64,000 nt of DNA from Prochlorococcus sp. AG-418-I20 (lineage in GTDB: Bacteria > Cyanobacteriota > Cyanobacteriia > PCC-6307 > Cyanobiaceae): the NCBI GenBank assembly GCA_003214175.1, contig QCLZ01000004.1, forward strand, positions 62,001-126,000. The letters are read 5' to 3'. The position numbers and the translations under genes are program-made. Under the pieces are notes generated by a model that was given only the letters and a program-made list of their open reading frames with translations, had not been told where the DNA came from and did no database searches. Positions 1 to 64,000 of the stretch are shown piece by piece. Every line of letters begins with the position of its first letter. The stretch's first letter is position 1.

Positions 1-798
1 TATGAACTGGGAAGAATCTTTCGCAATGAGGGAATAAGTACAAAGCATAATCCAGAATTTACTTCAGTTGAAATTTATCAAGCCTATTCTAATTATGTAG
101 ATATGATGGATTTAACAGAAGAATTAATTAAAGACACCATAGCTGATGCATGTGGTTCTTTAGTTATAAATTATCAAAATAAGGAAATTGATTTTTCTAA
201 ACCTTGGTTAAGAATATCCATGAAAGATATAGTAAAAAAATATACAGGTATTGATTTCGATTCTTTCAGTGGAGACTTTAAATCCGCACAACAAGTTGTT
301 AAAAGTATAAATGTAGAAATTTCTACTAAAGTTAATACTATGGGAAGACTCTTAAATGAGGTGTTCGAGCAAAAAGTAGAATCACAACTTATAGAACCTA
401 CTTTTGTCATAGATTATCCCGTTGAAATTTCTCCTTTGGCTCGACCTCATATTGATAATAAAGAAATGGTCCAGAGATTCGAATTATTCATCGTTGGTCG
501 AGAATTAGCAAATGCTTTTAGTGAGTTAATAGATCCAGTAGATCAAAGAGAAAGAATGCAATTGCAACAATCATTTAGAGATCAAGGAGATCTTGAAGCT
601 CATTGTATAGATGAAGATTTTCTCAATGCTTTAGAGATTGGCATGCCTCCTACTGGAGGATTGGGAATAGGTATTGACAGACTTATTATGTTAATTACTA
701 ATAGTTCATCAATTAGAGACGTAATCCCTTTCCCATTGTTAAAACCAGAAATAACTTCGAAAAAAAATGAAAAATTACCCTTGAATGAAGTAAAATAA
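1..798 (+). CDS. lysS: lysyl-tRNA synthetase, class II (5' end outside window)
   Basis: Charges tRNA-Lys with lysine in the cytoplasm. The reading frame is open from base 1, so this is the C-terminal 265 residues of a protein of roughly 500. The fragment opens with class II motif 2 ([11 protein letters not shown], then HNPEFT). It ends with motif 3 ([12 protein letters not shown], about residues 217-228), which forms the ATP site. An ATG at 103 lies inside the catalytic domain and is not the start. The N-terminal anticodon-binding domain is missing only because the window begins here. The assignment is firm from the two motifs and the spacing between them. Confidence 0.95.
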
Positions 799-826
799 AG
801 GAATTATTCCAATACGAAATTTTGAA

Positions 827-1075
827 ATGAGTGGTGAACGTGTTGGTTTCCGTTTCAAACACGCGGATGCAGTAGTAAAAAGAAATCCTCAAGGCCGATC
901 AAGAAGAGGATGGGTTATTGAACCAGTAGAGCAAACTACCAGTAGGGGAACAAAAATGCCTGCTTATAAAATTCGCTGGAGAGATAGTGAGAGGCCTGAA
1001 ACTGTTTTACAGCATATGTTAATTGCCGATCCAGATCCTTCGCCTCCTCCAACTTCAGTAAGTTTAGATTCATAG
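827..1075 (+). CDS. small basic protein, unknown function
   Basis: Encodes 82 residues, ATG start, 28 bases after lysS and on the same strand. The N-terminal half is rich in Arg and Lys. The middle (GWVIEP, then YKIRWRD) looks like short beta strands, as in small SH3-like proteins, and the tail is Pro- and Ser-rich. There is no signal peptide or membrane segment. The position between lysS and smpB suggests possible co-transcription with lysS but does not give a function. I do not recognise a characterised family. Reading frame and composition look like a real gene. Confidence 0.75.
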   Translation: MSGERVGFRFKHADAVVKRNPQGRSRRGWVIEPVEQTTSRGTKMPAYKIRWRDSERPETVLQHMLIADPDPSPPPTSVSLDS

Positions 1076-1098
1076 TTGTATAAGTTTGATTAAAATTC

Positions 1099-1593
1099 TC
1101 ATCTTTTTAGTGCAGAGTTGATTTCTTTTTTAATACTTTTTTGTTTTTCATCTTGACGTTTATCATGTAATTTTTTACCTTTACCAACTCCAATAGTTAT
1201 TTTTATCCATGAGCCTTTTAAATAAAGAGATAAAGGAACAAGGGTCATCCCTTTTTTTTCAGTATTTGATTGCAGTCTTATTATTTCTTTCTTATGCAGT
1301 AGCAACTTTCTATTTCTTAATGGATCATGATTAAAAAAAGACCCGACATTTTTGTGTGGTGAAATGTGAACATTTAGTAATAAAATCTCTCCATCTCTGA
1401 ATGAACAGTATCCATCTCTTAAATTTGCTTTTCCATTTCTAATAGATTTTACTTCAGTACCCAAAAGTTCAATACCAGCTTCGATAGTTTCAGATATTTC
1501 ATATTGAAATTTTGCGTATCTATTTTCAGCTAGACGTTTAAAATTGTTTTCTTTTTCAATATTTTTTTTTACTTTGTTTGATTTTTTTGCCAT
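1099..1593 (-). CDS. smpB: SsrA-binding protein SmpB
   Basis: Binds tmRNA and delivers it to stalled ribosomes for trans-translation. The 164-residue product has the family core: [26 protein letters not shown] at the start of the beta-barrel, then the KANLRDGYC and HISPH segments. The basic tail ([14 protein letters not shown]) is the part that enters the decoding centre. The frame stays open upstream to 1698, but the start at 1593 ([10 protein letters not shown]) gives the normal family length and leaves a short gap before the divergent ruvB. The gene is convergent with the small gene ending at 1075. Confidence 0.93.
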
Positions 1594-1644
1594 TTTAGTT
1601 GTAAAAATCTTTCTACTAAGAGCAATTGCAATTAACCTTTTATT

Positions 1645-2703
1645 ATGGCAATAATTTCCTCGAATATAGGTGATAATGACTTTTCTCTTCGTAAACAAGA
1701 GCTTAGAATAGTTGATTCAAAAATCATTCCAGAAGAAAAAAGAAATAAAAATCAGAACTTAGCTCGACCTCTTAGCCTTAAAGAATTTGTTGGCCAAGAA
1801 AAAATTAAGTCTTCTTTAAGAATAGCTATAGATGCTTCAATTTATAGGAAAGAACCTCTGGAGCATATTCTTTTATATGGACAACCTGGTTTAGGTAAAA
1901 CCACACTAGCTTTTTTGATAGCCCATGAAATGAATACAAAATGTAGAGTGGCCACAGCACCTGCAATAGAAAGACCTAGAGATATTGTAGGTTTATTAAT
2001 TGGATTAAAAGAAGGTGACGTTTTATTTATTGATGAAATACATCGTTTAAATAGGTTAACTGAAGAGTTGTTATATTCTGCAATGGAAGACTTTAGGCTT
2101 GATTTAACTATGGGAGCAAACAGTGGGGCACGTTGCAGAACAATTAATCTTCCTAGATTCACTCTGATTGGTGCGACAACTAAATTAGCTTCAATTAGTG
2201 CACCTTTAAGAGATAGATTCGGGATATCTCAAAAAATTGAATTTTATACAAATGACGAATTAAAACAAATCATTGTTAAATTTGCACAATTAATAAACCT
2301 TAATTTAGATGATGAAGCTTCTTATGATTTGGCGAAGATATCCAGAGGAACTCCAAGAATTGCTTTAAGATTATTAAGACGAGTTAGAGATTATGCTCAG
2401 GTTGTAAATAAAACCAATCTTATCTCCACAAATTTAGTAAAAAAAGCCTTAAATTCTTACCAAATAGATTCAAATGGCTTGGATTCTTTAGATAGACGTT
2501 ATTTATCTTTTTTATGTCTCAATAATGATATTCCAACTGGCCTCGACTCAATTGCAGCCGCTTTGGGTGATGATGCTTCAATGTTAGAATTTGTAGTTGA
2601 GCCATATCTTATTCAAATTGGTTTCATCATGAGAACTCCTAGGGGAAGAGTGCTTACCGATTTAGGAAAAGAGTACATTGTTCAGAAAAATGATAACTTT
2701 TAA
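1645..2703 (+). CDS. ruvB: Holliday junction branch-migration helicase RuvB
   Basis: AAA+ motor that, with RuvA, drives branch migration of Holliday junctions during recombinational repair. The product has 352 residues. Walker A is GQPGLGKT at 79-86 and Walker B is LFIDEIHRL at about 127-135. The sensor segment GATTKL and the C-terminal winged-helix domain ([12 protein letters not shown], then [15 protein letters not shown]) are present. ATG start, diverging from smpB across 51 bases. The 3' end overlaps the next gene by 14 bases, so the two are probably co-transcribed. Confidence 0.96.
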
Positions 2704-3478
2704 AAAAGTAAACCTTTTTTTTGTTTTAATTTTTGTTTTTGTCAATATTTTTTGTATTGAACCATGCTATTCATTGTCTGCGAGAGAGGATTTGTTTAAA
2801 AATGCATTAGATTTAAGCTCATCTGGAAAATTTAATCTTGCCTTACAAGAATGGAATCGCTATTTAAATGCCTATCCTGATGATGCTGCAGGTTTGAGTA
2901 ATAGAGGAAATGTAAGACTTGTTATTGGAGATGTAGAGGGATCAATAGATGATCAAAATAAGGCAATAAATCTGGATCCTAATGAAATAGATCCTTATAT
3001 TAATAGAGGTATAGCAGAAGAAGCATTGGGTTTATGGTCTCAGGCGAAAAAGGATTATTTGCTTGTTATTTCAAGAGATAGTAAGAATTTTTCTGCAATA
3101 TATAATTTAGCTAATGTTGAAGGTTCAACATCACAATGGCTAAAAGCAAGAGATTTATTCTCAAAAGCTGCTTTTTATAATCCTGGATTTGCCATGGCAA
3201 GGTCAAGTATGGCTTTGGCAGATTATCAGTTAGGTAATATTGATGAATCTGAAGAAGAATTAAAAAAATTAATTAGACGTTATCCAACTTTTGCCGATGC
3301 TAGAGCAGCTTTAACTGCTTTAAATTGGTCTAAGTTTCAATCTGGTAATGCAGAAAGTAATTGGATGGCAGTAACTGAATTAGATCCTAGGTATAGTGAT
3401 GAGGAGTGGTTAACAAAAGTAAGAAGATGGCCTCCAAAACCAACTAGAGATCTAATGAATTTTATTGATTTAAAATGA
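2690..3478 (+). CDS. secreted or lipid-anchored TPR-repeat protein
   Basis: Encodes 262 residues from the ATG at 2690. A TTG at 2678 is also in frame but less likely. The first 30 or so residues form a signal peptide: a basic start, a hydrophobic stretch ([12 protein letters not shown]), and a possible cleavage site near CYSLSA. The rest is tetratricopeptide repeats, for example [14 protein letters not shown] and [15 protein letters not shown], which normally mediate protein-protein contacts. It is probably located in the periplasm or thylakoid lumen. It overlaps ruvB by 14 bases and ends four bases before the peptidase gene. Function unknown. Confidence 0.85.
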
Positions 3479-3482
3479 ATTA

Positions 3483-4667
3483 ATGAAAAGAGATCATTTT
3501 TTGAGAAGAATTGATTCGTTCAATGATGAATTAATTAATTTAAGAAGACATATTCATGCACATCCTGAATTAAGTGGACTTGAAAATCAAACAGCTATTT
3601 TGATTAGTGGGTATTTAAAGAATCTTGGTTGGAGTGTTACAGAATCTATTGGCAGGACTGGAGTCGTAGCTGATTTTGGCCCCTTAGATAAAGGCATTAT
3701 AGGCTTAAGAGTTGATATGGATGCTCTGCCAATATTTGAGGAAACTAAATTAAGTTTTTCTTCAAAAGTAGATGGTGTAATGCATGCGTGTGGTCATGAT
3801 TTACACATATCGATTGGATTGGGTGTAGCAAAAATTATTAAGGATTTAAAACTTAATTTTGGGACTAGGATAATTTTTCAGCCTGCTGAAGAAATTGCCA
3901 GTGGAGCTAGATGGATGATTAAGGATGGAGCAACTAATGGTTTAACAAATATTTTAGGAGTTCATGTCTATCCAGATTTATCCGTAGGGACTATTGGGAT
4001 TAAAGAGGGAAGTTTAACTGCAGCCGCTGGAGAACTCAAGGTGGAGATTAAAGGAAAATCAGGGCATGGTGCTCGACCTCATGAAGGAATTGATGCTATT
4101 TGGGTTGCCTCTAAAGTAATCTCAGGAATTCAGGAATTAATAACAAGGAAGTTAGATCCTTTAGATCCTGTGGTAATAACTTTTGGGAAGATTAGTGGCG
4201 GCAACGCATTCAATGTTATTGCCGAACAGGTTAATTTACTTGGTACGGTTAGATGCACAAATCCTAAATTATTTAATAATATTGGTAAATGGCTGAATGA
4301 AAATATCTCTTCTATAGCTAATAGTTGCGGAGCTGATGCAAAAGTAATATTTAGAGAAATTACTCCACCAGTTAATAATAATTCTGAAATCAATAGAGTC
4401 CTTCGAGAGTCGGCAATTAAGGTTTTAGGTCAAGAAAATGTTATCGAATTACAAAAACCATCCTTGGGTGCTGAAGATTTTGCTGAGTTTTTGAATGAGA
4501 TTCCTGGATCTATGTTTAGACTTGGTGTTTCCAACTCAAATGGTTGTGCTCCCCTACATAGCTCTAAATTTGATCCAGATGAAAGAGCTATTGCTATTGG
4601 AATTAAAGTGATAACAGAATCCATAGTAAAATTAAATAATGAGAAAATTAATGCAGCTGATAAATGA
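3483..4667 (+). CDS. M20 family metal-dependent amidohydrolase
   Basis: Hydrolyses an amide bond of an N-acyl amino acid or related compound; the family includes hippurate and IAA-amino-acid hydrolases. The 394-residue product has the metal ligands HACGHDLH at 101-108 and the catalytic PAEE at 134-137. The dimerisation domain has GKSGHGARPHEGIDA, and the last ligand region is GAEDFAEF. No signal peptide is visible. It sits four bases after the TPR gene and overlaps the next gene by four bases (ATGA), so the three are probably one transcript. The physiological substrate cannot be read from the sequence. Confidence 0.9.
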   Translation: MKRDHFLRRIDSFNDELINLRRHIHAHPELSGLENQTAILISGYLKNLGWSVTESIGRTGVVADFGPLDKGIIGLRVDMDALPIFEETKLSFSSKVDGVMHACGHDLHISIGLGVAKIIKDLKLNFGTRIIFQPAEEIASGARWMIKDGATNGLTNILGVHVYPDLSVGTIGIKEGSLTAAAGELKVEIKGKSGHGARPHEGIDAIWVASKVISGIQELITRKLDPLDPVVITFGKISGGNAFNVIAEQVNLLGTVRCTNPKLFNNIGKWLNENISSIANSCGADAKVIFREITPPVNNNSEINRVLRESAIKVLGQENVIELQKPSLGAEDFAEFLNEIPGSMFRLGVSNSNGCAPLHSSKFDPDERAIAIGIKVITESIVKLNNEKINAADK

Positions 4668-4879
4668 AACTTAATAAAGTATTTCGATTATCTTTAGTAG
4701 CTCCTTTGATGATTGTCATATCTTTTATTGGCTTAATATTCAGAGAAAATACTAAGAAGATTTTTTATTTACCTATTGGCTTAATGGGGATTGCAATTAT
4801 TTTCGAGAAAGATGTAAGAAGGAAAACGTATAGGAAAAATATTTTAAAAAAGATAAAGTCCTTTAAAAAAATTAAATAA
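4664..4879 (+). CDS. small membrane protein, unknown function
   Basis: Encodes 71 residues and overlaps the upstream amidohydrolase by four bases (ATGA), which suggests translational coupling. Two hydrophobic segments (about residues 8-24 and 32-46) are separated by a charged loop (FRENTKK). The C-terminal third is strongly basic, with many Lys and Arg. This predicts a two-pass inner-membrane or thylakoid protein with a positively charged cytoplasmic tail. No family recognised. Confidence 0.7.
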   Translation: MKLNKVFRLSLVAPLMIVISFIGLIFRENTKKIFYLPIGLMGIAIIFEKDVRRKTYRKNILKKIKSFKKIK

Positions 4880-4949
4880 AATTATTTTATTTATTTTCAC
4901 GTAACATGAGATGACTTCTTTTTAGAAAAGAGCTATTAATAAGATAAAT

Positions 4950-5031
4950 ACTAGGGGTGCTAAGAAATTTAACTTAGCTGAGATCATACCCTTTGAACCT
5001 GAATCAATAATTTCGATGCAGGGAAGTGGAG
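4950..5031 (+). promoter_or_regulatory. TPP riboswitch (THI box) upstream of thiC
   Basis: The conserved elements of the thiamine pyrophosphate aptamer appear in order: AGGGGTGCT near 4953, GCTGAGA near 4977, ATACCCTTTGAACCTGA near 4986 and GCAGGGAAGTG near 5018. The thiC start lies about 45 bases downstream. No strong terminator with a long T tract is visible between aptamer and gene. Control of translation start, or of an unseen terminator, are both possible. High TPP is expected to lower ThiC expression. Confidence 0.95.
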
Positions 5032-5070
5032 ATTTGATCAAACTTTAGTAATAACATTTTTAAACATTAA

Positions 5071-6447
<1,377 letters not shown>

Positions 6448-6461
6448 TTATCAATTACAAG

Positions 6462-8468
6462 TTATAGAATTTCCTTCGTTTTATTAACTACGTTTTCGAC
6501 TGTAAATCCAAAATTGTTCATACATTCTCCACCTGGTGCTGATGCACCAAACCTATCCATAGTGATACAAATACCATCAAAACCTGTATATTTATGCCAA
6601 CCAAATGAATGGGCAGCTTCTACTACAACTCTCTTTTTCACACTACTAGGTAAAACACTTTCTTTGTAAGATTCTTCTTGCTCTTCGAAAAGTTCTACAC
6701 ATGGCATAGAAACAACTCTAATTTTTTTACCTAAGCTTGAAATTTCCTTACTTGCTTCAATGCAAAGATTTAGTTCGCTTCCAGTACCAATAAATATTAG
6801 ATCTGGCGTACCGTCGCAATCCGAAACTATGTAACCTCCAAGGGCAACTTTGTCGATCGAGGTATTTTCTTGATTTGGCATACCCTGTCTACTTAAACAA
6901 AGGGCAGAAGGTCTTTTTCTATTTTGAATAGCAAGTTTATAAGCTCCACTTGTTTCATTTCCATCTCCTGGTCTGAAAACTAGCATGTTAGGCATGGCAC
7001 GAAGTGAAGGGATAGTTTCAATAGGTTGATGTGTTGGGCCGTCTTCTCCTACACCAATTGAATCATGGGTTAATACATAGATCACTCCTAGTTCGCTGAG
7101 TGCCGAAAGCCTCATTGAACCTCTCATATAATCGGCGAAAACAAGGAAGGTTCCACCATAAGGAATAAGACCACTATTGTGATAGGCAATACCATTAAGT
7201 ACAGCTGCCATTGCATGCTCTCGTACACCAAAATGTAAATATCTTTTTTCAGGACTATGAGGTTGGAATGATCCAGTTTCTCCCTTTATATCTGTGTAGT
7301 TAGAGTGAGTTAAATCTGCGGATCCACCAATTAATTCAGGAAGGTTAGGTCCTAAGGCACCTAAACATATTTGTGAATGTTTTCTGGTAGCTAAACCTTT
7401 ATCATCAGGTGTATAGGATGGGAGATCTGAGTCCCAATTATCAGGTAATTCGCCTTTTAACATTCTGTATAACTCGGCTCCTTCAGAGGGATATTTTTTT
7501 TGATAATTTTTAAATTTAGAATCCCATTCTTTCTCTAAGTTTTCACCTTTGTTTATTGATTTTCTAAAATGCGCATAAACTTCATCTGGTATTTCAAATG
7601 GAGGATATTCCCAATTTAGAAACTCTCTAGTTAATGCAGCTTCTTCTTCTCCAACAGCTGCTCCATGAATTCCAGCGGTATCTGATTTATTCGGAGAACC
7701 ATAACCTATAGTTGTAGATATTTTAATAATTGAAGGTTTGTCTGTAATTAATTTTGCTTTTTCTATAGCTTCAGTTATTCCTTTAACATCATGATTACCA
7801 TCTTCAACATGTTGTACATGCCATCCATAAGCTTCGTATCTTTTTAAAACATCTTCGGTGAAAGAAACGTCGGTTCGCCCATCAATCGTAATTTGATTAT
7901 CGTCATAGAGTGCAATTAACTTTCCAAGCTTAAGGTGACCAGCTAATGAGCAGGCCTCTGATGCGATACCTTCTTGATTACATCCGTCACCCATTATTAC
8001 GTATGTATAGTGATCAACGATATTGCAATCTGGCTTATTAAATTTTGCTGCTAAGTGAGTTTCAGCTATTGCTAAACCAACTGCATTTGAAATTCCTGCT
8101 CCAAGAGGCCCAGCTGTAACTTCAACACCTTCAGTTTCAAATGTTTCTGGATGTCCAGGAGTTTTTGATCCCCATTGCCTAAATTCTTTAATATCTTCTA
8201 TGGAAACTGATTTGTATCCTGTCAAATGAAGCAAAGAATATAACAGCATACAACCATGACCAGCTGATAATACAAAACGGTCTCTATTGAACCATTTTGG
8301 GTTATTAGGGTTGTGATTAAGTATGTTGTGCCATAATGCATAACCCATAGGAGCACACCCCATTGGCAATCCAGGATGTCCACTATTAGATTTATTTACT
8401 GCATCTACAGCAAGCATTCTTATACTATTTACACAAAGAGATTCTAATGAAACAGATGCAGCGACCAT
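6462..8468 (-). CDS. tkt: transketolase
   Basis: TPP-dependent transfer of two-carbon units in the Calvin cycle and pentose phosphate pathway. The 668-residue product has full family length. The N-terminal domain has [13 protein letters not shown] and the TPP-binding GDGCNQEG motif. The middle domain has GVREHAM and [16 protein letters not shown]. The C-terminal domain ends normally. It is transcribed convergently with thiC. In an obligate phototroph it is expected to be highly expressed for RuBP regeneration. Confidence 0.97.
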
Positions 8469-8511
8469 TGTTTTAAAATAAGTTAAGTTTGAAATAAATA
8501 ATTGGTTGTCT

Positions 8512-9756
8512 TCAATTCATTTTGCTGAAAGCAAGGCAAACATTGTGACCACCAAAGCCGAAAGAATTAGAAAGAGCAACTCTTATTTGAGCTTCTCTCG
8601 CATTATTTGGTACATAATCAAGATCACATTCAGGATCTGGATTGACGTAGTTAATTGTAGGAGGGATAAAATTATGTGTCAAAGAAAGTATACAAGCTAC
8701 AGCTTCTATACCTCCTGAGCCTCCTAGGAGATGTCCAGTCATCGACTTAGTAGAGCTTACAGGAATGAGGTAAGATCTGTCTTTAAAAACAGATTTAATT
8801 GCAGAAGTTTCATTTTTATCATTAGCTGACGTACTTGTTCCATGTGCATTTATGTAATCAACCTTTTCAAGGCTAATACAAGCGTCTTCAATTGCTAATT
8901 TAATAGCTTCAGCGCCTCCTACCCCGCCTGGAGATGGAGCAGTAATATGATGAGCATCACATGTTGTTCCATATCCAATTATTTCTGCATAAATTCTCGC
9001 ATTCCTTTTTTGTGCATTTTCTAAAGTTTCTAAAACAAGAATTCCTGATCCCTCTCCAATAACAAATCCATCTCTTTCTGCATCAAAAGGTCTGCTAGCA
9101 GTTTGAGGGCTATCATTTCTGAAAGAAAGAGCTTTGGCACTGGCAAAACCGGCTACTCCAAGAGGCGTAATACTTGCTTCTGCTCCTCCACAGATCATTG
9201 CATCTGCTTTTCCAAGTTGGAGTAATCTAAAAGAATCACCAATTGCATTTGAACCAGCAGCGCAAGCGGTAGAAACAGAGGAACTAGGTCCTTTTGCACC
9301 CAAAGCAATTGCAGCCAAACCGGTTGCCATGTTTGGAATCATCATTGGGACTGTAAATGGACTTACTCTTTTGGGTCCTTTATGACTCAATATTTGAGCT
9401 TGACTTTCCATAGTTAGTAAGCCTCCAACACCAGAACCAATAATCACTCCAATTCTTGATGCATTAGCTTCAGTTACTTCAAGTCCAGAATCATTAAAGG
9501 CTTGCTTTGCAGCAATAACTCCAAACTGGGAAAAACGGTCCCATCTTTTGGATTCTTTAGCTTCAATAAAATTTTCAGATTGAAGATTTTTTACTTCTGC
9601 AGCAAATTTGCATGGATGTTGTTCAGGATCAAAAAGAGTTATGTCTGTAACCCCATTTGTTCCTGTTTGAAGACCGACTAAATATTCATCAATGTTATTA
9701 CCAATTGGAGTTACTGCTCCGATACCAGTAATAACTACTCGATGGAAATTTGGCAT
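8512..9756 (-). CDS. fabF: beta-ketoacyl-ACP synthase II
   Basis: Condenses acyl-ACP with malonyl-ACP in fatty acid chain elongation. The 414-residue product carries the Cys-His-His triad: C165 in [10 protein letters not shown]305 in NAHGTST and H342 in TGHLLGG. The gene lies directly downstream of acpP with seven bases between them, the usual acpP-fabF pair. The tkt start is 43 bases further downstream on the same strand, so all three may be co-transcribed. Confidence 0.97.
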
Positions 9757-9763
9757 TCTTTAA

Positions 9764-10003
9764 TTAACCTTTTTTTTCTTCGATGAATTTTACTGCATCG
9801 CCAACAGTTGCAATTCCTTCAGCCGCTTCATCAGGAATTTCAATATCAAATGCTTCTTCTAAAGCCATCACGAGTTCTACGGTATCTAGAGAATCAGCAC
9901 CTAAATCATTTTGAAAATTTGAATCTGATTTTACTTCTCCTGCTTCAACGCTTAATTGTTCTGAAACAATAGAACAGACTTTTTCGAGGATTTCTTGTGA
10001 CAT
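9764..10003 (-). CDS. acpP: acyl carrier protein
   Basis: Carries growing acyl chains on a phosphopantetheine arm during fatty acid synthesis. The 79-residue acidic four-helix protein has the attachment serine S38 in the motif GADSLDTVE. It is the first gene of an acpP-fabF pair on the minus strand and diverges from psaC across 134 bases. Length and motif are typical. Confidence 0.97.
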
Positions 10004-10095
10004 AATTTATGGAAAATTACTAATTATCTATATGATTTTATGCCCTAGAGTTAACAAGAGTGAAGCATATCTTAATTTTTTTAATTTCTTTGTAA

Positions 10096-10383
<288 letters not shown>

Positions 10384-10463
10384 TTTTTATAGTGCAGTTT
10401 TAAGAGAGTCCATGCTTTAGTAAATACGCATTTTATTTCAATATAATTGAAAAAAAAATGCGT

Positions 10464-12359
10464 ATGTGTGGAATAGTTGCTGTTACTGGATATAAAAAAG
10501 CTTTACCATTGTTAATGAATGGTTTAGAAAAACTTGAATATAGAGGTTATGATTCTGCAGGTATTGCAATAATAAATTCCGAAACAAATTGTATTTCTTG
10601 TAATAAAGCAGAAGGAAAACTAAAGAATTTAATAAGTAATCTTAATGATCAAAATATACCTGGAACTGTAGGTATAGGTCATACCCGATGGGCAACTCAT
10701 GGAAAGCCTGAGGTTAAAAATGCACATCCTCATATTGATAGTTCAGGAACTATTGCAGTTGTACAAAATGGTATTATTGAAAATTTTCAAGATTTAAAAC
10801 ATAAATTAGAGAAAGAGGGCATTATTTTTAATTCTGATACAGATACCGAGGTAATTCCCCATCTAATTCAGAGAGAGTTAAATACATTAAGTAAACTTAA
10901 TCTTGAGAAGAATGGTTCAACATTACTAGTAGCTGTAAGAAATGTAATATCTGATTTAGAAGGATCTTATGCTTTGGCAGTTTTATGGGCTGGTGCTCCA
11001 ACCTCTTTAGTTGTTGCTAGAAGACAAGCGCCATTGATTATTGGTTTGGGTGAAGGAGAATTTATTTGTGCTAGTGATACTCCAGCTATCGCAAACTTTA
11101 CGAATATTATTTTGCCTATGGAGGATGAAGAGATAGCTTTATTAACTCCGCTTGGAATTGAAATATATGACTCAAACAATGAGAGACAATATCGCAATCC
11201 TGTTTCATTAAAAGTATCAGAGCAAATAATGGATAAATTGAATTTCAAGCACTATATGTTAAAGGAGATATATGATCAGCCTGGGACTGTAAAAAATTGG
11301 TTGGAAAATTATTTAATTAAAAATTTGGATAATGGCCAATATCAAATCAACTATCCCTTTGATACAGATTTTTTTGAATCAATAGAAAGAATTGAAATTA
11401 TTGCTTGTGGTACAAGTAAACATGCTGCAATGGTGGGCAGCTTTTTATTAGAACAATTTTCTGGTATTCCTACAAATGTGTTTTATGCAAGCGAATTTCG
11501 ATATTCACCACCACCACTATTGCCAAATACTTTAACTATTGGAGTTACTCAATCTGGAGAAACTGCTGATACAATTGCGGCTATCGATATGGAAATTAAA
11601 AGACGTTCTTCAATTGAAGATAAAAAATTTAAACCCAATCTTATTGCAATAACAAATAGAAAAGAGAGTTCAATAGGAAGGCAGGTCTCAAATATAATTG
11701 ATATCTGTGCAGGAATAGAAGTTGGAGTTGCAGCAACAAAAACTTTTTTTGCTCAATTACTTTCTTTTTACGGATTAGCCATAAAATTTGCTCAAATTAA
11801 AGGTAATCAAAGTTCTGATGAAATAGATAAATTAATCAACGCACTTATAAAACTTCCGCCATTACTGGAAGACCTATTAGAAAAACATAATAAATCTTCT
11901 GAAAAGCTAGCGCATGACTTTTTTAATATTAAAGATGTTATTTTTTTAGGTAGAGGAATAAATTATCCAATTGCTCTTGAAGGGGCTTTAAAACTTAAAG
12001 AAATTAGTTACATTCATGCAGCAGGATATCCTGCTGGTGAAATGAAACATGGTCCAATAGCTTTATTAGATAAAAAAGTACCTGTAATTTCAATTGCATC
12101 CCCTGGTGAGGTTTTTGATAAAGTTATTAGTAATGCTCAAGAAGCAAAAGCTAGAGATTCATATTTGATTGGAATTGCTCCTGAATGTAATGGAACTCAA
12201 ATCTTTGATTATTTAATGAAAGTTCCTTCCTCTAATGAATGGATTTCACCTCTACTTAATATAGTCCCTTTGCAATTGTTGAGTTACCATATCGCAGCTC
12301 ATAGAGGACTTGACGTGGATCAACCAAGAAATTTAGCTAAAAGTGTAACTGTGGAATGA
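10464..12359 (+). CDS. glmS: glucosamine-6-phosphate synthase, isomerizing
   Basis: Makes glucosamine-6-phosphate from fructose-6-phosphate and glutamine, the entry to peptidoglycan and LPS amino sugars. The start at 10464 is chosen because GlmS needs Cys directly after the initiator Met as the glutaminase nucleophile (MCGIVAV). An ATG six bases earlier would bury it. The 631-residue protein has the glutaminase domain (RGYDSAG, GHTRWATHG) and two SIS sugar-isomerase domains (IIACGTSKHA, GRGINYPIALEGALKLKE). It ends with the typical LAKSVTVE. No riboswitch or glmS ribozyme is visible in the short leader. Confidence 0.97.
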   Translation: MCGIVAVTGYKKALPLLMNGLEKLEYRGYDSAGIAIINSETNCISCNKAEGKLKNLISNLNDQNIPGTVGIGHTRWATHGKPEVKNAHPHIDSSGTIAVVQNGIIENFQDLKHKLEKEGIIFNSDTDTEVIPHLIQRELNTLSKLNLEKNGSTLLVAVRNVISDLEGSYALAVLWAGAPTSLVVARRQAPLIIGLGEGEFICASDTPAIANFTNIILPMEDEEIALLTPLGIEIYDSNNERQYRNPVSLKVSEQIMDKLNFKHYMLKEIYDQPGTVKNWLENYLIKNLDNGQYQINYPFDTDFFESIERIEIIACGTSKHAAMVGSFLLEQFSGIPTNVFYASEFRYSPPPLLPNTLTIGVTQSGETADTIAAIDMEIKRRSSIEDKKFKPNLIAITNRKESSIGRQVSNIIDICAGIEVGVAATKTFFAQLLSFYGLAIKFAQIKGNQSSDEIDKLINALIKLPPLLEDLLEKHNKSSEKLAHDFFNIKDVIFLGRGINYPIALEGALKLKEISYIHAAGYPAGEMKHGPIALLDKKVPVISIASPGEVFDKVISNAQEAKARDSYLIGIAPECNGTQIFDYLMKVPSSNEWISPLLNIVPLQLLSYHIAAHRGLDVDQPRNLAKSVTVE

Positions 12360-12385
12360 TAAGTTTCTTACAAATTTTTTTAAAT

Positions 12386-12925
12386 TTATAGTTCTAGAAG
12401 TCCTTTTGGAGGATTAATGATTAAAAAATTTTTTTCAATATCTACTAATGGGACTATTGCTTTAACAAATGGTATTAGAACTTTCTTTTGATTCTCAATT
12501 AGTTCAATAACAAGTAAATTATTTTTCTCATTTTCTAAATTAATAACTTTCCCAATTAATTTTAATTCATCATTTTCTAAAGTCTTGACTTCCAGATTTA
12601 TAAGTTCCAACAAGTGAAATTCTTCTTTGCTTAATTTAGGTAGTTCATCACTTTTTACAAGAATTTTATACTTTTTAAGTTGTTCTGCTTGGCTTCTCGT
12701 ACTTATTCCTTGCAATTTAATGATGAAGGTTTCTTTCCCAGGCTGCTGATAACCAGAAGTAAGTTCAATTTTTGTAGGAGTCTCCTGTTCTTTTTGTAAC
12801 CATCTTATACCTGGTTTTAGAAATCTTTCTTCAAAATCGGTGAGTGATTTCACCTTTAGTTGCCCTTTAATTCCATGACATGAAGTTATTAATCCAACAA
12901 CTAACCACTTATTTATTTTTATCAT
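12386..12925 (-). CDS. rimM: ribosome maturation factor RimM
   Basis: Assists assembly of the 30S head by binding S19. The 179-residue product has the N-terminal RimM domain ([23 protein letters not shown]) and a C-terminal PRC-barrel region ([19 protein letters not shown], then [12 protein letters not shown]). The final segment [13 protein letters not shown]-like is the family ending. It diverges from ndhS across 24 bases. In many bacteria rimM sits with rpsP, trmD and rplS; that grouping is not seen here. Confidence 0.92.
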
Positions 12926-12949
12926 ATAGTGTAATAAGTAGGATTCATT

Positions 12950-13135
12950 ATGGAATTATCGAGCAAACCTATACTCCCAGGCTCTGTAGTTGTCGTAAAA
13001 GATATTAACTCCATATATAGAGGATATAAGGGTTTTGTGCAAAGAGTTACAAAAAACAAAGCAGCAGTTCTTTTTGAAGGTGGTAATTGGGATAAACTTA
13101 TTACCTTCCAACTAACTAGTTTAGAATTAATTTGA
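12950..13135 (+). CDS. ndhS: NDH-1 subunit S
   Basis: Small subunit of the cyanobacterial and plastid NDH-1 complex, with an SH3-like fold. It helps dock ferredoxin, the electron donor, for cyclic electron flow and respiration. The 61-residue product has the family signature: [21 protein letters not shown], then [21 protein letters not shown], which corresponds to the DUF3252/NdhS domain. The gene lies between divergent rimM and convergent rnc and overlaps the rnc 3' end by nine bases. The assignment rests on the GGNWDKL region. Confidence 0.82.
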
Positions 13136-13888
13136 GAATGGAATCTTACCTGAATTTATATATTTTTCTATTAAATTTTTAGCAGCATTTTTTTCTGCTT
13201 GTTTACGAGATTTTCCAAATGCGGATGATTCTTTTGAGCCTTTGATCAATATATCGCAATAAAATCTTTTTGGGTCTCCATTTCGTTTGGTGACTTCAAT
13301 TATTTTATAGATTGGCAAATCAAGAGCTCTACTTTGACACCACTCTTGTAAAACTGACTTCGCGTTATATTTATATGGAGCCTCTAATAATATTTTTGAA
13401 TCTTCTTCCCACATTTCATCGAGCCACATATTTACTTCTTGAATTGAATCAAAGCATTTATAGATTGCACCAATTAAAGCTTCTGTAGCCTCCCCAATAA
13501 TTGTGTCTTTTGAATTTCCGTCACCAAGGGCTTTAGCTCCTTTGATTATGAGTTTTTCTATGCCAATTTTTTTTCCTAACTTAGTTAGCCATTCATCACT
13601 TACGATTTGGGCTCTTAGCTCTGAACTTTCTCCCACACTCATTTGAGGGTAATTTGTTTCAATAAAATTCGATGCGGCTAATCTGAGTACTGCATCTCCA
13701 AAGAATTCTAATTTTTCATAATTGTTTGTTTGATCACATGAGGAATGGGTTAATGCTTGATTGAAAATTTGAATTACTGAAGGATTATGTGTTTTAACAA
13801 TTTCAGAAAATCTTTTTGATCTTATCTTTAAAGAATCTAAGAAAGTAATTATTGTATTAACTCTTTCTATATTAATTATGTTTGCCAT
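13127..13888 (-). CDS. rnc: ribonuclease III
   Basis: Cleaves double-stranded RNA in rRNA maturation and mRNA processing. The 253-residue product has the signature LEFFGDAVLRL at 60-70 with the acidic metal ligands, and a second acidic site in GEATEALIGAIY. The C-terminal double-stranded RNA-binding domain includes GKSRKQAEKNAAKNLIEKY. The 3' end overlaps ndhS tail to tail by nine bases. RNase P RNA lies just upstream on the same strand, so two RNA-processing genes are adjacent. Confidence 0.96.
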   Translation of the reverse strand: MANIINIERVNTIITFLDSLKIRSKRFSEIVKTHNPSVIQIFNQALTHSSCDQTNNYEKLEFFGDAVLRLAASNFIETNYPQMSVGESSELRAQIVSDEWLTKLGKKIGIEKLIIKGAKALGDGNSKDTIIGEATEALIGAIYKCFDSIQEVNMWLDEMWEEDSKILLEAPYKYNAKSVLQEWCQSRALDLPIYKIIEVTKRNGDPKRFYCDILIKGSKESSAFGKSRKQAEKNAAKNLIEKYINSGKIPFSN

Positions 13889-13913
13889 ATTTTTTTAAAT
13901 GATCACAATAATT

Positions 13914-14291
13914 AAAAAGCAGGTCATAAGCCGGGTTCTGTTCATCTTAATTAAGATGGGCAATCATCTATCTAGGGCTGGAATTACTTCACAGTCTCAA
14001 GCGGCGCTTTTAAGTAGATTGTGTTGTGGTCATAAATCTACTAAGCCTTGCTCCCAGCCGGGGTTTACCTAGCCAACACTTCTCAATGTTGCTGGTGCGC
14101 TCTTACCGCACCCTTGCACCCTTGCCATACATAAAGTATTAGGCGGTATGTTTCTGTGGCACTATCCTCGCGGTTACCCGCACTGGGAATTACCCAGCAA
14201 GCCTGACCACGTGGGAGCCCGGACTTTCCTCAAAAAAGTTTTATTTTGTTTCCAAAATAAAACTTTTTTGCGATTGCCTCTCCTGCTTTCA
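13914..14291 (-). ncRNA. rnpB: RNase P RNA
   Basis: Catalytic RNA that matures tRNA 5' ends. Read on the minus strand it starts near GAAAGCAGGAGAGGCAAUCGC. The P4 and core sequence GAGGAAAGUCCGGGCUCC follows, and it ends in ACCCGGCUUAUGACCUGCUUUU. The first and last segments pair (AAAGCAGG with CCUGCUUU) to form P1, which fixes both ends to within a few bases. Between P2 and P4 is an 18-bp hairpin of almost pure A-U pairs with a GAAA loop (14231-14270). It has the position of P3. Confidence 0.95.
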
Positions 14292-14328
14292 TTTAGCATA
14301 ATGCTTATTACTTCAAAAAACATCTATT

Positions 14329-14402
14329 GGGGCTGTAGCTCAGCTGGATAGAGCAACGGTTTCCTAAACCGTAGGCCGTGGGTTCGACTCCCGCCAGTCC
14401 CG
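14329..14402 (+). tRNA. tRNA-Arg (anticodon CCU)
   Basis: A 74-base cloverleaf. The acceptor stem is GGGGCTG paired with CAGTCCC (one G-U pair), the D arm includes AGCTCAGCTGGATAGAGC, and the T arm includes GTGGGTTCGACTCCC. The anticodon stem ACGGT/ACCGT has the seven-base loop TTCCTAA, giving anticodon CCT. The discriminator is G and no CCA is encoded. It diverges from rnpB, whose 5' end is about 37 bases away. Confidence 0.95.
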
Positions 14403-14480
14403 TCAAAGTAATAATCTATATGTAGTATGTGTGCAAAGTCTCTACTCTCTAGCTAGCGTATAGTTAGTAATAAATCTTTT

Positions 14481-14813
14481 ATGGCTAAGTTGCATGATAT
14501 GCGTTTAAAGCTCTTAATTCAACAAGAGCATGAACGTATTTCTAAATCCCAACCTAATGATTTAGATCTTTCAATAGTTCAAGCAAGATGCTTATGCTGG
14601 CTCGCTTTATTGGCCGAGGCTCACGAAGACCAAGCTAATGATGCCGAAAAAAGGGGAGATGCTGAACAAGCAATGGGATGGTTTGCTGATTCTATGAGAT
14701 TGAGAGATGTTATTAATTTAGTAACTAGTATTGAGATACCTTTGCCAGATAATCCAGATTCTCTTGATGAAAATGACGAATTATTGGATGGTCCTACAAT
14801 TATGCCTAAATAA
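14481..14813 (+). CDS. conserved-looking helical protein, unknown function
   Basis: Encodes 110 residues, ATG start. It appears all helical: a basic N terminus (KLHDMRLKLLIQQEHERI) is followed by a helical pair (CLCWLALLAEAHEDQAND, then GDAEQAMGWFADSMRLRDV) that resembles a single TPR-like unit. The C terminus is acidic. No signal peptide or membrane segment is seen. It is followed 31 bases later by a second unknown gene on the same strand. No characterised family recognised; codon use looks native. Confidence 0.72.
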   Translation: MAKLHDMRLKLLIQQEHERISKSQPNDLDLSIVQARCLCWLALLAEAHEDQANDAEKRGDAEQAMGWFADSMRLRDVINLVTSIEIPLPDNPDSLDENDELLDGPTIMPK

Positions 14814-14844
14814 TGAGATGATATAAAAAGAGTTACTTTATCTT

Positions 14845-15300
14845 GTGACAGAAGAACCATGTCAATGTGCAGATTGCCAGAGATTTTATAAAGAACATGA
14901 TCGGCTAATTAGAGAATTTCCTACTTTTAAGCAGCAACAAGAACTGAACTGGGCATCAATTCAATCTTTTAGAACTCTTTGCAGCAAAGTTAGTAATGAA
15001 TTACAAGGACAACTATCTGAAAGAGAATCAAATGAAGATATGAGTCTAGTAGAAAAACATATTTCAGATACTGAAATTTCTGAAGTTTTAGATGAACTTG
15101 AAAGTGTTAATGCTTATTTATATTCAATTGAAGCATTAATGGAGAGAATATTGGATACAAAAATTTCAAACAATATTGAATCAAAATTCAAAGAAATTGC
15201 AGATGAATTAGCCCCAGATCCATTAAATATGGATAGATTAATTTTGAATAGATTATTTCATCAAGCCCCAGATTCACCCGATAAGAAAAATATTAATTAG
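14845..15300 (+). CDS. acidic helical protein with N-terminal Cys pair, unknown function
   Basis: Encodes 151 residues from a GTG start at 14845, with no better in-frame ATG nearby. The N terminus has three cysteines (C6, C8 and C11 in EEPCQCADCQRF) that could bind a metal. The rest is acidic and predicted helical, with coiled-coil-like stretches (SDTEISEVLDELESVNAYL). The 3' end overlaps glgP tail to tail by eight bases. No known family recognised. Confidence 0.7.
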   Translation: MTEEPCQCADCQRFYKEHDRLIREFPTFKQQQELNWASIQSFRTLCSKVSNELQGQLSERESNEDMSLVEKHISDTEISEVLDELESVNAYLYSIEALMERILDTKISNNIESKFKEIADELAPDPLNMDRLILNRLFHQAPDSPDKKNIN

Positions 15301-17839
15301 TTAATTCTTCGACGTCGCAAGTAATTTCAACAGGCATTGGAGAGACTTTCCATATAGATTTACAGTACTCTCTAATAGATCTATCTGAGGAAAAATATCC
15401 TGATCTAGCAGTATTTAATAAAGCCATTTTATTCCAAGATTTTTTATTATTCCAGCATTCACTTACCACATCCTGTTTATTTAAGTAGTCTTCAAAGTCA
15501 GCCATAACAAAAAATGGATCATGTCCAGTCAAGCTATTTAGTAAAGGTTTAAATAATTCTTTATCCCCATTACTAAAGTGACCAATTTCAATTAAATGTA
15601 TAACTTCTTGAAGCTCTGGACATTCGTCAATAAAAGTTTTGGGAGAATAATTATTATTTTTTAAATTCATAATTTCGCTTTCAGTTTTACCAAAAAGAAA
15701 GAAATTTTCTTTTTTTACCAGATCTCTTAATTCCACATTGGCTCCGTCTAAGGTTCCAATCGTTAACGCTCCATTCATGGCAAACTTCATATTTCCCGTT
15801 CCAGATGCTTCTTTCCCGGCAGTTGAAATTTGTTCGGAAAGATCCGTTGCGGGATAAACTATTTCGCCAAGTTTCACGTTGTAGTCTGGTAGAAAAACAA
15901 CTCTTAATAAACCATCCATATCTGGATCAGAATTCACTACATCAGCAATACCATTAATAAAACGAATCATGAGCTTCGCCATAAAGTAACCTGGTGCAGC
16001 TTTACCTCCAAATATTATTGTTCTTGGAACTTCATACTTGTTTGAACCATTTTTGATTCTTAAATATTGAGCAATAATTTGTAAGGCGTTTAAATGTTGC
16101 CTTTTATATTGATGAATTCTTTTGACTTGAACATCAAATAAACTTGCAGGATCTACAAGTATTCCAGTTTTTGAATGGATAAAATTAGATAATTTTCTTT
16201 TGCCATTTAATTTAGTTTCTTCAAATTTTTGTAAAAAATTGTTGTCATCTTTTTTTTGTTCTAACTTCTGAAGAAGTTCCATATTTGTTATCCAATTGGG
16301 ACCAACTTCTTCTTCTAGAAGGATTGATAATGATGGATTAGATAGAGCAACCCATCTCCTTGGAGTAACCCCATTAGTTACATTTGTAAATTTTTCTGGC
16401 CATAGAGCTGCAAATTCAGGAAGAAGTTGTCTTTTTATTAGATCTGAGTGAAGAGCTGCAACCCCATTTATATGATGCGCTCCAATTGTAGCCAGATGAG
16501 CCATACGAACTGATTTGGCCCCTTCTTCATCAATTATTGAGAGTTTTTGAAGGATTTTGTCATCACCAGGATAACGTAGTCTTAATTGTTGTAGAAATCT
16601 CCAATTAATTTCATAAATAATTTCTAGATGACGAGGAAGAAGATCATTAAATAATCCTAAATCCCATTTCTCTAAAGCTTCTGGTAGTAATGTGTGGTTG
16701 GTATAAGCAACTGAGGAGGTTGTGATGTTCCAAGCTTTATCCCACCCTATTTGATATTGATCAATAAGAAGTCGCATTAATTCTGCTACTGCAATAGCAG
16801 GATGGGTATCGTTTAGTTGAACTGTCCAATGTTGAGGGAATTCTGTTATTGGGATTGATCTTTTTTCAAGGCTTCTCAACATATCTTGAAGAGAACAACT
16901 TACAAAAAAATGTTGTTGTTTGAGTCTTAATCTTCTACCTTCGTCAGTTCCATCATTTGGATATAGAACTTTTGAAAGAGTTTCAGATGCGACTTTTTCT
17001 TCTACTGCGCCATAATAATCACCAATATTAAATGCATAAAAGTCAAAACTTTCTGTTGCATCTGCTCTCCATAATCTTAATCTGTCACATGTATTTACTC
17101 TGTATCCTAAAACTGGAACGTCATGAGGTACACCGATCGCATGTTCAGAAGGAATCCATCTCGATATGTAGTTTCCTTTATCATCTTTATAACTTTCAGT
17201 TCTACCTCCAAAACCAACGAAACATGATTCGTCCGGTTGCGGAAGTTCCCATGGCCATCCACCTTTTAACCATTTGTCAGTGACTTCAACTTGCCAACCA
17301 TCCCTAATTAACTGATTAAATATACCAAATTCATATCGTATGCCATAACCAACAGCTGGAACTTGTAAAGATGCTAATGATTCCATATAACAAGCTGCAA
17401 GTCTACCAAGTCCACCATTACCTAATCCAGGCTCCTCTTCAACTTCAAGAATTGTTGACAATGATTCAATTCCAAATCTTTTTAAAGCGTCTTCTGCTTC
17501 TTGAGTTATTCCAAGATTGAGAAGATTATTACTTAATTGAGGGCCTATTAAAAATTCTGCTGATAGGTAGGCGACTGTTCTTTGGGGTTTTTTTCTTATT
17601 GCTTCTTGGCTGGCTAAGTATCTTGTCATTAGCCTATCTTTAACTGCATAACTTAGAGCCATATACAAGTCGTGAGGACTTGCAGAAGTAGCTAATTTTC
17701 CGAGAGTATAAAAGAGATGGGCTGTCATACCTTGGAAAACAGCATCTGAATCCATGCCAGCTTTCTCTGGATCTAAGTAGCAGCCTGGGGTAGGCAAACG
17801 TAGATCGAAGGGTTCGTTGGTATTCATTGGATTGGCCAT
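15293..17839 (-). CDS. glgP: glycogen phosphorylase
   Basis: Releases glucose-1-phosphate from glycogen, the dark-period carbon store. From the ATG at 17839 the product has 848 residues, normal for the family. A TTG four codons upstream is also in frame. Signatures include the N-terminal GLGNGGLGRLAACYMES, the VNGVTPRRW-like NVTNGVTPRRWV and the PLP-lysine region EASGTGNMKFAMNGAL. The gene is monocistronic by appearance, with convergent and divergent neighbours. Confidence 0.96.
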   Translation of the reverse strand: MANPMNTNEPFDLRLPTPGCYLDPEKAGMDSDAVFQGMTAHLFYTLGKLATSASPHDLYMALSYAVKDRLMTRYLASQEAIRKKPQRTVAYLSAEFLIGPQLSNNLLNLGITQEAEDALKRFGIESLSTILEVEEEPGLGNGGLGRLAACYMESLASLQVPAVGYGIRYEFGIFNQLIRDGWQVEVTDKWLKGGWPWELPQPDESCFVGFGGRTESYKDDKGNYISRWIPSEHAIGVPHDVPVLGYRVNTCDRLRLWRADATESFDFYAFNIGDYYGAVEEKVASETLSKVLYPNDGTDEGRRLRLKQQHFFVSCSLQDMLRSLEKRSIPITEFPQHWTVQLNDTHPAIAVAELMRLLIDQYQIGWDKAWNITTSSVAYTNHTLLPEALEKWDLGLFNDLLPRHLEIIYEINWRFLQQLRLRYPGDDKILQKLSIIDEEGAKSVRMAHLATIGAHHINGVAALHSDLIKRQLLPEFAALWPEKFTNVTNGVTPRRWVALSNPSLSILLEEEVGPNWITNMELLQKLEQKKDDNNFLQKFEETKLNGKRKLSNFIHSKTGILVDPASLFDVQVKRIHQYKRQHLNALQIIAQYLRIKNGSNKYEVPRTIIFGGKAAPGYFMAKLMIRFINGIADVVNSDPDMDGLLRVVFLPDYNVKLGEIVYPATDLSEQISTAGKEASGTGNMKFAMNGALTIGTLDGANVELRDLVKKENFFLFGKTESEIMNLKNNNYSPKTFIDECPELQEVIHLIEIGHFSNGDKELFKPLLNSLTGHDPFFVMADFEDYLNKQDVVSECWNNKKSWNKMALLNTARSGYFSSDRSIREYCKSIWKVSPMPVEITCDVEELTN

Positions 17840-17994
17840 ATGTAAGAACAATAGCCATTTTTTAGAAAATTTCTTTGTTGTAACTTCAGATCCACACTTG
17901 TTGAGTATTTTTGCTTTTTTCTTACATATTTCTTAAATTGGGCCCTTAATAAACTATCTTCCAATTAAGTAGTTTATTTTTTCTTTCAATTCAT

Positions 17995-19362
17995 ATGTAT
18001 TCTTTACTCGCAGAATTAAGTGCACATGATTTAGAAGTTGCTGAAACATTGATAGGAGTTATCAGGTTTCTATTGATATTTTTAGCTGCAAGAGCATTAG
18101 CAGAAGTATTAGTAAGACTAAGTTTGCCAACTATAGTAGGTGAGCTTCTTGCAGGTGTTGTCATAGGGGCATCAGGATTCCATTTGTTGATACCGCCCTC
18201 AGCTGGAACTGAATTAAATGAAGGACTTGTAAATGTTATTAGCTCATTAGCTTCAATCCCCCCAGAAGCTGTACCTGATGTTTATTTCGAAAGTTTTCCC
18301 TCTCTCCAAGCAGTAGCAACTCTCGGTTTATATGCTCTTTTATTTTTAACAGGATTAGAAAGTGAATTAGAGGAATTGGTAGCAGTCGGAGCTCAGGCAT
18401 TCACTGTTGCTATGGCTGGTGTAATTTTACCGTTTGCCTTTGGAACTCTTGGACTAATGTTTATTTTCCAAGTTGATCTAATTCCAGCAGTTTTTGCTGG
18501 AGCATCTATGACAGCAACAAGTATAGGAATTACTGCAAGTGTTTTTGGTGAGTTGGGATATTTAAAAACTAGAGAAGGACAGATTGTTATTGGAGCAGCT
18601 GTTTTGGATGATATTTTAGGCATTGTTATTCTTGCTGTAGTAGTCGCCCTTGCTGCTGGAGGCTCTTTGCAAATTGCTCCTATCGTTAAATTAGTCGCGG
18701 CAGCTGTAGTATTTGTTATTGCTGCTATCGCATTAAGTAGAACAGCAGCCCCAGGTTTTGATTGGTTATTAGATAGATTAAAGGCCCCTGGAGCCGTTGT
18801 GGTAGCTTCTTTTGTCATACTTGTGTTGTGTTGTTTTGTCGCAACAGCTATTGGATTGGAAGCAGCTTTGGGTGCTTTTGCAGCTGGATTAATTCTTAGT
18901 AGTTCAAAAAATAATCACGCAATTCAACAATCTGTTTTACCTTTAGTATCCTTGTTCGCAACTATTTTCTTTGTATTAGTAGGAGCTGGAATGGATTTAT
19001 CAGTTATCAATCCACTTGATCCAACAAGTAGATCAGCTCTTGTAGTAGCAGGATTTTTATTAGTTGTAGCAATTATTGGAAAAATTGCAGCAGGATGGGT
19101 ATTTTCAAGTGATAAACCTACAAATAGATTAGTTGTAGGTTTGGGTATGATGCCTAGAGGAGAGGTCGGTTTAATTTTTCTTGGATTGGGAACAAGTGCC
19201 AAGTTGTTAACGCCTTCTCTTGAGGCGGCTATTTTATTAATGGTTATCGGAACTACATTTCTTGCACCTGTGCTATTGAGAATTGTTCTAAAAGATAAGC
19301 CTCCAAATGATGGTAATAAAATTTCAGATGATGTTGCAGCTGATCCTGTGGGTCTTCTTTAG
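17995..19362 (+). CDS. CPA2-family cation/proton antiporter
   Basis: Integral membrane antiporter exchanging Na+ or K+ for protons, for pH and salt balance. The 455-residue product has about 12 hydrophobic segments, beginning with IRFLLIFLAARALAEVLVRL. The family motif LPTIVGELLAGVVIG follows, and the ion-binding region has GAAVLDDILGIVIL with the two aspartates typical of electrogenic exchange. No C-terminal TrkA-N domain is present, unlike KefB or KefC, so a NapA/NhaS-type Na+/H+ antiporter is more likely. Whether it sits in the plasma or thylakoid membrane cannot be seen. Confidence 0.9.
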   Translation: MYSLLAELSAHDLEVAETLIGVIRFLLIFLAARALAEVLVRLSLPTIVGELLAGVVIGASGFHLLIPPSAGTELNEGLVNVISSLASIPPEAVPDVYFESFPSLQAVATLGLYALLFLTGLESELEELVAVGAQAFTVAMAGVILPFAFGTLGLMFIFQVDLIPAVFAGASMTATSIGITASVFGELGYLKTREGQIVIGAAVLDDILGIVILAVVVALAAGGSLQIAPIVKLVAAAVVFVIAAIALSRTAAPGFDWLLDRLKAPGAVVVASFVILVLCCFVATAIGLEAALGAFAAGLILSSSKNNHAIQQSVLPLVSLFATIFFVLVGAGMDLSVINPLDPTSRSALVVAGFLLVVAIIGKIAAGWVFSSDKPTNRLVVGLGMMPRGEVGLIFLGLGTSAKLLTPSLEAAILLMVIGTTFLAPVLLRIVLKDKPPNDGNKISDDVAADPVGLL

Positions 19363-19405
19363 GAAATAAGTTTATTAGAATCAATAAACTTAAGATTCTC
19401 AATAA

Positions 19406-20305
19406 ATGGAAAAATCAGTTCAGATAGATAGTGATGTAAATTATGATTGGAATTTTTTAAATTATCCAATACATACTGTCTCTTCTAAGCCTGAGCAAGC
19501 ATTAAAAGAGTGTGCAATTTTATTAATTCATGGTTTCGGAGCTTCCACGGATCATTGGAGATTCAATATCCCCACTTTGAGTAATAAATACGAAGTCCAT
19601 GCTATGGATCTTCTGGGCTTTGGAAAAAGTCCTAAGCCCCAAGATGTTGAATACTCAGGATCTTTATGGAAGGATCAGGTTGTAGCATATGTAAAAGAGA
19701 AAATAAAAAAACCTACAATTGTTGTTGGAAATTCATTAGGTGGTTATGCCGCATTAGCGGCTGGTTCAGAATTAAATGAACTAAATGCAGGAGTGATATT
19801 ACTTAATGCTGCAGGATATTTCAGTGAAGAAAAAACTATCAAAAAGAATATGTTGCAAACTTCAATTGAAACAGTTGCAGGTATATTTTTGAAAAATATT
19901 GTTCTTCAGCGTTTGATTTTTGAGAACATGAGAAATCCAAAAAATATTAAAAAAACTTTGAATCAAGTTTATGTTGATAAGAAAAATGTTGATGATTTTT
20001 TAGTGGAGTCAATAAGAAGGCCCTCTCTAGATCATGGCGCTTTTAATGTTTTTAGAAGTGTATTTAATCCATCAGGTCCTCAGGGATTGCCATTAGACAA
20101 GTTATTCTCAAAACTAGATTCACCATTATTACTGCTCTGGGGAGGCAAAGATCCTTGGATGAATACTCCAAAAAAAAGAAATCTATATAAAAAATTTACA
20201 CCAAAGAATACACAAGAAATCATTCTTGATGCTGGACATTGTCCTCATGATGAAATACCTGAATTAGTTAACCAGCATATTTTGGATTGGGTTGATTCTC
20301 TCTAA
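19406..20305 (+). CDS. alpha/beta hydrolase
   Basis: Cytoplasmic alpha/beta-fold hydrolase of 299 residues. The oxyanion segment is HGFGAS near 42-47. The nucleophile elbow is GNSLGG with S110, the acid is probably the Asp in GGKDPW, and the His is in DAGHCPH. The cap region lies between about 150 and 235. Related cyanobacterial and plastid proteins include pheophytinase-like and lipase-like enzymes, but the substrate cannot be told from sequence. It is followed nine bases later by the epimerase-like gene and probably co-transcribed. Confidence 0.85.
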   Translation: MEKSVQIDSDVNYDWNFLNYPIHTVSSKPEQALKECAILLIHGFGASTDHWRFNIPTLSNKYEVHAMDLLGFGKSPKPQDVEYSGSLWKDQVVAYVKEKIKKPTIVVGNSLGGYAALAAGSELNELNAGVILLNAAGYFSEEKTIKKNMLQTSIETVAGIFLKNIVLQRLIFENMRNPKNIKKTLNQVYVDKKNVDDFLVESIRRPSLDHGAFNVFRSVFNPSGPQGLPLDKLFSKLDSPLLLLWGGKDPWMNTPKKRNLYKKFTPKNTQEIILDAGHCPHDEIPELVNQHILDWVDSL

Positions 20306-20314
20306 GTAACTATT

Positions 20315-21169
20315 GTGCATATTAAATTTTCTAATAAAGACAAAGGAGTTTTTGTCTTACAATTAGATCAAAATAACTATATTAAATTTTGTCCTGAAAG
20401 GGGAGGCGTTATCACTAATTGGGTTTCGGATGGTAAAGAGATACTTTATTTCGATGAGACAAGATTTATTGATAAGACAAAAAGTATTAGGGGTGGAATT
20501 CCAATCTTGTTCCCAATTTGTGGAAACCTTAGTACCTCTAGTTCAATTTTTGGAACAGAGTATTTGCAATTAACTCAACATGGTTTCGCTAGGGATTTGC
20601 AATGGCATTACTCCTTGAATGAAAATGAAAAATCTTTATGCTTATTTTTAAAAGAATCTAAAACAACCAAAAAATATTATCCTTTCGATTTCGAACTAAT
20701 AATAGAAATTACCTTAAAGATTAACTGTTTAGAATTTGAAATTACGATTTTTAATAAAACAGATATTTCTATGCCTGTAAATTTTGGATTGCATCCATAC
20801 TTTAATGTTTCAGATTTCAAAAATTTAGAATTTATTGATACTCCACTTAATTGTCAGAATCAAGAAAAAAATAAAATAAGTAATACTTTGGATGAGTTAA
20901 AAAATATTAATTTAGGAGTTGATCTACTTATGTATACTTCTGGTAGGAGCTCTTTTAGGGATAAAATTTTAAAAAGACAGGTAACTTTAAATCACCCATA
21001 TCCGTTTGACTTAGGCGTTATTTGGAGTGATCCTCCAAGAAGAATGATATGTCTTGAACCTTGGACTAGTCCCCGAAATTCTTTTGTTGATGGATTCAGA
21101 AACATTATGATTCCTTCAAATAATAAGCAAAGGTTTGATTGCTCAATACAAATAAAATCTCTTAAATAA
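20315..21169 (+). CDS. aldose 1-epimerase / glucose-6-phosphate 1-epimerase-like protein
   Basis: Galactose-mutarotase-fold protein of 284 residues from a GTG start. The signature GGIPILFPICGNL, the catalytic-type QHGFARDLQW and the second His in NFGLHPYFNV fit the YeaD/HemeP-type hexose-phosphate mutarotases. C-terminal CLEPWTSPRNSF is also conserved in the family. It likely interconverts anomers of a sugar or sugar phosphate. It lies between a hydrolase and a kinase gene on the same strand with very short gaps, so the three may form one transcript. Confidence 0.85.
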   Translation: MHIKFSNKDKGVFVLQLDQNNYIKFCPERGGVITNWVSDGKEILYFDETRFIDKTKSIRGGIPILFPICGNLSTSSSIFGTEYLQLTQHGFARDLQWHYSLNENEKSLCLFLKESKTTKKYYPFDFELIIEITLKINCLEFEITIFNKTDISMPVNFGLHPYFNVSDFKNLEFIDTPLNCQNQEKNKISNTLDELKNINLGVDLLMYTSGRSSFRDKILKRQVTLNHPYPFDLGVIWSDPPRRMICLEPWTSPRNSFVDGFRNIMIPSNNKQRFDCSIQIKSLK

Positions 21170-21182
21170 TTATGCAATACTT

Positions 21183-22532
21183 ATGAAATTTGTAGTTATT
21201 GATGATGATCCAACAGGCTCTCAAACTGTTCATGATTGTTTATTACTTCTCAAGTGGGACTACTCAACTTTAGTCAAAGGTTTTGAATCTAAATCTAATT
21301 TATTTTTTATTTTGGCTAATACAAGGTCACTACCGGAAAATGATGCAAAATCAACAATAGAGGAAATTTGCAAAAATCTTAAGACTGTAATTGCTGCTCA
21401 GGCCTATGAAGAAGAAATTATTTTTATAAGTAGAGGAGACTCTACTCTTCGAGGGCATAACTTTTTAGAGCCAAGTACCCTAAATTGTTGCTTAGGCCCT
21501 TTTGATGCTACTTTTCATATTCCAGCTTTTATAGAGGGTAAAAGATTAACAATTAATGGAGCACATTTTATTGATAGAACTCCTATCAATAAAACAATTT
21601 TTGCAAGAGATAAAATTTTCGGATATGAGACAAGTAATGTCAAGAATCTTTTATTTCAGCAGAGTAAATCGCAAATAAATTTTGAAGATATTAAAAATCT
21701 TTTTTTGTCAGATCTTGAAATGCTAAATGATGCAGAAAATAATATTGTTTTTAAAACACTAAAGAACTTGAAGAATAATAAACATGTAATTGTAGATGTA
21801 GAAAATTATTCTCAACTAAATAAATTTTCTTTAGTAATTAAAAAATTAATTAAACAAAAAAAATACCTTTTTCGAACTGCAGCAAGTTTTATAAGTTCAA
21901 TTTCAGAGAAAAAAAGTTTCTCTCAAAGTGAAATATTTTTCTCTAATTTAAGATTAAGAAATAAAGAAAAGTTTTTGCTTCCAGGACTGATAATTGTTGG
22001 GTCTTATGTAGAACTTTCAACAATACAATTGAATAATTTATTAGAGATAAGTAATTGCCATCCAGTTGAAGTAGATGTTTTTGAATTCTTTAAAATTAAT
22101 TCATCAGATAATAATCACAAGCAAAGGAATTTGTTTAAAAATAAATTTTTGAAAGAAATTAGATCTTCTTTTGAGAAAGGAAAAACTCCTGTTTTGTTTA
22201 CGTCAAGAAAATTTATGTCCCTAGATTCTTCTGAACTATTTAATTTTTATAATTTACTTGCTTGTTTTATTGCTGAATTAGTCGCAGATTTGAAGTATGA
22301 AATAGGATATTTGATTTCAAAAGGTGGAATAACAACAAATTTTATTCTTAGTAAAGGACTTAATGCAAATTATGTTTATCTTGAGGGACAGATTTTAACA
22401 GGGATTTCAGTTGTGACTTATAACCTGAAAAATGACAAAAAACTTCCGATTGTTACTCATCCTGGAAACATTGGCACTAATGATTCACTTGTTAATATTT
22501 GGAAAGTTTTTGAAAATAAAAATATTTTTTGA
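21183..22532 (+). CDS. four-carbon acid sugar kinase family protein (DUF1537)
   Basis: Encodes 449 residues. The N-terminal domain begins IDDDPTGSQTVHDC (6-19) and has SRGDSTLRGHNFLEP near 82-96. Both are hallmarks of the DUF1537 sugar-acid kinases. The C-terminal nucleotide-binding domain has LISKGGITTNFILSKGL, matching the family SGGDT-like loop, with Gly-Gly-Ile in place of the usual Gly-Gly-Asp or Glu. Known members phosphorylate erythronate- or threonate-type acids. The cyanobacterial substrate is unknown. It converges on icd with two bases between them. Confidence 0.8.
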   Translation: MKFVVIDDDPTGSQTVHDCLLLLKWDYSTLVKGFESKSNLFFILANTRSLPENDAKSTIEEICKNLKTVIAAQAYEEEIIFISRGDSTLRGHNFLEPSTLNCCLGPFDATFHIPAFIEGKRLTINGAHFIDRTPINKTIFARDKIFGYETSNVKNLLFQQSKSQINFEDIKNLFLSDLEMLNDAENNIVFKTLKNLKNNKHVIVDVENYSQLNKFSLVIKKLIKQKKYLFRTAASFISSISEKKSFSQSEIFFSNLRLRNKEKFLLPGLIIVGSYVELSTIQLNNLLEISNCHPVEVDVFEFFKINSSDNNHKQRNLFKNKFLKEIRSSFEKGKTPVLFTSRKFMSLDSSELFNFYNLLACFIAELVADLKYEIGYLISKGGITTNFILSKGLNANYVYLEGQILTGISVVTYNLKNDKKLPIVTHPGNIGTNDSLVNIWKVFENKNIF

Positions 22533-22534
22533 AA

Positions 22535-23959
22535 TTAGAAATTTGAGATAATTTCTTCAGCAAAACTGCTGCAGGACAAGGGTTCTACTTTTGGTTCCAT
22601 TAAGCGTGCTAGATCGTAGGTGACTTTTTTTTGCTCTATTGACTTGCTTAAACCATTAGTAATTAAGTTAGCTGCTTCATCCCAACCAAAATATTCAAGC
22701 ATCATTACACCACTAAGAATTACTGAACCTGGATTAATCTTGTTTAAGCCTGCATGTTTTGGAGCGGTACCGTGCGTAGCTTCGAAAATTGCTGCATTAT
22801 CTCCAATATTTGCACCGGGAGCCATACCTAGGCCTCCAACAATTGCTGCAGCTGCATCAGAAACATAGTCTCCATTAAGGTTTAATGTTGCAAGAATTGA
22901 ATATTCTTGAGGTCTAGTTTGAATTTGTTGGAATATACTATCAGCTATTCGATCATCAACAAGAATAAGTTCTCTCCATTTTTCATCTCCGTGAGAATTT
23001 GATATTGATGCAATCACTTCTTTGATTTCTTCGCAAATGAACGCTTTTTTGTTATTTGTAAGCTTGTCAAACCCAGGTTCAATTTTTCGAGCATTATTTT
23101 CAATTGTAATTTCTGGATTTTTCTGAATATTATCTAAAATCCAGCTTTCTCGTTCTGTAATGCAATCTTCTCTAAATTCATTTATTGCTAATTCATATCC
23201 CCAATCTCTAAATGCACCTTCTGTATATTTCATAATATTCCCTTTGTGTACAAGAGTCACATGCCTTTTATCTCCTGATAATCTTTTAGCATGTTCAATG
23301 GCTTTTCTAATATGCCTTTGGCTACCAGATTTACTCACCGGTTTTATTCCAATACCTGATCCGTTTGGTATGGATCTATTTTTTAAATTTTTACTTTTTG
23401 GTATGACAACGTTATTTAAGTGATTAATTAATTCAAGACAATTATTATCCTCTGCTTCCCATTCAATTCCCATGTAGATATCCTCAGTATTTTCTCTATA
23501 TACAATAACGTCTAAATCTTGGGGATTTTTGTGAGGGCTTGGAGTACCTTGATAATATTTGCATGGTCTAACACAGCTATATAAATCAAAGATTTGCCTT
23601 AATGCAACATTAAGAGATCTAATACCTCCACCGATGGGGGTCGTTAAAGGACCTTTGATGGCTACACCAAAGTGTCTGATTGCTTCAATAGTATCTTGAG
23701 GGAGATAGTTATAAGTTCCATAAATTTCACACGCTTCATCGCCTGCATAGACTTTGAACCAATTAATTTTTCTTTCATCTCCATAGCTTTTTTTAATCGC
23801 TGAATCAAGAACGATTTGAGTAGCAGGCCAAATATCAACTCCAGTACCATCACCCCTAATAAATGGAACAATTGGATTATTAGGAACGTTAGGTTTGCCT
23901 TGATTAAAAGTTATTATCTTGCCTTCAGTGGGTAAAGTTAATTTTTCAAATTTTGGCAT
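22535..23959 (-). CDS. icd: isocitrate dehydrogenase (NADP+)
   Basis: Oxidises isocitrate to 2-oxoglutarate, which supplies nitrogen assimilation and the PII/NtcA signal in cyanobacteria. The 474-residue product has the phosphate-binding GGGIRSLNVALRQ, the metal-binding DDRIADSIFQQI and the cofactor loop FEATHGTAPKHAG. It is slightly longer than the E. coli enzyme, with an insert between about 255 and 330, as in other cyanobacteria. Expression is probably nitrogen-regulated by analogy, but no clean NtcA site was found upstream. Confidence 0.96.
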   Translation of the reverse strand: MPKFEKLTLPTEGKIITFNQGKPNVPNNPIVPFIRGDGTGVDIWPATQIVLDSAIKKSYGDERKINWFKVYAGDEACEIYGTYNYLPQDTIEAIRHFGVAIKGPLTTPIGGGIRSLNVALRQIFDLYSCVRPCKYYQGTPSPHKNPQDLDVIVYRENTEDIYMGIEWEAEDNNCLELINHLNNVVIPKSKNLKNRSIPNGSGIGIKPVSKSGSQRHIRKAIEHAKRLSGDKRHVTLVHKGNIMKYTEGAFRDWGYELAINEFREDCITERESWILDNIQKNPEITIENNARKIEPGFDKLTNNKKAFICEEIKEVIASISNSHGDEKWRELILVDDRIADSIFQQIQTRPQEYSILATLNLNGDYVSDAAAAIVGGLGMAPGANIGDNAAIFEATHGTAPKHAGLNKINPGSVILSGVMMLEYFGWDEAANLITNGLSKSIEQKKVTYDLARLMEPKVEPLSCSSFAEEIISNF

Positions 23960-24169
23960 AGCATTGAATTAGTAAAAGATAACTCATTGAAGTTCCTCGT
24001 ATTGTAATTTGCGATGAGTTATTTTCTTTAAAACCTAGAAATTTATTATTCAAATGTGAATAGAGAATACTTTATTGATCAGCATTTCAACATCTTTATT
24101 AAAAGAAAAAGTAGTTAATAAGCAAGTTAAAGCAAAATATGTCATTTTCAGAAAAACACTCAGCAACTT

Positions 24170-24601
24170 ATGAATGCGAGTTCAAATGTAAGTAATATTG
24201 AAATAGCTAATAAAATTGCTTCTACTGCAGTTTTGTTTCGGAAATATTTTCCAGATGCAAGCGTAAACTTTAGTCCCTGGGACAATTCAAATAATGAATT
24301 CATGCAAGATACTATTGATTTTGCTTTCCATTTCCCTGGTTGGAGTCCTCTGATTGAATGTAGAGCAATACTCCTACAATTAAGAATTGAAAATGATAAT
24401 AATGACAGAGTCCCGAAATTGTTGGGAATAATAATGCGAGGTATGATTGTTCCCTCCGAGAGATGGAGAGTGGCTACCATCGGTGATTGGGAAATGACTG
24501 GCACTCATCTACCGCAAAAGGAACAAAAAGATAACCTTTTTTTGGTTTGTAAAGAACTTTATAAGCTATTCTCTACAACATCCGCTGGTAACAAAAATTA
24601 G
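24170..24601 (+). CDS. conserved-looking cyanobacterial protein, unknown function
   Basis: Encodes 143 residues, ATG start. A helical N terminus (NIEIANKIASTAVLFRKYFP) leads into an alternating region (FPGWSPLIECRAILLQLRI, then IVPSERWRVATIGDWE) and a C-terminal helix (LVCKELYKLFS). No signal peptide or membrane segment is seen. It precedes ho1 by 57 bases on the same strand, so a link with bilin synthesis is possible but unproven. I do not recognise the family with confidence. Confidence 0.75.
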   Translation: MNASSNVSNIEIANKIASTAVLFRKYFPDASVNFSPWDNSNNEFMQDTIDFAFHFPGWSPLIECRAILLQLRIENDNNDRVPKLLGIIMRGMIVPSERWRVATIGDWEMTGTHLPQKEQKDNLFLVCKELYKLFSTTSAGNKN

Positions 24602-24658
24602 CTGTTTTATGTATTTTCCTTGTAGATTAAATACACTTACTAAAATAATTAAAAATTT

Positions 24659-25369
24659 ATGGCAGTCGCTCTTGCAGGACAATTAAGAGAAGGGACAAAA
24701 AAATCTCACACTATGGCAGAAAATACTGGCTTTGTGGCTTGTTTTTTGAAAGGAGTTGTTGAAAAAAAATCTTATAGAAAATTAATTAGTGATTTATATT
24801 TTGTTTATGAAGCTATGGAAGAGGAAATTGAAAGACTGGTCATTGAGGAACATCCAGTAATAAAACCTATAGGTTTTAAATCATTATTCAGGAAAGAAAC
24901 TCTTGTAAATGATCTTAAATTTTATTTTGGTGATAACTGGAAGAATGAAATTAATATTTCTCACTCAGCAAAAGAATACGTTGAAAGAATCCGAGAGGTC
25001 GCAAACAAATCACCAGAGCTATTGGTTGGACACCACTACACTCGCTATATAGGAGATTTATCTGGGGGGCAAATTTTGAAAAGGATCGCTAAAAAAGCAT
25101 TAAATTTGCAAGGAAATGATGGTTTGAATTTTTATGAGTTTGAATTAATTTCTGATGAAAATAAATTCAAGGAAGAATATTCCCTTACTTTGAATCAACT
25201 TCCAATAAATCAACAGACTGCTGATCAAATAATTGATGAAGCTAATCAAGCTTTTACTTACAATATGAAAATGTTTAAGGAGCTTGAAGGCAACTTGATT
25301 GCTGTTTTAGGCAAGATTGTATTTAATTACATTACAAAAAAAATAAGGAAAGGAAGCACAGAGACCTAG
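24659..25369 (+). CDS. ho1: heme oxygenase
   Basis: Ferredoxin-dependent opening of heme to biliverdin IX-alpha, the precursor of all bilins. The 236-residue product has the proximal ligand H17 in SHTMAENTGF and the distal helix YTRYIGDLSGGQ with the flexible glycines over the heme. It is the first gene of a tight ho1-pebA-pebB cluster (six bases, then zero bases between genes). This shows that the pathway to phycoerythrobilin is kept together. Confidence 0.97.
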   Translation: MAVALAGQLREGTKKSHTMAENTGFVACFLKGVVEKKSYRKLISDLYFVYEAMEEEIERLVIEEHPVIKPIGFKSLFRKETLVNDLKFYFGDNWKNEINISHSAKEYVERIREVANKSPELLVGHHYTRYIGDLSGGQILKRIAKKALNLQGNDGLNFYEFELISDENKFKEEYSLTLNQLPINQQTADQIIDEANQAFTYNMKMFKELEGNLIAVLGKIVFNYITKKIRKGSTET

Positions 25370-25375
25370 TAATTT

Positions 25376-26089
25376 ATGTTTGATTCATTAGTTGATTTCC
25401 TTAAAGCCAATATTGATGAATTAAATGGTCATGAAGTACAAATATCTAGCGAATTCAAGGAACATCATAATGAAGACTCAAAATATATTATTAAAAATTG
25501 GCTTTTTTCATCTCCCGAATATAGAAAGTGGCGAATAACAAGATTAGATGGTGGCAAAAAACTGCAAGTGTTTAATACGGTCGCATATCCAAATTTTGAT
25601 AGTGAAATGCCTATTTTAGGAGCTGATATTTTATGGTTTGGAACCTCTCAAAAGTTATTAGCAATACTTGATTATCAACCTTTAATTCAAGAAGGCAAGT
25701 ATCTTGAAAAATATTGTTCAAGTTTAGGTAGTATTAAGAAAAAATATTCTGCATTTGATAATAATAATAAAATGAAGAATATATATGATTCAAAAAAGTA
25801 TTTTTCGCCATGGGTTATTATCTGTAGAGGAAATAAATTAAATCTTGATAGAGATTTAAATAATATATTCCATTTATTTGTAAATAATTATTTGAGCATT
25901 TATAAATCGAATCCTGTTAATCAATTTTTAAATACAGAAGAAATAAAGATTAATCAAATTAAATATGATAAGTACAGTTATGAAAAAGACCCTGCAGATA
26001 AATTGTTTAAATCTTTTTTTGGAGAAAAATGGACAAAAAAGTTTATCAATAAATTTCTTTTTACATTAAATAATGAGATTATTCATTGA
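25376..26089 (+). CDS. pebA: 15,16-dihydrobiliverdin:ferredoxin oxidoreductase
   Basis: Reduces biliverdin IX-alpha to 15,16-dihydrobiliverdin using ferredoxin. The 237-residue product has the bilin-reductase core: PIFGADIL-like [12 protein letters not shown], then [10 protein letters not shown] with the conserved Asp, then YFSPWVI and the C-terminal [15 protein letters not shown]. It immediately precedes pebB; the two enzymes are known to channel the intermediate. The gene is more AT-rich and Asn/Lys-rich than the ho1 product. Confidence 0.94.
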
Positions 26090-26851
26090 ATGTTAATACA
26101 AGATACTATTTTTTATAGTCCAGATTGGAGATGGCATAATTTTCTAAAATATTTAACTAATAATTTGAGTAAATATAACTGTTTAGAAAAAATAATACCC
26201 TCTGCATATTCTTATAAAGATTCAACTTATGGTTCAAAAAATTCAAAAAAAAATGTGAATCTCTTTACTTGGGGTGTAACGCATAAAAAAAGAATTCAAT
26301 TAGCAAGAGCAGTTTGTATAAATAGTCCAAATTATTCTGTTTTAAATTTTTTAATTATTCCTAATACTATTTATAACGTCCCGTTTTTTGGAGTAGATTT
26401 TGTTTCTCTACCTAATAGTCATTTATTAGTATTAGATTTTCAGCCTTCATTAAAAATACAAAATCAATACAATAATGAGTTATTAGAAAAACTTATAAAA
26501 CTCAAAAATCATTGTCATTCATCACTGCCATTAGCTGAAAAAATGTCTGCAGATGTAGCGAGATTTTTTTCTCCAGGAGTAATCTGGTCAAAATTACCAA
26601 AAGAAGAAAGAAGTGATTTTTTAATTGCTAATCAGCTTTATCTCTCATTTAAGGAATATCTTGATTTGTATTTGGAAATTCTTTTCGAAAGCAAAGAAGT
26701 CAATATGAAACTGCAAAAAGAATTAATAAATGGTCAAAATAATTATTTGAAATATAGAAGAGATAACGATCCAGCAAGGCCGATGTTGTCGAGTTTGTTT
26801 GGTAAAGAATTTACTGAATCTTTAATTAAAGAAGTTTTATTTACTACTTAA
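26090..26851 (+). CDS. pebB: phycoerythrobilin:ferredoxin oxidoreductase
   Basis: Reduces 15,16-dihydrobiliverdin to 3Z-phycoerythrobilin. The 253-residue product shares the family core with Peb[34 protein letters not shown] and the C-terminal [15 protein letters not shown]. The start codon follows the pebA stop directly, which suggests translational coupling. Position and motifs separate it from PebA. In a strain without full phycobilisomes the product presumably serves a residual phycoerythrin or signalling role. Confidence 0.94.
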
Positions 26852-26883
26852 AAGTCTTATAATTTATTGAAATTTTAAATCAT

Positions 26884-27357
26884 ATGAAGAAAATTTCTGT
26901 TCTTTTTGTATGTCTAGGAAATATTTGTAGGTCTCCTGCTGCAGAAGCTATTTTTATAAGTCTACTTGAAAAGAAGAGATTAACTGATGCATTTATTGTA
27001 GATTCTGCTGGAACTGGAAGTTGGCATATTGGAAAAAAATCTGACTCTAGAATGAGAATTGCGGCGGAAAGAAGAGATATAAATATCTTAAGCAGGGCTC
27101 GTCAAATTACTAGCAAAGATTTTGACGAATTTAACTATATTCTTGCTATGGATGACTCAAATTTTAGAAATATTCAAGATCTTAAAAATAGAACAGCTTC
27201 ATCTGATTTTGCATCAATTAAGAAAATACAAGATTTTAAATCGGTTTTTAATGAGCAAGAAGTTCCTGACCCATATTTTGGAGGTGATGAGGGCTTCGAT
27301 TATGTCCTTGATATTTTAGAAGACTCTGTAAACGGTTTTTTGGAAAGTATTTCTTAA
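26884..27357 (+). CDS. low-molecular-weight protein-tyrosine phosphatase
   Basis: Cytoplasmic phosphatase of 157 residues. The P-loop is C10-LGNIC-R16-S near the N terminus (VCLGNICRSPAAE), and the general acid is in VPDPYFGGDEGF. The DSAGTGSWHIG segment is also typical. It follows pebB by 32 bases on the same strand and converges on panC/cmk with two bases between. The target could be a tyrosine-phosphorylated protein or arginine phosphate; sequence alone does not decide. Confidence 0.93.
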   Translation: MKKISVLFVCLGNICRSPAAEAIFISLLEKKRLTDAFIVDSAGTGSWHIGKKSDSRMRIAAERRDINILSRARQITSKDFDEFNYILAMDDSNFRNIQDLKNRTASSDFASIKKIQDFKSVFNEQEVPDPYFGGDEGFDYVLDILEDSVNGFLESIS

Positions 27358-27359
27358 AT

Positions 27360-28892
27360 TTATTTAATCTCAGTCTCTTTAGGAATCTTGTCATTATAAA
27401 GATCAATAATTTTATCCACTACCTCATTTATTGAATATCCATCCGTAATAATTTCTATTGCGTCATTCGCTTTTATTAGAGGTGAAATTTCCCTATTGGA
27501 ATCTTCAAAATCTCTTTTTTTTATAAGTTCTTTTAATTTATGAAGATCTATTTCTTGTGAGTCTTTACTATTTTTATCAGATTTTCTTCTTTTTGCTCTC
27601 TCTTCAATGCTAGCAGTTAAAAATATTTTAAGTTCTGCATGAGGAAAAACAGTAGTTCCTATATCTCTTCCTTCAGCTACAAGTCCGCCTGATTCTCCAA
27701 TTTTTCTTTGTTCTTCTACTAAGAATTTTCTTACTTCTTTTAATGAGGAAATTTTAGAAACGATGGAACTTATCTTTTGCGACCTAATTTCTTCAGTAAC
27801 ACAATAGTTATTAACATAAACATCCTGCTGGGAATTTGTATTCGAATTGAAAACAATAGATATATCTTTAAGAATATTCTGTAATTTTTTTTCTTTTTTA
27901 TAATCAATATTTTCTTTTATCAAAAGCCAACTCAATGCCCTATACATTGCTCCAGTATCTAAATATAAAAGTTTAAGTTTCTTCGCTATTAACTTTGTTA
28001 CAGTACTTTTGCCTGACCCTGCAGGACCATCAATTGCAATAATCGGCCTTCTTTTCATTAGAAAAACGTGATCTATTAATCTTGTCTCTCCACATCTTAT
28101 CGCACCAGCCAGTAACGAAATATTATCCTCAAGTCTTGCTTTTTGGAGTGTATGAGGGTGTAAATGTTCTAAATATTCAATTGAAATTTTTTTTACTGAT
28201 AGCTGTTTAATGATTTCGTTTAAATTGATCTTTTTTTCTTGCTGAAAAATTTTTTTTGCTTCTAATAACTCACTTGAAAAAAACCTCATCAATTTTCTTT
28301 CGTTTTTTGATAAATTTACATTACGTGAACTTAAAGGAATTCCATCAAAATCTCTTTGTGTAGGAATAGATTTAATAGCAACATTTAATTTCTTTCTTTT
28401 CACGAGATTTTTTAAAATTAAAAGTTGTTGCCAATCTTTTTCTCCTAAGTAAAGATTTTTTGGCTTGATGAGATTAAGTAATCTATAAACTACTGTACAA
28501 ACGCCATCAAAATGTCCAATTCGATTTAATCCACATAATGCAGAAGATAATTCTATTGGAGCTTTTAGTAATTTAATATTTTTATTATTAGGTGGATATA
28601 TATCTTCATTACTTGGGATGAAAATGGCATCTGCGCCATTTGAAAAGGAAATTTTTATGTCATTATCAATTGTTTTAGGGTAATTCTCTAAATCTAACTT
28701 GTTATCAAATTGAAGTGGATTAATAAAAATACTTACTAAATTAACGTTACAATTGTCATTTTTTGCTGTTGATATTAGTTTTATATGTCCATTGTGAAGA
28801 TTACCCATTGTTGGGATGAAGTTAATTTCACTATTTATATTTCTCCTCCAATTTTTAATGTCTTCAGCTTTTCTTATGATTACTTTCTTCAC
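27360..28892 (-). CDS. panC/cmk: bifunctional pantoate--beta-alanine ligase / cytidylate kinase
   Basis: One 510-residue protein with two enzymes. The N-terminal half is pantothenate synthetase: IPTMGNLHNGH with the HxGH motif at 33-36, then the conserved GLNRIGHFDGVCTVVYRL. The C-terminal half, from about 283, is CMP kinase: AIDGPAGSGKSTVTK with Walker A, DTGAMYRALSW, and EGRDIGTTVFPHAELK. This fusion is characteristic of cyanobacteria. The gene diverges from purM across 98 bases. The two activities belong to CoA synthesis and pyrimidine nucleotide recycling. Confidence 0.96.
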   Translation of the reverse strand: MKKVIIRKAEDIKNWRRNINSEINFIPTMGNLHNGHIKLISTAKNDNCNVNLVSIFINPLQFDNKLDLENYPKTIDNDIKISFSNGADAIFIPSNEDIYPPNNKNIKLLKAPIELSSALCGLNRIGHFDGVCTVVYRLLNLIKPKNLYLGEKDWQQLLILKNLVKRKKLNVAIKSIPTQRDFDGIPLSSRNVNLSKNERKLMRFFSSELLEAKKIFQQEKKINLNEIIKQLSVKKISIEYLEHLHPHTLQKARLEDNISLLAGAIRCGETRLIDHVFLMKRRPIIAIDGPAGSGKSTVTKLIAKKLKLLYLDTGAMYRALSWLLIKENIDYKKEKKLQNILKDISIVFNSNTNSQQDVYVNNYCVTEEIRSQKISSIVSKISSLKEVRKFLVEEQRKIGESGGLVAEGRDIGTTVFPHAELKIFLTASIEERAKRRKSDKNSKDSQEIDLHKLKELIKKRDFEDSNREISPLIKANDAIEIITDGYSINEVVDKIIDLYNDKIPKETEIK

Positions 28893-28990
28893 TTTGTTTT
28901 TAAAAAATAAATCTATTTGATAAATAATTACTGGACAAAAGCAATCTTAGGAGGAATATCTATATAGGGAAAGTCTATCATTTTTATTTC

Positions 28991-30034
28991 ATGGATTACA
29001 AAACATCAGGTGTTGATATAGAAGCTGGGCGAGAATTTGTTTCCGAAATTAAACAGGCAGTTGAAAGAACTCATACATCTAATGTGATTGAGGGCATTGG
29101 TGGATTCGGAGGTTTATTTAGAATTCCTATCGAGAGTTTTCAAAAGCCAGTGCTTGTCTCAGGAACCGATGGTGTTGGAACAAAATTAGAATTAGCCCAA
29201 AGTAAAAACTTTCACTTTGAGGTTGGTATTGATTTAGTTGCTATGTGCATGAACGATATCATTACTAGTGGTGCAAAACCTTTATTTTTTCTGGATTATA
29301 TTGCTACTGGTAAACTTGATAAGAAACAATTATTGAGGGTTGTTCAGGGTATTTCACATGGCTGCGGAGAAAATAACTGTTCATTACTCGGCGGAGAAAC
29401 TGCTGAAATGCCTGGATTTTATTCAAAAAATAAGTATGATCTTGCAGGATTCTGCGTTGGAATAGTTGATGAGGATAAACTTATTAATGGTAAAAAAGTA
29501 TCTGAAAATGACTTAATAATTGCTTTAAAAAGTAATGGGGTACATAGTAACGGCTTTAGTTTAGTAAGAAAAATTATTCAAAACAATAATCAAATAGATA
29601 AAGAATTTGAAAAAGTTTCTCACCTAAATTTTTATGATGAGTTATTGAAACCTACAAAAATTTACAATAATGTGATTAGCCAAATGTTATCTGAAAATAT
29701 AGAAATTAAAGCAATGTCTCATATTACAGGAGGAGGAATTCCAGAAAATTTACCAAGATGTATGCCTTCTGATTTTATTCCTTATATCAATACTAGTTCT
29801 TGGGAAATTCCTATTTTATTTAAATTCCTTAAAGATAAAGGATCGATTCCTGAAAAAGATTTTTGGAATACTTTCAATCTTGGAGTGGGATTTTGTTTAA
29901 TTATTGATAAACAATTTAAGGAGTCGATATTAAATATCTGTAAAGATCATGACATAGATAGTTGGGAAATTGGAAAGATAGTTCGAAAAAAGGATTCAAT
30001 AAAAAGCAAATTTTTGCCTGAAATATTAACTTAA
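28991..30034 (+). CDS. purM: phosphoribosylformylglycinamidine cyclo-ligase
   Basis: Closes the imidazole ring in purine synthesis using ATP, giving AIR. The 347-residue product has the PurM-family motifs SGTDGVGTKLELA, the VAMCMNDIITSGAKPLFFLDYIATG segment and LLGGETAEMPGFY. The ending, with FNLGVGFCLII and a Lys-rich tail, is typical. AIR is also the substrate of ThiC encoded in this window, so purine and thiamine routes meet here. Confidence 0.96.
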   Translation: MDYKTSGVDIEAGREFVSEIKQAVERTHTSNVIEGIGGFGGLFRIPIESFQKPVLVSGTDGVGTKLELAQSKNFHFEVGIDLVAMCMNDIITSGAKPLFFLDYIATGKLDKKQLLRVVQGISHGCGENNCSLLGGETAEMPGFYSKNKYDLAGFCVGIVDEDKLINGKKVSENDLIIALKSNGVHSNGFSLVRKIIQNNNQIDKEFEKVSHLNFYDELLKPTKIYNNVISQMLSENIEIKAMSHITGGGIPENLPRCMPSDFIPYINTSSWEIPILFKFLKDKGSIPEKDFWNTFNLGVGFCLIIDKQFKESILNICKDHDIDSWEIGKIVRKKDSIKSKFLPEILT

Positions 30035-30165
30035 ATTTTATTAATGCTTTTAAAATTACTTTAAAAAAGTTTTTTATACACAAATGAAAAAGTTAGATGT
30101 AATATAATAAAATTACCGCCGAATTATATCGGAAGTTTAAGTATTAAGATTTAACATTTAATTCA

Positions 30166-30798
30166 ATGCCTTTTGCAAATAATCAAAGAATTACACGTAG
30201 ACGTAGTTCAGCTGGCCCAACACCTCCAAAAAGACCTTTGGGTAATAATTCTGAATTTAGTGGTAGACAGGCTCAAGGCCAAAGACCTACTTTCTTGACA
30301 TTAAGGGATCATGGGAAAGTTTTTGTAGCTGACTTACCTAACTTGTCGGATGGTCAATTAGCTCATATTAGTAAAGAAGCTAATGAAGTTTTAAATAGTT
30401 TAGAAAAAAGGCTTAATGATCTTGAAAATGAGCCAAATATTAGTAATCCTGAAAACGATACTTTGATAAAAGCCTCTACCAAAAGAGATGTCACATTAAG
30501 GTTTATTAAATCTATAGAAGAAGAACAAGAACACAGAAAGAATAACCCAGCATTAAGAGATGCTGCTTCTGAGTCTTTGCCTCGAACTTTTCTTGAGGTT
30601 GCTAGACATAGATTGCCAGGAGCAACTTTTGATTCACTACTTCGAGAGGCTCTTGAAGCATGTGCAGTTGATGACAGTTCTGAAGAGACTCAAATTATTG
30701 ATGAGCCTAAAGAAACTGTAAAAATTATGGATATACCCTCCTCCAACACAAATGCTTCACTTGTTGTTAGTATCGATTCAACTGATGATTCTAAATAA
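30166..30798 (+). CDS. protein with basic disordered N terminus, unknown function
   Basis: Encodes 210 residues. The first 40 are Arg-, Pro- and Gln-rich and probably disordered (RITRRRSSAGPTPPKR). A compact region follows (TFLTLRDHGKVFVADLPNLSDGQLAHIS), then a helical stretch (LNSLEKRLNDLENE) and a second helical segment (FLEVARHRLPGATFDSLLREALEA). The C terminus is acidic and low in complexity. It could bind nucleic acid through the basic tail, but this is inference. It overlaps the next small gene by one base (TAATG). Confidence 0.75.
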   Translation: MPFANNQRITRRRSSAGPTPPKRPLGNNSEFSGRQAQGQRPTFLTLRDHGKVFVADLPNLSDGQLAHISKEANEVLNSLEKRLNDLENEPNISNPENDTLIKASTKRDVTLRFIKSIEEEQEHRKNNPALRDAASESLPRTFLEVARHRLPGATFDSLLREALEACAVDDSSEETQIIDEPKETVKIMDIPSSNTNASLVVSIDSTDDSK

Positions 30799-30965
30799 TG
30801 GATCTGTTTGATACAAAACATAAGTTAACTACTATAAAGGTTCAAAAAAATTCAAAATTTAATCTTTCTTTGCAGGAAGAACCTCTTTTATGTAATCATT
30901 GCAAAAGAACAGCATCAAATGGAGTTAGATGCTTAGGAATGTGTGTAGCAGATAATGATTACTAA
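30798..30965 (+). CDS. small Cys-rich protein of 55 residues, unknown function
   Basis: A short ORF whose ATG overlaps the stop of the preceding gene by one base (TAATG), a sign of coupled translation. The C-terminal half has LLCNHCKRTASNGVRCLGMC: a CxxC pair followed 10 residues later by a CxxxC pair. That spacing would suit a zinc-ribbon or iron-binding knuckle. The N-terminal half is Lys-rich and polar. The coupling and the clustered cysteines argue that it is real. No family recognised. Confidence 0.6.
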   Translation: MDLFDTKHKLTTIKVQKNSKFNLSLQEEPLLCNHCKRTASNGVRCLGMCVADNDY

Positions 30966-31011
30966 AATAGTTGAAATATCAATTTTCAAGACTTGAAGTA
31001 TAACAACTATT
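30966..31011 (+). terminator. inverted repeat after the 55-residue gene, possible terminator
   Basis: Directly after the stop codon, AATAGTTG (30966-30973) pairs with CAACTATT (31004-31011). A nested palindrome TTCAAGACTTGAA lies at 30985-30997. Together they could fold into a two-part stem-loop. No T tract follows on the plus strand, so it would be an atypical terminator or a stabilising 3' structure. It also marks the last native sequence before the islet repeat. Confidence 0.4.
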
Positions 31012-31032
31012 ACTCCAAACTCCTTTTCCTGC

Positions 31033-31092
31033 AACGGTTAATAGAGAAATATGTTACCAAATTACAAAAGGCGACACCCAGATTCGAATTGG
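31033..31092. repeat. left direct repeat carrying a tRNA-Cys 3' fragment (att-like)
   Basis: Sixty bases align without gaps to 33114-33173, with 47 identical. The last 23 bases (31070-31092, GGCGACACCCAGATTCGAATTGG) copy the 3' part of the tRNA-Cys gene with two mismatches. The similarity stops after 31092 on the islet side. This is the pattern left by site-specific integration into the 3' end of a tRNA gene. The left copy has drifted and cannot make a tRNA. Confidence 0.85.
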
Positions 31093-31147
31093 TGTATGAA
31101 TTCTCATAAATAATACTATAACTACTTTTTCAGCGATATAAATTAAC

Positions 31148-31257
31148 AACTAACCGCCTACTAACCGCCCATAAGTGATATTTTTAGTGCTTATTTTTGC
31201 TTTTAATTAACTTATACTTCAGGAATTTTGGGCGGTAAAATATAGGGCGGTTTTACG
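31148..31257. repeat. GGGCGGT motif cluster at the left end of the islet
   Basis: Four copies of one GC-rich motif occur in AT-rich DNA. Two face the minus strand (ACTAACCGCC at 31149-31158 and 31160-31169, spaced 11 bases). Two face the plus strand (GGGCGGTAAAA at 31230-31240 and GGGCGGTTTTACG at 31245-31257). A partial TTTTACG repeat follows at 31262-31268. Regular spacing suggests protein-binding sites, such as recombinase arm sites or an operator. Function is not established. Confidence 0.65.
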
Positions 31258-31353
31258 TGGGTTTTACGAAGCACCTTTGCTCTATCTCTTAAGAGAAATC
31301 GTATAAAGTCTAATTTCTCTACAGTGGTATATTAATTGAAAATAAATTTTGAT

Positions 31354-32154
31354 ATGAAAAAAAGAACTGCTTTTATTGGTGCAATATTATCTTTAATTCC
31401 ATTAGGGCAATCATTAATTATTAAAACTGGTTTAGTTTTATCAACTACAGGATTGATGCTCGTAAGTTCTGAAAAGATACATGCAGGAGATAATTCTTAT
31501 TACTTTGATCGTGCTTATGATAAGGCAAAAAGAGGTGATTATTACGGAGCGATTGCCGATTATACAAAAGCAATAGAAATTGATCCTAAAGATTCAGTAG
31601 CATTTTATAATCGCGGCATTTCTAAACGAAAATTGAAAGATTATTATGGAGCAATATCTGACAATACAAAAGCAATAGAAATTAATCCTCAATATGCAAA
31701 AGCATATGTAAATCGCGGATACTTAAAAGATGAATTAAAAGATTATTACGGAGCGATTGCCGATTATACAAAAGCAATAGAAATTAATCCTCAATATGCA
31801 AAAGCATATTACAATCGGGGAATTTCAAAAGTTGAATTAGAAGATCATTACGGAGCGATATCTGACTACACAAAAGCAATAGAAATTAATCCTCAATATG
31901 TAAAAGCATATTACAATCGTGGAGTTGCAAAAGTTAAATTAGAAGATCATTACGGAGCGATTGCCGATTATACAAAAGCAATAGAAATTAATCCGCAATT
32001 AGCAAAAACATATGTAAATCGTGGAAGGTCATATTATTTTCTAAACAACAAATGGGATGCATGTGAAGACTTTAAAAAGGCAGTATCTATTGGGCATACT
32101 TCCACTGAAGAATGGTTAAACACAGAAGGCGCTTCTTGGTGTAGAGATATGTAG
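31354..32154 (+). CDS. exported TPR protein with five near-identical repeats
   Basis: Encodes 266 residues from the ATG at 31354. A TTG six codons upstream is in frame but unlikely. Residues 1-45 form a long signal-anchor: basic start (MKKRTAF), hydrophobic stretch, and a possible cleavage near KIHAGD. Five tandem 34-residue TPR units follow from about residue 63, each close to YYGAIADYTKAIEINPQYAK. A last half-unit (KWDACEDFKKAVS) and a short Cys-containing tail end the protein. Such repeats form protein-binding superhelices, probably outside the cytoplasm. It is the only intact gene of the islet. Confidence 0.85.
   Translation: MKKRTAFIGAILSLIPLGQSLIIKTGLVLSTTGLMLVSSEKIHAGDNSYYFDRAYDKAKRGDYYGAIADYTKAIEIDPKDSVAFYNRGISKRKLKDYYGAISDNTKAIEINPQYAKAYVNRGYLKDELKDYYGAIADYTKAIEINPQYAKAYYNRGISKVELEDHYGAISDYTKAIEINPQYVKAYYNRGVAKVKLEDHYGAIADYTKAIEINPQLAKTYVNRGRSYYFLNNKWDACEDFKKAVSIGHTSTEEWLNTEGASWCRDM
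31540..32049. repeat. five tandem 102-bp repeats inside the TPR gene
   Basis: Five copies of a 102-base unit, each one TPR, are nearly identical at the DNA level. The stretch coding for TKAIEINPQYAKAY recurs with the same codons in several copies (for example near 31667, 31769 and 31871). The similarity suggests recent expansion or gene conversion, and copy number may vary between strains. Confidence 0.85.
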
Positions 32155-32458
32155 GGTTCTCTAAAATTAGTTCATCTAATTACAGGGAAAAATATAAAGA
32201 ATAGAAGTCTTTGGTTTGTCACGGGTTTGTTTTGCAAAATCTTAAAAGACAAACTTTTCATATATCTAAGATTTTATTACTTATATTTGCTGCCAGTTTA
32301 TTGAAAAATATTTTTTCTTTCTTTATAAGGAAATAAAATACTATTAAATTTTTTTTAAGAGTTCTTTATTTTATCAAAGTTTTGTTTATTAAATTCAGAA
32401 AACATTTTTGTAGATTTTAATACCAATAAGTTTTTCAATAAATCTACTTTTTCTTTTT
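32155..32458. other. noncoding stretch inside the islet
   Basis: No ORF of convincing length in either strand. It holds a dyad: AAAATCTTA at 32236-32244 pairs with TAAGATTTT at 32267-32275, with a nested AAAAG/CTTTT pair. This could end transcription of the TPR gene about 80 bases after its stop. Just before 32459 the frame of the broken TPR gene stays open back to a TAG at 32411 and reads like a signal peptide without a start codon. Confidence 0.5.
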
Positions 32459-32758
32459 ATGTTTTCTGAAAAAGTAAATGCAGAGAGTTTTGATTTCTAT
32501 TTTGATCTTGGGTTAAAAAAAGTTGAATTAGGAGATTATAAAGGTTCAATTAAATCGTTTAGTGATGCAATTAATGTTGATCCAAATTATCCAAATGCCT
32601 GATTAAATAGAGGAATATCAAAGGAAAAAGTAGGGGATATTATAGGTGCTTGCGCTGACTATAAACACTTGGCAGATTGCCGAGTTTCAAAAGGCAAGCG
32701 TTATTATCAACAGACTTGCACAAATAAAAGTGTTTTTGAACATGCATTAGATATCTAA
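32459..32758 (+). pseudogene. broken TPR gene, paralogue of the intact islet TPR gene
   Basis: From the ATG at 32459 the frame reads the end of a signal peptide (MFSEKVNAESFDFYF). One TPR unit follows (LGDYKGSIKSFSDAINVDPNYPNA), then a TGA stop at 32600-32602. The same frame continues with LNRGISKEKVGDIIGACADYK to a TAA at 32756-32758. Restoring the stop to Trp or Arg would give the NPNA-W/R-LNRG order seen in TPRs. Upstream, the hydrophobic part of the signal peptide is in frame but lacks a start codon. So the gene seems damaged at both points. Confidence 0.75.
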
Positions 32759-33113
32759 GATGCTTTTGATCAGTTCAATAAATAAATTTAGGTTTGTTTT
32801 AATGTATTTTTACTTTATCTAAACTTTCATTAGTGAAATTGAAAAAACAAATGTATTCTCTACAACTAATTTGCATAAAGAGACAAGGAGTTTTCATCAT
32901 AGTTTGAATATTCTTCAAACCAATTTGAACCTTAAATTATTTACTGATGAAGAGGTGACTGATAACTAAAACTTTCCTTACGGGCGGTAAATGAGATAAT
33001 AAAAATAGGTTCAAAAAGACCTGATAATTTATCAGTAAACTTACAGCCCACTAACCGCCCATTTCTAAACGTCTTGAGTATTAAGAATCGCTACAATAAA
33101 CTCTTGTGTTTGG
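32759..33113. other. noncoding right end of the islet
   Basis: No convincing ORF in either strand; the longest open stretches are about 20-40 codons. It contains the right-hand GGGCGGT motifs (32982-33060) and a perfect 15-base palindrome, CTGATAA-T-TTATCAG, at 33021-33035. Composition is AT-rich apart from the motifs. Confidence 0.5.
32982..33060. repeat. GGGCGGT motif cluster at the right end of the islet
   Basis: One plus-strand copy (GGGCGGTAA at 32982-32990) and one minus-strand copy (ACTAACCGCCC at 33050-33060) occur, with a degenerate neighbour ACAGCCC at 33043-33049. The minus-strand copy is an 11-base match to the second left-end copy (31160-31170). The palindrome CTGATAATTTATCAG at 33021-33035 lies between them. 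The motif was noticed only near the two islet ends. Confidence 0.6.
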
Positions 33114-33173
33114 AACGCTTTACAGCGAAATTATTTACTAATTTAAAGAAGGCGGCACCCAGATTCGAACTGG
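33114..33173. repeat. right direct repeat overlapping the tRNA-Cys 3' end (att-like)
   Basis: Ungapped 60-base match to 31033-31092 with 47 identities. The right half lies within the intact tRNA-Cys gene (acceptor 3' strand and T arm), and the left half is its 3' flank. Identity is highest in the tRNA part (21 of 23), where selection or a defined recombination core would preserve it. Confidence 0.85.
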
Positions 33174-33220
33174 GGATAAAGGATTTGCAATCCTCTGCCT
33201 TACCACTTGGCCATGCCGCC
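33150..33220 (-). tRNA. tRNA-Cys (anticodon GCA)
   Basis: A 71-base cloverleaf on the minus strand. The acceptor stem is GGCGGCA with TGCCGCC, and the anticodon arm AGGAT-TGCAAAT-CCT carries GCA. The T arm has CCCAGTTCGAATCTGGG. The discriminator is U, the known identity base for tRNA-Cys. It is intact, so the islet insertion left the gene functional. Its 5' side faces the divergent LpxB-like gene 42 bases away. Confidence 0.95.
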
Positions 33221-33262
33221 GAAAAAAATTCAATAGAATCTTGTAATGATCTTAACAGTAAG

Positions 33263-34492
33263 ATGGCTCATTCTATATTATTTATATGTAATGGCCACGG
33301 AGAAGATGTAATTGCATCAGAAATAATAAAAAAATTATTAGAAAAAATAAAGAATAAAAATATTGAAGTTTTACCTTTAGTAGGACATGGTGAGGTATTT
33401 AATTCCATAAAATCTAATAATTTTCGTAAAATAGGATATTTAAAAGAGCTGCCTAGTGGCGGTTTTAGTAATCAAAGTCTAAAGGGATTTTTGCTTGATT
33501 TGTTCGCAGGATTTTTAATTTATAGTTTAAGAAATTTTTTTATTGTAAAACAAAAATCAAAACACAACTGCAAAATTATTGCAGTAGGAGATTTTCTGCC
33601 ACTGCTTTTCGCATGGAGTTCTGAATGCGAATTCAGTTTTATTGGGACTCCTAAAAGTGACCATACTTGGAGTAGTGGACCAGGTTGGGCTTTAAGCGAT
33701 TTTTATCATAAGATGAAAGGTTCTGAATGGGACCCATGGGAAATGTTTTTAATGAAATCTCCAAGATGCAGAAATTTAATTATGAGAGATAAAATAACAG
33801 CTTATAATTTGAACAAAAAGAATATTCATGCAAAATACTTAGGTAATCCAATGATGGATTTTGTTAATGCATCAAACGATAAGATATCAAATATTATTTC
33901 TTTTAAAAGGATTATTTTATTAGTTGGAAGTAGATATCCAGAAGCATTTAAAAATCTAAACAATTTTCTTGATTGTCTGCAAGATTTTAATTTACATATG
34001 GATTTAGTCATACTTCTACCTTTAAGTTTGAATGCTGATGTGATGCAAATTCAAAGTTATTTAAATAAATATGGTTTTACAAAACAGAGTAAAGTTAATT
34101 TTTTAATTGATGAAGATTCAGTATGGAAAAAGAAAGATCAATATGTAGTGATTGGAAAAGGTAAATTCAATTCATGGGCAAATATGGCAGAAGTTGGCTT
34201 ATCTAATGCAGGAACTGCTACGGAGCAAATCGCTGGCCTCGGAATTCCATCTCTTTCTCTGCCGGGACCCGGACCACAATTTACAAAATCATTTGCAAAA
34301 AGGCAATCAAGATTATTGGGAGGTAGTGTTTTAGTTTGCAAGAACAAAAAAATTCTTTTAAAACGTTTAAGTTTACTTTTGAAAGGAAAAGTTGATAGGT
34401 TAGAACAAGCAAAAATTGGAAAAAAAAGAATGGGGGAATCCGGCGCAAGTAAAAAAATCGTAGATGCCATAAACCTTCATTTGTTATCTTAG
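33263..34492 (+). CDS. lipid-A-disaccharide synthase-related protein
   Basis: Encodes 409 residues from the ATG at 33263 (MAHSILFICNGHGEDV). The frame is open further upstream to 33074, but that part is only the complement of the tRNA-Cys gene and is excluded. The Rossmann start (LFICNGHGEDVIASEII) and the C-terminal sugar-nucleotide site (GLSNAGTATEQIAGLGIPSLSLPGPGPQ) fit glycosyltransferases distantly related to LpxB. Members of this cyanobacterial group lie apart from true LpxB. The substrate is unknown; a role in envelope glycolipids is an inference. Confidence 0.8.
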   Translation: MAHSILFICNGHGEDVIASEIIKKLLEKIKNKNIEVLPLVGHGEVFNSIKSNNFRKIGYLKELPSGGFSNQSLKGFLLDLFAGFLIYSLRNFFIVKQKSKHNCKIIAVGDFLPLLFAWSSECEFSFIGTPKSDHTWSSGPGWALSDFYHKMKGSEWDPWEMFLMKSPRCRNLIMRDKITAYNLNKKNIHAKYLGNPMMDFVNASNDKISNIISFKRIILLVGSRYPEAFKNLNNFLDCLQDFNLHMDLVILLPLSLNADVMQIQSYLNKYGFTKQSKVNFLIDEDSVWKKKDQYVVIGKGKFNSWANMAEVGLSNAGTATEQIAGLGIPSLSLPGPGPQFTKSFAKRQSRLLGGSVLVCKNKKILLKRLSLLLKGKVDRLEQAKIGKKRMGESGASKKIVDAINLHLLS

Positions 34493-34527
34493 TAAATGAC
34501 ACTAGCTTATTAATTATTAATTCTTTT

Positions 34528-34794
34528 ATGTATCCAATAAATGATCGAAAATATCTAAAAATTTGTGCAGAAATTGCAAAACTTATGAGTATAAGCTTAT
34601 CTTCTGCTAAGAAGAAAGTAGAAATTCAAATTGCAAAAGAAGGTTCGAAAACTATTCAAGAAAAAATACAAGTTGCGCAAAATGTTTTAAAAATTTGTGA
34701 AAAAAATGATGGAGATAAATTAAGTTCTTCAAGAATACTAGATAAGCTTATGGAAACTATTGATGGTGAAGATAATTTTTTAACTGAAGATTGA
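34528..34794 (+). CDS. small helical protein, unknown function
   Basis: Encodes 88 residues, ATG start, 35 bases after the LpxB-like gene. The protein is Lys-rich, predicted helical and without cysteines. An N-terminal helix (YLKICAEIAKLMSISLSSAKKKVEIQIA) and a second helix (IQEKIQVAQNVLKICEKN) are followed by an acidic end. It is convergent with the RNase D-like gene (three bases between). No family recognised. Confidence 0.7.
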   Translation: MYPINDRKYLKICAEIAKLMSISLSSAKKKVEIQIAKEGSKTIQEKIQVAQNVLKICEKNDGDKLSSSRILDKLMETIDGEDNFLTED

Positions 34795-34797
34795 TTC

Positions 34798-35433
34798 TTA
34801 ATGTTCAAATATATTTGAAAATTTTAGGATGTCTAAATCAGCATGTACAGAAACTGTTTCGAAACATTTTTGAGCTAATTTATATCTATTCTCTCTCTCT
34901 AAGATAACTTTTAATTTATGCATAGCTTCAATTAAATATCTAACATCATTTGCTGCATAATCTAATTGATCTTTTGTTAAATCTTCGTTGCTACCCCAAT
35001 CACTACTTTGCGAGCTTTTATCCAGCTCTATACCTAACAATTCATAAATTAAATCCTTTAATCCGTGTTTATTTGTATAAGTTCTTGCCAACTTACTAGC
35101 AATTTTTGTACAAAAAATATTTTTTGTATTAATTTCAAGGTTGCATTTTAGAGCTGCTACATCAAATCTCGCATAGTGAAATATTTTAGTAATTTTGTCA
35201 TCTTCAAGAAGTGCTTTTAAATGAGGTGAAGAAGATGTATTAAGTTCGATTTTTATACAGGATGTTTTTTTAAATTCATTGCATATTTGTACTAAACAGA
35301 GTCTATCTCTTCCATGAATTAAACCCATTGCTTCGGTGTCTATAGCTAGGTAGGATGATTTTTTATAAAGATTGTATAAATCTGCTGTTAAATCGCTATA
35401 AAAAAGATCAATATTTTTATTTTCAATAGTCAT
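34798..35433 (-). CDS. RNase D-like 3'-5' exonuclease
   Basis: DEDDy-type 3'-5' exonuclease domain of 211 residues. The metal ligands are D32 and E34 in AIDTEAMG, an Asp in FHYARFDVAAL, and the Tyr and Asp in DYAANDVRYL near the C terminus. The HRDC domains of full RNase D are absent, so the enzyme is a single-domain form. It probably trims structured RNA or tRNA precursors; a DNA substrate is less likely. It is transcribed divergently from the next gene. Confidence 0.88.
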   Translation of the reverse strand: MTIENKNIDLFYSDLTADLYNLYKKSSYLAIDTEAMGLIHGRDRLCLVQICNEFKKTSCIKIELNTSSSPHLKALLEDDKITKIFHYARFDVAALKCNLEINTKNIFCTKIASKLARTYTNKHGLKDLIYELLGIELDKSSQSSDWGSNEDLTKDQLDYAANDVRYLIEAMHKLKVILERENRYKLAQKCFETVSVHADLDILKFSNIFEH

Positions 35434-35517
35434 TTTGAATAAGTATTTAAGGTAATTTAAGATTTAGAATATTACTTAAGATTTATTTAATTAAGAATTT
35501 TTATCTAATAGGAATAT

Positions 35518-35546
35518 TTTACAGAATAATTCTAAAAAATTATAAT
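35518..35546 (+). promoter_or_regulatory. candidate sigma-70-type promoter
   Basis: TTTACA at 35518-35523 and a perfect TATAAT at 35541-35546 are separated by exactly 17 bases. This is close to the -35/-10 consensus (one mismatch in the -35). The predicted transcript starts near 35553, about 45 bases before the ATG at 35597. In DNA this AT-rich, such matches occur by chance, but the spacing is ideal. Confidence 0.5.
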
Positions 35547-35596
35547 ATGATGTAACTTTACTTTTTATTCTCGATTTACTAGGAAAAATTTATTTA

Positions 35597-36154
35597 ATGT
35601 CCTATTCCTTAAATTCAACATTATTGCTGACAATTCTCTTGGCTATAGGATTATTTTTTTTCCTTAGGGCTTCCAGTAAAGATAGAACTACCATCGTTGA
35701 GATTTCATCTTCTCTGCAGCCAATTAAGGTTTTAAATGGTTTATGTGAATGGCTTAATTTGAGGGGTTGGAAGCAAACAGGAGGAGATTTTGAACAAAGA
35801 ACTTTAATATTCAAGGGTCAAGTTGTTTCTAGTAAATTTTTAGCAATTTTTTTAGGTTTTCTTGGCGGTTTTGGTTCTTGTGCTTTGGGATTAGTAATTA
35901 TTCAAATATATCCTGAATTAGGTTGGTGGCCTATTCTTTTAGGATTAATTGGCGGCCCTTTGTCTGGCATTGTTTATTTTAAAAAATCAGCAAGAGAGGA
36001 GAAATTTGAATTAAGGTTGATCAACGAAAATGAAAATGATTCAACTTTCATGAGATTAAGAGCGCATAGGGATGAATTAATCTCTTTAGAAAATGAACTT
36101 GGAGAAAAACTTCAATTGAAAAGTGACGGTTCTTTATTTAAAACACCTATTTAA
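35597..36154 (+). CDS. putative cytochrome b6 heme-assembly protein (CCB2/CCB4-like)
   Basis: Encodes 185 residues. Hydrophobic segment 1 is at about 7-23 (LLLTILLAIGLFFFL). A soluble part follows (LNGLCEWLNLRGWKQTGG), then two hydrophobic segments (about 77-125). The C-terminal part is charged. The layout and WLNLRGWKQ region fit the DUF2930 family that includes plastid CCB2 and CCB4, which attach heme ci to cytochrome b6. The identification is from memory of the family and is not certain. A good promoter precedes it. Confidence 0.62.
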   Translation: MSYSLNSTLLLTILLAIGLFFFLRASSKDRTTIVEISSSLQPIKVLNGLCEWLNLRGWKQTGGDFEQRTLIFKGQVVSSKFLAIFLGFLGGFGSCALGLVIIQIYPELGWWPILLGLIGGPLSGIVYFKKSAREEKFELRLINENENDSTFMRLRAHRDELISLENELGEKLQLKSDGSLFKTPI

Positions 36155-36181
36155 GATACTTAAAATACTATTCGATAATCT

Positions 36182-37210
36182 TTAATCAAAAATATTATTT
36201 TTCTTGCAGAATTTTTCTAAATCTTTATCATTTAACCAATCTTGGGGTTTTGTGAAAATTGATGTGAGAAATTCCTCTCGAGAACCCTTTTTAGCTTTAT
36301 ATCCATATTCCCATCTAGCTAAAGGCGGTAAGGACATTAATATAGATTCAGTTCTGCCATTTGTTTGTAGTCCAAAAATCGTCCCTCTATCCCAAACTAA
36401 ATTGAATTCGACATATCTTCCTCTTCGATATAACTGGAATTCTCTTTCCTTCGATGAATATGTTTGAGAAGCTCTTTTTTCAATAATGGGCAAATATGAG
36501 GGTAGGAATGCCTTCCCACAGTTTTCCGCTAAAGAAAATAAATTATCCCAATCTAAATTAGATCTGCCCATATTTTCTGAAGCTTTTGATGCCTCTCCAT
36601 TTTGATTATTTCCTTTATAAATATTGCCTGAACCATCTTGATAATCATAAAAAATACCTCCTATGCCTCTAGATTCATTTCTATGCTTCAAGAAGAAATA
36701 TTCATCACACCATGGTTTGAAAACTTTATGCAAATCTTTATCAACTTTCTCACAAGCTTTTTTATGCTCATTATGAAAATTCCTTACATCAGATAGATAA
36801 GGATAAAAAGGGGTTAAGTCTGCACCTCCCCCAAACCACCAAACAGGACCAGCTTCGAAATATCGATAATTCAGATGAACTGTAGGAATATAGGGATTCT
36901 TAGGATGCAAAACCATAGAAGTTCCTGTAGCAAACCATTCATGACCTTTTGCTTCGGGCCTTTGAGAAATTATAGATTGAGGTAATTCTTTTCCCTGTAC
37001 TTCCGAGAAATTTACGCCTGCTTGCTCAAATATAGAACCATTTTTTAATACTCTGGATCTTCCACCGCCACCTTCGTCTCTTAGCCAGGATTCTTCTGTA
37101 AATTTTCCTTTTCCATCTACATTTTCAAGCCCTGAACAAATTTTGTCTTGTAGAGTTAATAAGAGATTTTTAGTTTTTTCTCTCGAGTTTTTAGGAGGTT
37201 CTTTCAACAT
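36182..37210 (-). CDS. hemF: coproporphyrinogen III oxidase, oxygen-dependent
   Basis: Oxidative decarboxylation of coproporphyrinogen III to protoporphyrinogen IX for heme and chlorophyll. The 342-residue product has full length. Signature segments are [44 protein letters not shown] and the C-terminal [21 protein letters not shown]. It uses O2, suiting an oxygenic phototroph. It converges on the CCB-like gene and diverges from mrp. Confidence 0.96.
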
Positions 37211-37369
37211 GTATTTAGTAAATCTTGAAGAAAAAAATTTTTTTGGTTAATTATAAGTTTCTCTTTATAATTTCTCTTAGGGGGACCTTATTGCCTATTA
37301 TTTGATAGTTCGACATAGTTCTTAATCTTTTAAACAGTCGGCTACCTTCTCAAAATATTTAAAAATTTA

Positions 37370-38440
37370 ATGACCACAATAGAAGATGCGAATTTTGCTT
37401 TACAAAAAGTTTTAGATGCTGGATCACAGAAAAATGTAATTGAATTAGCTTGGATTAAAAATGTAAGAGTTAATATACCGAGAGTAATCGTAACATTATC
37501 ATTACCATCATATGTAAATTCTCAGAGAGATAGAATTGTACAAGAGGTTAGAAAAGTACTACTGGATTTTGAAGATATTAATGATGTTCAAATAGAGATA
37601 GATAATAATCCTCCCAAAACAGAATCTCAGCATCAAAGTAATGTTCCTGAGTTACAGAAGATTGATGGTATCCAACATATAATAGCTGTTAGCAGTGGTA
37701 AAGGTGGAGTTGGGAAAAGTACCATTGCAGTTAATCTTGCTTGTTCTCTAGCTAAATTAGGGTTAAAAACTGGTTTGCTGGACGCGGATATATATGGACC
37801 TAATACTCCCCTAATGATGGGAGTTGCAGAACAGAATCCAAAGGTTACAGAAGGTAGCGGCAATGATCAAAGGTTAATACCAATAAATAAATATGGAATT
37901 TCATTGGTATCAATGGGTTTCCTCATAGAAGAAGGTCAGCCAGTTATATGGAGAGGACCAATGCTTAATAGTATTATCCGACAATTTTTGTACCAAGTTG
38001 AATGGAATAATCTTGATTTTTTGGTTATTGACTTGCCTCCAGGGACGGGAGACGCTCAAATATCCCTTTCTCAATCTGTGCCTATTTCTGGAGCGATAGT
38101 TGTCACTACTCCTCAAGAAGTATCTTTACAAGATGCAAGGAGAGGATTAGCAATGTTTAAACAACTCGGAGTACCTTTACTGGGAATTGTAGAAAATATG
38201 TCAGTATTTATTCCGCCAGATATGCCAGATAAACAATATGAAATTTTTGGTAAAGGCGGTGGACAAACATTAGCTAAAGAAAATGACTTACCATTATTAG
38301 CTAAAATTCCCATTGAAATCCCTCTTGTTGATGATAGTAATAAAGGTGTACCAATCTCAATAAGCCAGCCCAATAAAGAAAGTTCTGTTGTATTTGGTAA
38401 TTTAGCTCAATTAATTAAGAATCAATTTGTTAATAGTTAA
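37370..38440 (+). CDS. mrp: Mrp/ApbC/NBP35-type iron-sulfur carrier ATPase
   Basis: P-loop ATPase of 356 residues that carries [4Fe-4S] clusters to target apoproteins. An N-terminal MIP18/DUF59-like domain (residues 1-75) precedes the ATPase domain. The deviant Walker A is GKGGVGKST at 110-118, with switch I DADIYGPNTP and Walker B LVIDLPPGTGD. The usual C-terminal CxxC pair that binds the cluster in many Mrp proteins is not seen. It precedes rodA by three bases, so they may be co-transcribed. Confidence 0.92.
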   Translation: MTTIEDANFALQKVLDAGSQKNVIELAWIKNVRVNIPRVIVTLSLPSYVNSQRDRIVQEVRKVLLDFEDINDVQIEIDNNPPKTESQHQSNVPELQKIDGIQHIIAVSSGKGGVGKSTIAVNLACSLAKLGLKTGLLDADIYGPNTPLMMGVAEQNPKVTEGSGNDQRLIPINKYGISLVSMGFLIEEGQPVIWRGPMLNSIIRQFLYQVEWNNLDFLVIDLPPGTGDAQISLSQSVPISGAIVVTTPQEVSLQDARRGLAMFKQLGVPLLGIVENMSVFIPPDMPDKQYEIFGKGGGQTLAKENDLPLLAKIPIEIPLVDDSNKGVPISISQPNKESSVVFGNLAQLIKNQFVNS

Positions 38441-38443
38441 TTG

Positions 38444-39709
38444 ATGTTTAAGAGAATTTCTTTATTAAATAACAGAGGATTTTTACAAAAACAAGATAAT
38501 TCTAGTAGTTTTTTATTTTCTTCCTTGCTAATAATTCCTTTATTTTTAGTAATTATTTCAGGATTTTTGATAAAAAGTATTCAGGCAGATTTAATGGCAT
38601 CTGATTACTTAAAGCATATTTCAACTGGTTTCTTAGGTTATTTTTTAGCGTTTTTTATTTCCTATATACCTCTAGAGAGAGTTAAGAAGTATTTAATACC
38701 AATATATTTTTGTACTTTAATATTTTTATTTTTAATTTATTTTGTCGGGATCTCAGTTTCTGGATCACAAAGGTGGTTAGACCTAGGAATTTTTTCCTTT
38801 CAGCCATCAGAAGTAACTAAATTGAGTACTGTATTAACCCTTGCTTTAGTTCTTGATAAAAAAACTATTTCATCAGTAAGGGATTTAGTTTTGCCTTTAT
38901 TAGTGGTTATTTTCCCTTGGTTATTAATTTTTTTTCAACCTGACTTGGGAACTTCTTTAGTTCTATTAGTTTTAACTGGTGTGATGCTGTATTGGTCGCA
39001 AATGCCAATTGAGTGGATTTTGATATTAGTCTTTTTTCTTTTTACATCTATATTGTATTTAACGATCCCAACTAGTCTTATTTTTTGGATTCCCTTTGTG
39101 GGTTATCTTGCTTATAGATCTTCAAAAAAGAAACTTATTTTTTCTACGATCGTTATTTTATTGCATCTATTGGTCGCAAAATTGACACCAATTTTGTGGC
39201 AATATGGACTAAAAGACTATCAAAAAGACAGATTAGTATTGTTTTTAGATCCAAATAGAGATCCTTTAGGTGGTGGGTATCATTTAATACAGAGCAAAAT
39301 TGCAATTGGTTCAGGAGGATTTTTTGGGACTGGTTTGTTACGAGGTAAGCTTACTAATTTACAATTCATACCAGAACAACATACCGACTTTATATTCAGT
39401 GCTCTAGGCGAAGAATTAGGTTTTCTGGGATGCATATTAGTCTTGTTCTTGTTCTTTATCTTGATTAAAAAACTTATTAATATCGCAAAAAATGCTAGAA
39501 GTGAATTTGAATCTCTAATAGTTATTGGGATTACTGCTACTTTTTTGTTCCAAATAATTATTAACTTATTTATGACTATAGGATTAGGTCCAGTCACAGG
39601 AATCCCTCTTCCTTTTATGAGCTATGGTAGAACATCTTTATTAATTAACTTTATATCTATTGGATTCGTCTTATCTATATTGAAACGTTCTAGATCATTG
39701 AGAGGTTGA
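38444..39709 (+). CDS. rodA: SEDS-family peptidoglycan polymerase RodA
   Basis: Membrane glycosyltransferase that polymerises glycan strands with a class B PBP during cell-wall elongation. The 421-residue product (ATG at 38444; a TTG one codon earlier is in frame) has about ten hydrophobic segments. SEDS motifs are LDLGIFSFQPSEVTKLS, FFQPDLGTSLVLL with the conserved Asp, and GGGYHLIQSKIAIGSGG near the centre. The C-terminal GPVTGIPLPFMSYGRTSL is also typical. RodA is preferred over FtsW because of these motifs and the gene context. Confidence 0.93.
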   Translation: MFKRISLLNNRGFLQKQDNSSSFLFSSLLIIPLFLVIISGFLIKSIQADLMASDYLKHISTGFLGYFLAFFISYIPLERVKKYLIPIYFCTLIFLFLIYFVGISVSGSQRWLDLGIFSFQPSEVTKLSTVLTLALVLDKKTISSVRDLVLPLLVVIFPWLLIFFQPDLGTSLVLLVLTGVMLYWSQMPIEWILILVFFLFTSILYLTIPTSLIFWIPFVGYLAYRSSKKKLIFSTIVILLHLLVAKLTPILWQYGLKDYQKDRLVLFLDPNRDPLGGGYHLIQSKIAIGSGGFFGTGLLRGKLTNLQFIPEQHTDFIFSALGEELGFLGCILVLFLFFILIKKLINIAKNARSEFESLIVIGITATFLFQIIINLFMTIGLGPVTGIPLPFMSYGRTSLLINFISIGFVLSILKRSRSLRG

Positions 39710-41073
39710 TGAAAAGACAAATCACTATAAAAAATATTCAAGACCTCTTGATTAAAGGGGCTCAAAATATATATGTAGATGATGATACCTCCAGAAGAAT
39801 GTGGTGGGCATCTTTGGAGGTTATTCAAAAAGAGTTCCTTTCTAAGAATTACAAACAGGGTGGTATTTGGGTTGCCTCTCCTTTACCAGCTCTTAATGAT
39901 AAAAAATTTTTTAAGCAACTTCATGGTTGGTTGTGGTCACCAGAGGGTTTTCCATATTTTCAAAAAGAAAATGCAGGTTTTTTACCACCCAATCAAGCAG
40001 ATAAGATAAAAAAAGATTTTGATTTTATTAGGAATTATAAAGTCTTAAATCTTTGTCAGGAAGATGGATATGAACCTTTTTTGATGATAATTACTCCAAA
40101 TTTTCAATGTATATTATCAATAGCAGGAGAAAAAGATAAGAAAATTCTATTAATGAAATGTGATGAAGATAGCCTAAAAATTTCAATTGAATTAATGAAT
40201 GCGAAATTAAATCAAGAAAATTATGATGAAGGTGTTAAATTTCGTAATGCAATAAAAAATTTAGGAAATCTGAATATTAATCATCAATTTGAAAAAAATT
40301 TTTGGCCAATATTATCTTCAAAATTGGCGCAGTTGGGACCAAACCATAAAATACAAAATTCTTTGAAAAATAATAGAAAAAATGAACTGATAACTGAAGC
40401 AAAATTGTTAAGTGCAATTTCTCATGAAGTAAGAACTCCTTTAGCAACAATAAGAACTCTAATTAGCTCTACTTTAAAAAAATATACTATGGATGAATCC
40501 ATGAGAAATCGGTTAATTCAAATTAATAATGAGTGTGATGAACAAATTGATAGATTCGGTTTAATATTCAATGCTGCAGAATTAGTAAGCAACGAAGTTC
40601 CCTCATTAAATAACTTGGCAAAAATTAATTTAGCCGAAATTTTCAAAAAACTTGCTCCTGCATGGAATAAACAACTAAATCGACGTGGAATTTCATTAAA
40701 GATTGATATTCCCAGTCAACTACCGCAAATTTTGAGTGACTCAGAGAAATTAGAATTAATGTTAAGAGGATTAATTGATAAAAATACTAGAGGATTAAAA
40801 GAAGGTAGCACGTTAATTTTAGAATTAAGACCAGCTGGCCAGAAACTCAAACTTGAACTCAAAGTGCAAAAATTAGATAGTCATAACAAAGAAACACTCA
40901 TAAGAGATAGAGGTTCAGATATAGGACCTGTTTTAAATTGGAACCCTCAAACAGGTAGTTTACAACTAAGTCAAAATGCTACTCAAAAGCTTTTAGCTAG
41001 TCTAGGTGGGTACGTCACAAAAAGACGTGATACTGGTTTGACAGTATTTTTCCCTATTTCAGATTCTCAATAG
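39709..41073 (+). CDS. histidine-kinase-like protein with poorly conserved ATP-binding domain
   Basis: Encodes 454 residues. The ATG overlaps the rodA stop by one base (TGATG). No membrane segment is seen, so it is probably soluble. The N-terminal 200 residues contain a GAF-like or unknown sensor region. The H-box is clear (LSAISHEVRTPLATIRTLI, H239). The expected N box is replaced by MLRGLIDKNTRGL, and the G1 (DxGxG) and G2 (GxGLG) loops are hard to find in the last 90 residues. The protein may be an inactive kinase, a phosphatase, or a scaffold. The partner regulator is not nearby. Confidence 0.75.
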   Translation: MKRQITIKNIQDLLIKGAQNIYVDDDTSRRMWWASLEVIQKEFLSKNYKQGGIWVASPLPALNDKKFFKQLHGWLWSPEGFPYFQKENAGFLPPNQADKIKKDFDFIRNYKVLNLCQEDGYEPFLMIITPNFQCILSIAGEKDKKILLMKCDEDSLKISIELMNAKLNQENYDEGVKFRNAIKNLGNLNINHQFEKNFWPILSSKLAQLGPNHKIQNSLKNNRKNELITEAKLLSAISHEVRTPLATIRTLISSTLKKYTMDESMRNRLIQINNECDEQIDRFGLIFNAAELVSNEVPSLNNLAKINLAEIFKKLAPAWNKQLNRRGISLKIDIPSQLPQILSDSEKLELMLRGLIDKNTRGLKEGSTLILELRPAGQKLKLELKVQKLDSHNKETLIRDRGSDIGPVLNWNPQTGSLQLSQNATQKLLASLGGYVTKRRDTGLTVFFPISDSQ

Positions 41074-41185
41074 ACTATAAAAAATATTTTTACATTTATT
41101 AAATAATGTAGAAACTTTCCTGTAAATTGTGAATTTTGTAAATTATGAATGCTAATTTCTTATTATAAATAATTAAAAATCTAGT

Positions 41186-41608
41186 ATGACGGAAACTTTA
41201 GTTGGTCAATTTCCCAAGCATATAGGAAGTACTGGGGGTTTATTAAACTCTGCAGAAACAGAAGAGAAATATGCAATTGTATGGAAAAGTGCAAAAGAAC
41301 AAGCATTTGAATTACCTACTGGTGGTGCTGCTGTAATGCATGAAGGCGATAATTTAATGTACTTCGCAAGAAAAGAACAATGCCTTGCTTTAGGGACACA
41401 ATTACGAGCTTTTAAACCAAGAATTGAGGAATTTAAAATCTATAGAATTTTTCCGGGTGGTGATATTGAATTCCTACATCCCAAAGATGGTGTTTTCCCC
41501 GAGAAAGTAAACGAGGGAAGAGAAAAAGTTGGTCATAACCCAAGGAGAATAGGAGAGAATCCTAATCCAGCTGGGTTGAAGTTTACAACTAAGAATACTT
41601 TTGATTAA
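41186..41608 (+). CDS. psaD: photosystem I subunit II PsaD
   Basis: Stromal subunit that docks ferredoxin on photosystem I and stabilises PsaC. The 140-residue product starts [19 protein letters not shown]. It has [22 protein letters not shown] and [12 protein letters not shown], and ends with the lysine- and proline-rich [23 protein letters not shown]. This is the full family pattern. The upstream 110 bases are very AT-rich and probably contain a strong promoter, but no single element is clear. Confidence 0.98.
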
Positions 41609-41667
41609 CTTCTTTAAAGTTGATATAAAACAAATATATAAGTATAGTTTGGGTTGACATTATACAT

Positions 41668-43188
41668 ATGATCAGCTCACAGAAAAGTAGTTTTTTTAAG
41701 GCTTACAAAGAGGGTAAAAATTTTATACCTATTACTGAAACTTGGCCTGCAGATTTAGAAACTCCATTATCGGCATGGTTAAAATTATCCGAAAAAGATT
41801 CACATGGTGTTTTTCTTGAGTCCGTAGAAGGTGGAGAAAATTTGGGTAGATGGAGTATTGTTGCTACTAAACCTCTTTGGGAAGCGGTTTGTCATGGTGA
41901 ACAAATAGTTAAAACTTGGAACAACGGAAAAAAAGAAATATATAAAGGGGACCCATTTAATATGCTAAGAAATTGGACCAATAAATATAAATCTTCTATG
42001 CTTGTCGGCTTACCATCAATTGGACAATTATATGGTTCTTGGGGGTATGAATTAATTAATCAAATAGAACCAACCGTTCCAATTAATGAAAATGATGCAA
42101 AGAATATACCTTATGGTTCCTGGATGTTTTTTGATCAGTTAGTTATCTTTGATCAAATAAAACGATGTATAACCGCAGTAGTATATGCAGATACAACTTC
42201 AACAACAGATTCTACTATTGAAGAAGTTTATCAAAATTCAATATCTAAAATTAAAAAAACTAGAAATTTAATGAAAGTTCCTCTGGAAGAAAACCAATTT
42301 TTAGAGTGGAGTGAGAATGATAATTCGAATTTAGATATTAAAAGTAATTGGAAGAAAAAAGATTTTGAGGATGCAGTTCTTTCAGCTAAAGAATTTATAA
42401 GAAAAGGAGATATATTTCAAATAGTTATAAGCCAGAGATTTCATACTGAAGTCAAAAATGAGCCCTTTAATTTATACAGAAGCTTAAGGATGGTTAATCC
42501 ATCGCCATATATGTCTTTTTTTGATTTTGGTTCATGGTACCTAATAGGCTCTAGTCCTGAGGTTATGGTTAAAGCTGAGAAAAATAAAAAAAATCAAATT
42601 GTCGCAAGTCTTCGACCGATAGCTGGCACAAGACCTAGAGGTAATGATCTTCAACAAGATCTAGAATTAGAAAGGGATTTGTTAAAAGATCCAAAAGAGA
42701 TAGCTGAACATGTAATGTTAATAGATCTTGGAAGAAATGATCTTGGGAGAGTTTGTGAAGTTGGATCTGTGGAGGTCAAAGATTTAATGGTTATTGAGAA
42801 ATATTCACATGTTATGCATATAGTTAGTGAAGTTGAGGGTATCTTAAAATGTAATACTGACGTATGGGATTTGCTAAAGGCATGTTTTCCTGCCGGTACA
42901 GTAACTGGTGCGCCAAAGATAAGAGCTATGCAATTGATTAAATATTTTGAAAAAGATGTTAGAGGACCTTATGCTGGAGTTTATGGATCTATTGATATTA
43001 ATGGTGCATTAAATACGGCAATTACAATAAGAACTATGATAGTTAAACCCTCAAAAGATGGAAAATTTGATGTTTCAGTTCAGGCGGGAGCAGGAATCGT
43101 TGCTGATTCTTTACCTGAAAACGAATATCAAGAGACAATAAATAAGGCAAAGGGGATACTAAAAGCTTTAGCCTGCTTGAATAAGTAA
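41668..43188 (+). CDS. trpE: anthranilate synthase component I
   Basis: Chorismate to anthranilate with the glutamine amidotransferase TrpG, first step of tryptophan synthesis. The 506-residue product has the N-terminal regulatory region (LESVEGGENLGRWS, typical of tryptophan feedback). The chorismate-binding core has GDIFQIVISQRF, PSPYMSFFDF, IAGTRPRGND and AGTVTGAPKIRAMQLI, and the C-terminal QAGAGIVADS. The start ATG at 41668 gives the usual length. gshA follows with no gap, so they may be coexpressed. Confidence 0.95.
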   Translation: MISSQKSSFFKAYKEGKNFIPITETWPADLETPLSAWLKLSEKDSHGVFLESVEGGENLGRWSIVATKPLWEAVCHGEQIVKTWNNGKKEIYKGDPFNMLRNWTNKYKSSMLVGLPSIGQLYGSWGYELINQIEPTVPINENDAKNIPYGSWMFFDQLVIFDQIKRCITAVVYADTTSTTDSTIEEVYQNSISKIKKTRNLMKVPLEENQFLEWSENDNSNLDIKSNWKKKDFEDAVLSAKEFIRKGDIFQIVISQRFHTEVKNEPFNLYRSLRMVNPSPYMSFFDFGSWYLIGSSPEVMVKAEKNKKNQIVASLRPIAGTRPRGNDLQQDLELERDLLKDPKEIAEHVMLIDLGRNDLGRVCEVGSVEVKDLMVIEKYSHVMHIVSEVEGILKCNTDVWDLLKACFPAGTVTGAPKIRAMQLIKYFEKDVRGPYAGVYGSIDINGALNTAITIRTMIVKPSKDGKFDVSVQAGAGIVADSLPENEYQETINKAKGILKALACLNK

Positions 43189-44307
43189 ATGAGTAAAAAT
43201 AATCTTTATAAGGGCTTTGAAGTAGAACTTTTTACAGGTTCATTTAATTCTCATATTGGTGTTTCAGTTGATATTGAGAAAAACTTTTCTAATTTTGTGA
43301 AAGAGCCAGATAATAGGAATGTAGAATATATAACAACACCTGAAAAAGACTACAAGTTTTTATACGACAAGTTAATAACTCCAAGAAAAGATTTAAGAAA
43401 ATGGCTAAATAATAAAGGGTTAACAATCATTCCTTCATCCACTCTTTGTTTTAAACACGATTTTCAATTTCAAAGATCTGATATTGACAATATTTATCAT
43501 AAATTTATAGAAGATAATTATGGAATAGCTGTTGCAACTTCAAGTGTCCACATAAACATAGGAATAAATGATTTAGATAAGCTTTTTGCCGCTATTAGGT
43601 TGATAAGATCTGAGGCTGCTTTGTATCTATCAATAAGTGCTAGTTCACCATTTTTAAATAATAAAATTACCGGAAATCACTCTCAGAGATGGATTCAGTT
43701 TCCTAAAACACCAAGTAAAGTACCTTTTTTTGTAAATCACAATAGCTATGTAGATTGGATCGAGGAAAATATAGCTAATAAAAATATGCAAAATATAAGG
43801 CATTTTTGGTCTTCAATCCGTCCCAATGGTCCCCAGAGGCCCTTAATTCTTGATCGTTTGGAATTAAGAATTTGTGATTTTGTTCATGATATTAATTTGC
43901 TACTAGGGATCACTGCTATGTTAGAACTAAGGATTTTACAGCTTTTTGAAAATTTCAATAAATTAGATCCTTTGACTGCTAGTAATTATGATATTGATGA
44001 CTTATCAGAAATATGTGATCAAAATGAAATTAATGCTGCTAAAGATAGTTTGAATTCCGAATTAATTCACTGGCAAGATGGCAAAAAAATTGTTTGTAAA
44101 GAATGGATTCAAAATTTATTGTCAGATTTATCATCTACTGCAGAAAAATTTAATATGAAACATCTTTTGAAACCCATTTATAAAGTCCTTGAAGAAGGTA
44201 ATCAATCTATGCAATGGATAGATCAATATGACAAAGGTCTTTCTATAGAGCAAATAATGAAAATTTCTATCCAAGATATGATCAAGAGTGAAGACGATTA
44301 TGTTTGA
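43189..44307 (+). CDS. gshA: glutamate--cysteine ligase, cyanobacterial type
   Basis: First step of glutathione synthesis, joining glutamate and cysteine with ATP. The 372-residue product has the cyanobacterial family pattern: KGFEVELFTG near the start, TSSVHINIGIND in the middle, RPNGPQRPLILDRLELRICDFV and a long helical C terminus. The ATG follows the trpE stop directly (no gap), suggesting coupling. The family differs from E. coli GshA, which shares little obvious sequence. Confidence 0.9.
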   Translation: MSKNNLYKGFEVELFTGSFNSHIGVSVDIEKNFSNFVKEPDNRNVEYITTPEKDYKFLYDKLITPRKDLRKWLNNKGLTIIPSSTLCFKHDFQFQRSDIDNIYHKFIEDNYGIAVATSSVHINIGINDLDKLFAAIRLIRSEAALYLSISASSPFLNNKITGNHSQRWIQFPKTPSKVPFFVNHNSYVDWIEENIANKNMQNIRHFWSSIRPNGPQRPLILDRLELRICDFVHDINLLLGITAMLELRILQLFENFNKLDPLTASNYDIDDLSEICDQNEINAAKDSLNSELIHWQDGKKIVCKEWIQNLLSDLSSTAEKFNMKHLLKPIYKVLEEGNQSMQWIDQYDKGLSIEQIMKISIQDMIKSEDDYV

Positions 44308-44360
44308 TTATTTAAATAAATATTTGATCTGAACATTTTTACTTGTGACATAATAATTAT

Positions 44361-47330
44361 ATGGAATCATTTCAACAGATAAAAAATAATAATGTGGATC
44401 TGATAACTAACAATGATCCACTTGATAAAAATCGTCTTTTAATAGAGGATCTATGGGAATCTGTTCTCAGAGAAGAATGCCCAGATGATCAAGCAGAGAG
44501 ATTGATACAGCTTAAAGAATTAAGTTATTCAGAACAAATTGATGGTGATAGTTCAAAAACTTTTAAAAGTGAAATAGTTGATATTGTAAATTCTATGAAT
44601 TTGGCGGAATCCATTGCAGCGGCAAGGGCATTTTCATTATATTTTCAACTAGTCAATATTTTGGAACAAAGAGTTGAAGAAGATAGATATATTCAAAGTT
44701 TTACCAATAAGAATGTTCAAAAATCTCCTGATAATCTTGATCCTTTTGCCCCAGCATTAGCCAGACAAAATGCTCCAGTAACTTTTAGAGAATTATTTTA
44801 TAGGCTAAGAAAATTAAATGTTCCTCCAGGAAAATTAGAGGCTTTATTGCAGGAAATGGATATTCGTTTAGTTTTTACTGCACATCCGACCGAGATAGTA
44901 AGACATACGATTAGACATAAGCAAACCAGAGTTGCAAATTTGTTAAAAAAAATACAGATTGAGCAATTTTTAACAAAAGAAGAAAAACATTCTCTAAAAC
45001 TCCAGTTAAAAGAGGAAGTAAGACTTTGGTGGAGAACAGATGAATTACATCAATTTAAACCATCAGTTTTAGATGAAGTAGATTATGCATTGCATTATTT
45101 TCAGCAAGTTTTATTTAATGCAATGCCTCAATTGAGAGGCAGAATCGCTGAAGCACTCACCGAAAATTATCCCGATGTACAGATGCCCTCTGAGTCTTTT
45201 TGCAACTTCGGTTCTTGGGTTGGCTCCGACCGAGATGGTAATCCATCGGTTACTCCTGAAATAACATGGAGAACTGCCTGCTACCAGCGACAGTTGATGT
45301 TGGAAAGATATATTATTGCAACATCTAATCTTAGAGATCAATTGAGTGTCTCAATGCAATGGAGTCAGGTAAGTTCTTCTCTACTGGAGTCATTAGAGAC
45401 AGATAGGGTTAAGTTCCCTGAAATCTATGAAGCCAGGGCCACAAGATATAGATCAGAACCTTACAGATTGAAATTAAGTTACATATTAGAAAAATTGAGA
45501 TTAACTCAAGAGAGGAATAATTTACTAGCTGATAGTGGGTGGAAATTTGACCTAGAGGGAGAAATTGATACCAAAAATATAGATAAAGTTGAAAACTTAT
45601 ATTACAAATCAGTAAACGAATTTACTTATGATCTCGAACTAATTAAAAATAGCCTTATTAGTACAGATTTAACTTGTGAGGCAGTAAACACATTACTTAC
45701 TCAGGTGCATATTTTTGGATTTTCTTTGGCAAGTTTAGATATTCGTCAAGAAAGCACAAGGCATAGTGATGCTATTCAAGAGCTTACAAATTATCTCGAT
45801 TTAACTGTTAAATATGACCAAATGTCTGAGGAAGAGAAAATTAAATGGCTTGTAGATGAGTTAAATACAAAAAGGCCTTTAATCCCCTCTGCCGTTAACT
45901 GGACGAAAACTACAGAAGAAACATTTTCAGTTTTTAAAATGGTTAAGAGACTTCAGCAAGAATTTGGAAGTCGTATTTGTCATTCCTACGTAATTTCAAT
46001 GAGCCATAGTGCGTCTGATTTACTTGAAGTTCTCTTATTGGCAAAAGAAATGGGACTTGTAGATAAAAATTCACAAAAGTCAAATTTATTAGTTGTTCCT
46101 CTTTTTGAAACTGTTGAAGACCTTAAAAGGGCACCAGAAGTAATGGAAAAGTTGTTTAAATTAGATTTTTACAGATCATTATTACCAAAAGTTGGAGAAT
46201 CCTTTAAACCTCTTCAAGAACTGATGCTTGGCTATTCTGATAGCAATAAAGATTCAGGATTTGTTTCTAGTAATTGGGAAATTCATAGAGCCCAAATCGC
46301 TCTTCAAAATCTTGCAAGTAAAAATAATATATTGTTAAGACTTTTTCATGGAAGAGGTGGTTCTGTTGGAAGAGGTGGGGGACCAGCCTATCAGGCAATA
46401 TTGGCTCAACCAAGCGGAACTTTAAAAGGCCGAATAAAAATAACAGAACAAGGAGAAGTTTTAGCTTCTAAATATAGTCTTCCTGAACTGGCTTTGTACA
46501 ATCTTGAAACTGTTACTACGGCTGTTATTCAAAATAGTTTGGTAAATAACAGACTTGACGCTACTCCAGAATGGAATCAATTAATGTCTAGATTGGCAGA
46601 AACTTCAAGGTCTCACTATAGAAAATTAGTTCATGAGAATCCTGACCTGTTAAATTTCTTTCAAGAGGTCACGCCAATTGAAGAAATAAGTAAACTGCAG
46701 ATATCTAGCAGGCCCGCTAGAAGAAAAAAAGGTGCAAAAGATTTATCAAGCTTAAGAGCTATTCCATGGGTATTTGGTTGGACACAAAGCAGATTTCTTT
46801 TGCCAAGTTGGTTTGGTGTAGGTACTGCATTATCATCTGAATTAAATTCAGATCCACAACAAATTGAATTATTAAGAGTCCTCCATCAAAGATGGCCATT
46901 TTTTAGGATGCTTATATCGAAAGTAGAAATGACATTGTCCAAGGTGGATTTGGAAGTTGCTAGATATTATGTTGACACCCTTGGGAGTAAAAAAAATAAA
47001 GATTCTTTTGATGTCATATTTGAAGTAATTTCTAAAGAATATAATCTTACAAAATCTTTAATACTTGAAATTACTGGAAAAACAAAGCTCCTCGAATCTG
47101 ATAGAGACTTAAAATCATCAGTAAGCTTGAGAAATAAGACAATAATCCCGTTAGGATTTCTGCAGGTCTCACTTTTAAGAAGACTAAGAGACCAAACAAG
47201 ACAACCTCCAATTAGCGAATTTCTTATTGATAAAGATGAATCCAGAAGATCTTACAGCAGAAGTGAACTCTTGAGAGGAGCACTTTTAACTATTAATGGA
47301 ATAGCAGCTGGTATGAGAAATACAGGTTGA
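44361..47330 (+). CDS. ppc: phosphoenolpyruvate carboxylase
   Basis: Fixes bicarbonate onto PEP to give oxaloacetate, feeding amino-acid synthesis and the incomplete TCA cycle. The 989-residue product is long and complete. It has the catalytic [18 protein letters not shown], the [15 protein letters not shown] segment, the [13 protein letters not shown] loop, and the [13 protein letters not shown] loop. The C terminus ends RNTG, as in almost all PEPC enzymes. An acetyltransferase-like gene follows at three bases. Confidence 0.98.
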
Positions 47331-47333
47331 TAA

Positions 47334-47780
47334 TTGCAATATTTTCCTAAAAAAAAACTTGTTCTTCCAGAAGGTTATTTTGTGAACTCTTCTAAGATCC
47401 CCTTAGCAAAAGAGGTTAATAAACTCTTATCCAGTTGCGGTTGCGAGACATTTCCAATAAAACCCCTTTCTGAGGCTATTCAAAAAAGTAATTTCTTTTT
47501 TACCATACAGCATGAACTAAAAAACAAATTATATGGATTTGTAAGGGTGACATCCGATAGGGGATTGAATGCAAACTTATGGAATTTAAGTGCATCCCCT
47601 GGCAATGATCAGAAACTTTATTATTCAATATTGCTTCAAGTAACTCTTGAGAAAATAAATAGAGAAATGCCTGGTTGTAGTATTTCTGTACAAGCTCCAG
47701 TTTCTTCATTTAATAGTTTAGAAGAAAGTGGATTTATACTTGATCCGAATGGAATTAGAGTAATGGGATATAAACTCTAG
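47334..47780 (+). CDS. possible GNAT-like acetyltransferase, function unknown
   Basis: Encodes 148 residues from a TTG start three bases after the ppc stop; no ATG or GTG is available near the 5' end. A central beta-rich segment (LYGFVRVTSDRGLNANLWNLSASPG) leads into a helix (YYSILLQVTLEKINREMP) and an end (LEESGFILDPNGIRVMGYKL). This order resembles the last strands of GNAT enzymes. The acetyl-CoA P-loop (Q/RxxGxG/A) is not evident, so the fold assignment is a guess. Coupling to ppc hints at co-expression. Confidence 0.6.
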   Translation: MQYFPKKKLVLPEGYFVNSSKIPLAKEVNKLLSSCGCETFPIKPLSEAIQKSNFFFTIQHELKNKLYGFVRVTSDRGLNANLWNLSASPGNDQKLYYSILLQVTLEKINREMPGCSISVQAPVSSFNSLEESGFILDPNGIRVMGYKL

Positions 47781-47783
47781 AGA

Positions 47784-47798
47784 TAACGTTAGACGTTA
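47784..47798. repeat. perfect 6-bp dyad TAACGT-TAG-ACGTTA
   Basis: Short palindrome directly beside the 3' end of tRNA-Arg(CCG), four bases after the preceding ORF's stop. It could form a small stem on either transcript. No T tract lies next to it, so it is not a standard terminator. It may mark a tRNA 3' processing site or a protein-binding site. Confidence 0.35.
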
Positions 47799-47872
47799 CG
47801 AGCATGGAGGGATTCGAACCCCCGACTCTCAGAACCGGAATCTGATGCTCTATCCAACTGAGCTACATGCCC
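47799..47872 (-). tRNA. tRNA-Arg (anticodon CCG)
   Basis: A 74-base minus-strand cloverleaf. The acceptor GGGCATG pairs with CATGCTC (one G-U), the D arm includes AGCTCAGTTGGATAGAGC, and the T arm is GGGGGTTCGAATCCCTC. The anticodon loop TTCCGGT reads CCG. The discriminator is G. It is the second tRNA-Arg in this window; the other has CCU. Confidence 0.95.
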
Positions 47873-47949
47873 TTTAATTTTTCAATTTCTTTAAAGAAAA
47901 TCTAAATATTTTAAACTTAGCTAATTTAATTAATGAATGCACAAAAAAC

Positions 47950-49041
47950 ATTTTTTTAAATAAATTAAAAATTAAAAATTTTCGGAACTATAAAAGTTTT
48001 GAAATTGACTTAAAAGAGCAAAGAGCGATTGTTCTTGGTTGTAATGGTATTGGAAAGTCAAATTTACTAGAATCAGTTGAGTTCTTAAGTCAATTAAAAT
48101 CTAATAGAGCACTAAGTGACAAAGATTTAATAGAAAATGATAGTGATATGGCTCTAGTTGTTGGACAAATAGATTTTAAAGATGATTTAAAGTTAAATTT
48201 ATTCCGAAAAGGACCAAAAAGAATTTATGTGAATGAATCACTTTTGAAGAAGCAGAATGACATAAAGAATTATATAAGGAGTGTATGTTTCTGCTCTAAT
48301 GATATAGATATTGTTAGAAGTGAACCTAGTTATCGAAGAATATGGATTGATAAAGTCGTATCTCAGCTTGAACCAGTATATTCTGACTTGATAAGTAGAT
48401 TTAACAGACTTCTAAAACAACGAAGTTATTTTTGGCGTTCAGAAAGCGCCTTAAATAGTGAATCCTCAGATATTGTTGAAAGCTTTGATATTCAAATGTC
48501 TATAATAAGTACAAGAATTTTTAGGCGGAGAAGAAGAGCTTTATTAAAAATTAAACCATACGTGGAATATTGGCATAATCATTTAAGTGAATCTAAAGAG
48601 AAAATAGGCATAAATTATCTTTCTGGGATACAAAATTTAAGTCCAGAAGAAGAAGGAGAAGAAGTTATTAGTAAGAAAATAGCAGAACAACTATTTAATC
48701 AACGTTCAATCGAAGCATTGACTGGTAAATGTAATTTTGGACCTCATCGTGATGATATTGAGTTTCTAATTAATGATATTTCAATTAGGAAATATGGATC
48801 ATCTGGTCAGCAACGGACTTTTATTTTGGCTTTAAAGATGGCTGAACTAGATTTATTAACTAAAACGTTAAATGTCCCTCCAATACTTATATTGGATGAC
48901 GTTTTGGCGGAACTAGATATAACTAGACAAAATTTGTTATTAAATTCTGTTGGGAAAGACAGTCAATGTTTGATAAGTGCTACACATCTCGATAAATTTA
49001 ATAAGTCTTTCACAGGATCTTCACAAATGATTCACCTCTAA
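47950..49041 (+). CDS. recF: DNA repair protein RecF (start codon unclear)
   Basis: SMC-like ATPase that loads RecA at gaps in single-stranded DNA with RecO and RecR. The frame reads LNKLKIKNFRNYKSFEIDL, then Walker A GCNGIGKSN, the signature YGSSGQQRTFILALKMAELD and Walker B PPILILDDVLAELD. From the ATT at 47950 the product would be 363 residues, the normal length. The first in-frame ATG is at 48148 and would delete Walker A. No in-frame ATG, GTG or TTG lies between the TAA at 47875 and that ATG. Either ATT is used or this copy has lost its start. Confidence 0.85.
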   Translation: MFLNKLKIKNFRNYKSFEIDLKEQRAIVLGCNGIGKSNLLESVEFLSQLKSNRALSDKDLIENDSDMALVVGQIDFKDDLKLNLFRKGPKRIYVNESLLKKQNDIKNYIRSVCFCSNDIDIVRSEPSYRRIWIDKVVSQLEPVYSDLISRFNRLLKQRSYFWRSESALNSESSDIVESFDIQMSIISTRIFRRRRRALLKIKPYVEYWHNHLSESKEKIGINYLSGIQNLSPEEEGEEVISKKIAEQLFNQRSIEALTGKCNFGPHRDDIEFLINDISIRKYGSSGQQRTFILALKMAELDLLTKTLNVPPILILDDVLAELDITRQNLLLNSVGKDSQCLISATHLDKFNKSFTGSSQMIHL

Positions 49042-49092
49042 TTTTAAAAGTCACGATTTTTAGCTAATCTTATATCTATATAATTTTCTTCA

Positions 49093-49527
49093 ATGGAAGT
49101 ATACAAAAAAAAACAAATTTTAAGTTCGTTTAGCAATGACCAGAAATTAAGTCATCAAGGGAAACACCTTTTGTTGGAACTTTATAGATGTGATTATGAA
49201 AAATTAAATGATGAATCCTTTTTGCGCTGCAGCTTAAATAGAGCTGCCAAATTGGCAAAAGCTACAGTTCTGAATTTGATAAGTAATAAATTTGAGCCAC
49301 AAGGGGTTACGGCGATTGCATTGCTTGCTGAATCCCATATGTCTATACATACTTGGCCTGAATCAAATTATTCTGCTGTTGACATATTTACATGTGGTCA
49401 AAATATGTTGCCAGAATTTGCTAGTCAATATTTAATTGAAGCTTTGAAGGCTGAAGAACATACTTTACGTGTTATCGCTCGAAATCCACCTGCAGAAGTT
49501 TTGAAACAAATGAGAACTGTTGTTTGA
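49093..49527 (+). CDS. speD: S-adenosylmethionine decarboxylase proenzyme
   Basis: Pyruvoyl-dependent enzyme that makes decarboxylated AdoMet, the aminopropyl donor for spermidine. The 144-residue proenzyme has the autocleavage site at E80-S81 in AESHMSIHTWPE, which yields the pyruvoyl group. The following YSAVDIFTCG carries a conserved Cys. It is the short bacterial/archaeal class. It converges on larE with ten bases between them. A TATAAT lies eight bases before the start, but no matching -35 was found. Confidence 0.94.
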   Translation: MEVYKKKQILSSFSNDQKLSHQGKHLLLELYRCDYEKLNDESFLRCSLNRAAKLAKATVLNLISNKFEPQGVTAIALLAESHMSIHTWPESNYSAVDIFTCGQNMLPEFASQYLIEALKAEEHTLRVIARNPPAEVLKQMRTVV

Positions 49528-49537
49528 CTTGTAATAT

Positions 49538-50362
49538 TTATCTATTTAATTTTCCGCTTATTAGACCTTCAAGATCTAAACTTGTACAATTAAATCCCAA
49601 ATGAGTAAAGAATTGAACTAATTCATTAAGGTTATATTTGTTAAAAAAATGCTCGAATTCATTTTTGGGGATTTCTATCCTTGCAGTTGTGCCTTGGCAT
49701 CTAACTCTAACCTCTGATAAACCACCTAATTTAAGGTATTCTTCTGCTTTTTCAACCATTTTTAGTCTTTCACTAGTAATCTCATTACCATAGGGAAATC
49801 TTGATGAGAGGCAAGGTTGAGCAGGTTTATCCCACCAAGGAAAACCTAATGCTCTTGATATATCTCTAATGTCTTGTTTTGAGAAGTTAAATCTTGCGAG
49901 GGGAGAAAGAACTCCTGCTTTTTTTGAGGCTTTTATACCTGGTCTGTAATCTTTAAGATCATCCATATTTACGCCATCCAAAACAATCTTGTAATTAAGT
50001 TTTTTAGATAAGTAGGTGGTATGTTTATGCAGTTCTTTTTTACATGCAAAGCACCTATCCTTAGGGTTCTTAGTATAATTTAACTCATCTAACTCTGATG
50101 TTTTAATTTCTAAATGTTTAACTCCAATCCATTTTGCTTGACTTCTTGCCTCTTCACGAAGTGTATTAGCTAGTGCAGGAGAAATGCCAGTAATTGCAAT
50201 GGCTTTACTACCTAATTGCTCAAATGCCAACGATGTCACAAGTGTACTGTCTACTCCTCCTGAATAAGCAATACAAACACTATCAAGACTCTTAATATAT
50301 TTTCTTATTGTATAAAGCTTTTCACTTTGTTCATCAGAGAGGATTTCTAGTTGATTGAACAT
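49538..50362 (-). CDS. larE: LarE-like ATP-dependent sulfur transferase
   Basis: PP-loop pyrophosphatase-fold protein of 274 residues; the loop is SGGVDST at 34-40. In known LarE proteins the enzyme gives its own cysteine sulfur (or cluster-bound sulfur) to the nickel-pincer cofactor of lactate racemase. The KDRCFACKKELH region contains cysteines that could be the donor. LarA, LarB and LarC are not nearby, so the cyanobacterial role may be different. It starts at the ATG at 50362 (MFNQLEILSD). Confidence 0.82.
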   Translation of the reverse strand: MFNQLEILSDEQSEKLYTIRKYIKSLDSVCIAYSGGVDSTLVTSLAFEQLGSKAIAITGISPALANTLREEARSQAKWIGVKHLEIKTSELDELNYTKNPKDRCFACKKELHKHTTYLSKKLNYKIVLDGVNMDDLKDYRPGIKASKKAGVLSPLARFNFSKQDIRDISRALGFPWWDKPAQPCLSSRFPYGNEITSERLKMVEKAEEYLKLGGLSEVRVRCQGTTARIEIPKNEFEHFFNKYNLNELVQFFTHLGFNCTSLDLEGLISGKLNR

Positions 50363-50469
50363 ACTAATTATTGTAAATTCAAATTACCTATGAATAGGTT
50401 GAATTTATTATTAAATTTTTAATAATACTCTTAACTATATCTTAGATTAAATTAATTAATGTTGTTAAA

Positions 50470-51630
50470 TTGACTGATACAGGTAGAAATAGAGGAATAG
50501 GAATTGTCACGGCAAGTGATAGCCAGGAGAGATCCAAAGGTCAATTACATATTTATGATGGCGAAGGTAAAGGAAAAAGTCAGGCAGCCTTGGGCGTTGT
50601 CCTCAGGACGATAGGACTGGGAATTTGCGAAAAAAGACAGTCAAGAGTTCTTCTTTTAAGATTTTTAAAAGGTCCTGAAAGGGCATATGATGAAGATTCG
50701 GCTATTGAGGCCTTGCAAAGAGGATTTCCACACCTGATTGATCATGTAAGGACAGGAAGATCTGAATTCTTTACTTCTGACCAAGTGACAAAGTTTGATA
50801 TTGGTGAGGCTAAAAGAGGTTGGAATATTGCTAAAGGTGCAATTGCTAGTTCTCTCTATTCTGTAGTTGTACTAGATGAGTTGAATCCAGTTCTCGATTT
50901 AGGAATGCTTGATATCAAGGAAGTTGTTGATTCGCTACAGAATCGTCCTGATGGACTTGAAATAATAATTACAGGCAGGGCAGCTCCTCCTTCATTAGTA
51001 AGAATATCGCAACTTCACTCAGAAATGAGATCGCGTTTAAAAGGAGACATATCAAAAATAAATGCAAACAGCAGATTTAATGGTGGAATTGAGATTTATA
51101 CAGGTGAAGGTAAAGGTAAATCTACAAGTGCCCTTGGCAAGGCTCTTCAAGCTATTGGTAAAGGGATTTCTCAAGATAAAAGTCATAGAGTTTTAATTTT
51201 ACAGTGGTTAAAAGGTGGAAGTGGTTATACCGAGGATGCTGCCATAGAAGCTTTGAGGGAAAGTTACCCGCATTTAGTAGATCATTTGCGCTCAGGTAGA
51301 GACGCAATTGTATGGAGAGGTCAACAGAAACCAATTGATTATGTTGAGGCCGAAAGAGCATGGGAAATTGCAAAAGCTGCTATTTTGAGTGGATTGTATA
51401 AAACAATTATTTTGGATGAATTGAATCCAACTGTTGATTTAGAGCTACTTCCTATGGAATCAATACATCAAACGCTTTTAAAAAAACCAGCAGAAACTGA
51501 AGTTGTTATTACTGGGAGATGTAAAAATGAACCTTCATACTTTGAACTCGCTGATGTTTACTCTGAAATGGTTTGTCACAAGCATTACGCAAATGTTGGA
51601 GTTGATCTAAAAAGGGGAGTAGATTACTAA
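50470..51630 (+). CDS. tandem two-domain CobO/BtuR-type adenosyltransferase-like protein
   Basis: Encodes 386 residues from a TTG start (the ATG at 50459 is out of frame). Two homologous CobO-like domains follow each other. The first has YDGEGKGKSQAALG (Walker A 31-37) and VVLDELNPVLDLG. The second, from about residue 205, has YTGEGKGKSTSALG (212-218) and IILDELNPTVDLE. CobO adenosylates cob(I)alamin in vitamin B12 synthesis. Both copies keep their P-loops, so both may bind ATP. The double form suggests an intramolecular dimer; B12 use is plausible here. Confidence 0.85.
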   Translation: MTDTGRNRGIGIVTASDSQERSKGQLHIYDGEGKGKSQAALGVVLRTIGLGICEKRQSRVLLLRFLKGPERAYDEDSAIEALQRGFPHLIDHVRTGRSEFFTSDQVTKFDIGEAKRGWNIAKGAIASSLYSVVVLDELNPVLDLGMLDIKEVVDSLQNRPDGLEIIITGRAAPPSLVRISQLHSEMRSRLKGDISKINANSRFNGGIEIYTGEGKGKSTSALGKALQAIGKGISQDKSHRVLILQWLKGGSGYTEDAAIEALRESYPHLVDHLRSGRDAIVWRGQQKPIDYVEAERAWEIAKAAILSGLYKTIILDELNPTVDLELLPMESIHQTLLKKPAETEVVITGRCKNEPSYFELADVYSEMVCHKHYANVGVDLKRGVDY

Positions 51631-51641
51631 ATATTATTATT

Positions 51642-52793
51642 CTAATTGCATAATATTTTGTTTAGCTTTTCAATTCCACCCTCAATAGATCTGGATTTAA
51701 TTTCAAATTTAGATAAGATTTTTGAAGCTTTTTCAGAGCGTTTCCCTGATTTACATATGGTGAAAACTTCTTTAATTAAGCTTTCTTTTTGAATAAATTC
51801 TAACTCAGGCTTTAGTTTTAAATGACTTAGGGGGATTGATATAGAACCCTTTATTGAAAAGGTGTTAAATTCTTCATTTTCTCTAACGTCAATTAAAAGA
51901 ATTTTACTTGGGATTGTTTTGTATAAGTTATTAAATTCATTAGCATTGATTTTTTTGATTTTATTATTATTTTCAGAACATTCATCCTCACTATAAAAGT
52001 CTATAAACTGAGAAAGATTTTTTATTCTTTTATTTATCTGATCACTTTTCAAATGTAATTTTTTCATATTCATATTTAATAAATCAAACACCAAAATTTT
52101 CCCATCTAAAACCTCACCTTTGTTCAAAATGATTTTGATAATCTCATTCACTTGAAGAATTCCTATTAACCCCGTTGATACTCCTACAACGCCATACTCT
52201 GCACAACTTTGGACAGCATTTTTTGATGGTGATTCTGGAAGCAAGTCCCGTAAATTAGGACTCGATTTATGTAGATTAAAAACACTCACTTGTCCTTCAA
52301 AGCCTTGTACACTTCCAAATACTAAAGGTTTGTTTAGTATCAAGCACGTATCGTTTATCAAATATCTAGTGCTAAAGTTATCTGTGCAGTCACAAATAAC
52401 ATCAAATTCTCGAATTATCTCTAGTGCATTTTCCGAGGTAATTCTTTTATTAAGAGTAAATACATCACTATTAGGATTGAGTCTCTTAATCCTTTCTTTA
52501 GCAGAATCAATTTTTAATTCACCAATTGTATTTGATTCATGAATAATTTGTCTTTGAAGATTAGACTTTTCTACATGATCATCATCAACTATCCCAATTT
52601 TTCCAATTCCTGCAGCTGCCAGATAAATTAGTACTGAGGATCCTAGTCCTCCTGCTCCTATGCATAAAACTGAACTATTTTTGAGTTTTAATTGTCCTTC
52701 GTTTCCTATTTCTTTTAGCGTTAAATGTTTTTGGAATCTTTCTTGTTCATCTGCATTTAAGAAATTAAATTTAATATCCTTCGAGACTGTCAT
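51642..52793 (-). CDS. moeZ: MoeZ/MoeB-like sulfur-carrier adenylyltransferase with rhodanese domain
   Basis: Encodes 383 residues. The N-terminal E1-like domain activates a MoaD/ThiS-type carrier by adenylation (nucleotide site GAGGLGSS at 46-53, then LQRQIIHESNTIG). The C-terminal rhodanese domain has the active-site loop VFTICKSGKRSEKA with the sulfur-accepting Cys. The zinc-binding CxxC pairs of MoeB are absent, as in cyanobacterial MoeZ. With thiC in the same window, a thiamine-sulfur or tRNA-thiolation role is plausible, in addition to or instead of molybdopterin. It lies convergent with the CobO-like gene. Confidence 0.86.
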   Translation of the reverse strand: MTVSKDIKFNFLNADEQERFQKHLTLKEIGNEGQLKLKNSSVLCIGAGGLGSSVLIYLAAAGIGKIGIVDDDHVEKSNLQRQIIHESNTIGELKIDSAKERIKRLNPNSDVFTLNKRITSENALEIIREFDVICDCTDNFSTRYLINDTCLILNKPLVFGSVQGFEGQVSVFNLHKSSPNLRDLLPESPSKNAVQSCAEYGVVGVSTGLIGILQVNEIIKIILNKGEVLDGKILVFDLLNMNMKKLHLKSDQINKRIKNLSQFIDFYSEDECSENNNKIKKINANEFNNLYKTIPSKILLIDVRENEEFNTFSIKGSISIPLSHLKLKPELEFIQKESLIKEVFTICKSGKRSEKASKILSKFEIKSRSIEGGIEKLNKILCN

Positions 52794-53082
52794 TTTTAAT
52801 TTCTTACAATAATCTTATTAAGTCATGATAATTAAAAAAAATTTTTTTAACCTTCCTAAGGTTTGTAATTCTTGGGATTTATTAATGTTTTTGTTAGAAC
52901 AAGATAATATTTGAAATTATTTTTTTAAATAAGATTTCCTGCAGATTATATTCAAAACTAATGTATATCAATCCTTCTAAAAAATACAAATTGTGTCGGT
53001 TCGGAATTACACATAACAAAAAGGTAGCAAATAGACAATTTTTCCGTTATTGTCTGGTTCATATATTGAGATTACTGATTTC
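52794..53082. other. intergenic region upstream of the CAAD protein
   Basis: Nearly 290 bases without a coding region. GACAA at about 53032-53036 and TTGTC at 53049-53053 form a five-base dyad that overlaps the end. A divergent promoter pair for moeZ and the CAAD gene probably lies here, but no strong consensus was found on either strand. No known RNA gene was recognised. Confidence 0.4.
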
Positions 53083-53448
53083 ATGAGTGATAACACACCA
53101 GAGTCAAATCAAGACTCCGGCTCCGCTACAAGCTCAGAAACTAAAAGCTTTTCAGAAAAGTATTCTGATGTGATGGGTAAAGTCAACGAAACACTTGGAA
53201 ATGTTGATTGGACCCAGATGGGTAAATACGGCAAGGCGGCAGGAATCATTGCTGTTGTTGTTATTGCGCAAATAATCATAAAAGTTGTTATCGACACAAT
53301 AAATTTTTTCCCTCTCTTGCCTGGTCTTCTTGAACTTCTCGGAGTTATAGTTGTAGGCCAATGGAGTTGGCAGAACCTACGTACAAGTGAGAATCGTGAA
53401 GCTGTTTTAGATAAGGTACAAAATCTTAAGAAAACTTATTTAGGATAA
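53083..53448 (+). CDS. CURT1/CAAD-domain thylakoid membrane protein
   Basis: Encodes 121 residues from the ATG at 53083 (MSDNTPESNQDS); an in-frame TTG upstream gives an unlikely start. A polar, Ser-rich N terminus leads into an amphipathic helix (SFSEKYSDVMGKVNETL) and two hydrophobic helices (AAGIIAVVVIAQIIIKVVIDTI, then LPGLLELLGVIVVGQW). A C-terminal helix ends it. This is the CAAD/CURT1 pattern. In other cyanobacteria CurT shapes thylakoid curvature; that role is inferred here. Confidence 0.85.
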   Translation: MSDNTPESNQDSGSATSSETKSFSEKYSDVMGKVNETLGNVDWTQMGKYGKAAGIIAVVVIAQIIIKVVIDTINFFPLLPGLLELLGVIVVGQWSWQNLRTSENREAVLDKVQNLKKTYLG

Positions 53449-53454
53449 TAGCTT

Positions 53455-54333
53455 TCACATATTAATTATCGATTTAACATAATCTTTGACTTGATAAAGG
53501 TATGAACCTTTAAACATATTCGCATGATTTAGTATGTGATAAAAATTATAGATAATAATTCTTTTATCAAACCCCTTCTTTATGGGGAAAATTTTATGGT
53601 ACTCATCATAAAATTCCTTTCTAAAACCCCCAAAAAGTTTTGTCATAGCTATATCCACTTCATTATCTGCCCACCATGATGCAGGGTCAAATATAACTCC
53701 TTTACCATTTTTGTCTATTCCTGCATTTCCTGACCACAAATCACCATGAACAAGAGTATTTTTTGGTTCATGATTTAACAATACTGATTTAATTTTTTCT
53801 TTAAGTTTATTTATTGTCTCGTTGTCTAATAAATGATTCTTAAGAATTGATAATTGTGGGAGTACCCTTAAATTTAAAAAGCAATCTGACCAATTATTTT
53901 CCCAGCCTTTTTTCTGATCTGTTGTTCCAATAAAACCTTCAACCGGGAACCCAAACATTTTTGGATTACATTCTGCTGATTTTAAGTGCATTTCTCCTAA
54001 ACCTTTTCCAAGTTTTTTTTGGTCGAATTTTTGCATATCTATCCATTCAATCAAGAGAATCTCAATATTGTTTATATTTTTATATGCAATAACTTCGGGA
54101 ATAACCAAGATTTCTCTATTAATATACTTTCTTAAATTTTGAAGACAATATTTTTCAAATTCAAGAAATTTTTTGTTTCTAATGTTTTTTTTAAGGAATA
54201 ATTTTTTGTTTGAGAATTCTATTTTCCAGGAACTATGAATATCACCTCCATGGACTTGTTCAATACTTTTTGGATAGGTTTCACCTAATTCTTCACAAAT
54301 TTCGTTAATTTCAATGGGAGATAATTTTTGCAT
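53455..54333 (-). CDS. fructosamine/ketosamine kinase-like protein
   Basis: Encodes 292 residues of the aminoglycoside-phosphotransferase fold. The catalytic loop is LVHGDLWSGNAG and the metal Asp is in GVIFDPASWWADNEVDIAMTKLFGG. Both match the fructosamine-3-kinase family, which phosphorylates sugars attached to protein amines. The N-terminal nucleotide region (VHGGDIHSSWKIE) is typical. It probably repairs glycated proteins. It lies head to head with the desaturase gene; the two starts are four bases apart. Confidence 0.9.
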   Translation of the reverse strand: MQKLSPIEINEICEELGETYPKSIEQVHGGDIHSSWKIEFSNKKLFLKKNIRNKKFLEFEKYCLQNLRKYINREILVIPEVIAYKNINNIEILLIEWIDMQKFDQKKLGKGLGEMHLKSAECNPKMFGFPVEGFIGTTDQKKGWENNWSDCFLNLRVLPQLSILKNHLLDNETINKLKEKIKSVLLNHEPKNTLVHGDLWSGNAGIDKNGKGVIFDPASWWADNEVDIAMTKLFGGFRKEFYDEYHKIFPIKKGFDKRIIIYNFYHILNHANMFKGSYLYQVKDYVKSIINM

Positions 54334-54337
54334 TTTA

Positions 54338-55840
54338 ATGAGACAGTCCGAAGTTGTTGTTATTGGCGCCGGTATAGCAGGACTAACCTCTGCAGCAATT
54401 TTATCAAAACAAGGCTTATCAGTGACTTTAATCGAATCTCATACTCAAGCAGGAGGATGTGCCGGTACCTTTAAAAGAAAGAATTATATATTTGATGTTG
54501 GTGCAACTCAGGTTGCCGGTTTAGAGAAGGGAGGAATACATTCTAGAATTTTTAATTTTTTAGATATTCCATCCCCAGAAGCCTCAATTTTAGACCCAGC
54601 TTGTATTGTTGATTTAGATGATGGTAAGCCCATATCTATTTGGTATGAAAAAAGTAAATGGATTGCTGAACAAGAAATGCAGTTTCCAGGGAGTAGTAAA
54701 TTTTGGAAACTATGTACTCTCATTCATCAAAGTAATTGGATATTTGCAAATAATAATCCCGTATTACCAATAAGTAATTTTTGGGATTTTTCCCAACTTT
54801 TTAAAGCACTAGTACCATCAAATCTCGTCACAGGTATTTTACTTAAATCTACTATTTTTGATTTATTACGGATTTGTGGATTATCCAAGAATGAGCGCTT
54901 GATAAAATTTTTAAATCTTCAACTTAAACTTTATTCTCAAGAGGACGTTTATAACACAGCAGCGTTATACGGAGCTACTGTTCTTCAGATGTGTCAACAG
55001 CCACATGGTCTATGGCATCTTAAAAAATCTATGCAGTCTTTAAGTGAAGCATTAGAAAGTTCATTAAGTAAAACTGGAGTTAATCTAATTTTTGGACAAA
55101 AAGTTAATTCTATAAATTTTGATGATGTAAATACTTGTTGGGAAGTATCTGCAAGTTCTAAAAAAAATTCTTTTACTTACCAAGCAAAAGATCTGATTTA
55201 TACCCCGCCTCCTCAATCTTTGCTGAGGCATTTAAAAGATCCTATAAAAAACAAGCAAAGGTATAAAAATCGACTTAATAATTTGCCTGATCCAAGTGGA
55301 GCTTTAGTTTTTTATTCGGCATTAAAAAAAGAACATATAAAAAAAACTTTCTCCAATCATTATCAATTTGTTTCGAACGAATTTGGCTCTTTATTTGTAT
55401 CAATTAGTGATGAAGGTGATGGAAGAGCTCCAAAAGGCGAGGTTACGTTAATTGCGAGTATCTTTACCAATACTAAAGATTGGTTTGATTTAGATAAATC
55501 AACTTATCTGAACAAGAAAAATGATTCCATGAAAAAAATATCGATTGAATTGGAAAAACAATTTGATATTGATCCTGAAAATTGGCTACATAGAGAATTA
55601 GCCACTCCATTGGGATTTGAAAGATGGACTAATAGACCTAATGGAATAGTTGGGGGGCTTGGTCAAAATCCAGATATTTTTGGTTTATTTGGATTATCAA
55701 GTAGGACTCCTTTTGAAGGCTTGTGGCTCTGTGGAGATTCAATTTATCCAGGCGAGGGAACTGCAGGTGTTAGTCAGTCTGCATTAATGGTCGCAAGGCA
55801 AATTTTAGCTGCAAAAGGTATAGAAAATTTTAATTTATGA
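54338..55840 (+). CDS. carotenoid desaturase/isomerase-family FAD protein, CrtD-like
   Basis: FAD-dependent oxidoreductase of 500 residues from the ATG at 54338 (an ATG at 54314 would overlap the divergent gene). The dinucleotide site is VVVIGAGIAGLTSAAILSKQG, and the family end has LWLCGDSIYPGEGTAGVSQSALMVA. Related proteins are CrtD (C-3',4' desaturase), CrtH/CrtISO and phytoene desaturase. CrtD is the best guess from general resemblance, but sequence alone does not settle it. The 3' end overlaps tyrA tail to tail by 11 bases. Confidence 0.78.
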   Translation: MRQSEVVVIGAGIAGLTSAAILSKQGLSVTLIESHTQAGGCAGTFKRKNYIFDVGATQVAGLEKGGIHSRIFNFLDIPSPEASILDPACIVDLDDGKPISIWYEKSKWIAEQEMQFPGSSKFWKLCTLIHQSNWIFANNNPVLPISNFWDFSQLFKALVPSNLVTGILLKSTIFDLLRICGLSKNERLIKFLNLQLKLYSQEDVYNTAALYGATVLQMCQQPHGLWHLKKSMQSLSEALESSLSKTGVNLIFGQKVNSINFDDVNTCWEVSASSKKNSFTYQAKDLIYTPPPQSLLRHLKDPIKNKQRYKNRLNNLPDPSGALVFYSALKKEHIKKTFSNHYQFVSNEFGSLFVSISDEGDGRAPKGEVTLIASIFTNTKDWFDLDKSTYLNKKNDSMKKISIELEKQFDIDPENWLHRELATPLGFERWTNRPNGIVGGLGQNPDIFGLFGLSSRTPFEGLWLCGDSIYPGEGTAGVSQSALMVARQILAAKGIENFNL

Positions 55841-56669
55841 AATTTTCTCTGACTTCTTTTGCTTCAGCAAGTTTGTTAGAAAGTAAATCCCAATTTTTTT
55901 CTTTAATCAAAGATTCCAGTGTATTCAGCTTGTTCTTAAAATTATTTATAGCATTTAAAACATTAATCTGATTATTAATAGCTAAATCTAAGCCTAATTG
56001 TTTATTGCCGCCCCCAACTCTTGAAGTGTCAGCAAATCCTGTAGCTGCCAGTTTTTGTGTGATATCTAATAAAGATTGATTATTTTGTGTATTTACAGTT
56101 TCTATTAGGGCTGTAGCCAAAAATATAGGTAAATGAGAGATTAAAGAAACTGCTTCATCATGCTCTGTTGGCGATGCATGGCAAATTTCACAATCCATTG
56201 ATTTTATTAGTTGGGAAAGAGTGCTTAATGCACTTAAATTAGTTTTTTCTGTAGGGGTAATAATCCATTTTGCATTTTTAAAAAGATCTTCAAATCCTGA
56301 ATCAACTCCTTTTTTTTCTGTTCCTGCCATTGGATGTGATCCAATAAATAAAGGATGCAAATCTTCCCATGTTTTTACAATTGGTTCTTTTACAGAGCCT
56401 ACATCAGTTAGTATTATTCCCTTAGGTATTGATGCTACTAATCGTTCAGATGGACTGATCAAATCTTTGATAGGCAATGCCAAAATTATGAGCTCACATT
56501 TTTTTAGTAAGCTCAGATCACAGCTAACAAAATTTGCAAGCTTTTGTTCCTTAGCTTTTTTTTCATTAAATTCATTATTTACTATTCCATAAATTGTATG
56601 GTTTAGACTTTGGAGTTTTAATCCTAAAGAACCGCCTATTAAACCTAAACCTACTATTCCAATTTTCAT
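55830..56669 (-). CDS. tyrA: arogenate/prephenate dehydrogenase TyrA
   Basis: Makes tyrosine precursors by oxidative decarboxylation of arogenate or prephenate with NADP+. The 279-residue product has the Rossmann motif GIVGLGLIGGSLGLKL and the LTDVGSVK, SHPMAGTEKKG and HDEAVSLISHLP segments. Cyanobacterial enzymes usually prefer arogenate and NADP+. There is no chorismate-mutase or ACT domain. It diverges from the helicase-like gene across 95 bases. Confidence 0.94.
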   Translation of the reverse strand: MKIGIVGLGLIGGSLGLKLQSLNHTIYGIVNNEFNEKKAKEQKLANFVSCDLSLLKKCELIILALPIKDLISPSERLVASIPKGIILTDVGSVKEPIVKTWEDLHPLFIGSHPMAGTEKKGVDSGFEDLFKNAKWIITPTEKTNLSALSTLSQLIKSMDCEICHASPTEHDEAVSLISHLPIFLATALIETVNTQNNQSLLDITQKLAATGFADTSRVGGGNKQLGLDLAINNQINVLNAINNFKNKLNTLESLIKEKNWDLLSNKLAEAKEVRENFIN

Positions 56670-56764
56670 AGATTGATTAATTTAAGACCCTCTTATATTG
56701 ATACCAATTTTTTGTATATTAGGTTAATAAATTTTGTATGTATTGAAAATTAAATTAATTATAA

Positions 56765-58213
56765 ATGCTTGAAATTTTAAGTCATCAATATTTGAAAAAT
56801 TTTTTGAGAGATCAAAGTATTAATTGGGAACACATATATTCTTTTGGGAGGATAATTTCCAAATGTATTGAAAATAATTCTACATACTTAATTAATTCAG
56901 AAATCTTCTCCAGCTATGATTGGTTATCTCCAATTTTGATTTCTCTATTTTTAAAGGAAGAGGATTCAACTTTTATTTTATCTGAAGAAAAAATTGAATA
57001 CATCAAACGATTCCAGATTGATTTATTGAAAAATCTAGGTTTTAATTTTGGTTTAAAAAATGATCAACTGATTTTTGCAAATCATCATGTTCGCTTGATT
57101 ACAATAAAAGGCTTACTTAACGATCCTAATTCTCTTAGTCTTAGAAATCATCGAATAGTTTATTCTGGAATTGAGGATATAAAACAGGATTTAGAAAATC
57201 ATTTTAGAATTTCTTTACTTAAAAAGGATTGGAGAAGAAATTCTAAAGAATTTGAATTAATCAATCAAAAATTTATAAAAGTATATGATTCCTTGAAGAA
57301 AAAGTTCTTTTCGAGAAAGCTCTTAGGAAATAATTATATCAAGTTAGATGATAAAGAAATTAGTTTTTTTTCAAGTTTTTTTCATGAATATTCTTTTTTT
57401 TCTGATAAATTTTTAAGTATTGACAAAGCTTTATATCAAGGTTGGGCATGTTGGGTGAAATTAAATCATATAAATTTAGATTGGAATTTGTATTTGCAGC
57501 CAATAGATGAACTTTCTCAAATTAAGGAATTTTTTTCGAATAATAAATTTGTTTTTTTATCAGTATTGAGAAAAGATAATTTTTTTCAAATGTATCTCAA
57601 AAAGCACAGTTTAGAAATTGACTTGGTTATTAATTTTAAAAGTAATTTTGAAGAGAAAAAGATTTCATTATATATACCCTCTAAACAGTTGCTTCCTAAT
57701 AATCCTCTTTTTACTAATTCAATCTTGGATAAATGCAAAAATTTAATACTTTTTAGAAAGGGATTAACTTTAGTTTTGTCTGACGATATTGATTTAAAAA
57801 ATAAACTTGCTACAGAATTAGCTTCTAAGTACGGGAAGAGGGTATTGCTAGAGTCAATTCCCGCTGGTGAAAATGAAATCCTTTGCTCAAGTTTTGATTG
57901 GTGGATCACTAATTCTTATTTAATTCAAATTCCAGAACAAATTATCATTCCGTTACTACCGATTCCTAATATGTTAGAACCTATTAACTCAATTACTGTT
58001 TCTCATAAAAAAAAGCTTTCCCAAGATTGGTTTAGAGACTTCTTTCTTCCTCAAGCCAGATTAAAACTTGAAAGATCTATTTCTCCTTTAAGAAAAAATT
58101 CAGGTAAGTTAGTAATTTTAGATGGAAGAGTAAATAAAAGAAACTGGGGAAGATTACTTTTGCAAAACATTCAACCCTCAAAACAAATTAACTATATGCT
58201 ACCTTTTGATTAG
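56765..58213 (+). CDS. degenerate DinG-like helicase
   Basis: Encodes 482 residues. The last 70 or so follow the pattern of the DinG/XPD helicase C terminus: a polypeptide-loop (FFLPQARLKLERSISPLRKNSGKLVILDGR, about 420-450), then NWGRLLLQNIQPS. The expected motif VI has lost the Q..GR..R arginine fingers, reading ERSISPLRK. No Walker A is visible in the N-terminal half. It is therefore unlikely to be an active ATPase and may be a structural or regulatory relic. The product is very rich in Phe, Lys, Asn and Ile. Confidence 0.6.
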   Translation: MLEILSHQYLKNFLRDQSINWEHIYSFGRIISKCIENNSTYLINSEIFSSYDWLSPILISLFLKEEDSTFILSEEKIEYIKRFQIDLLKNLGFNFGLKNDQLIFANHHVRLITIKGLLNDPNSLSLRNHRIVYSGIEDIKQDLENHFRISLLKKDWRRNSKEFELINQKFIKVYDSLKKKFFSRKLLGNNYIKLDDKEISFFSSFFHEYSFFSDKFLSIDKALYQGWACWVKLNHINLDWNLYLQPIDELSQIKEFFSNNKFVFLSVLRKDNFFQMYLKKHSLEIDLVINFKSNFEEKKISLYIPSKQLLPNNPLFTNSILDKCKNLILFRKGLTLVLSDDIDLKNKLATELASKYGKRVLLESIPAGENEILCSSFDWWITNSYLIQIPEQIIIPLLPIPNMLEPINSITVSHKKKLSQDWFRDFFLPQARLKLERSISPLRKNSGKLVILDGRVNKRNWGRLLLQNIQPSKQINYMLPFD

Positions 58214-58242
58214 GCTATGATTTTGTAAATAACTAAAGAAAT

Positions 58243-58488
58243 ATGGGAGAATCAAAAAGACGTAAAATACTTGGGTTACCTCCCAAAAAAAATAATACTA
58301 ATACTAAATTTGATGAGTCTCCAAGATTATTTGAATGGCTTCCCTTTACAATCAATCAAAGAGATAACCTAATTAAATTAAGTATTAAGGCGAGTTGGTT
58401 TGGAATTGGAGGTTTAGTAGTCTTATGGGTTGTAGTAAGATTTATAGGACCTGCTGCTGGTTGGTGGACTTTGGCTGATTCTATATAA
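58243..58488 (+). CDS. DUF2839 small membrane protein
   Basis: Encodes 81 residues. The N terminus MGESKRRKILGLPPK is the typical opening of the DUF2839 cyanobacterial family. A polar middle leads to one hydrophobic helix (WFGIGGLVVLWVVVRFIG, about 53-70) and a short tail. It probably sits in the thylakoid or plasma membrane with the basic end inside. The role is unknown. It converges on recA with two bases between them. Confidence 0.8.
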   Translation: MGESKRRKILGLPPKKNNTNTKFDESPRLFEWLPFTINQRDNLIKLSIKASWFGIGGLVVLWVVVRFIGPAAGWWTLADSI

Positions 58489-58490
58489 AT

Positions 58491-59588
58491 CTAAGCTACT
58501 GTTTTTATATCATTAACAGCCATTGTATTAGCAGAATTGCTATTTAATGCTTTCATTGAATTTGAACTTACTTCAGTACCTTCTGTTAATTTCTCTCTAA
58601 CCATCGATTCTAATTGATTCCTGATTTCTAAGTTTTGATCAAGCCAAATAATTGTATTATCTCTTCCTTGTCCAATATTCTCTCCCTCATAACTATACCA
58701 AGCACCTCTCCTTATTATAATATTAGTCTCTTCTGCTAAATCTAATAAACATCCTGTTGTACTAATACCTTTTCCGAAGAGAATATCAAATTCTGCAATT
58801 CTAAAGGGTGGTGCAACTTTGTTTTTTGCGACTTTCACTTTTGCTCTTATACCGTATTCTTCAGTACCTCTTTTAAGAGTTTGCATTCTTCTGATATCGA
58901 GTCTCACTGAGGCGTAAAACTTTAATGCATTACCTCCTGTGGTTGTTTCTGGATTGCCGTATGTAACACCAATTTTTAGTCGTAACTGATTTAGGAATAT
59001 TACCGTACATCCAGATTTGCCAATATTTCCTGTTATTTTCCTCATTGCTTGACTCATTAGCCTTGCTTGGCTTCCAATTACGTGATCTCCCATCTCTCCT
59101 TCTATTTCTGCTCTTGGAGTTAGTGCTGCTACCGAGTCAACAACTACAAGATCTACTGCACTCGATCTTATAAGTTGGTCAACTATTTCTAAAGCCATTT
59201 CACCAGTATCTGGTTGTGAAACTAACAAATTTGCAACATCAACTCCTAATGATGCTGCATAAACCGGATCGAGTGCATGCTCAGCATCTACAAATGCAGC
59301 TACTCCTCCATTTTTTTGGACTTCCGCAATCGCGTGAAGCGTTAATGTAGTTTTTCCTGAACTTTCTGGTCCGTAAACTTCTACTACTCTTCCTTTTGGA
59401 TATCCTCCTCCTAATGCTAAATCTAAGGTGAGTGCTCCAGTAGATATTGTTTCAACTTTCATTCTTGAGGCGTCACCAAGTCTCATTATTGACCCTCGCC
59501 CAAAATTTCTTTCTATTTGACCTAAGACGAGACTTAATGCCTTGTCTTTTTCTTTTGAGTCAGGTTTTTTCTTTTCTTCAAGGCTCAT
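58491..59588 (-). CDS. recA: recombinase RecA
   Basis: Forms filaments on single-stranded DNA for homologous recombination and triggers LexA self-cleavage. The 365-residue product has Walker [10 protein letters not shown] at 73-81, AEHALDP after strand 3, Walker [11 protein letters not shown], and the [20 protein letters not shown] loop. A LexA-type box lies upstream (59675-59688). The C terminus is Ser-, Asn- and Thr-rich. The gene converges on the DUF2839 gene. Confidence 0.97.
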
Positions 59589-59674
59589 TGTCTGAATTTA
59601 TATGTTTAAGTTTCTTGTAATTATTATAAATTTGGAATTTTTTATTTAAACCAAACTTCATAAATACAAACTAT

Positions 59675-59688
59675 AGTACATCTGTACC
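59675..59688 (-). promoter_or_regulatory. LexA (SOS) box upstream of recA
   Basis: On the minus strand the sequence reads GGTACAGATGTACT. It fits the cyanobacterial LexA consensus RGTACNNNDGTWCB at every position. It lies about 87 bases before the recA start and overlaps a TATAGT that could serve as the -10. This supports LexA control of recA in this lineage. Confidence 0.8.
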
Positions 59689-59702
59689 CTAGCTGATTAT
59701 CT

Positions 59703-60482
59703 TTAAATTGCAACTAATTCTTCAAGTTCGACTAATTTTAATAATTTGATTTCATTACTTAAATTATATCTATCTAATCCTTTTAAATATCCCCAATCAG
59801 CTAGGAAGCATGGAATATGAGAAGTTTCTGAATTTTGTTTAATGTCGATTAGCGTTTTTTTTCTATCTTCTATAAAACCTAAAATTTCGTGATTTTGTGA
59901 AAGCTTTTCAGCTATTTTGATTTTTGTTCCAGATTCATAACCAAAAATAAATTCTGGAAAAATATTTAATTGTTTAAGAATTTTTTCTGCAAATATTTTT
60001 CCTTTTGTTGTTATGATTCCTGTTTTGATTTCTCTTCTCTTTAATTCTTTCATAAAATTTATAACTTCAACAAATGGATCATGTAACTTTACCCACGATT
60101 TAAAATCTTTATCAATTTGGTACTGGCGAGACTTATCTAATATTTTTTGTAAATCTTCAGCAATCCAGGAATTATCATTTAATATCCTCTGGCAATTTTG
60201 ATAATAATTATTAATGAAATCATCTTTATTATGATTTTTTAATGGATTTTCTACTTTTATAATTTCGTGAACAATTAAAATCATTTCCCAACCATATTTT
60301 ACCCAAGGCCTAATTTCTTTAAAAGAATTTGGTACTCTTTTATAACGTTTTTGATCAATAGAGATGTGTGATGAATTTAAATATTTTTCACAGGCCAGCA
60401 AGGAACTATGCCAATATTCATGCATTCCATCGACTATTACTCCATCAAAATCAAATAGAAATATTTTTTGAGTAGACACCAA
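59703..60482 (-). CDS. HAD-superfamily hydrolase
   Basis: Encodes 259 residues. The nucleophile loop is DFDGVIVDG with D11 and D13 (general acid). A later Thr and Lys (IITTKGKIFAEK) and an acidic motif (GFIEDRKKTLIDIK) complete the HAD core. An insert between about residues 20 and 130 forms a helical cap. The natural phosphate substrate is not evident. It follows tRNA-Gln by 13 bases on the same strand and may share its transcript. The recA LexA box lies just beyond its 3' end. Confidence 0.86.
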   Translation of the reverse strand: MVSTQKIFLFDFDGVIVDGMHEYWHSSLLACEKYLNSSHISIDQKRYKRVPNSFKEIRPWVKYGWEMILIVHEIIKVENPLKNHNKDDFINNYYQNCQRILNDNSWIAEDLQKILDKSRQYQIDKDFKSWVKLHDPFVEVINFMKELKRREIKTGIITTKGKIFAEKILKQLNIFPEFIFGYESGTKIKIAEKLSQNHEILGFIEDRKKTLIDIKQNSETSHIPCFLADWGYLKGLDRYNLSNEIKLLKLVELEELVAI

Positions 60483-60495
60483 TTCAATATTAGGA

Positions 60496-60567
60496 CTGGG
60501 CCGCTAGGATTCGAACCTAGGAATGTCGAGACCAAAACCCGATGCCTTACCACTTGGCGACGGCCCA
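60496..60567 (-). tRNA. tRNA-Gln (anticodon UUG)
   Basis: A 72-base minus-strand cloverleaf. The acceptor TGGGCCG pairs with CGGCCCA, with the U1-A72 pair typical of tRNA-Gln. The anticodon loop TTTTGGT carries TTG, and the T arm is CCTAGGTTCGAATCCTAGC. The discriminator is G. In cyanobacteria glutaminylation goes through Glu-tRNA-Gln and GatCAB. Confidence 0.95.
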
Positions 60568-60664
60568 TTGAATTTTTATTTTAATACATGAAAAGATTTT
60601 TTTCTATCAAAAAAATACAAAGTTTTTATAAAAACGGAGCATGTTTTGAAAAATATTATTTGAA

Positions 60665-61663
60665 TTAGCTTGATTTCCATGGCTCTAGAAATTTCTGAGC
60701 TTTTTTAATCGCTAAAGCCATTCTTTCAGGATACTCATAGAGTCTTTTGTTATTTTTGTGAGCAAATTCAATTAGGGGCTGCATAATTTTTCTTGCAGCA
60801 CTTCCAAATGCTATTCCATCTGGAAGATTGTTTGACTTCAAAAATTCATGAGTTTTTTCATTTGTTCCTCCTGCTAATTGAATTAATCCTGGTGGAAGAT
60901 CCGAACCGATTTTTTCGAATAACTTAACTGTATCTCTACTTGTTGTCGGAGCAAGATCACCGGACATTGGCCTTCCATCTAGCTGCCAGATAAGGGGAAT
61001 ATTAAGTTCTTCAAGAATTTCATATCTTTCCCAAAGAGCTTCCAAAAGATCTTCGGGTTCTTGTGATTTTTTGAAAGATTGATTTAAACCACAACTGATA
61101 GATATCTTGTCTAATTTTGGTCCAGAACTTTTAAGGATACTTACAATTTTTGTAAAAGAATCTAGGCGATTTATTTCTGTATGAATTTCTACTGCATTAG
61201 GTTTTATTTTTTGAAGTGTTGATGCCAAATCATCTTTTGACAAATTATATTCATATTCACTAATTAGATTTAGGGGACAGCTATTTAAACATCTTCCACA
61301 TCCATAACATTTACTCTCGTTGATCCCAAAATTATCAATTGCGAAGGTGGGGCATACTTTTTCGCACGGTCTTGGACAATGAGGAGGACATTTTAATGGA
61401 TTAAATTTTGCTTTACGAAAATGGATATCATTACCATCACTAATGCTTATCATTAATCCAGGGGAGTTTTTAAAGACTTTTTTCGCCCAATCGATTCCTT
61501 TTTTTGCTGCATGAACTATAGAGTCTTCTGCTGCAACATCTATGTAGTCGACACCAGCAGCAGTATAAATTGCACATAAATCTTCTATAGCAAAAACATC
61601 TTCATTACTGGCACCACAAATCAACTTAATCCATTTATCTTTTTTATTTTTGGTTTTAATCAA
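60665..61663 (-). CDS. ldpA: LdpA-like iron-sulfur protein (circadian input)
   Basis: Encodes 332 residues with two [4Fe-4S] motifs: cysteines 92, 96, 100, 104 and 119, 122, 125, 129. The gene neighbour of NdhN and the sequence fit LdpA, which in Synechococcus senses redox and adjusts the period of the Kai clock. Prochlorococcus lacks KaiA, so here LdpA may act differently. The rest of the protein is TIM-barrel-like, with GVDYIDVAAEDS early on and QLAGGTNEKTHEFL near the end. It follows ndhN by five bases on the same strand. Confidence 0.86.
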   Translation of the reverse strand: MIKTKNKKDKWIKLICGASNEDVFAIEDLCAIYTAAGVDYIDVAAEDSIVHAAKKGIDWAKKVFKNSPGLMISISDGNDIHFRKAKFNPLKCPPHCPRPCEKVCPTFAIDNFGINESKCYGCGRCLNSCPLNLISEYEYNLSKDDLASTLQKIKPNAVEIHTEINRLDSFTKIVSILKSSGPKLDKISISCGLNQSFKKSQEPEDLLEALWERYEILEELNIPLIWQLDGRPMSGDLAPTTSRDTVKLFEKIGSDLPPGLIQLAGGTNEKTHEFLKSNNLPDGIAFGSAARKIMQPLIEFAHKNNKRLYEYPERMALAIKKAQKFLEPWKSS

Positions 61664-61668
61664 ACAAT

Positions 61669-62145
61669 TTAACTTTCAAATTCATCCAAAATATAATCAC
61701 TTAATGGCTTCCATTCAAGTTTTCTTGAACCCCCCATTTCAATAACAATTGTTAGTTTGTTATCTTTAGTGCAAATCTCAATTAAGCTCTCTAATTCAGA
61801 TTGAGAAAATACTTGACCTTCCAATAACCATAGTAGCTTATTTTTATCATTTTCATTAAACAACTCAGAAGCTTGTGGGATTACTTGTTGAACTTCCCCA
61901 AGTGCTCCATTTCTTCCTACGCTTTGATGGCCAAGGTGAGGTGGTCTAACGCCATGCAATTTGAGCAAGAAGACTTCTGGATCTCCAAGCCCTCTTGCTG
62001 AGGTTATAAAAGTTTTAAAGCCCTTGGCCCTCATTCTCCTTAAAAGACGAGTTTCGTAACCACCTTCAAGAGGAGAAAATATTGCAAGACATTTATTAGT
62101 TGTTAAATCGTTATGAAACTTTTTCCCTGTGAGAAGTAATGGCAT
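61669..62145 (-). CDS. ndhN: NDH-1 subunit N
   Basis: Peripheral subunit of the cyanobacterial NDH-1 complex, on the cytoplasmic arm. The 158-residue product has the family pattern: [46 protein letters not shown] and [18 protein letters not shown]. It is found only in cyanobacteria and plastids. With ndhS at 12950 the window carries two such specific subunits. It is the first gene of an ndhN-ldpA pair on the minus strand. Confidence 0.95.
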
Positions 62146-62429
62146 AAAAATTTCCTTTATTTCTATTTTATTTTATTTTATGGTACTTGATGATGTACAA
62201 TTGTAACTCAGTGAATTTTTAAGCTCGTAAGTTAGCCGAGCCTCTACAAAATTTCACATTTTTTAGCGTTTCGTTAAAAAATTCAGGTGGGTTTATCCCA
62301 GGAGAAACTATCTATTTTTTTAGATAAGTCTCAACCTTATTAATTTAATTGTTTTTTATTAGCTTCACCTTAATTACTGAAGGGTTTAGATAATTAAAAA
62401 ATTATTACGAGCTAGCCTATTTTAGTCTT
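62146..62429 (+). promoter_or_regulatory. leader region of the S10 ribosomal protein operon, possible RNA structure
   Basis: Noncoding 284 bases between divergent ndhN and rplC. AGCTCGTA at 62222-62229 is exactly complementary to TACGAGCT at 62406-62413, just before the rplC start. GCTCG at 62223-62227 can instead pair with CGAGC at 62237-62241. The two pairings exclude each other, as in a switching leader. A short ATCTA-TAGAT stem also occurs. This may bind a ribosomal protein to control the operon; evidence is only pairing. Confidence 0.4.
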
Positions 62430-63083
62430 ATGTCTATAGGAATTTTAGGAAAGAAATTGGGAATGTCCCAACTTTTCGACGACAACGGTAATGCAGTTCC
62501 AGTTACTCTCATTGAGGCTGGTCCATGTCGAGTCACGCAATTAAAAACTACAGCTTTGGATGGCTATACTGCCGTTCAGATTGGATATGGCTTGTCTAAA
62601 GAGAAGCATATTAGTAAACCTGAAAAGGGACATTTGTTGAAATCAGGTGAGGAACTTTTAAAGCATTTGAAAGAATATAGGGTTGAAGAAACTTCATCTT
62701 ATGAAGTAGGTAATCAAATAACTGTAAAAAACTTTGAGGTTGGCCAAAAAGTTGATATCAGTGGCAAATCTATGGGTAGAGGTTTTGCTGGTTACCAGAA
62801 AAGACATGGTTTTAGCAGAGGTCCTATGAGTCATGGTTCAAAAAATCATAGAGCGCCAGGCTCTACAGGAGCAGGAACAACTCCAGGGAGAATTTATCCT
62901 GGGAAAAGAATGGCAGGAAGATATGGAGGAAAACAGATAACTACAAAAGGTTTGTTAGTCCTAAAAATTGATGGCCAGAAAAATTTGATAGTAGTAAAAG
63001 GTTCTGTCCCAGGGAAGCCTGGCTCAATAGTCAATATAAAGCCAAATAACATTGTGGGTAAAAAAGGAGGTGAAAAATCATGA
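62430..63083 (+). CDS. rplC: 50S ribosomal protein L3
   Basis: Core protein of the large subunit near the peptidyl-transferase centre. The 217-residue product opens [17 protein letters not shown] and has the conserved [24 protein letters not shown] loop that reaches towards the active site. It begins the S10-type cluster rplC-rplD-rplW. It overlaps rplD by four bases (ATGA), so translation is coupled. Confidence 0.98.
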
Positions 63084-63712
63084 CAACACTCGAAACTCTT
63101 AAGTGGGATGGTAAAAAATCAGGCAAAGTCTCACTTGACTTAGCTGTTGCTAAGGAAACGTCTGCGGGAGACTTAATCCACAGAGCAGTTCTTAGGCAGT
63201 TGGCAAATAAAAGACAAGGAACTGCCTCAACTTTGACAAGATCTGAAGTACGAGGCGGTGGCAGAAAGCCATATAAACAGAAAGGCACAGGTAGGGCACG
63301 TCAAGGATCAATAAGAACTCCCTTAAGGCCTGGTGGCGGAATTATTTTTGGCCCTAAGCCACGTTCTTATAAGCTTGATATGAATCGTAAGGAACGCAGA
63401 TTAGCTCTTAGAACAGCACTTATGTCCAGAGTTTCTGATATGAAGGCTGTTGAAGATTTTGGATCTACCATAAAGCAGCCTAAAACGAGTGATATCATGA
63501 AGGGCCTTGCTAGATTAGGAATCCAAAAAACTGAAAAAGTTTTAGTTATTCTTGATAGTCCATCTGAAGTAATAAAAAAATCTATAAATAATATTGAAAA
63601 AGTAAAATTAATTGCCGCTGATCAATTGAATGTATTTGATATTCTCAACGCTAACAAGTTGGTTATAGGTCAATCAGCAATAATTAAAATTCAGGAGGTT
63701 TATGCATCATGA
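63080..63712 (+). CDS. rplD: 50S ribosomal protein L4
   Basis: Large-subunit protein lining the exit tunnel. The 210-residue product has the tunnel loop [24 protein letters not shown] and [22 protein letters not shown] strong Shine-Dalgarno, GGAGGTG, lies about nine bases before the ATG, unusual in this AT-rich genome. It overlaps both neighbours by four bases. In E. coli L4 represses its own operon; the same is possible here. Confidence 0.98.
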
Positions 63713-64000
63713 GGAAATTATTCGATTCTCGTTTGGCTGATGTAATAAAAAAGCCAATTATTACTGAGAAAGCTACAAACGCTATAGATCTTAATCAATA
63801 TACTTTTGAAGTAGATCATAGAGCGGCAAAGCCACAAATAAAAGCGGCAGTAGAAGCTTTGTTCAGTGTTAAAGTCATAGGAGTTAACACTATGAATCCT
63901 CCCAGGAGAACAAGAAGAGTCGGAAAATTTTCCGGTAAACGTTCTCAGGTCAAGAAGGCAATTGTACGTCTTGCTGAAGGAGACAAAATCCAATTATTTC
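63709..64000 (+). CDS. rplW: 50S ribosomal protein L23 (3' end outside window)
   Basis: Large-subunit protein at the exit site of the ribosomal tunnel, contact point for trigger factor and signal recognition particle. The ATG overlaps rplD by four bases (ATGA) behind a good GGAGG. The 97 visible residues run [22 protein letters not shown], then [22 protein letters not shown] and [21 protein letters not shown], the normal L23 pattern. The window ends inside the last few codons. Confidence 0.97.

Follow-up and report, generated by a model that had tools for sequence, protein, structure and literature searches.

A recombinase-less islet at a Prochlorococcus tRNA-Cys gene, probably mobilized in trans, with an end that may double as the start of a protein gene

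The 2.1-kb islet at tRNA-Cys in the window (the whole 64,000-nucleotide stretch of DNA that was analyzed) is probably a non-autonomous integrative element, mobilized in trans, that appears to replace both the 3' end of the tRNA gene and the 5' end of the gene encoding a TIGR03492 protein. Sequence comparison reveals insertion polymorphism at the site, matched end repeats of fixed geometry, ends held in common with an element that bears a recombinase, resident copies that have been displaced, and a coding signature. Binding of the repeats by that recombinase, mobilization in trans, translation across the tRNA, and activity in the present day we infer. Since the islet shares its ends, carries matched arms, and has no recombinase of its own, it is best read as a CIME-like member of the tRNA-Cys/tRNA-Phe integrase elements.

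An ungapped 60-base direct repeat, its copies 2081 bases apart, agrees at 47 of 60 positions (31033-31092 and 33114-33173), as the initial annotation had it and as a recount confirmed. Among random 60-mers of the window, 1 of 200 reached at least 47 matches, and the second-best placement of the right copy gave only 31 of 60. Also as first described, the right copy runs into an intact tRNA-Cys on the minus strand (identified by ARAGORN and, at 67.1 bits, by Rfam), while the left copy holds the 3' portion alone: 31069-31088 matches 33150-33169 at 19 of 20 positions, from the end of the tRNA through the T-loop, where the likeness stops. Rfam gives no RNA match at the left copy. The DNA between the copies is indeed poor in genes, with one tetratricopeptide repeat (TPR) ORF and a second broken by TGA at 32600-32602, and it contains no recombinase gene.

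31033..31092, plus strand: left 60-base repeat copy on the attL side, comprising an earlier 5' coding end, with peptide YNNYYSKLLFLQRLIEKYVTKLQKATPRFEL..., and the tRNA-Cys 3' fragment
31069..31088, minus strand: tRNA-Cys 3' fragment (acceptor plus T-arm through T-loop), probable left crossover core
31336..32154, plus strand: cargo ORF of 272 amino acids with five tetratricopeptide repeats (PHROG 7590, 1.7e-61)
32459..32602, plus strand: second TPR ORF with in-frame TGA, probable pseudogene (sequence and ORF list)
33114..33173, plus strand: right 60-base repeat copy (attR side), judged element-supplied by sequence comparison
33150..33220, minus strand: intact tRNA-Cys (GCA), from ARAGORN and Rfam

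The crossover core is placed at 31069..31088 because the peptides of left copies part ways after PRFE, i.e., after GATTCGAA. The 3' part of the intact tRNA through the T-loop (33150-33169) would be derived from the element. A common interior was considered for the islets at this site and discarded: TPR similarity appears in only 3 of 41 islets (counting that of the window), and the interior of the window's islet matches none of the other 40 at the DNA level.

The site is empty in 84 of 122 relatives (a short interval, a single tRNA, and no insert) and occupied in 34, the remaining 4 loci being undecidable as they run into contig ends. Two of the loci scored empty, L138 and L139, nonetheless have element-type flanks and may be scars. 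Seven deep-branching loci (L246-L252) lie outside the survey; their distances from orf55 to the tRNA are 100, 1651, 317, 6636, 202, 2633, and 434 bp, and their flanks are of element type even where that distance is short. The possibility raised at the outset, that all relatives carry the islet, thus does not hold, and the initial proposal of a recombinase-less element integrated at the 3' end of tRNA-Cys, with empty sites elsewhere, gains support. An old tandem duplication of tRNA-Cys, with one copy decayed and unrelated DNA gathered between, would also leave a fragment of the tRNA in tandem with an intact one. Such a simple duplication is rejected because empty sites exist; besides, the inserts vary in content and size, the fragment resembles the tRNA only as far as the T-loop, and both ends carry the matched arms described below. 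We regard it as hardly credible.

The heptamer ACCGCCC occurs six times in the window, where 0.64 occurrences would be expected in 64 kb, and five of the six lie within the islet, three near its left end and two near its right. Neither these repeats nor the coding-like nature of the 60 bases had been remarked upon in the first reading. With related heptamers, they form the following arm-type repeats.

31150..31170, plus strand: left direct pair CTAACCGCCT / CTAACCGCCC, 11 bp apart, 84 and 95 bp from the fragment, distances that recur in L192
31230-31236 and 31245-31251, minus strand: left inverted repeats ACCGCCC, the first at 161 bp from the fragment, a distance shared with L192
32982..32988, minus strand: right inverted repeat ACCGCCC, at 168 bp from the 3' end of the tRNA (L192: 167)
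33043..33060, plus strand: right pair of repeats at an 11-bp spacing, ACAGCCC (with one changed base) and ACCGCCC; they lie 107 and 96 bp away from the 3' end of the tRNA, as against 106 and 95 bp in L192

L192, 7.1 kb long, is an element of Prochlorococcus sp. AG-436-O11 that likewise occupies tRNA-Cys. It consists, in order, of a fragment, repeats in plus, plus, and minus orientation, a gene for a recombinase of 462 amino acids, repeats in minus, plus, and plus orientation, and an intact tRNA-Cys. This order matches that of the window, the spacings of the repeats agree within 1 bp, and the ends of the window's islet are 85% (231 bp) and 82% (175 bp) identical to those of L192.

The arms of left and right ends co-vary over 26 islets of several sequence types, weakly or not at all in 8 of them. 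The summed score of the left/right match in these 26 of the 41 islets was 315, as compared to a mean of 160 after shuffling, and none of 20,000 shuffles reached 315, although statistical tests here overstate independence because the islets are related. The 26 exclude the 14 islets in which the left fragment is unrecognizable as well as L125, whose best fragment has 8 mismatches; L044 is represented by its best fragment only. Eight of the 26 score no higher than 7, as unrelated pairs do: L056, L069, L077, L102, L118, L120, L134, and L196. In viral contigs, neither the exact motif pair nor the recombinase profile found a match.

Larger elements with a recombinase at the same tRNA-Cys, which the initial annotation proposed looking for, were found in L192, L127, L198, and L203 (where the contig stops before the tRNA). 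L203, with attL and a recombinase at the end of a contig, is not counted among the 41 islets; at 38 of those 41 occupied sites there is no recombinase of the L192 family, which is present only in L127, L192, and L198. Overall this family is found in 9 of 266 genomes, and it was not found in the window's own genome (a draft 95.6% complete). Searching genome_contigs with the L192 recombinase returned one locus, that of AG-436-O11 itself, where the gene occupies L253:10001-11386. NCBIfam, Pfam, and PHROGs offer no match for the protein, a six-sequence profile has none among PDB sequences, and a fold predicted from the single sequence has a pLDDT of 36; its class therefore rests on conserved columns (R, R-H, and Y, with K recognized by eye) and on a published family. 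Alignment A1 omits L201, with a stop in the recombinase frame, and L202, which is partial.

That family consists of picocyanobacterial tyrosine integrases associated with tRNA-Phe and tRNA-Cys and, in the accessible text of the report, is set apart from the integrases of tycheposons (PMC10187409). The L192 recombinase fits it by its tRNA, by an associated serine recombinase (a serine resolvase lies nearby at L192:5936-6526), by the lack of Pfam or PHROG matches, and by its conserved residues. As far as that text describes them (PMC10187409), the published elements have in common with the islet their tRNA and host group and, like L192, show a recombinase invisible to Pfam and PHROGs, a nearby serine resolvase, and variable cargo; they differ in encoding a divergent tyrosine integrase, whereas the islet has no recombinase. 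The islet shares with the family its location at tRNA-Cys and, with integrase-bearing L192, its ends, but not an integrase of its own. In 2023 the same text stated that how these elements mobilize or integrate was not yet known (PMC10187409), and its accessible portions describe no att repeats, typed arm sites, or replaced 5' ends; the ends described here offer the family a testable attachment-site anatomy.

Other known systems show partial likenesses, so far as the accessible portions of the sources describe them. CIMEs (cis-mobilizable elements) have lost their integration genes and kept attL and attR, as has the islet, and they accrete beside other elements at one site, as in L044 with its two nested left ends (PMC5704250, PMC3146451). 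However, CIMEs derive from conjugative or mobilizable elements, while the islet's parent is not known to conjugate, and the islets show several arm types at one hotspot. In Islander-type islands, as here, the split target is restored by the island and the displaced fragment lies at the far end (PMC4383910), but in this case one end appears to restore the tRNA and an antisense protein gene jointly. We recognized no description of typed arm repeats or of 5'-end replacement in the accessible parts of the literature searched.

Tycheposons, to which the initial annotation had related the islet, are likewise linked to tRNA genes and bear cargo in Prochlorococcus (accessible text of PMC10872708), and an origin as a tycheposon, since decayed and moved by a recombinase of that class, would account for the genus, the tRNA link, and cargo lacking a recombinase. 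The affiliation is not upheld: the recombinase of the element with the same ends fits a family described as distinct from tycheposon integrases (PMC10187409, accessible text), and tycheposons, at 4-200 kb as quoted in PMC10872708, are far larger than 2.1 kb. We consider this origin very unlikely. The only Phage_integrase match in the window's genome (G000:C1, L009, 393 amino acids) lies outside the family of alignment A1; it was discounted as the mover since genes of about 389 amino acids with similar scores recur in many of the genomes listed.

The preferred reading, an element mobilized in trans, may be put as follows. A tyrosine recombinase of the tRNA-Cys/tRNA-Phe family would be provided in trans, its source a complete element like the one in AG-436-O11. 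By analogy, it would bind the arm repeats of about 11 bp, paired and inverted, that lie within both ends, and strand exchange would take place in the T-loop portion of tRNA-Cys. The right end of the element would bring a new tRNA 3' end, the same bases serving as a new 5' end for TIGR03492, and the old resident copy would end up, displaced, as a fragment at the left end. Exchangeable cargo would fill the interior (TPR genes in the window), and the window's element would sit beside the remnant of another, earlier occupant.

In this regard, the two copies in the window differ in their closest relatives. The nearest relatives of the right copy are the right ends of L196 and L193 (58 of 60), other islets of the ACCGCCC type, and from this comparison it arrived with the element; the left copy instead comes closest to another islet, L056, at its right end (53 of 60), and resembles a remnant of the end of another, earlier element. 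Descended from different occupants, the copies need not have matched at insertion, so their description as a drifted repeat is not sustained. The resident peptide known from empty sites is encoded in frame by 14 of the 27 left copies and, with frameshifts or stops, by roughly 6 others (judged by eye). The right end is 94% identical to that of L195, a distant relative whose neighboring core gene is only 76.7% identical, which points to transfer; with L192 and L196, end identity does not exceed core identity.

The history of the islet and its current mobility are separate questions. Perhaps the islet began as a full ACCGCCC-type insertion whose recombinase gene was later deleted from its interior, leaving an immobile remnant. 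One repeat of the direct pair is changed on each side (ACCGCCT and ACAGCCC), one TPR gene is probably a pseudogene, and the family recombinase was not found in the genome. Yet many of the sites lacking a family recombinase retain matched ends, and this, with the end shared with distant L195, fits repeated mobilization in trans; immobility is possible but somewhat doubtful. No excised circle or attP was seen. With 38 of 41 occupied sites lacking a family recombinase, small cargo islets of streamlined ocean genomes may move without genes recognized by annotation tools.

The 60-base repeat is coding-like, in frame with the TIGR03492 gene by way of the antisense strand of tRNA-Cys.

33074..34492, plus strand: extended TIGR03492 frame, 472 amino acids with a TTG start, beginning within the islet's right end and crossing the antisense tRNA-Cys (coding tests)
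33263..34492, plus strand: core of the lipid-A-disaccharide synthase-related gene (TIGR03492, 465 bits)

None of 129 genomes has a stop codon in this frame through the tRNA, and pN/pS in the frame is 0.39 (empty sites) and 0.53 (occupied sites), as against 0.90-1.56 in other frames. By these sequence measures, the reading frame of the repeat is under purifying selection. Stops are present in 8 of 27 left, displaced copies (two of the 27 copies being from L044) versus 0 of 41 right copies; without L118, whose fragment adjoins orf55 and is possibly spurious, the figures are 7 of 26 and 0 of 41 (p = 8e-4). The elements seem to restore the tRNA 3' end and the protein 5' end together.

Alternatively, the coding-like signal may reflect constraint on attachment-site DNA, with TIGR03492 starting at an internal GTG or ATG, or else at a TTG that lies in frame within the antisense anticodon. 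In 116 of 129 genomes, the stretch separating the tRNA from the core gene contains ATG, GTG, or TTG, which would allow initiation of the usual kind there; a single fixed position holds 106 GTG, 6 ATG, and 1 TTG among the 129. The gap of 14 codons might be fixed by the tRNA promoter, and the contrast in pN/pS within it is weak (0.48 versus 0.61 and 1.20). Against this stand a codon-phase pattern, the pN/pS minimum in the TIGR03492 frame, and stops in displaced copies; moreover, the gap lacks all three start codons in 13 of 129 genomes and in 9 of 19 deeper or other-genus loci. We think this account rather unlikely.

We lean modestly toward a joint reading in which one end restores both the tRNA-Cys 3' end and the 5' end of TIGR03492, a glycosyltransferase-like gene, the N-terminus is translated from antisense tRNA, and selection on a host protein shapes the ends of an element family, swapping the N-terminus among lineages; that family would include recombinase-less members and distinct arm-site types sharing one hotspot. 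If the antisense frame is translated, then mobile DNA renews, via a tRNA gene, the N-terminus of a TIGR03492 protein that is present in all 194 genomes of the host's taxonomic family.

The 60-base direct repeat placed around the islet by the initial annotation is present and is not a product of chance: its two copies, offset by 2081 bases, are identical at 47/60 positions, the next best match in the window is 31/60, and among 200 random 60-mers one scored 47 or higher. The intact tRNA-Cys at the right copy and the tRNA 3' fragment at the left were also found as described, and the TPR genes claimed between them amount to one ORF and one remnant ended by TGA.

31069-31088, tRNA 3' part up to and including the T-loop, inside the left copy, 19/20 bases kept
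31336-32154, TPR cargo ORF, between the repeat copies
33150-33220, minus strand, intact tRNA-Cys

The cargo protein matches PHROG 7590 (1.7e-61; function of the PHROG unknown) and thus has phage relatives. Elsewhere in this draft genome, relatives of the TPR gene sit where contigs end (L204, L205, and L206, on contigs C16, C17, and C7), suggesting that its assembly was broken by repeats of this family. A feature added by the present analysis is the heptamer ACCGCCC: five of its six instances in the window (0.64 expected per 64 kb) fall inside the islet, clustered at both ends. On either side of the islet, the direct pair includes one altered repeat (ACCGCCT and ACAGCCC), which bears on whether the islet still moves.

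The gene adjoining tRNA-Cys is TIGR03492 (465 bits), matched, sometimes weakly, in 254 of the 266 genomes of the genus. The interval from purM to this gene, proposed as the place to seek empty sites, was read in 122 genomes picked nonrandomly among those with high-scoring matches. Taking 110-257 bp between orf55 (an ORF on the purM side) and the tRNA as empty and >300 bp as occupied, 84 were empty, 34 were occupied, and 4 ran into contig ends. The empty class can include scars, since element-type flanks occur at L138 and L139 (both counted empty) and at short deep-branching loci. The 41 occupied sites studied comprise the 34, the window, and six loci fetched for motif or recombinase. Inserts range from ~0.1 to 10 kb, and, among the first 35, the five largest differ in gene content. 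Judged by eye from translations, the cargo of two larger inserts at this tRNA is sugar-pathway-like (L125) and methyltransferase-like (L062).

Most occupied sites have a tandem ~11-bp repeat ~90-120 bp from the tRNA, absent from the 8 empty sites shown beside 35 occupied ones. These arms come in several types: ACCGCCC, ACCATCC, GCCGACC, CACCTACC/TTTCCTACC, TTGCTGTC, and ACCGTCC. To judge from their sequences, the two ends of an islet tend to share a type. The longest common substring of left and right arms, summed over 26 two-ended islets, is 315; in 20,000 re-pairings this sum averaged 160 and never exceeded 242. The contrast does not give an exact probability, because the islets are kin. Eight of the 26 score ≤7, the level of unrelated pairs (L056, L069, L077, L102, L118, L120, L134, and L196); arm types are unlike in L102, L120, and L134, and L196 has one type on both sides with the right arm decayed. 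L044, with two nested left ends of unlike type (outer ACCGCC, inner ACCATCC), is tandem accretion caught within one genome. All these exceptions look like composites, accretions, or decay.

The ACCGCCC pair (≤1 mismatch) has 13 occurrences, spread over 10 of the 266 genomes, and the window accounts for two of these places; as a control, the pattern in reverse has none in the 266. Two places flank a recombinase-bearing element, L192, in Prochlorococcus sp. AG-436-O11 (genome G087; named record L253).

2499, tRNA fragment
2583 (+), 2594 (+), 2660 (-), left repeats
2725-4113, recombinase
5936-6526, serine resolvase
9463 (-), 9524 (+), 9535 (+), right repeats
9630, tRNA-Cys

The left repeats lie 84, 95, and 161 bp from the tRNA fragment in both the window and L192, and the right-side distances are 1 bp apart (96, 107, and 168 vs 95, 106, and 167). 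Identity between the ends of the islet and those of L192 is 85% (231 bp) and 82% (175 bp); the interior of the islet has no DNA match in any other islet studied. Related recombinases with other arms are found at the tRNA-Cys site in L127 (ACCATCC), L198 (ACCGTCC), and L203 (ACTGTCC; the contig stops short of the tRNA), so the larger elements anticipated at this tRNA do exist. Others lie near tRNA-Phe (L199, L201, and L202); an exact 11-bp tandem repeat stands beside the recombinase start in L199, and none was seen there in L201 or L200. A search found the family in 9/266 genomes and not in the one that the window comes from. A six-sequence alignment shows invariant R, R-H, and Y columns, as tyrosine recombinases should have (the K was placed by eye); profile and structure searches gave no confirmation of the class.

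What lies at the site also appears to be a protein-coding end. To the right, a single open frame runs through the 60 bases, across antisense tRNA-Cys, and over a gap of exactly 14 codons into TIGR03492 in 129/129 genomes. By codon position, entropy is 0.83/0.58/1.07 for the 41 occupied sites and 0.23/0.17/0.50 for 62 empty ones, and the other two frames contain stops in 39/41 and 26/41 occupied and in 62/62 and 62/62 empty sites. Over the 20 codons adjoining the tRNA, pN/pS is 0.39 at empty sites (77 distinct sequences) vs 1.06 and 1.12 in the other frames, and 0.53 vs 0.90 and 1.56 at occupied sites (40); the contrast is weaker in the gap (0.48 vs 0.61 and 1.20), and pN/pS over the initial 30 codons of the core is 0.20. 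These statistics indicate that the 60-base repeat is coding. A start codon (ATG/GTG/TTG) lies between tRNA and core in 116/129 genomes and is absent in 13/129. In other genera of the family, tRNA-Cys stands antisense beside the gene at 13/13 loci, with the frame kept through it in 12 (the exception is L245); the gap lacks ATG, GTG, and TTG in 9/19 loci (these 12 and 7 deep-branching ones of the genus). The codon at the internal TIGR03492 start varies (GTG, GCG, GAG, GGG, AAG, CTG, TTG, ATG, and AGG), yet it ends in G in 129/129; perhaps this G is part of the opposite-strand tRNA promoter. Four loci of other genera (L235, L236, L238, and L242) share RKRDLIIEFLQL beside the tRNA, upstream of TIGR03492, with core proteins merely ~45-48% identical to the window's; possibly their ends were element-delivered as well.

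By the mechanism we propose, the recombinase would bind arm repeats in each end plus a core within the T-loop region, so that a single integration would swap both the 3' end of the tRNA and the 5' end of the gene. The islet would draw its recombinase from elsewhere. PMC10187409 describes a novel tyrosine integrase, found in Prochlorococcus and Synechococcus close to tRNA-Phe or tRNA-Cys, often with a small serine recombinase nearby; it differs from the integrases of tycheposons, and its mechanism is reported as not yet known. The islet probably works like a cis-mobilizable element (PMC5704250, PMC3146451) of that family. Elements with kept ends and accretion are already known, as is an island restoring its tRNA (PMC4383910). 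The literature searched (largely without subscription papers) yielded neither typed arm repeats nor an element that replaces the 3' end of a tRNA along with the 5' end of an antisense protein gene.

An element that delivers a new 5' end should move the resident copy, as seen at empty sites, to the left, where it should decay. By eye, the resident peptide (KLYTLYLKLKFFENF and similar) is in frame in 14/27 left copies, carries frameshifts or stops in ~6 more, and is not encoded by 7, the window's included. In-frame stops occur in 8/27 left vs 0/41 right copies (p = 3e-4), or in 7/26 left copies with a doubtful fragment left out (p = 8e-4). The window's left copy, initially taken for a drifted twin of the right, instead matches the right end of L056 (53/60; 89% over 116 bp); nor is it the resident 5' end. 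So a different element once held this site and was then mostly lost, before or after the islet arrived.

Comparison of ends with the neighboring core gene bears on transfer. Between the window and L195, the right end is 94.0% identical vs 76.7% over 600 bases of the core gene; there is no such contrast with L196 (87.2% vs 88.5%) or L192 (82.1% vs 80.0%). The ends of L040 and L251 are 94.6% identical over 130 bp, their core genes 80% over just 45 comparable bases.
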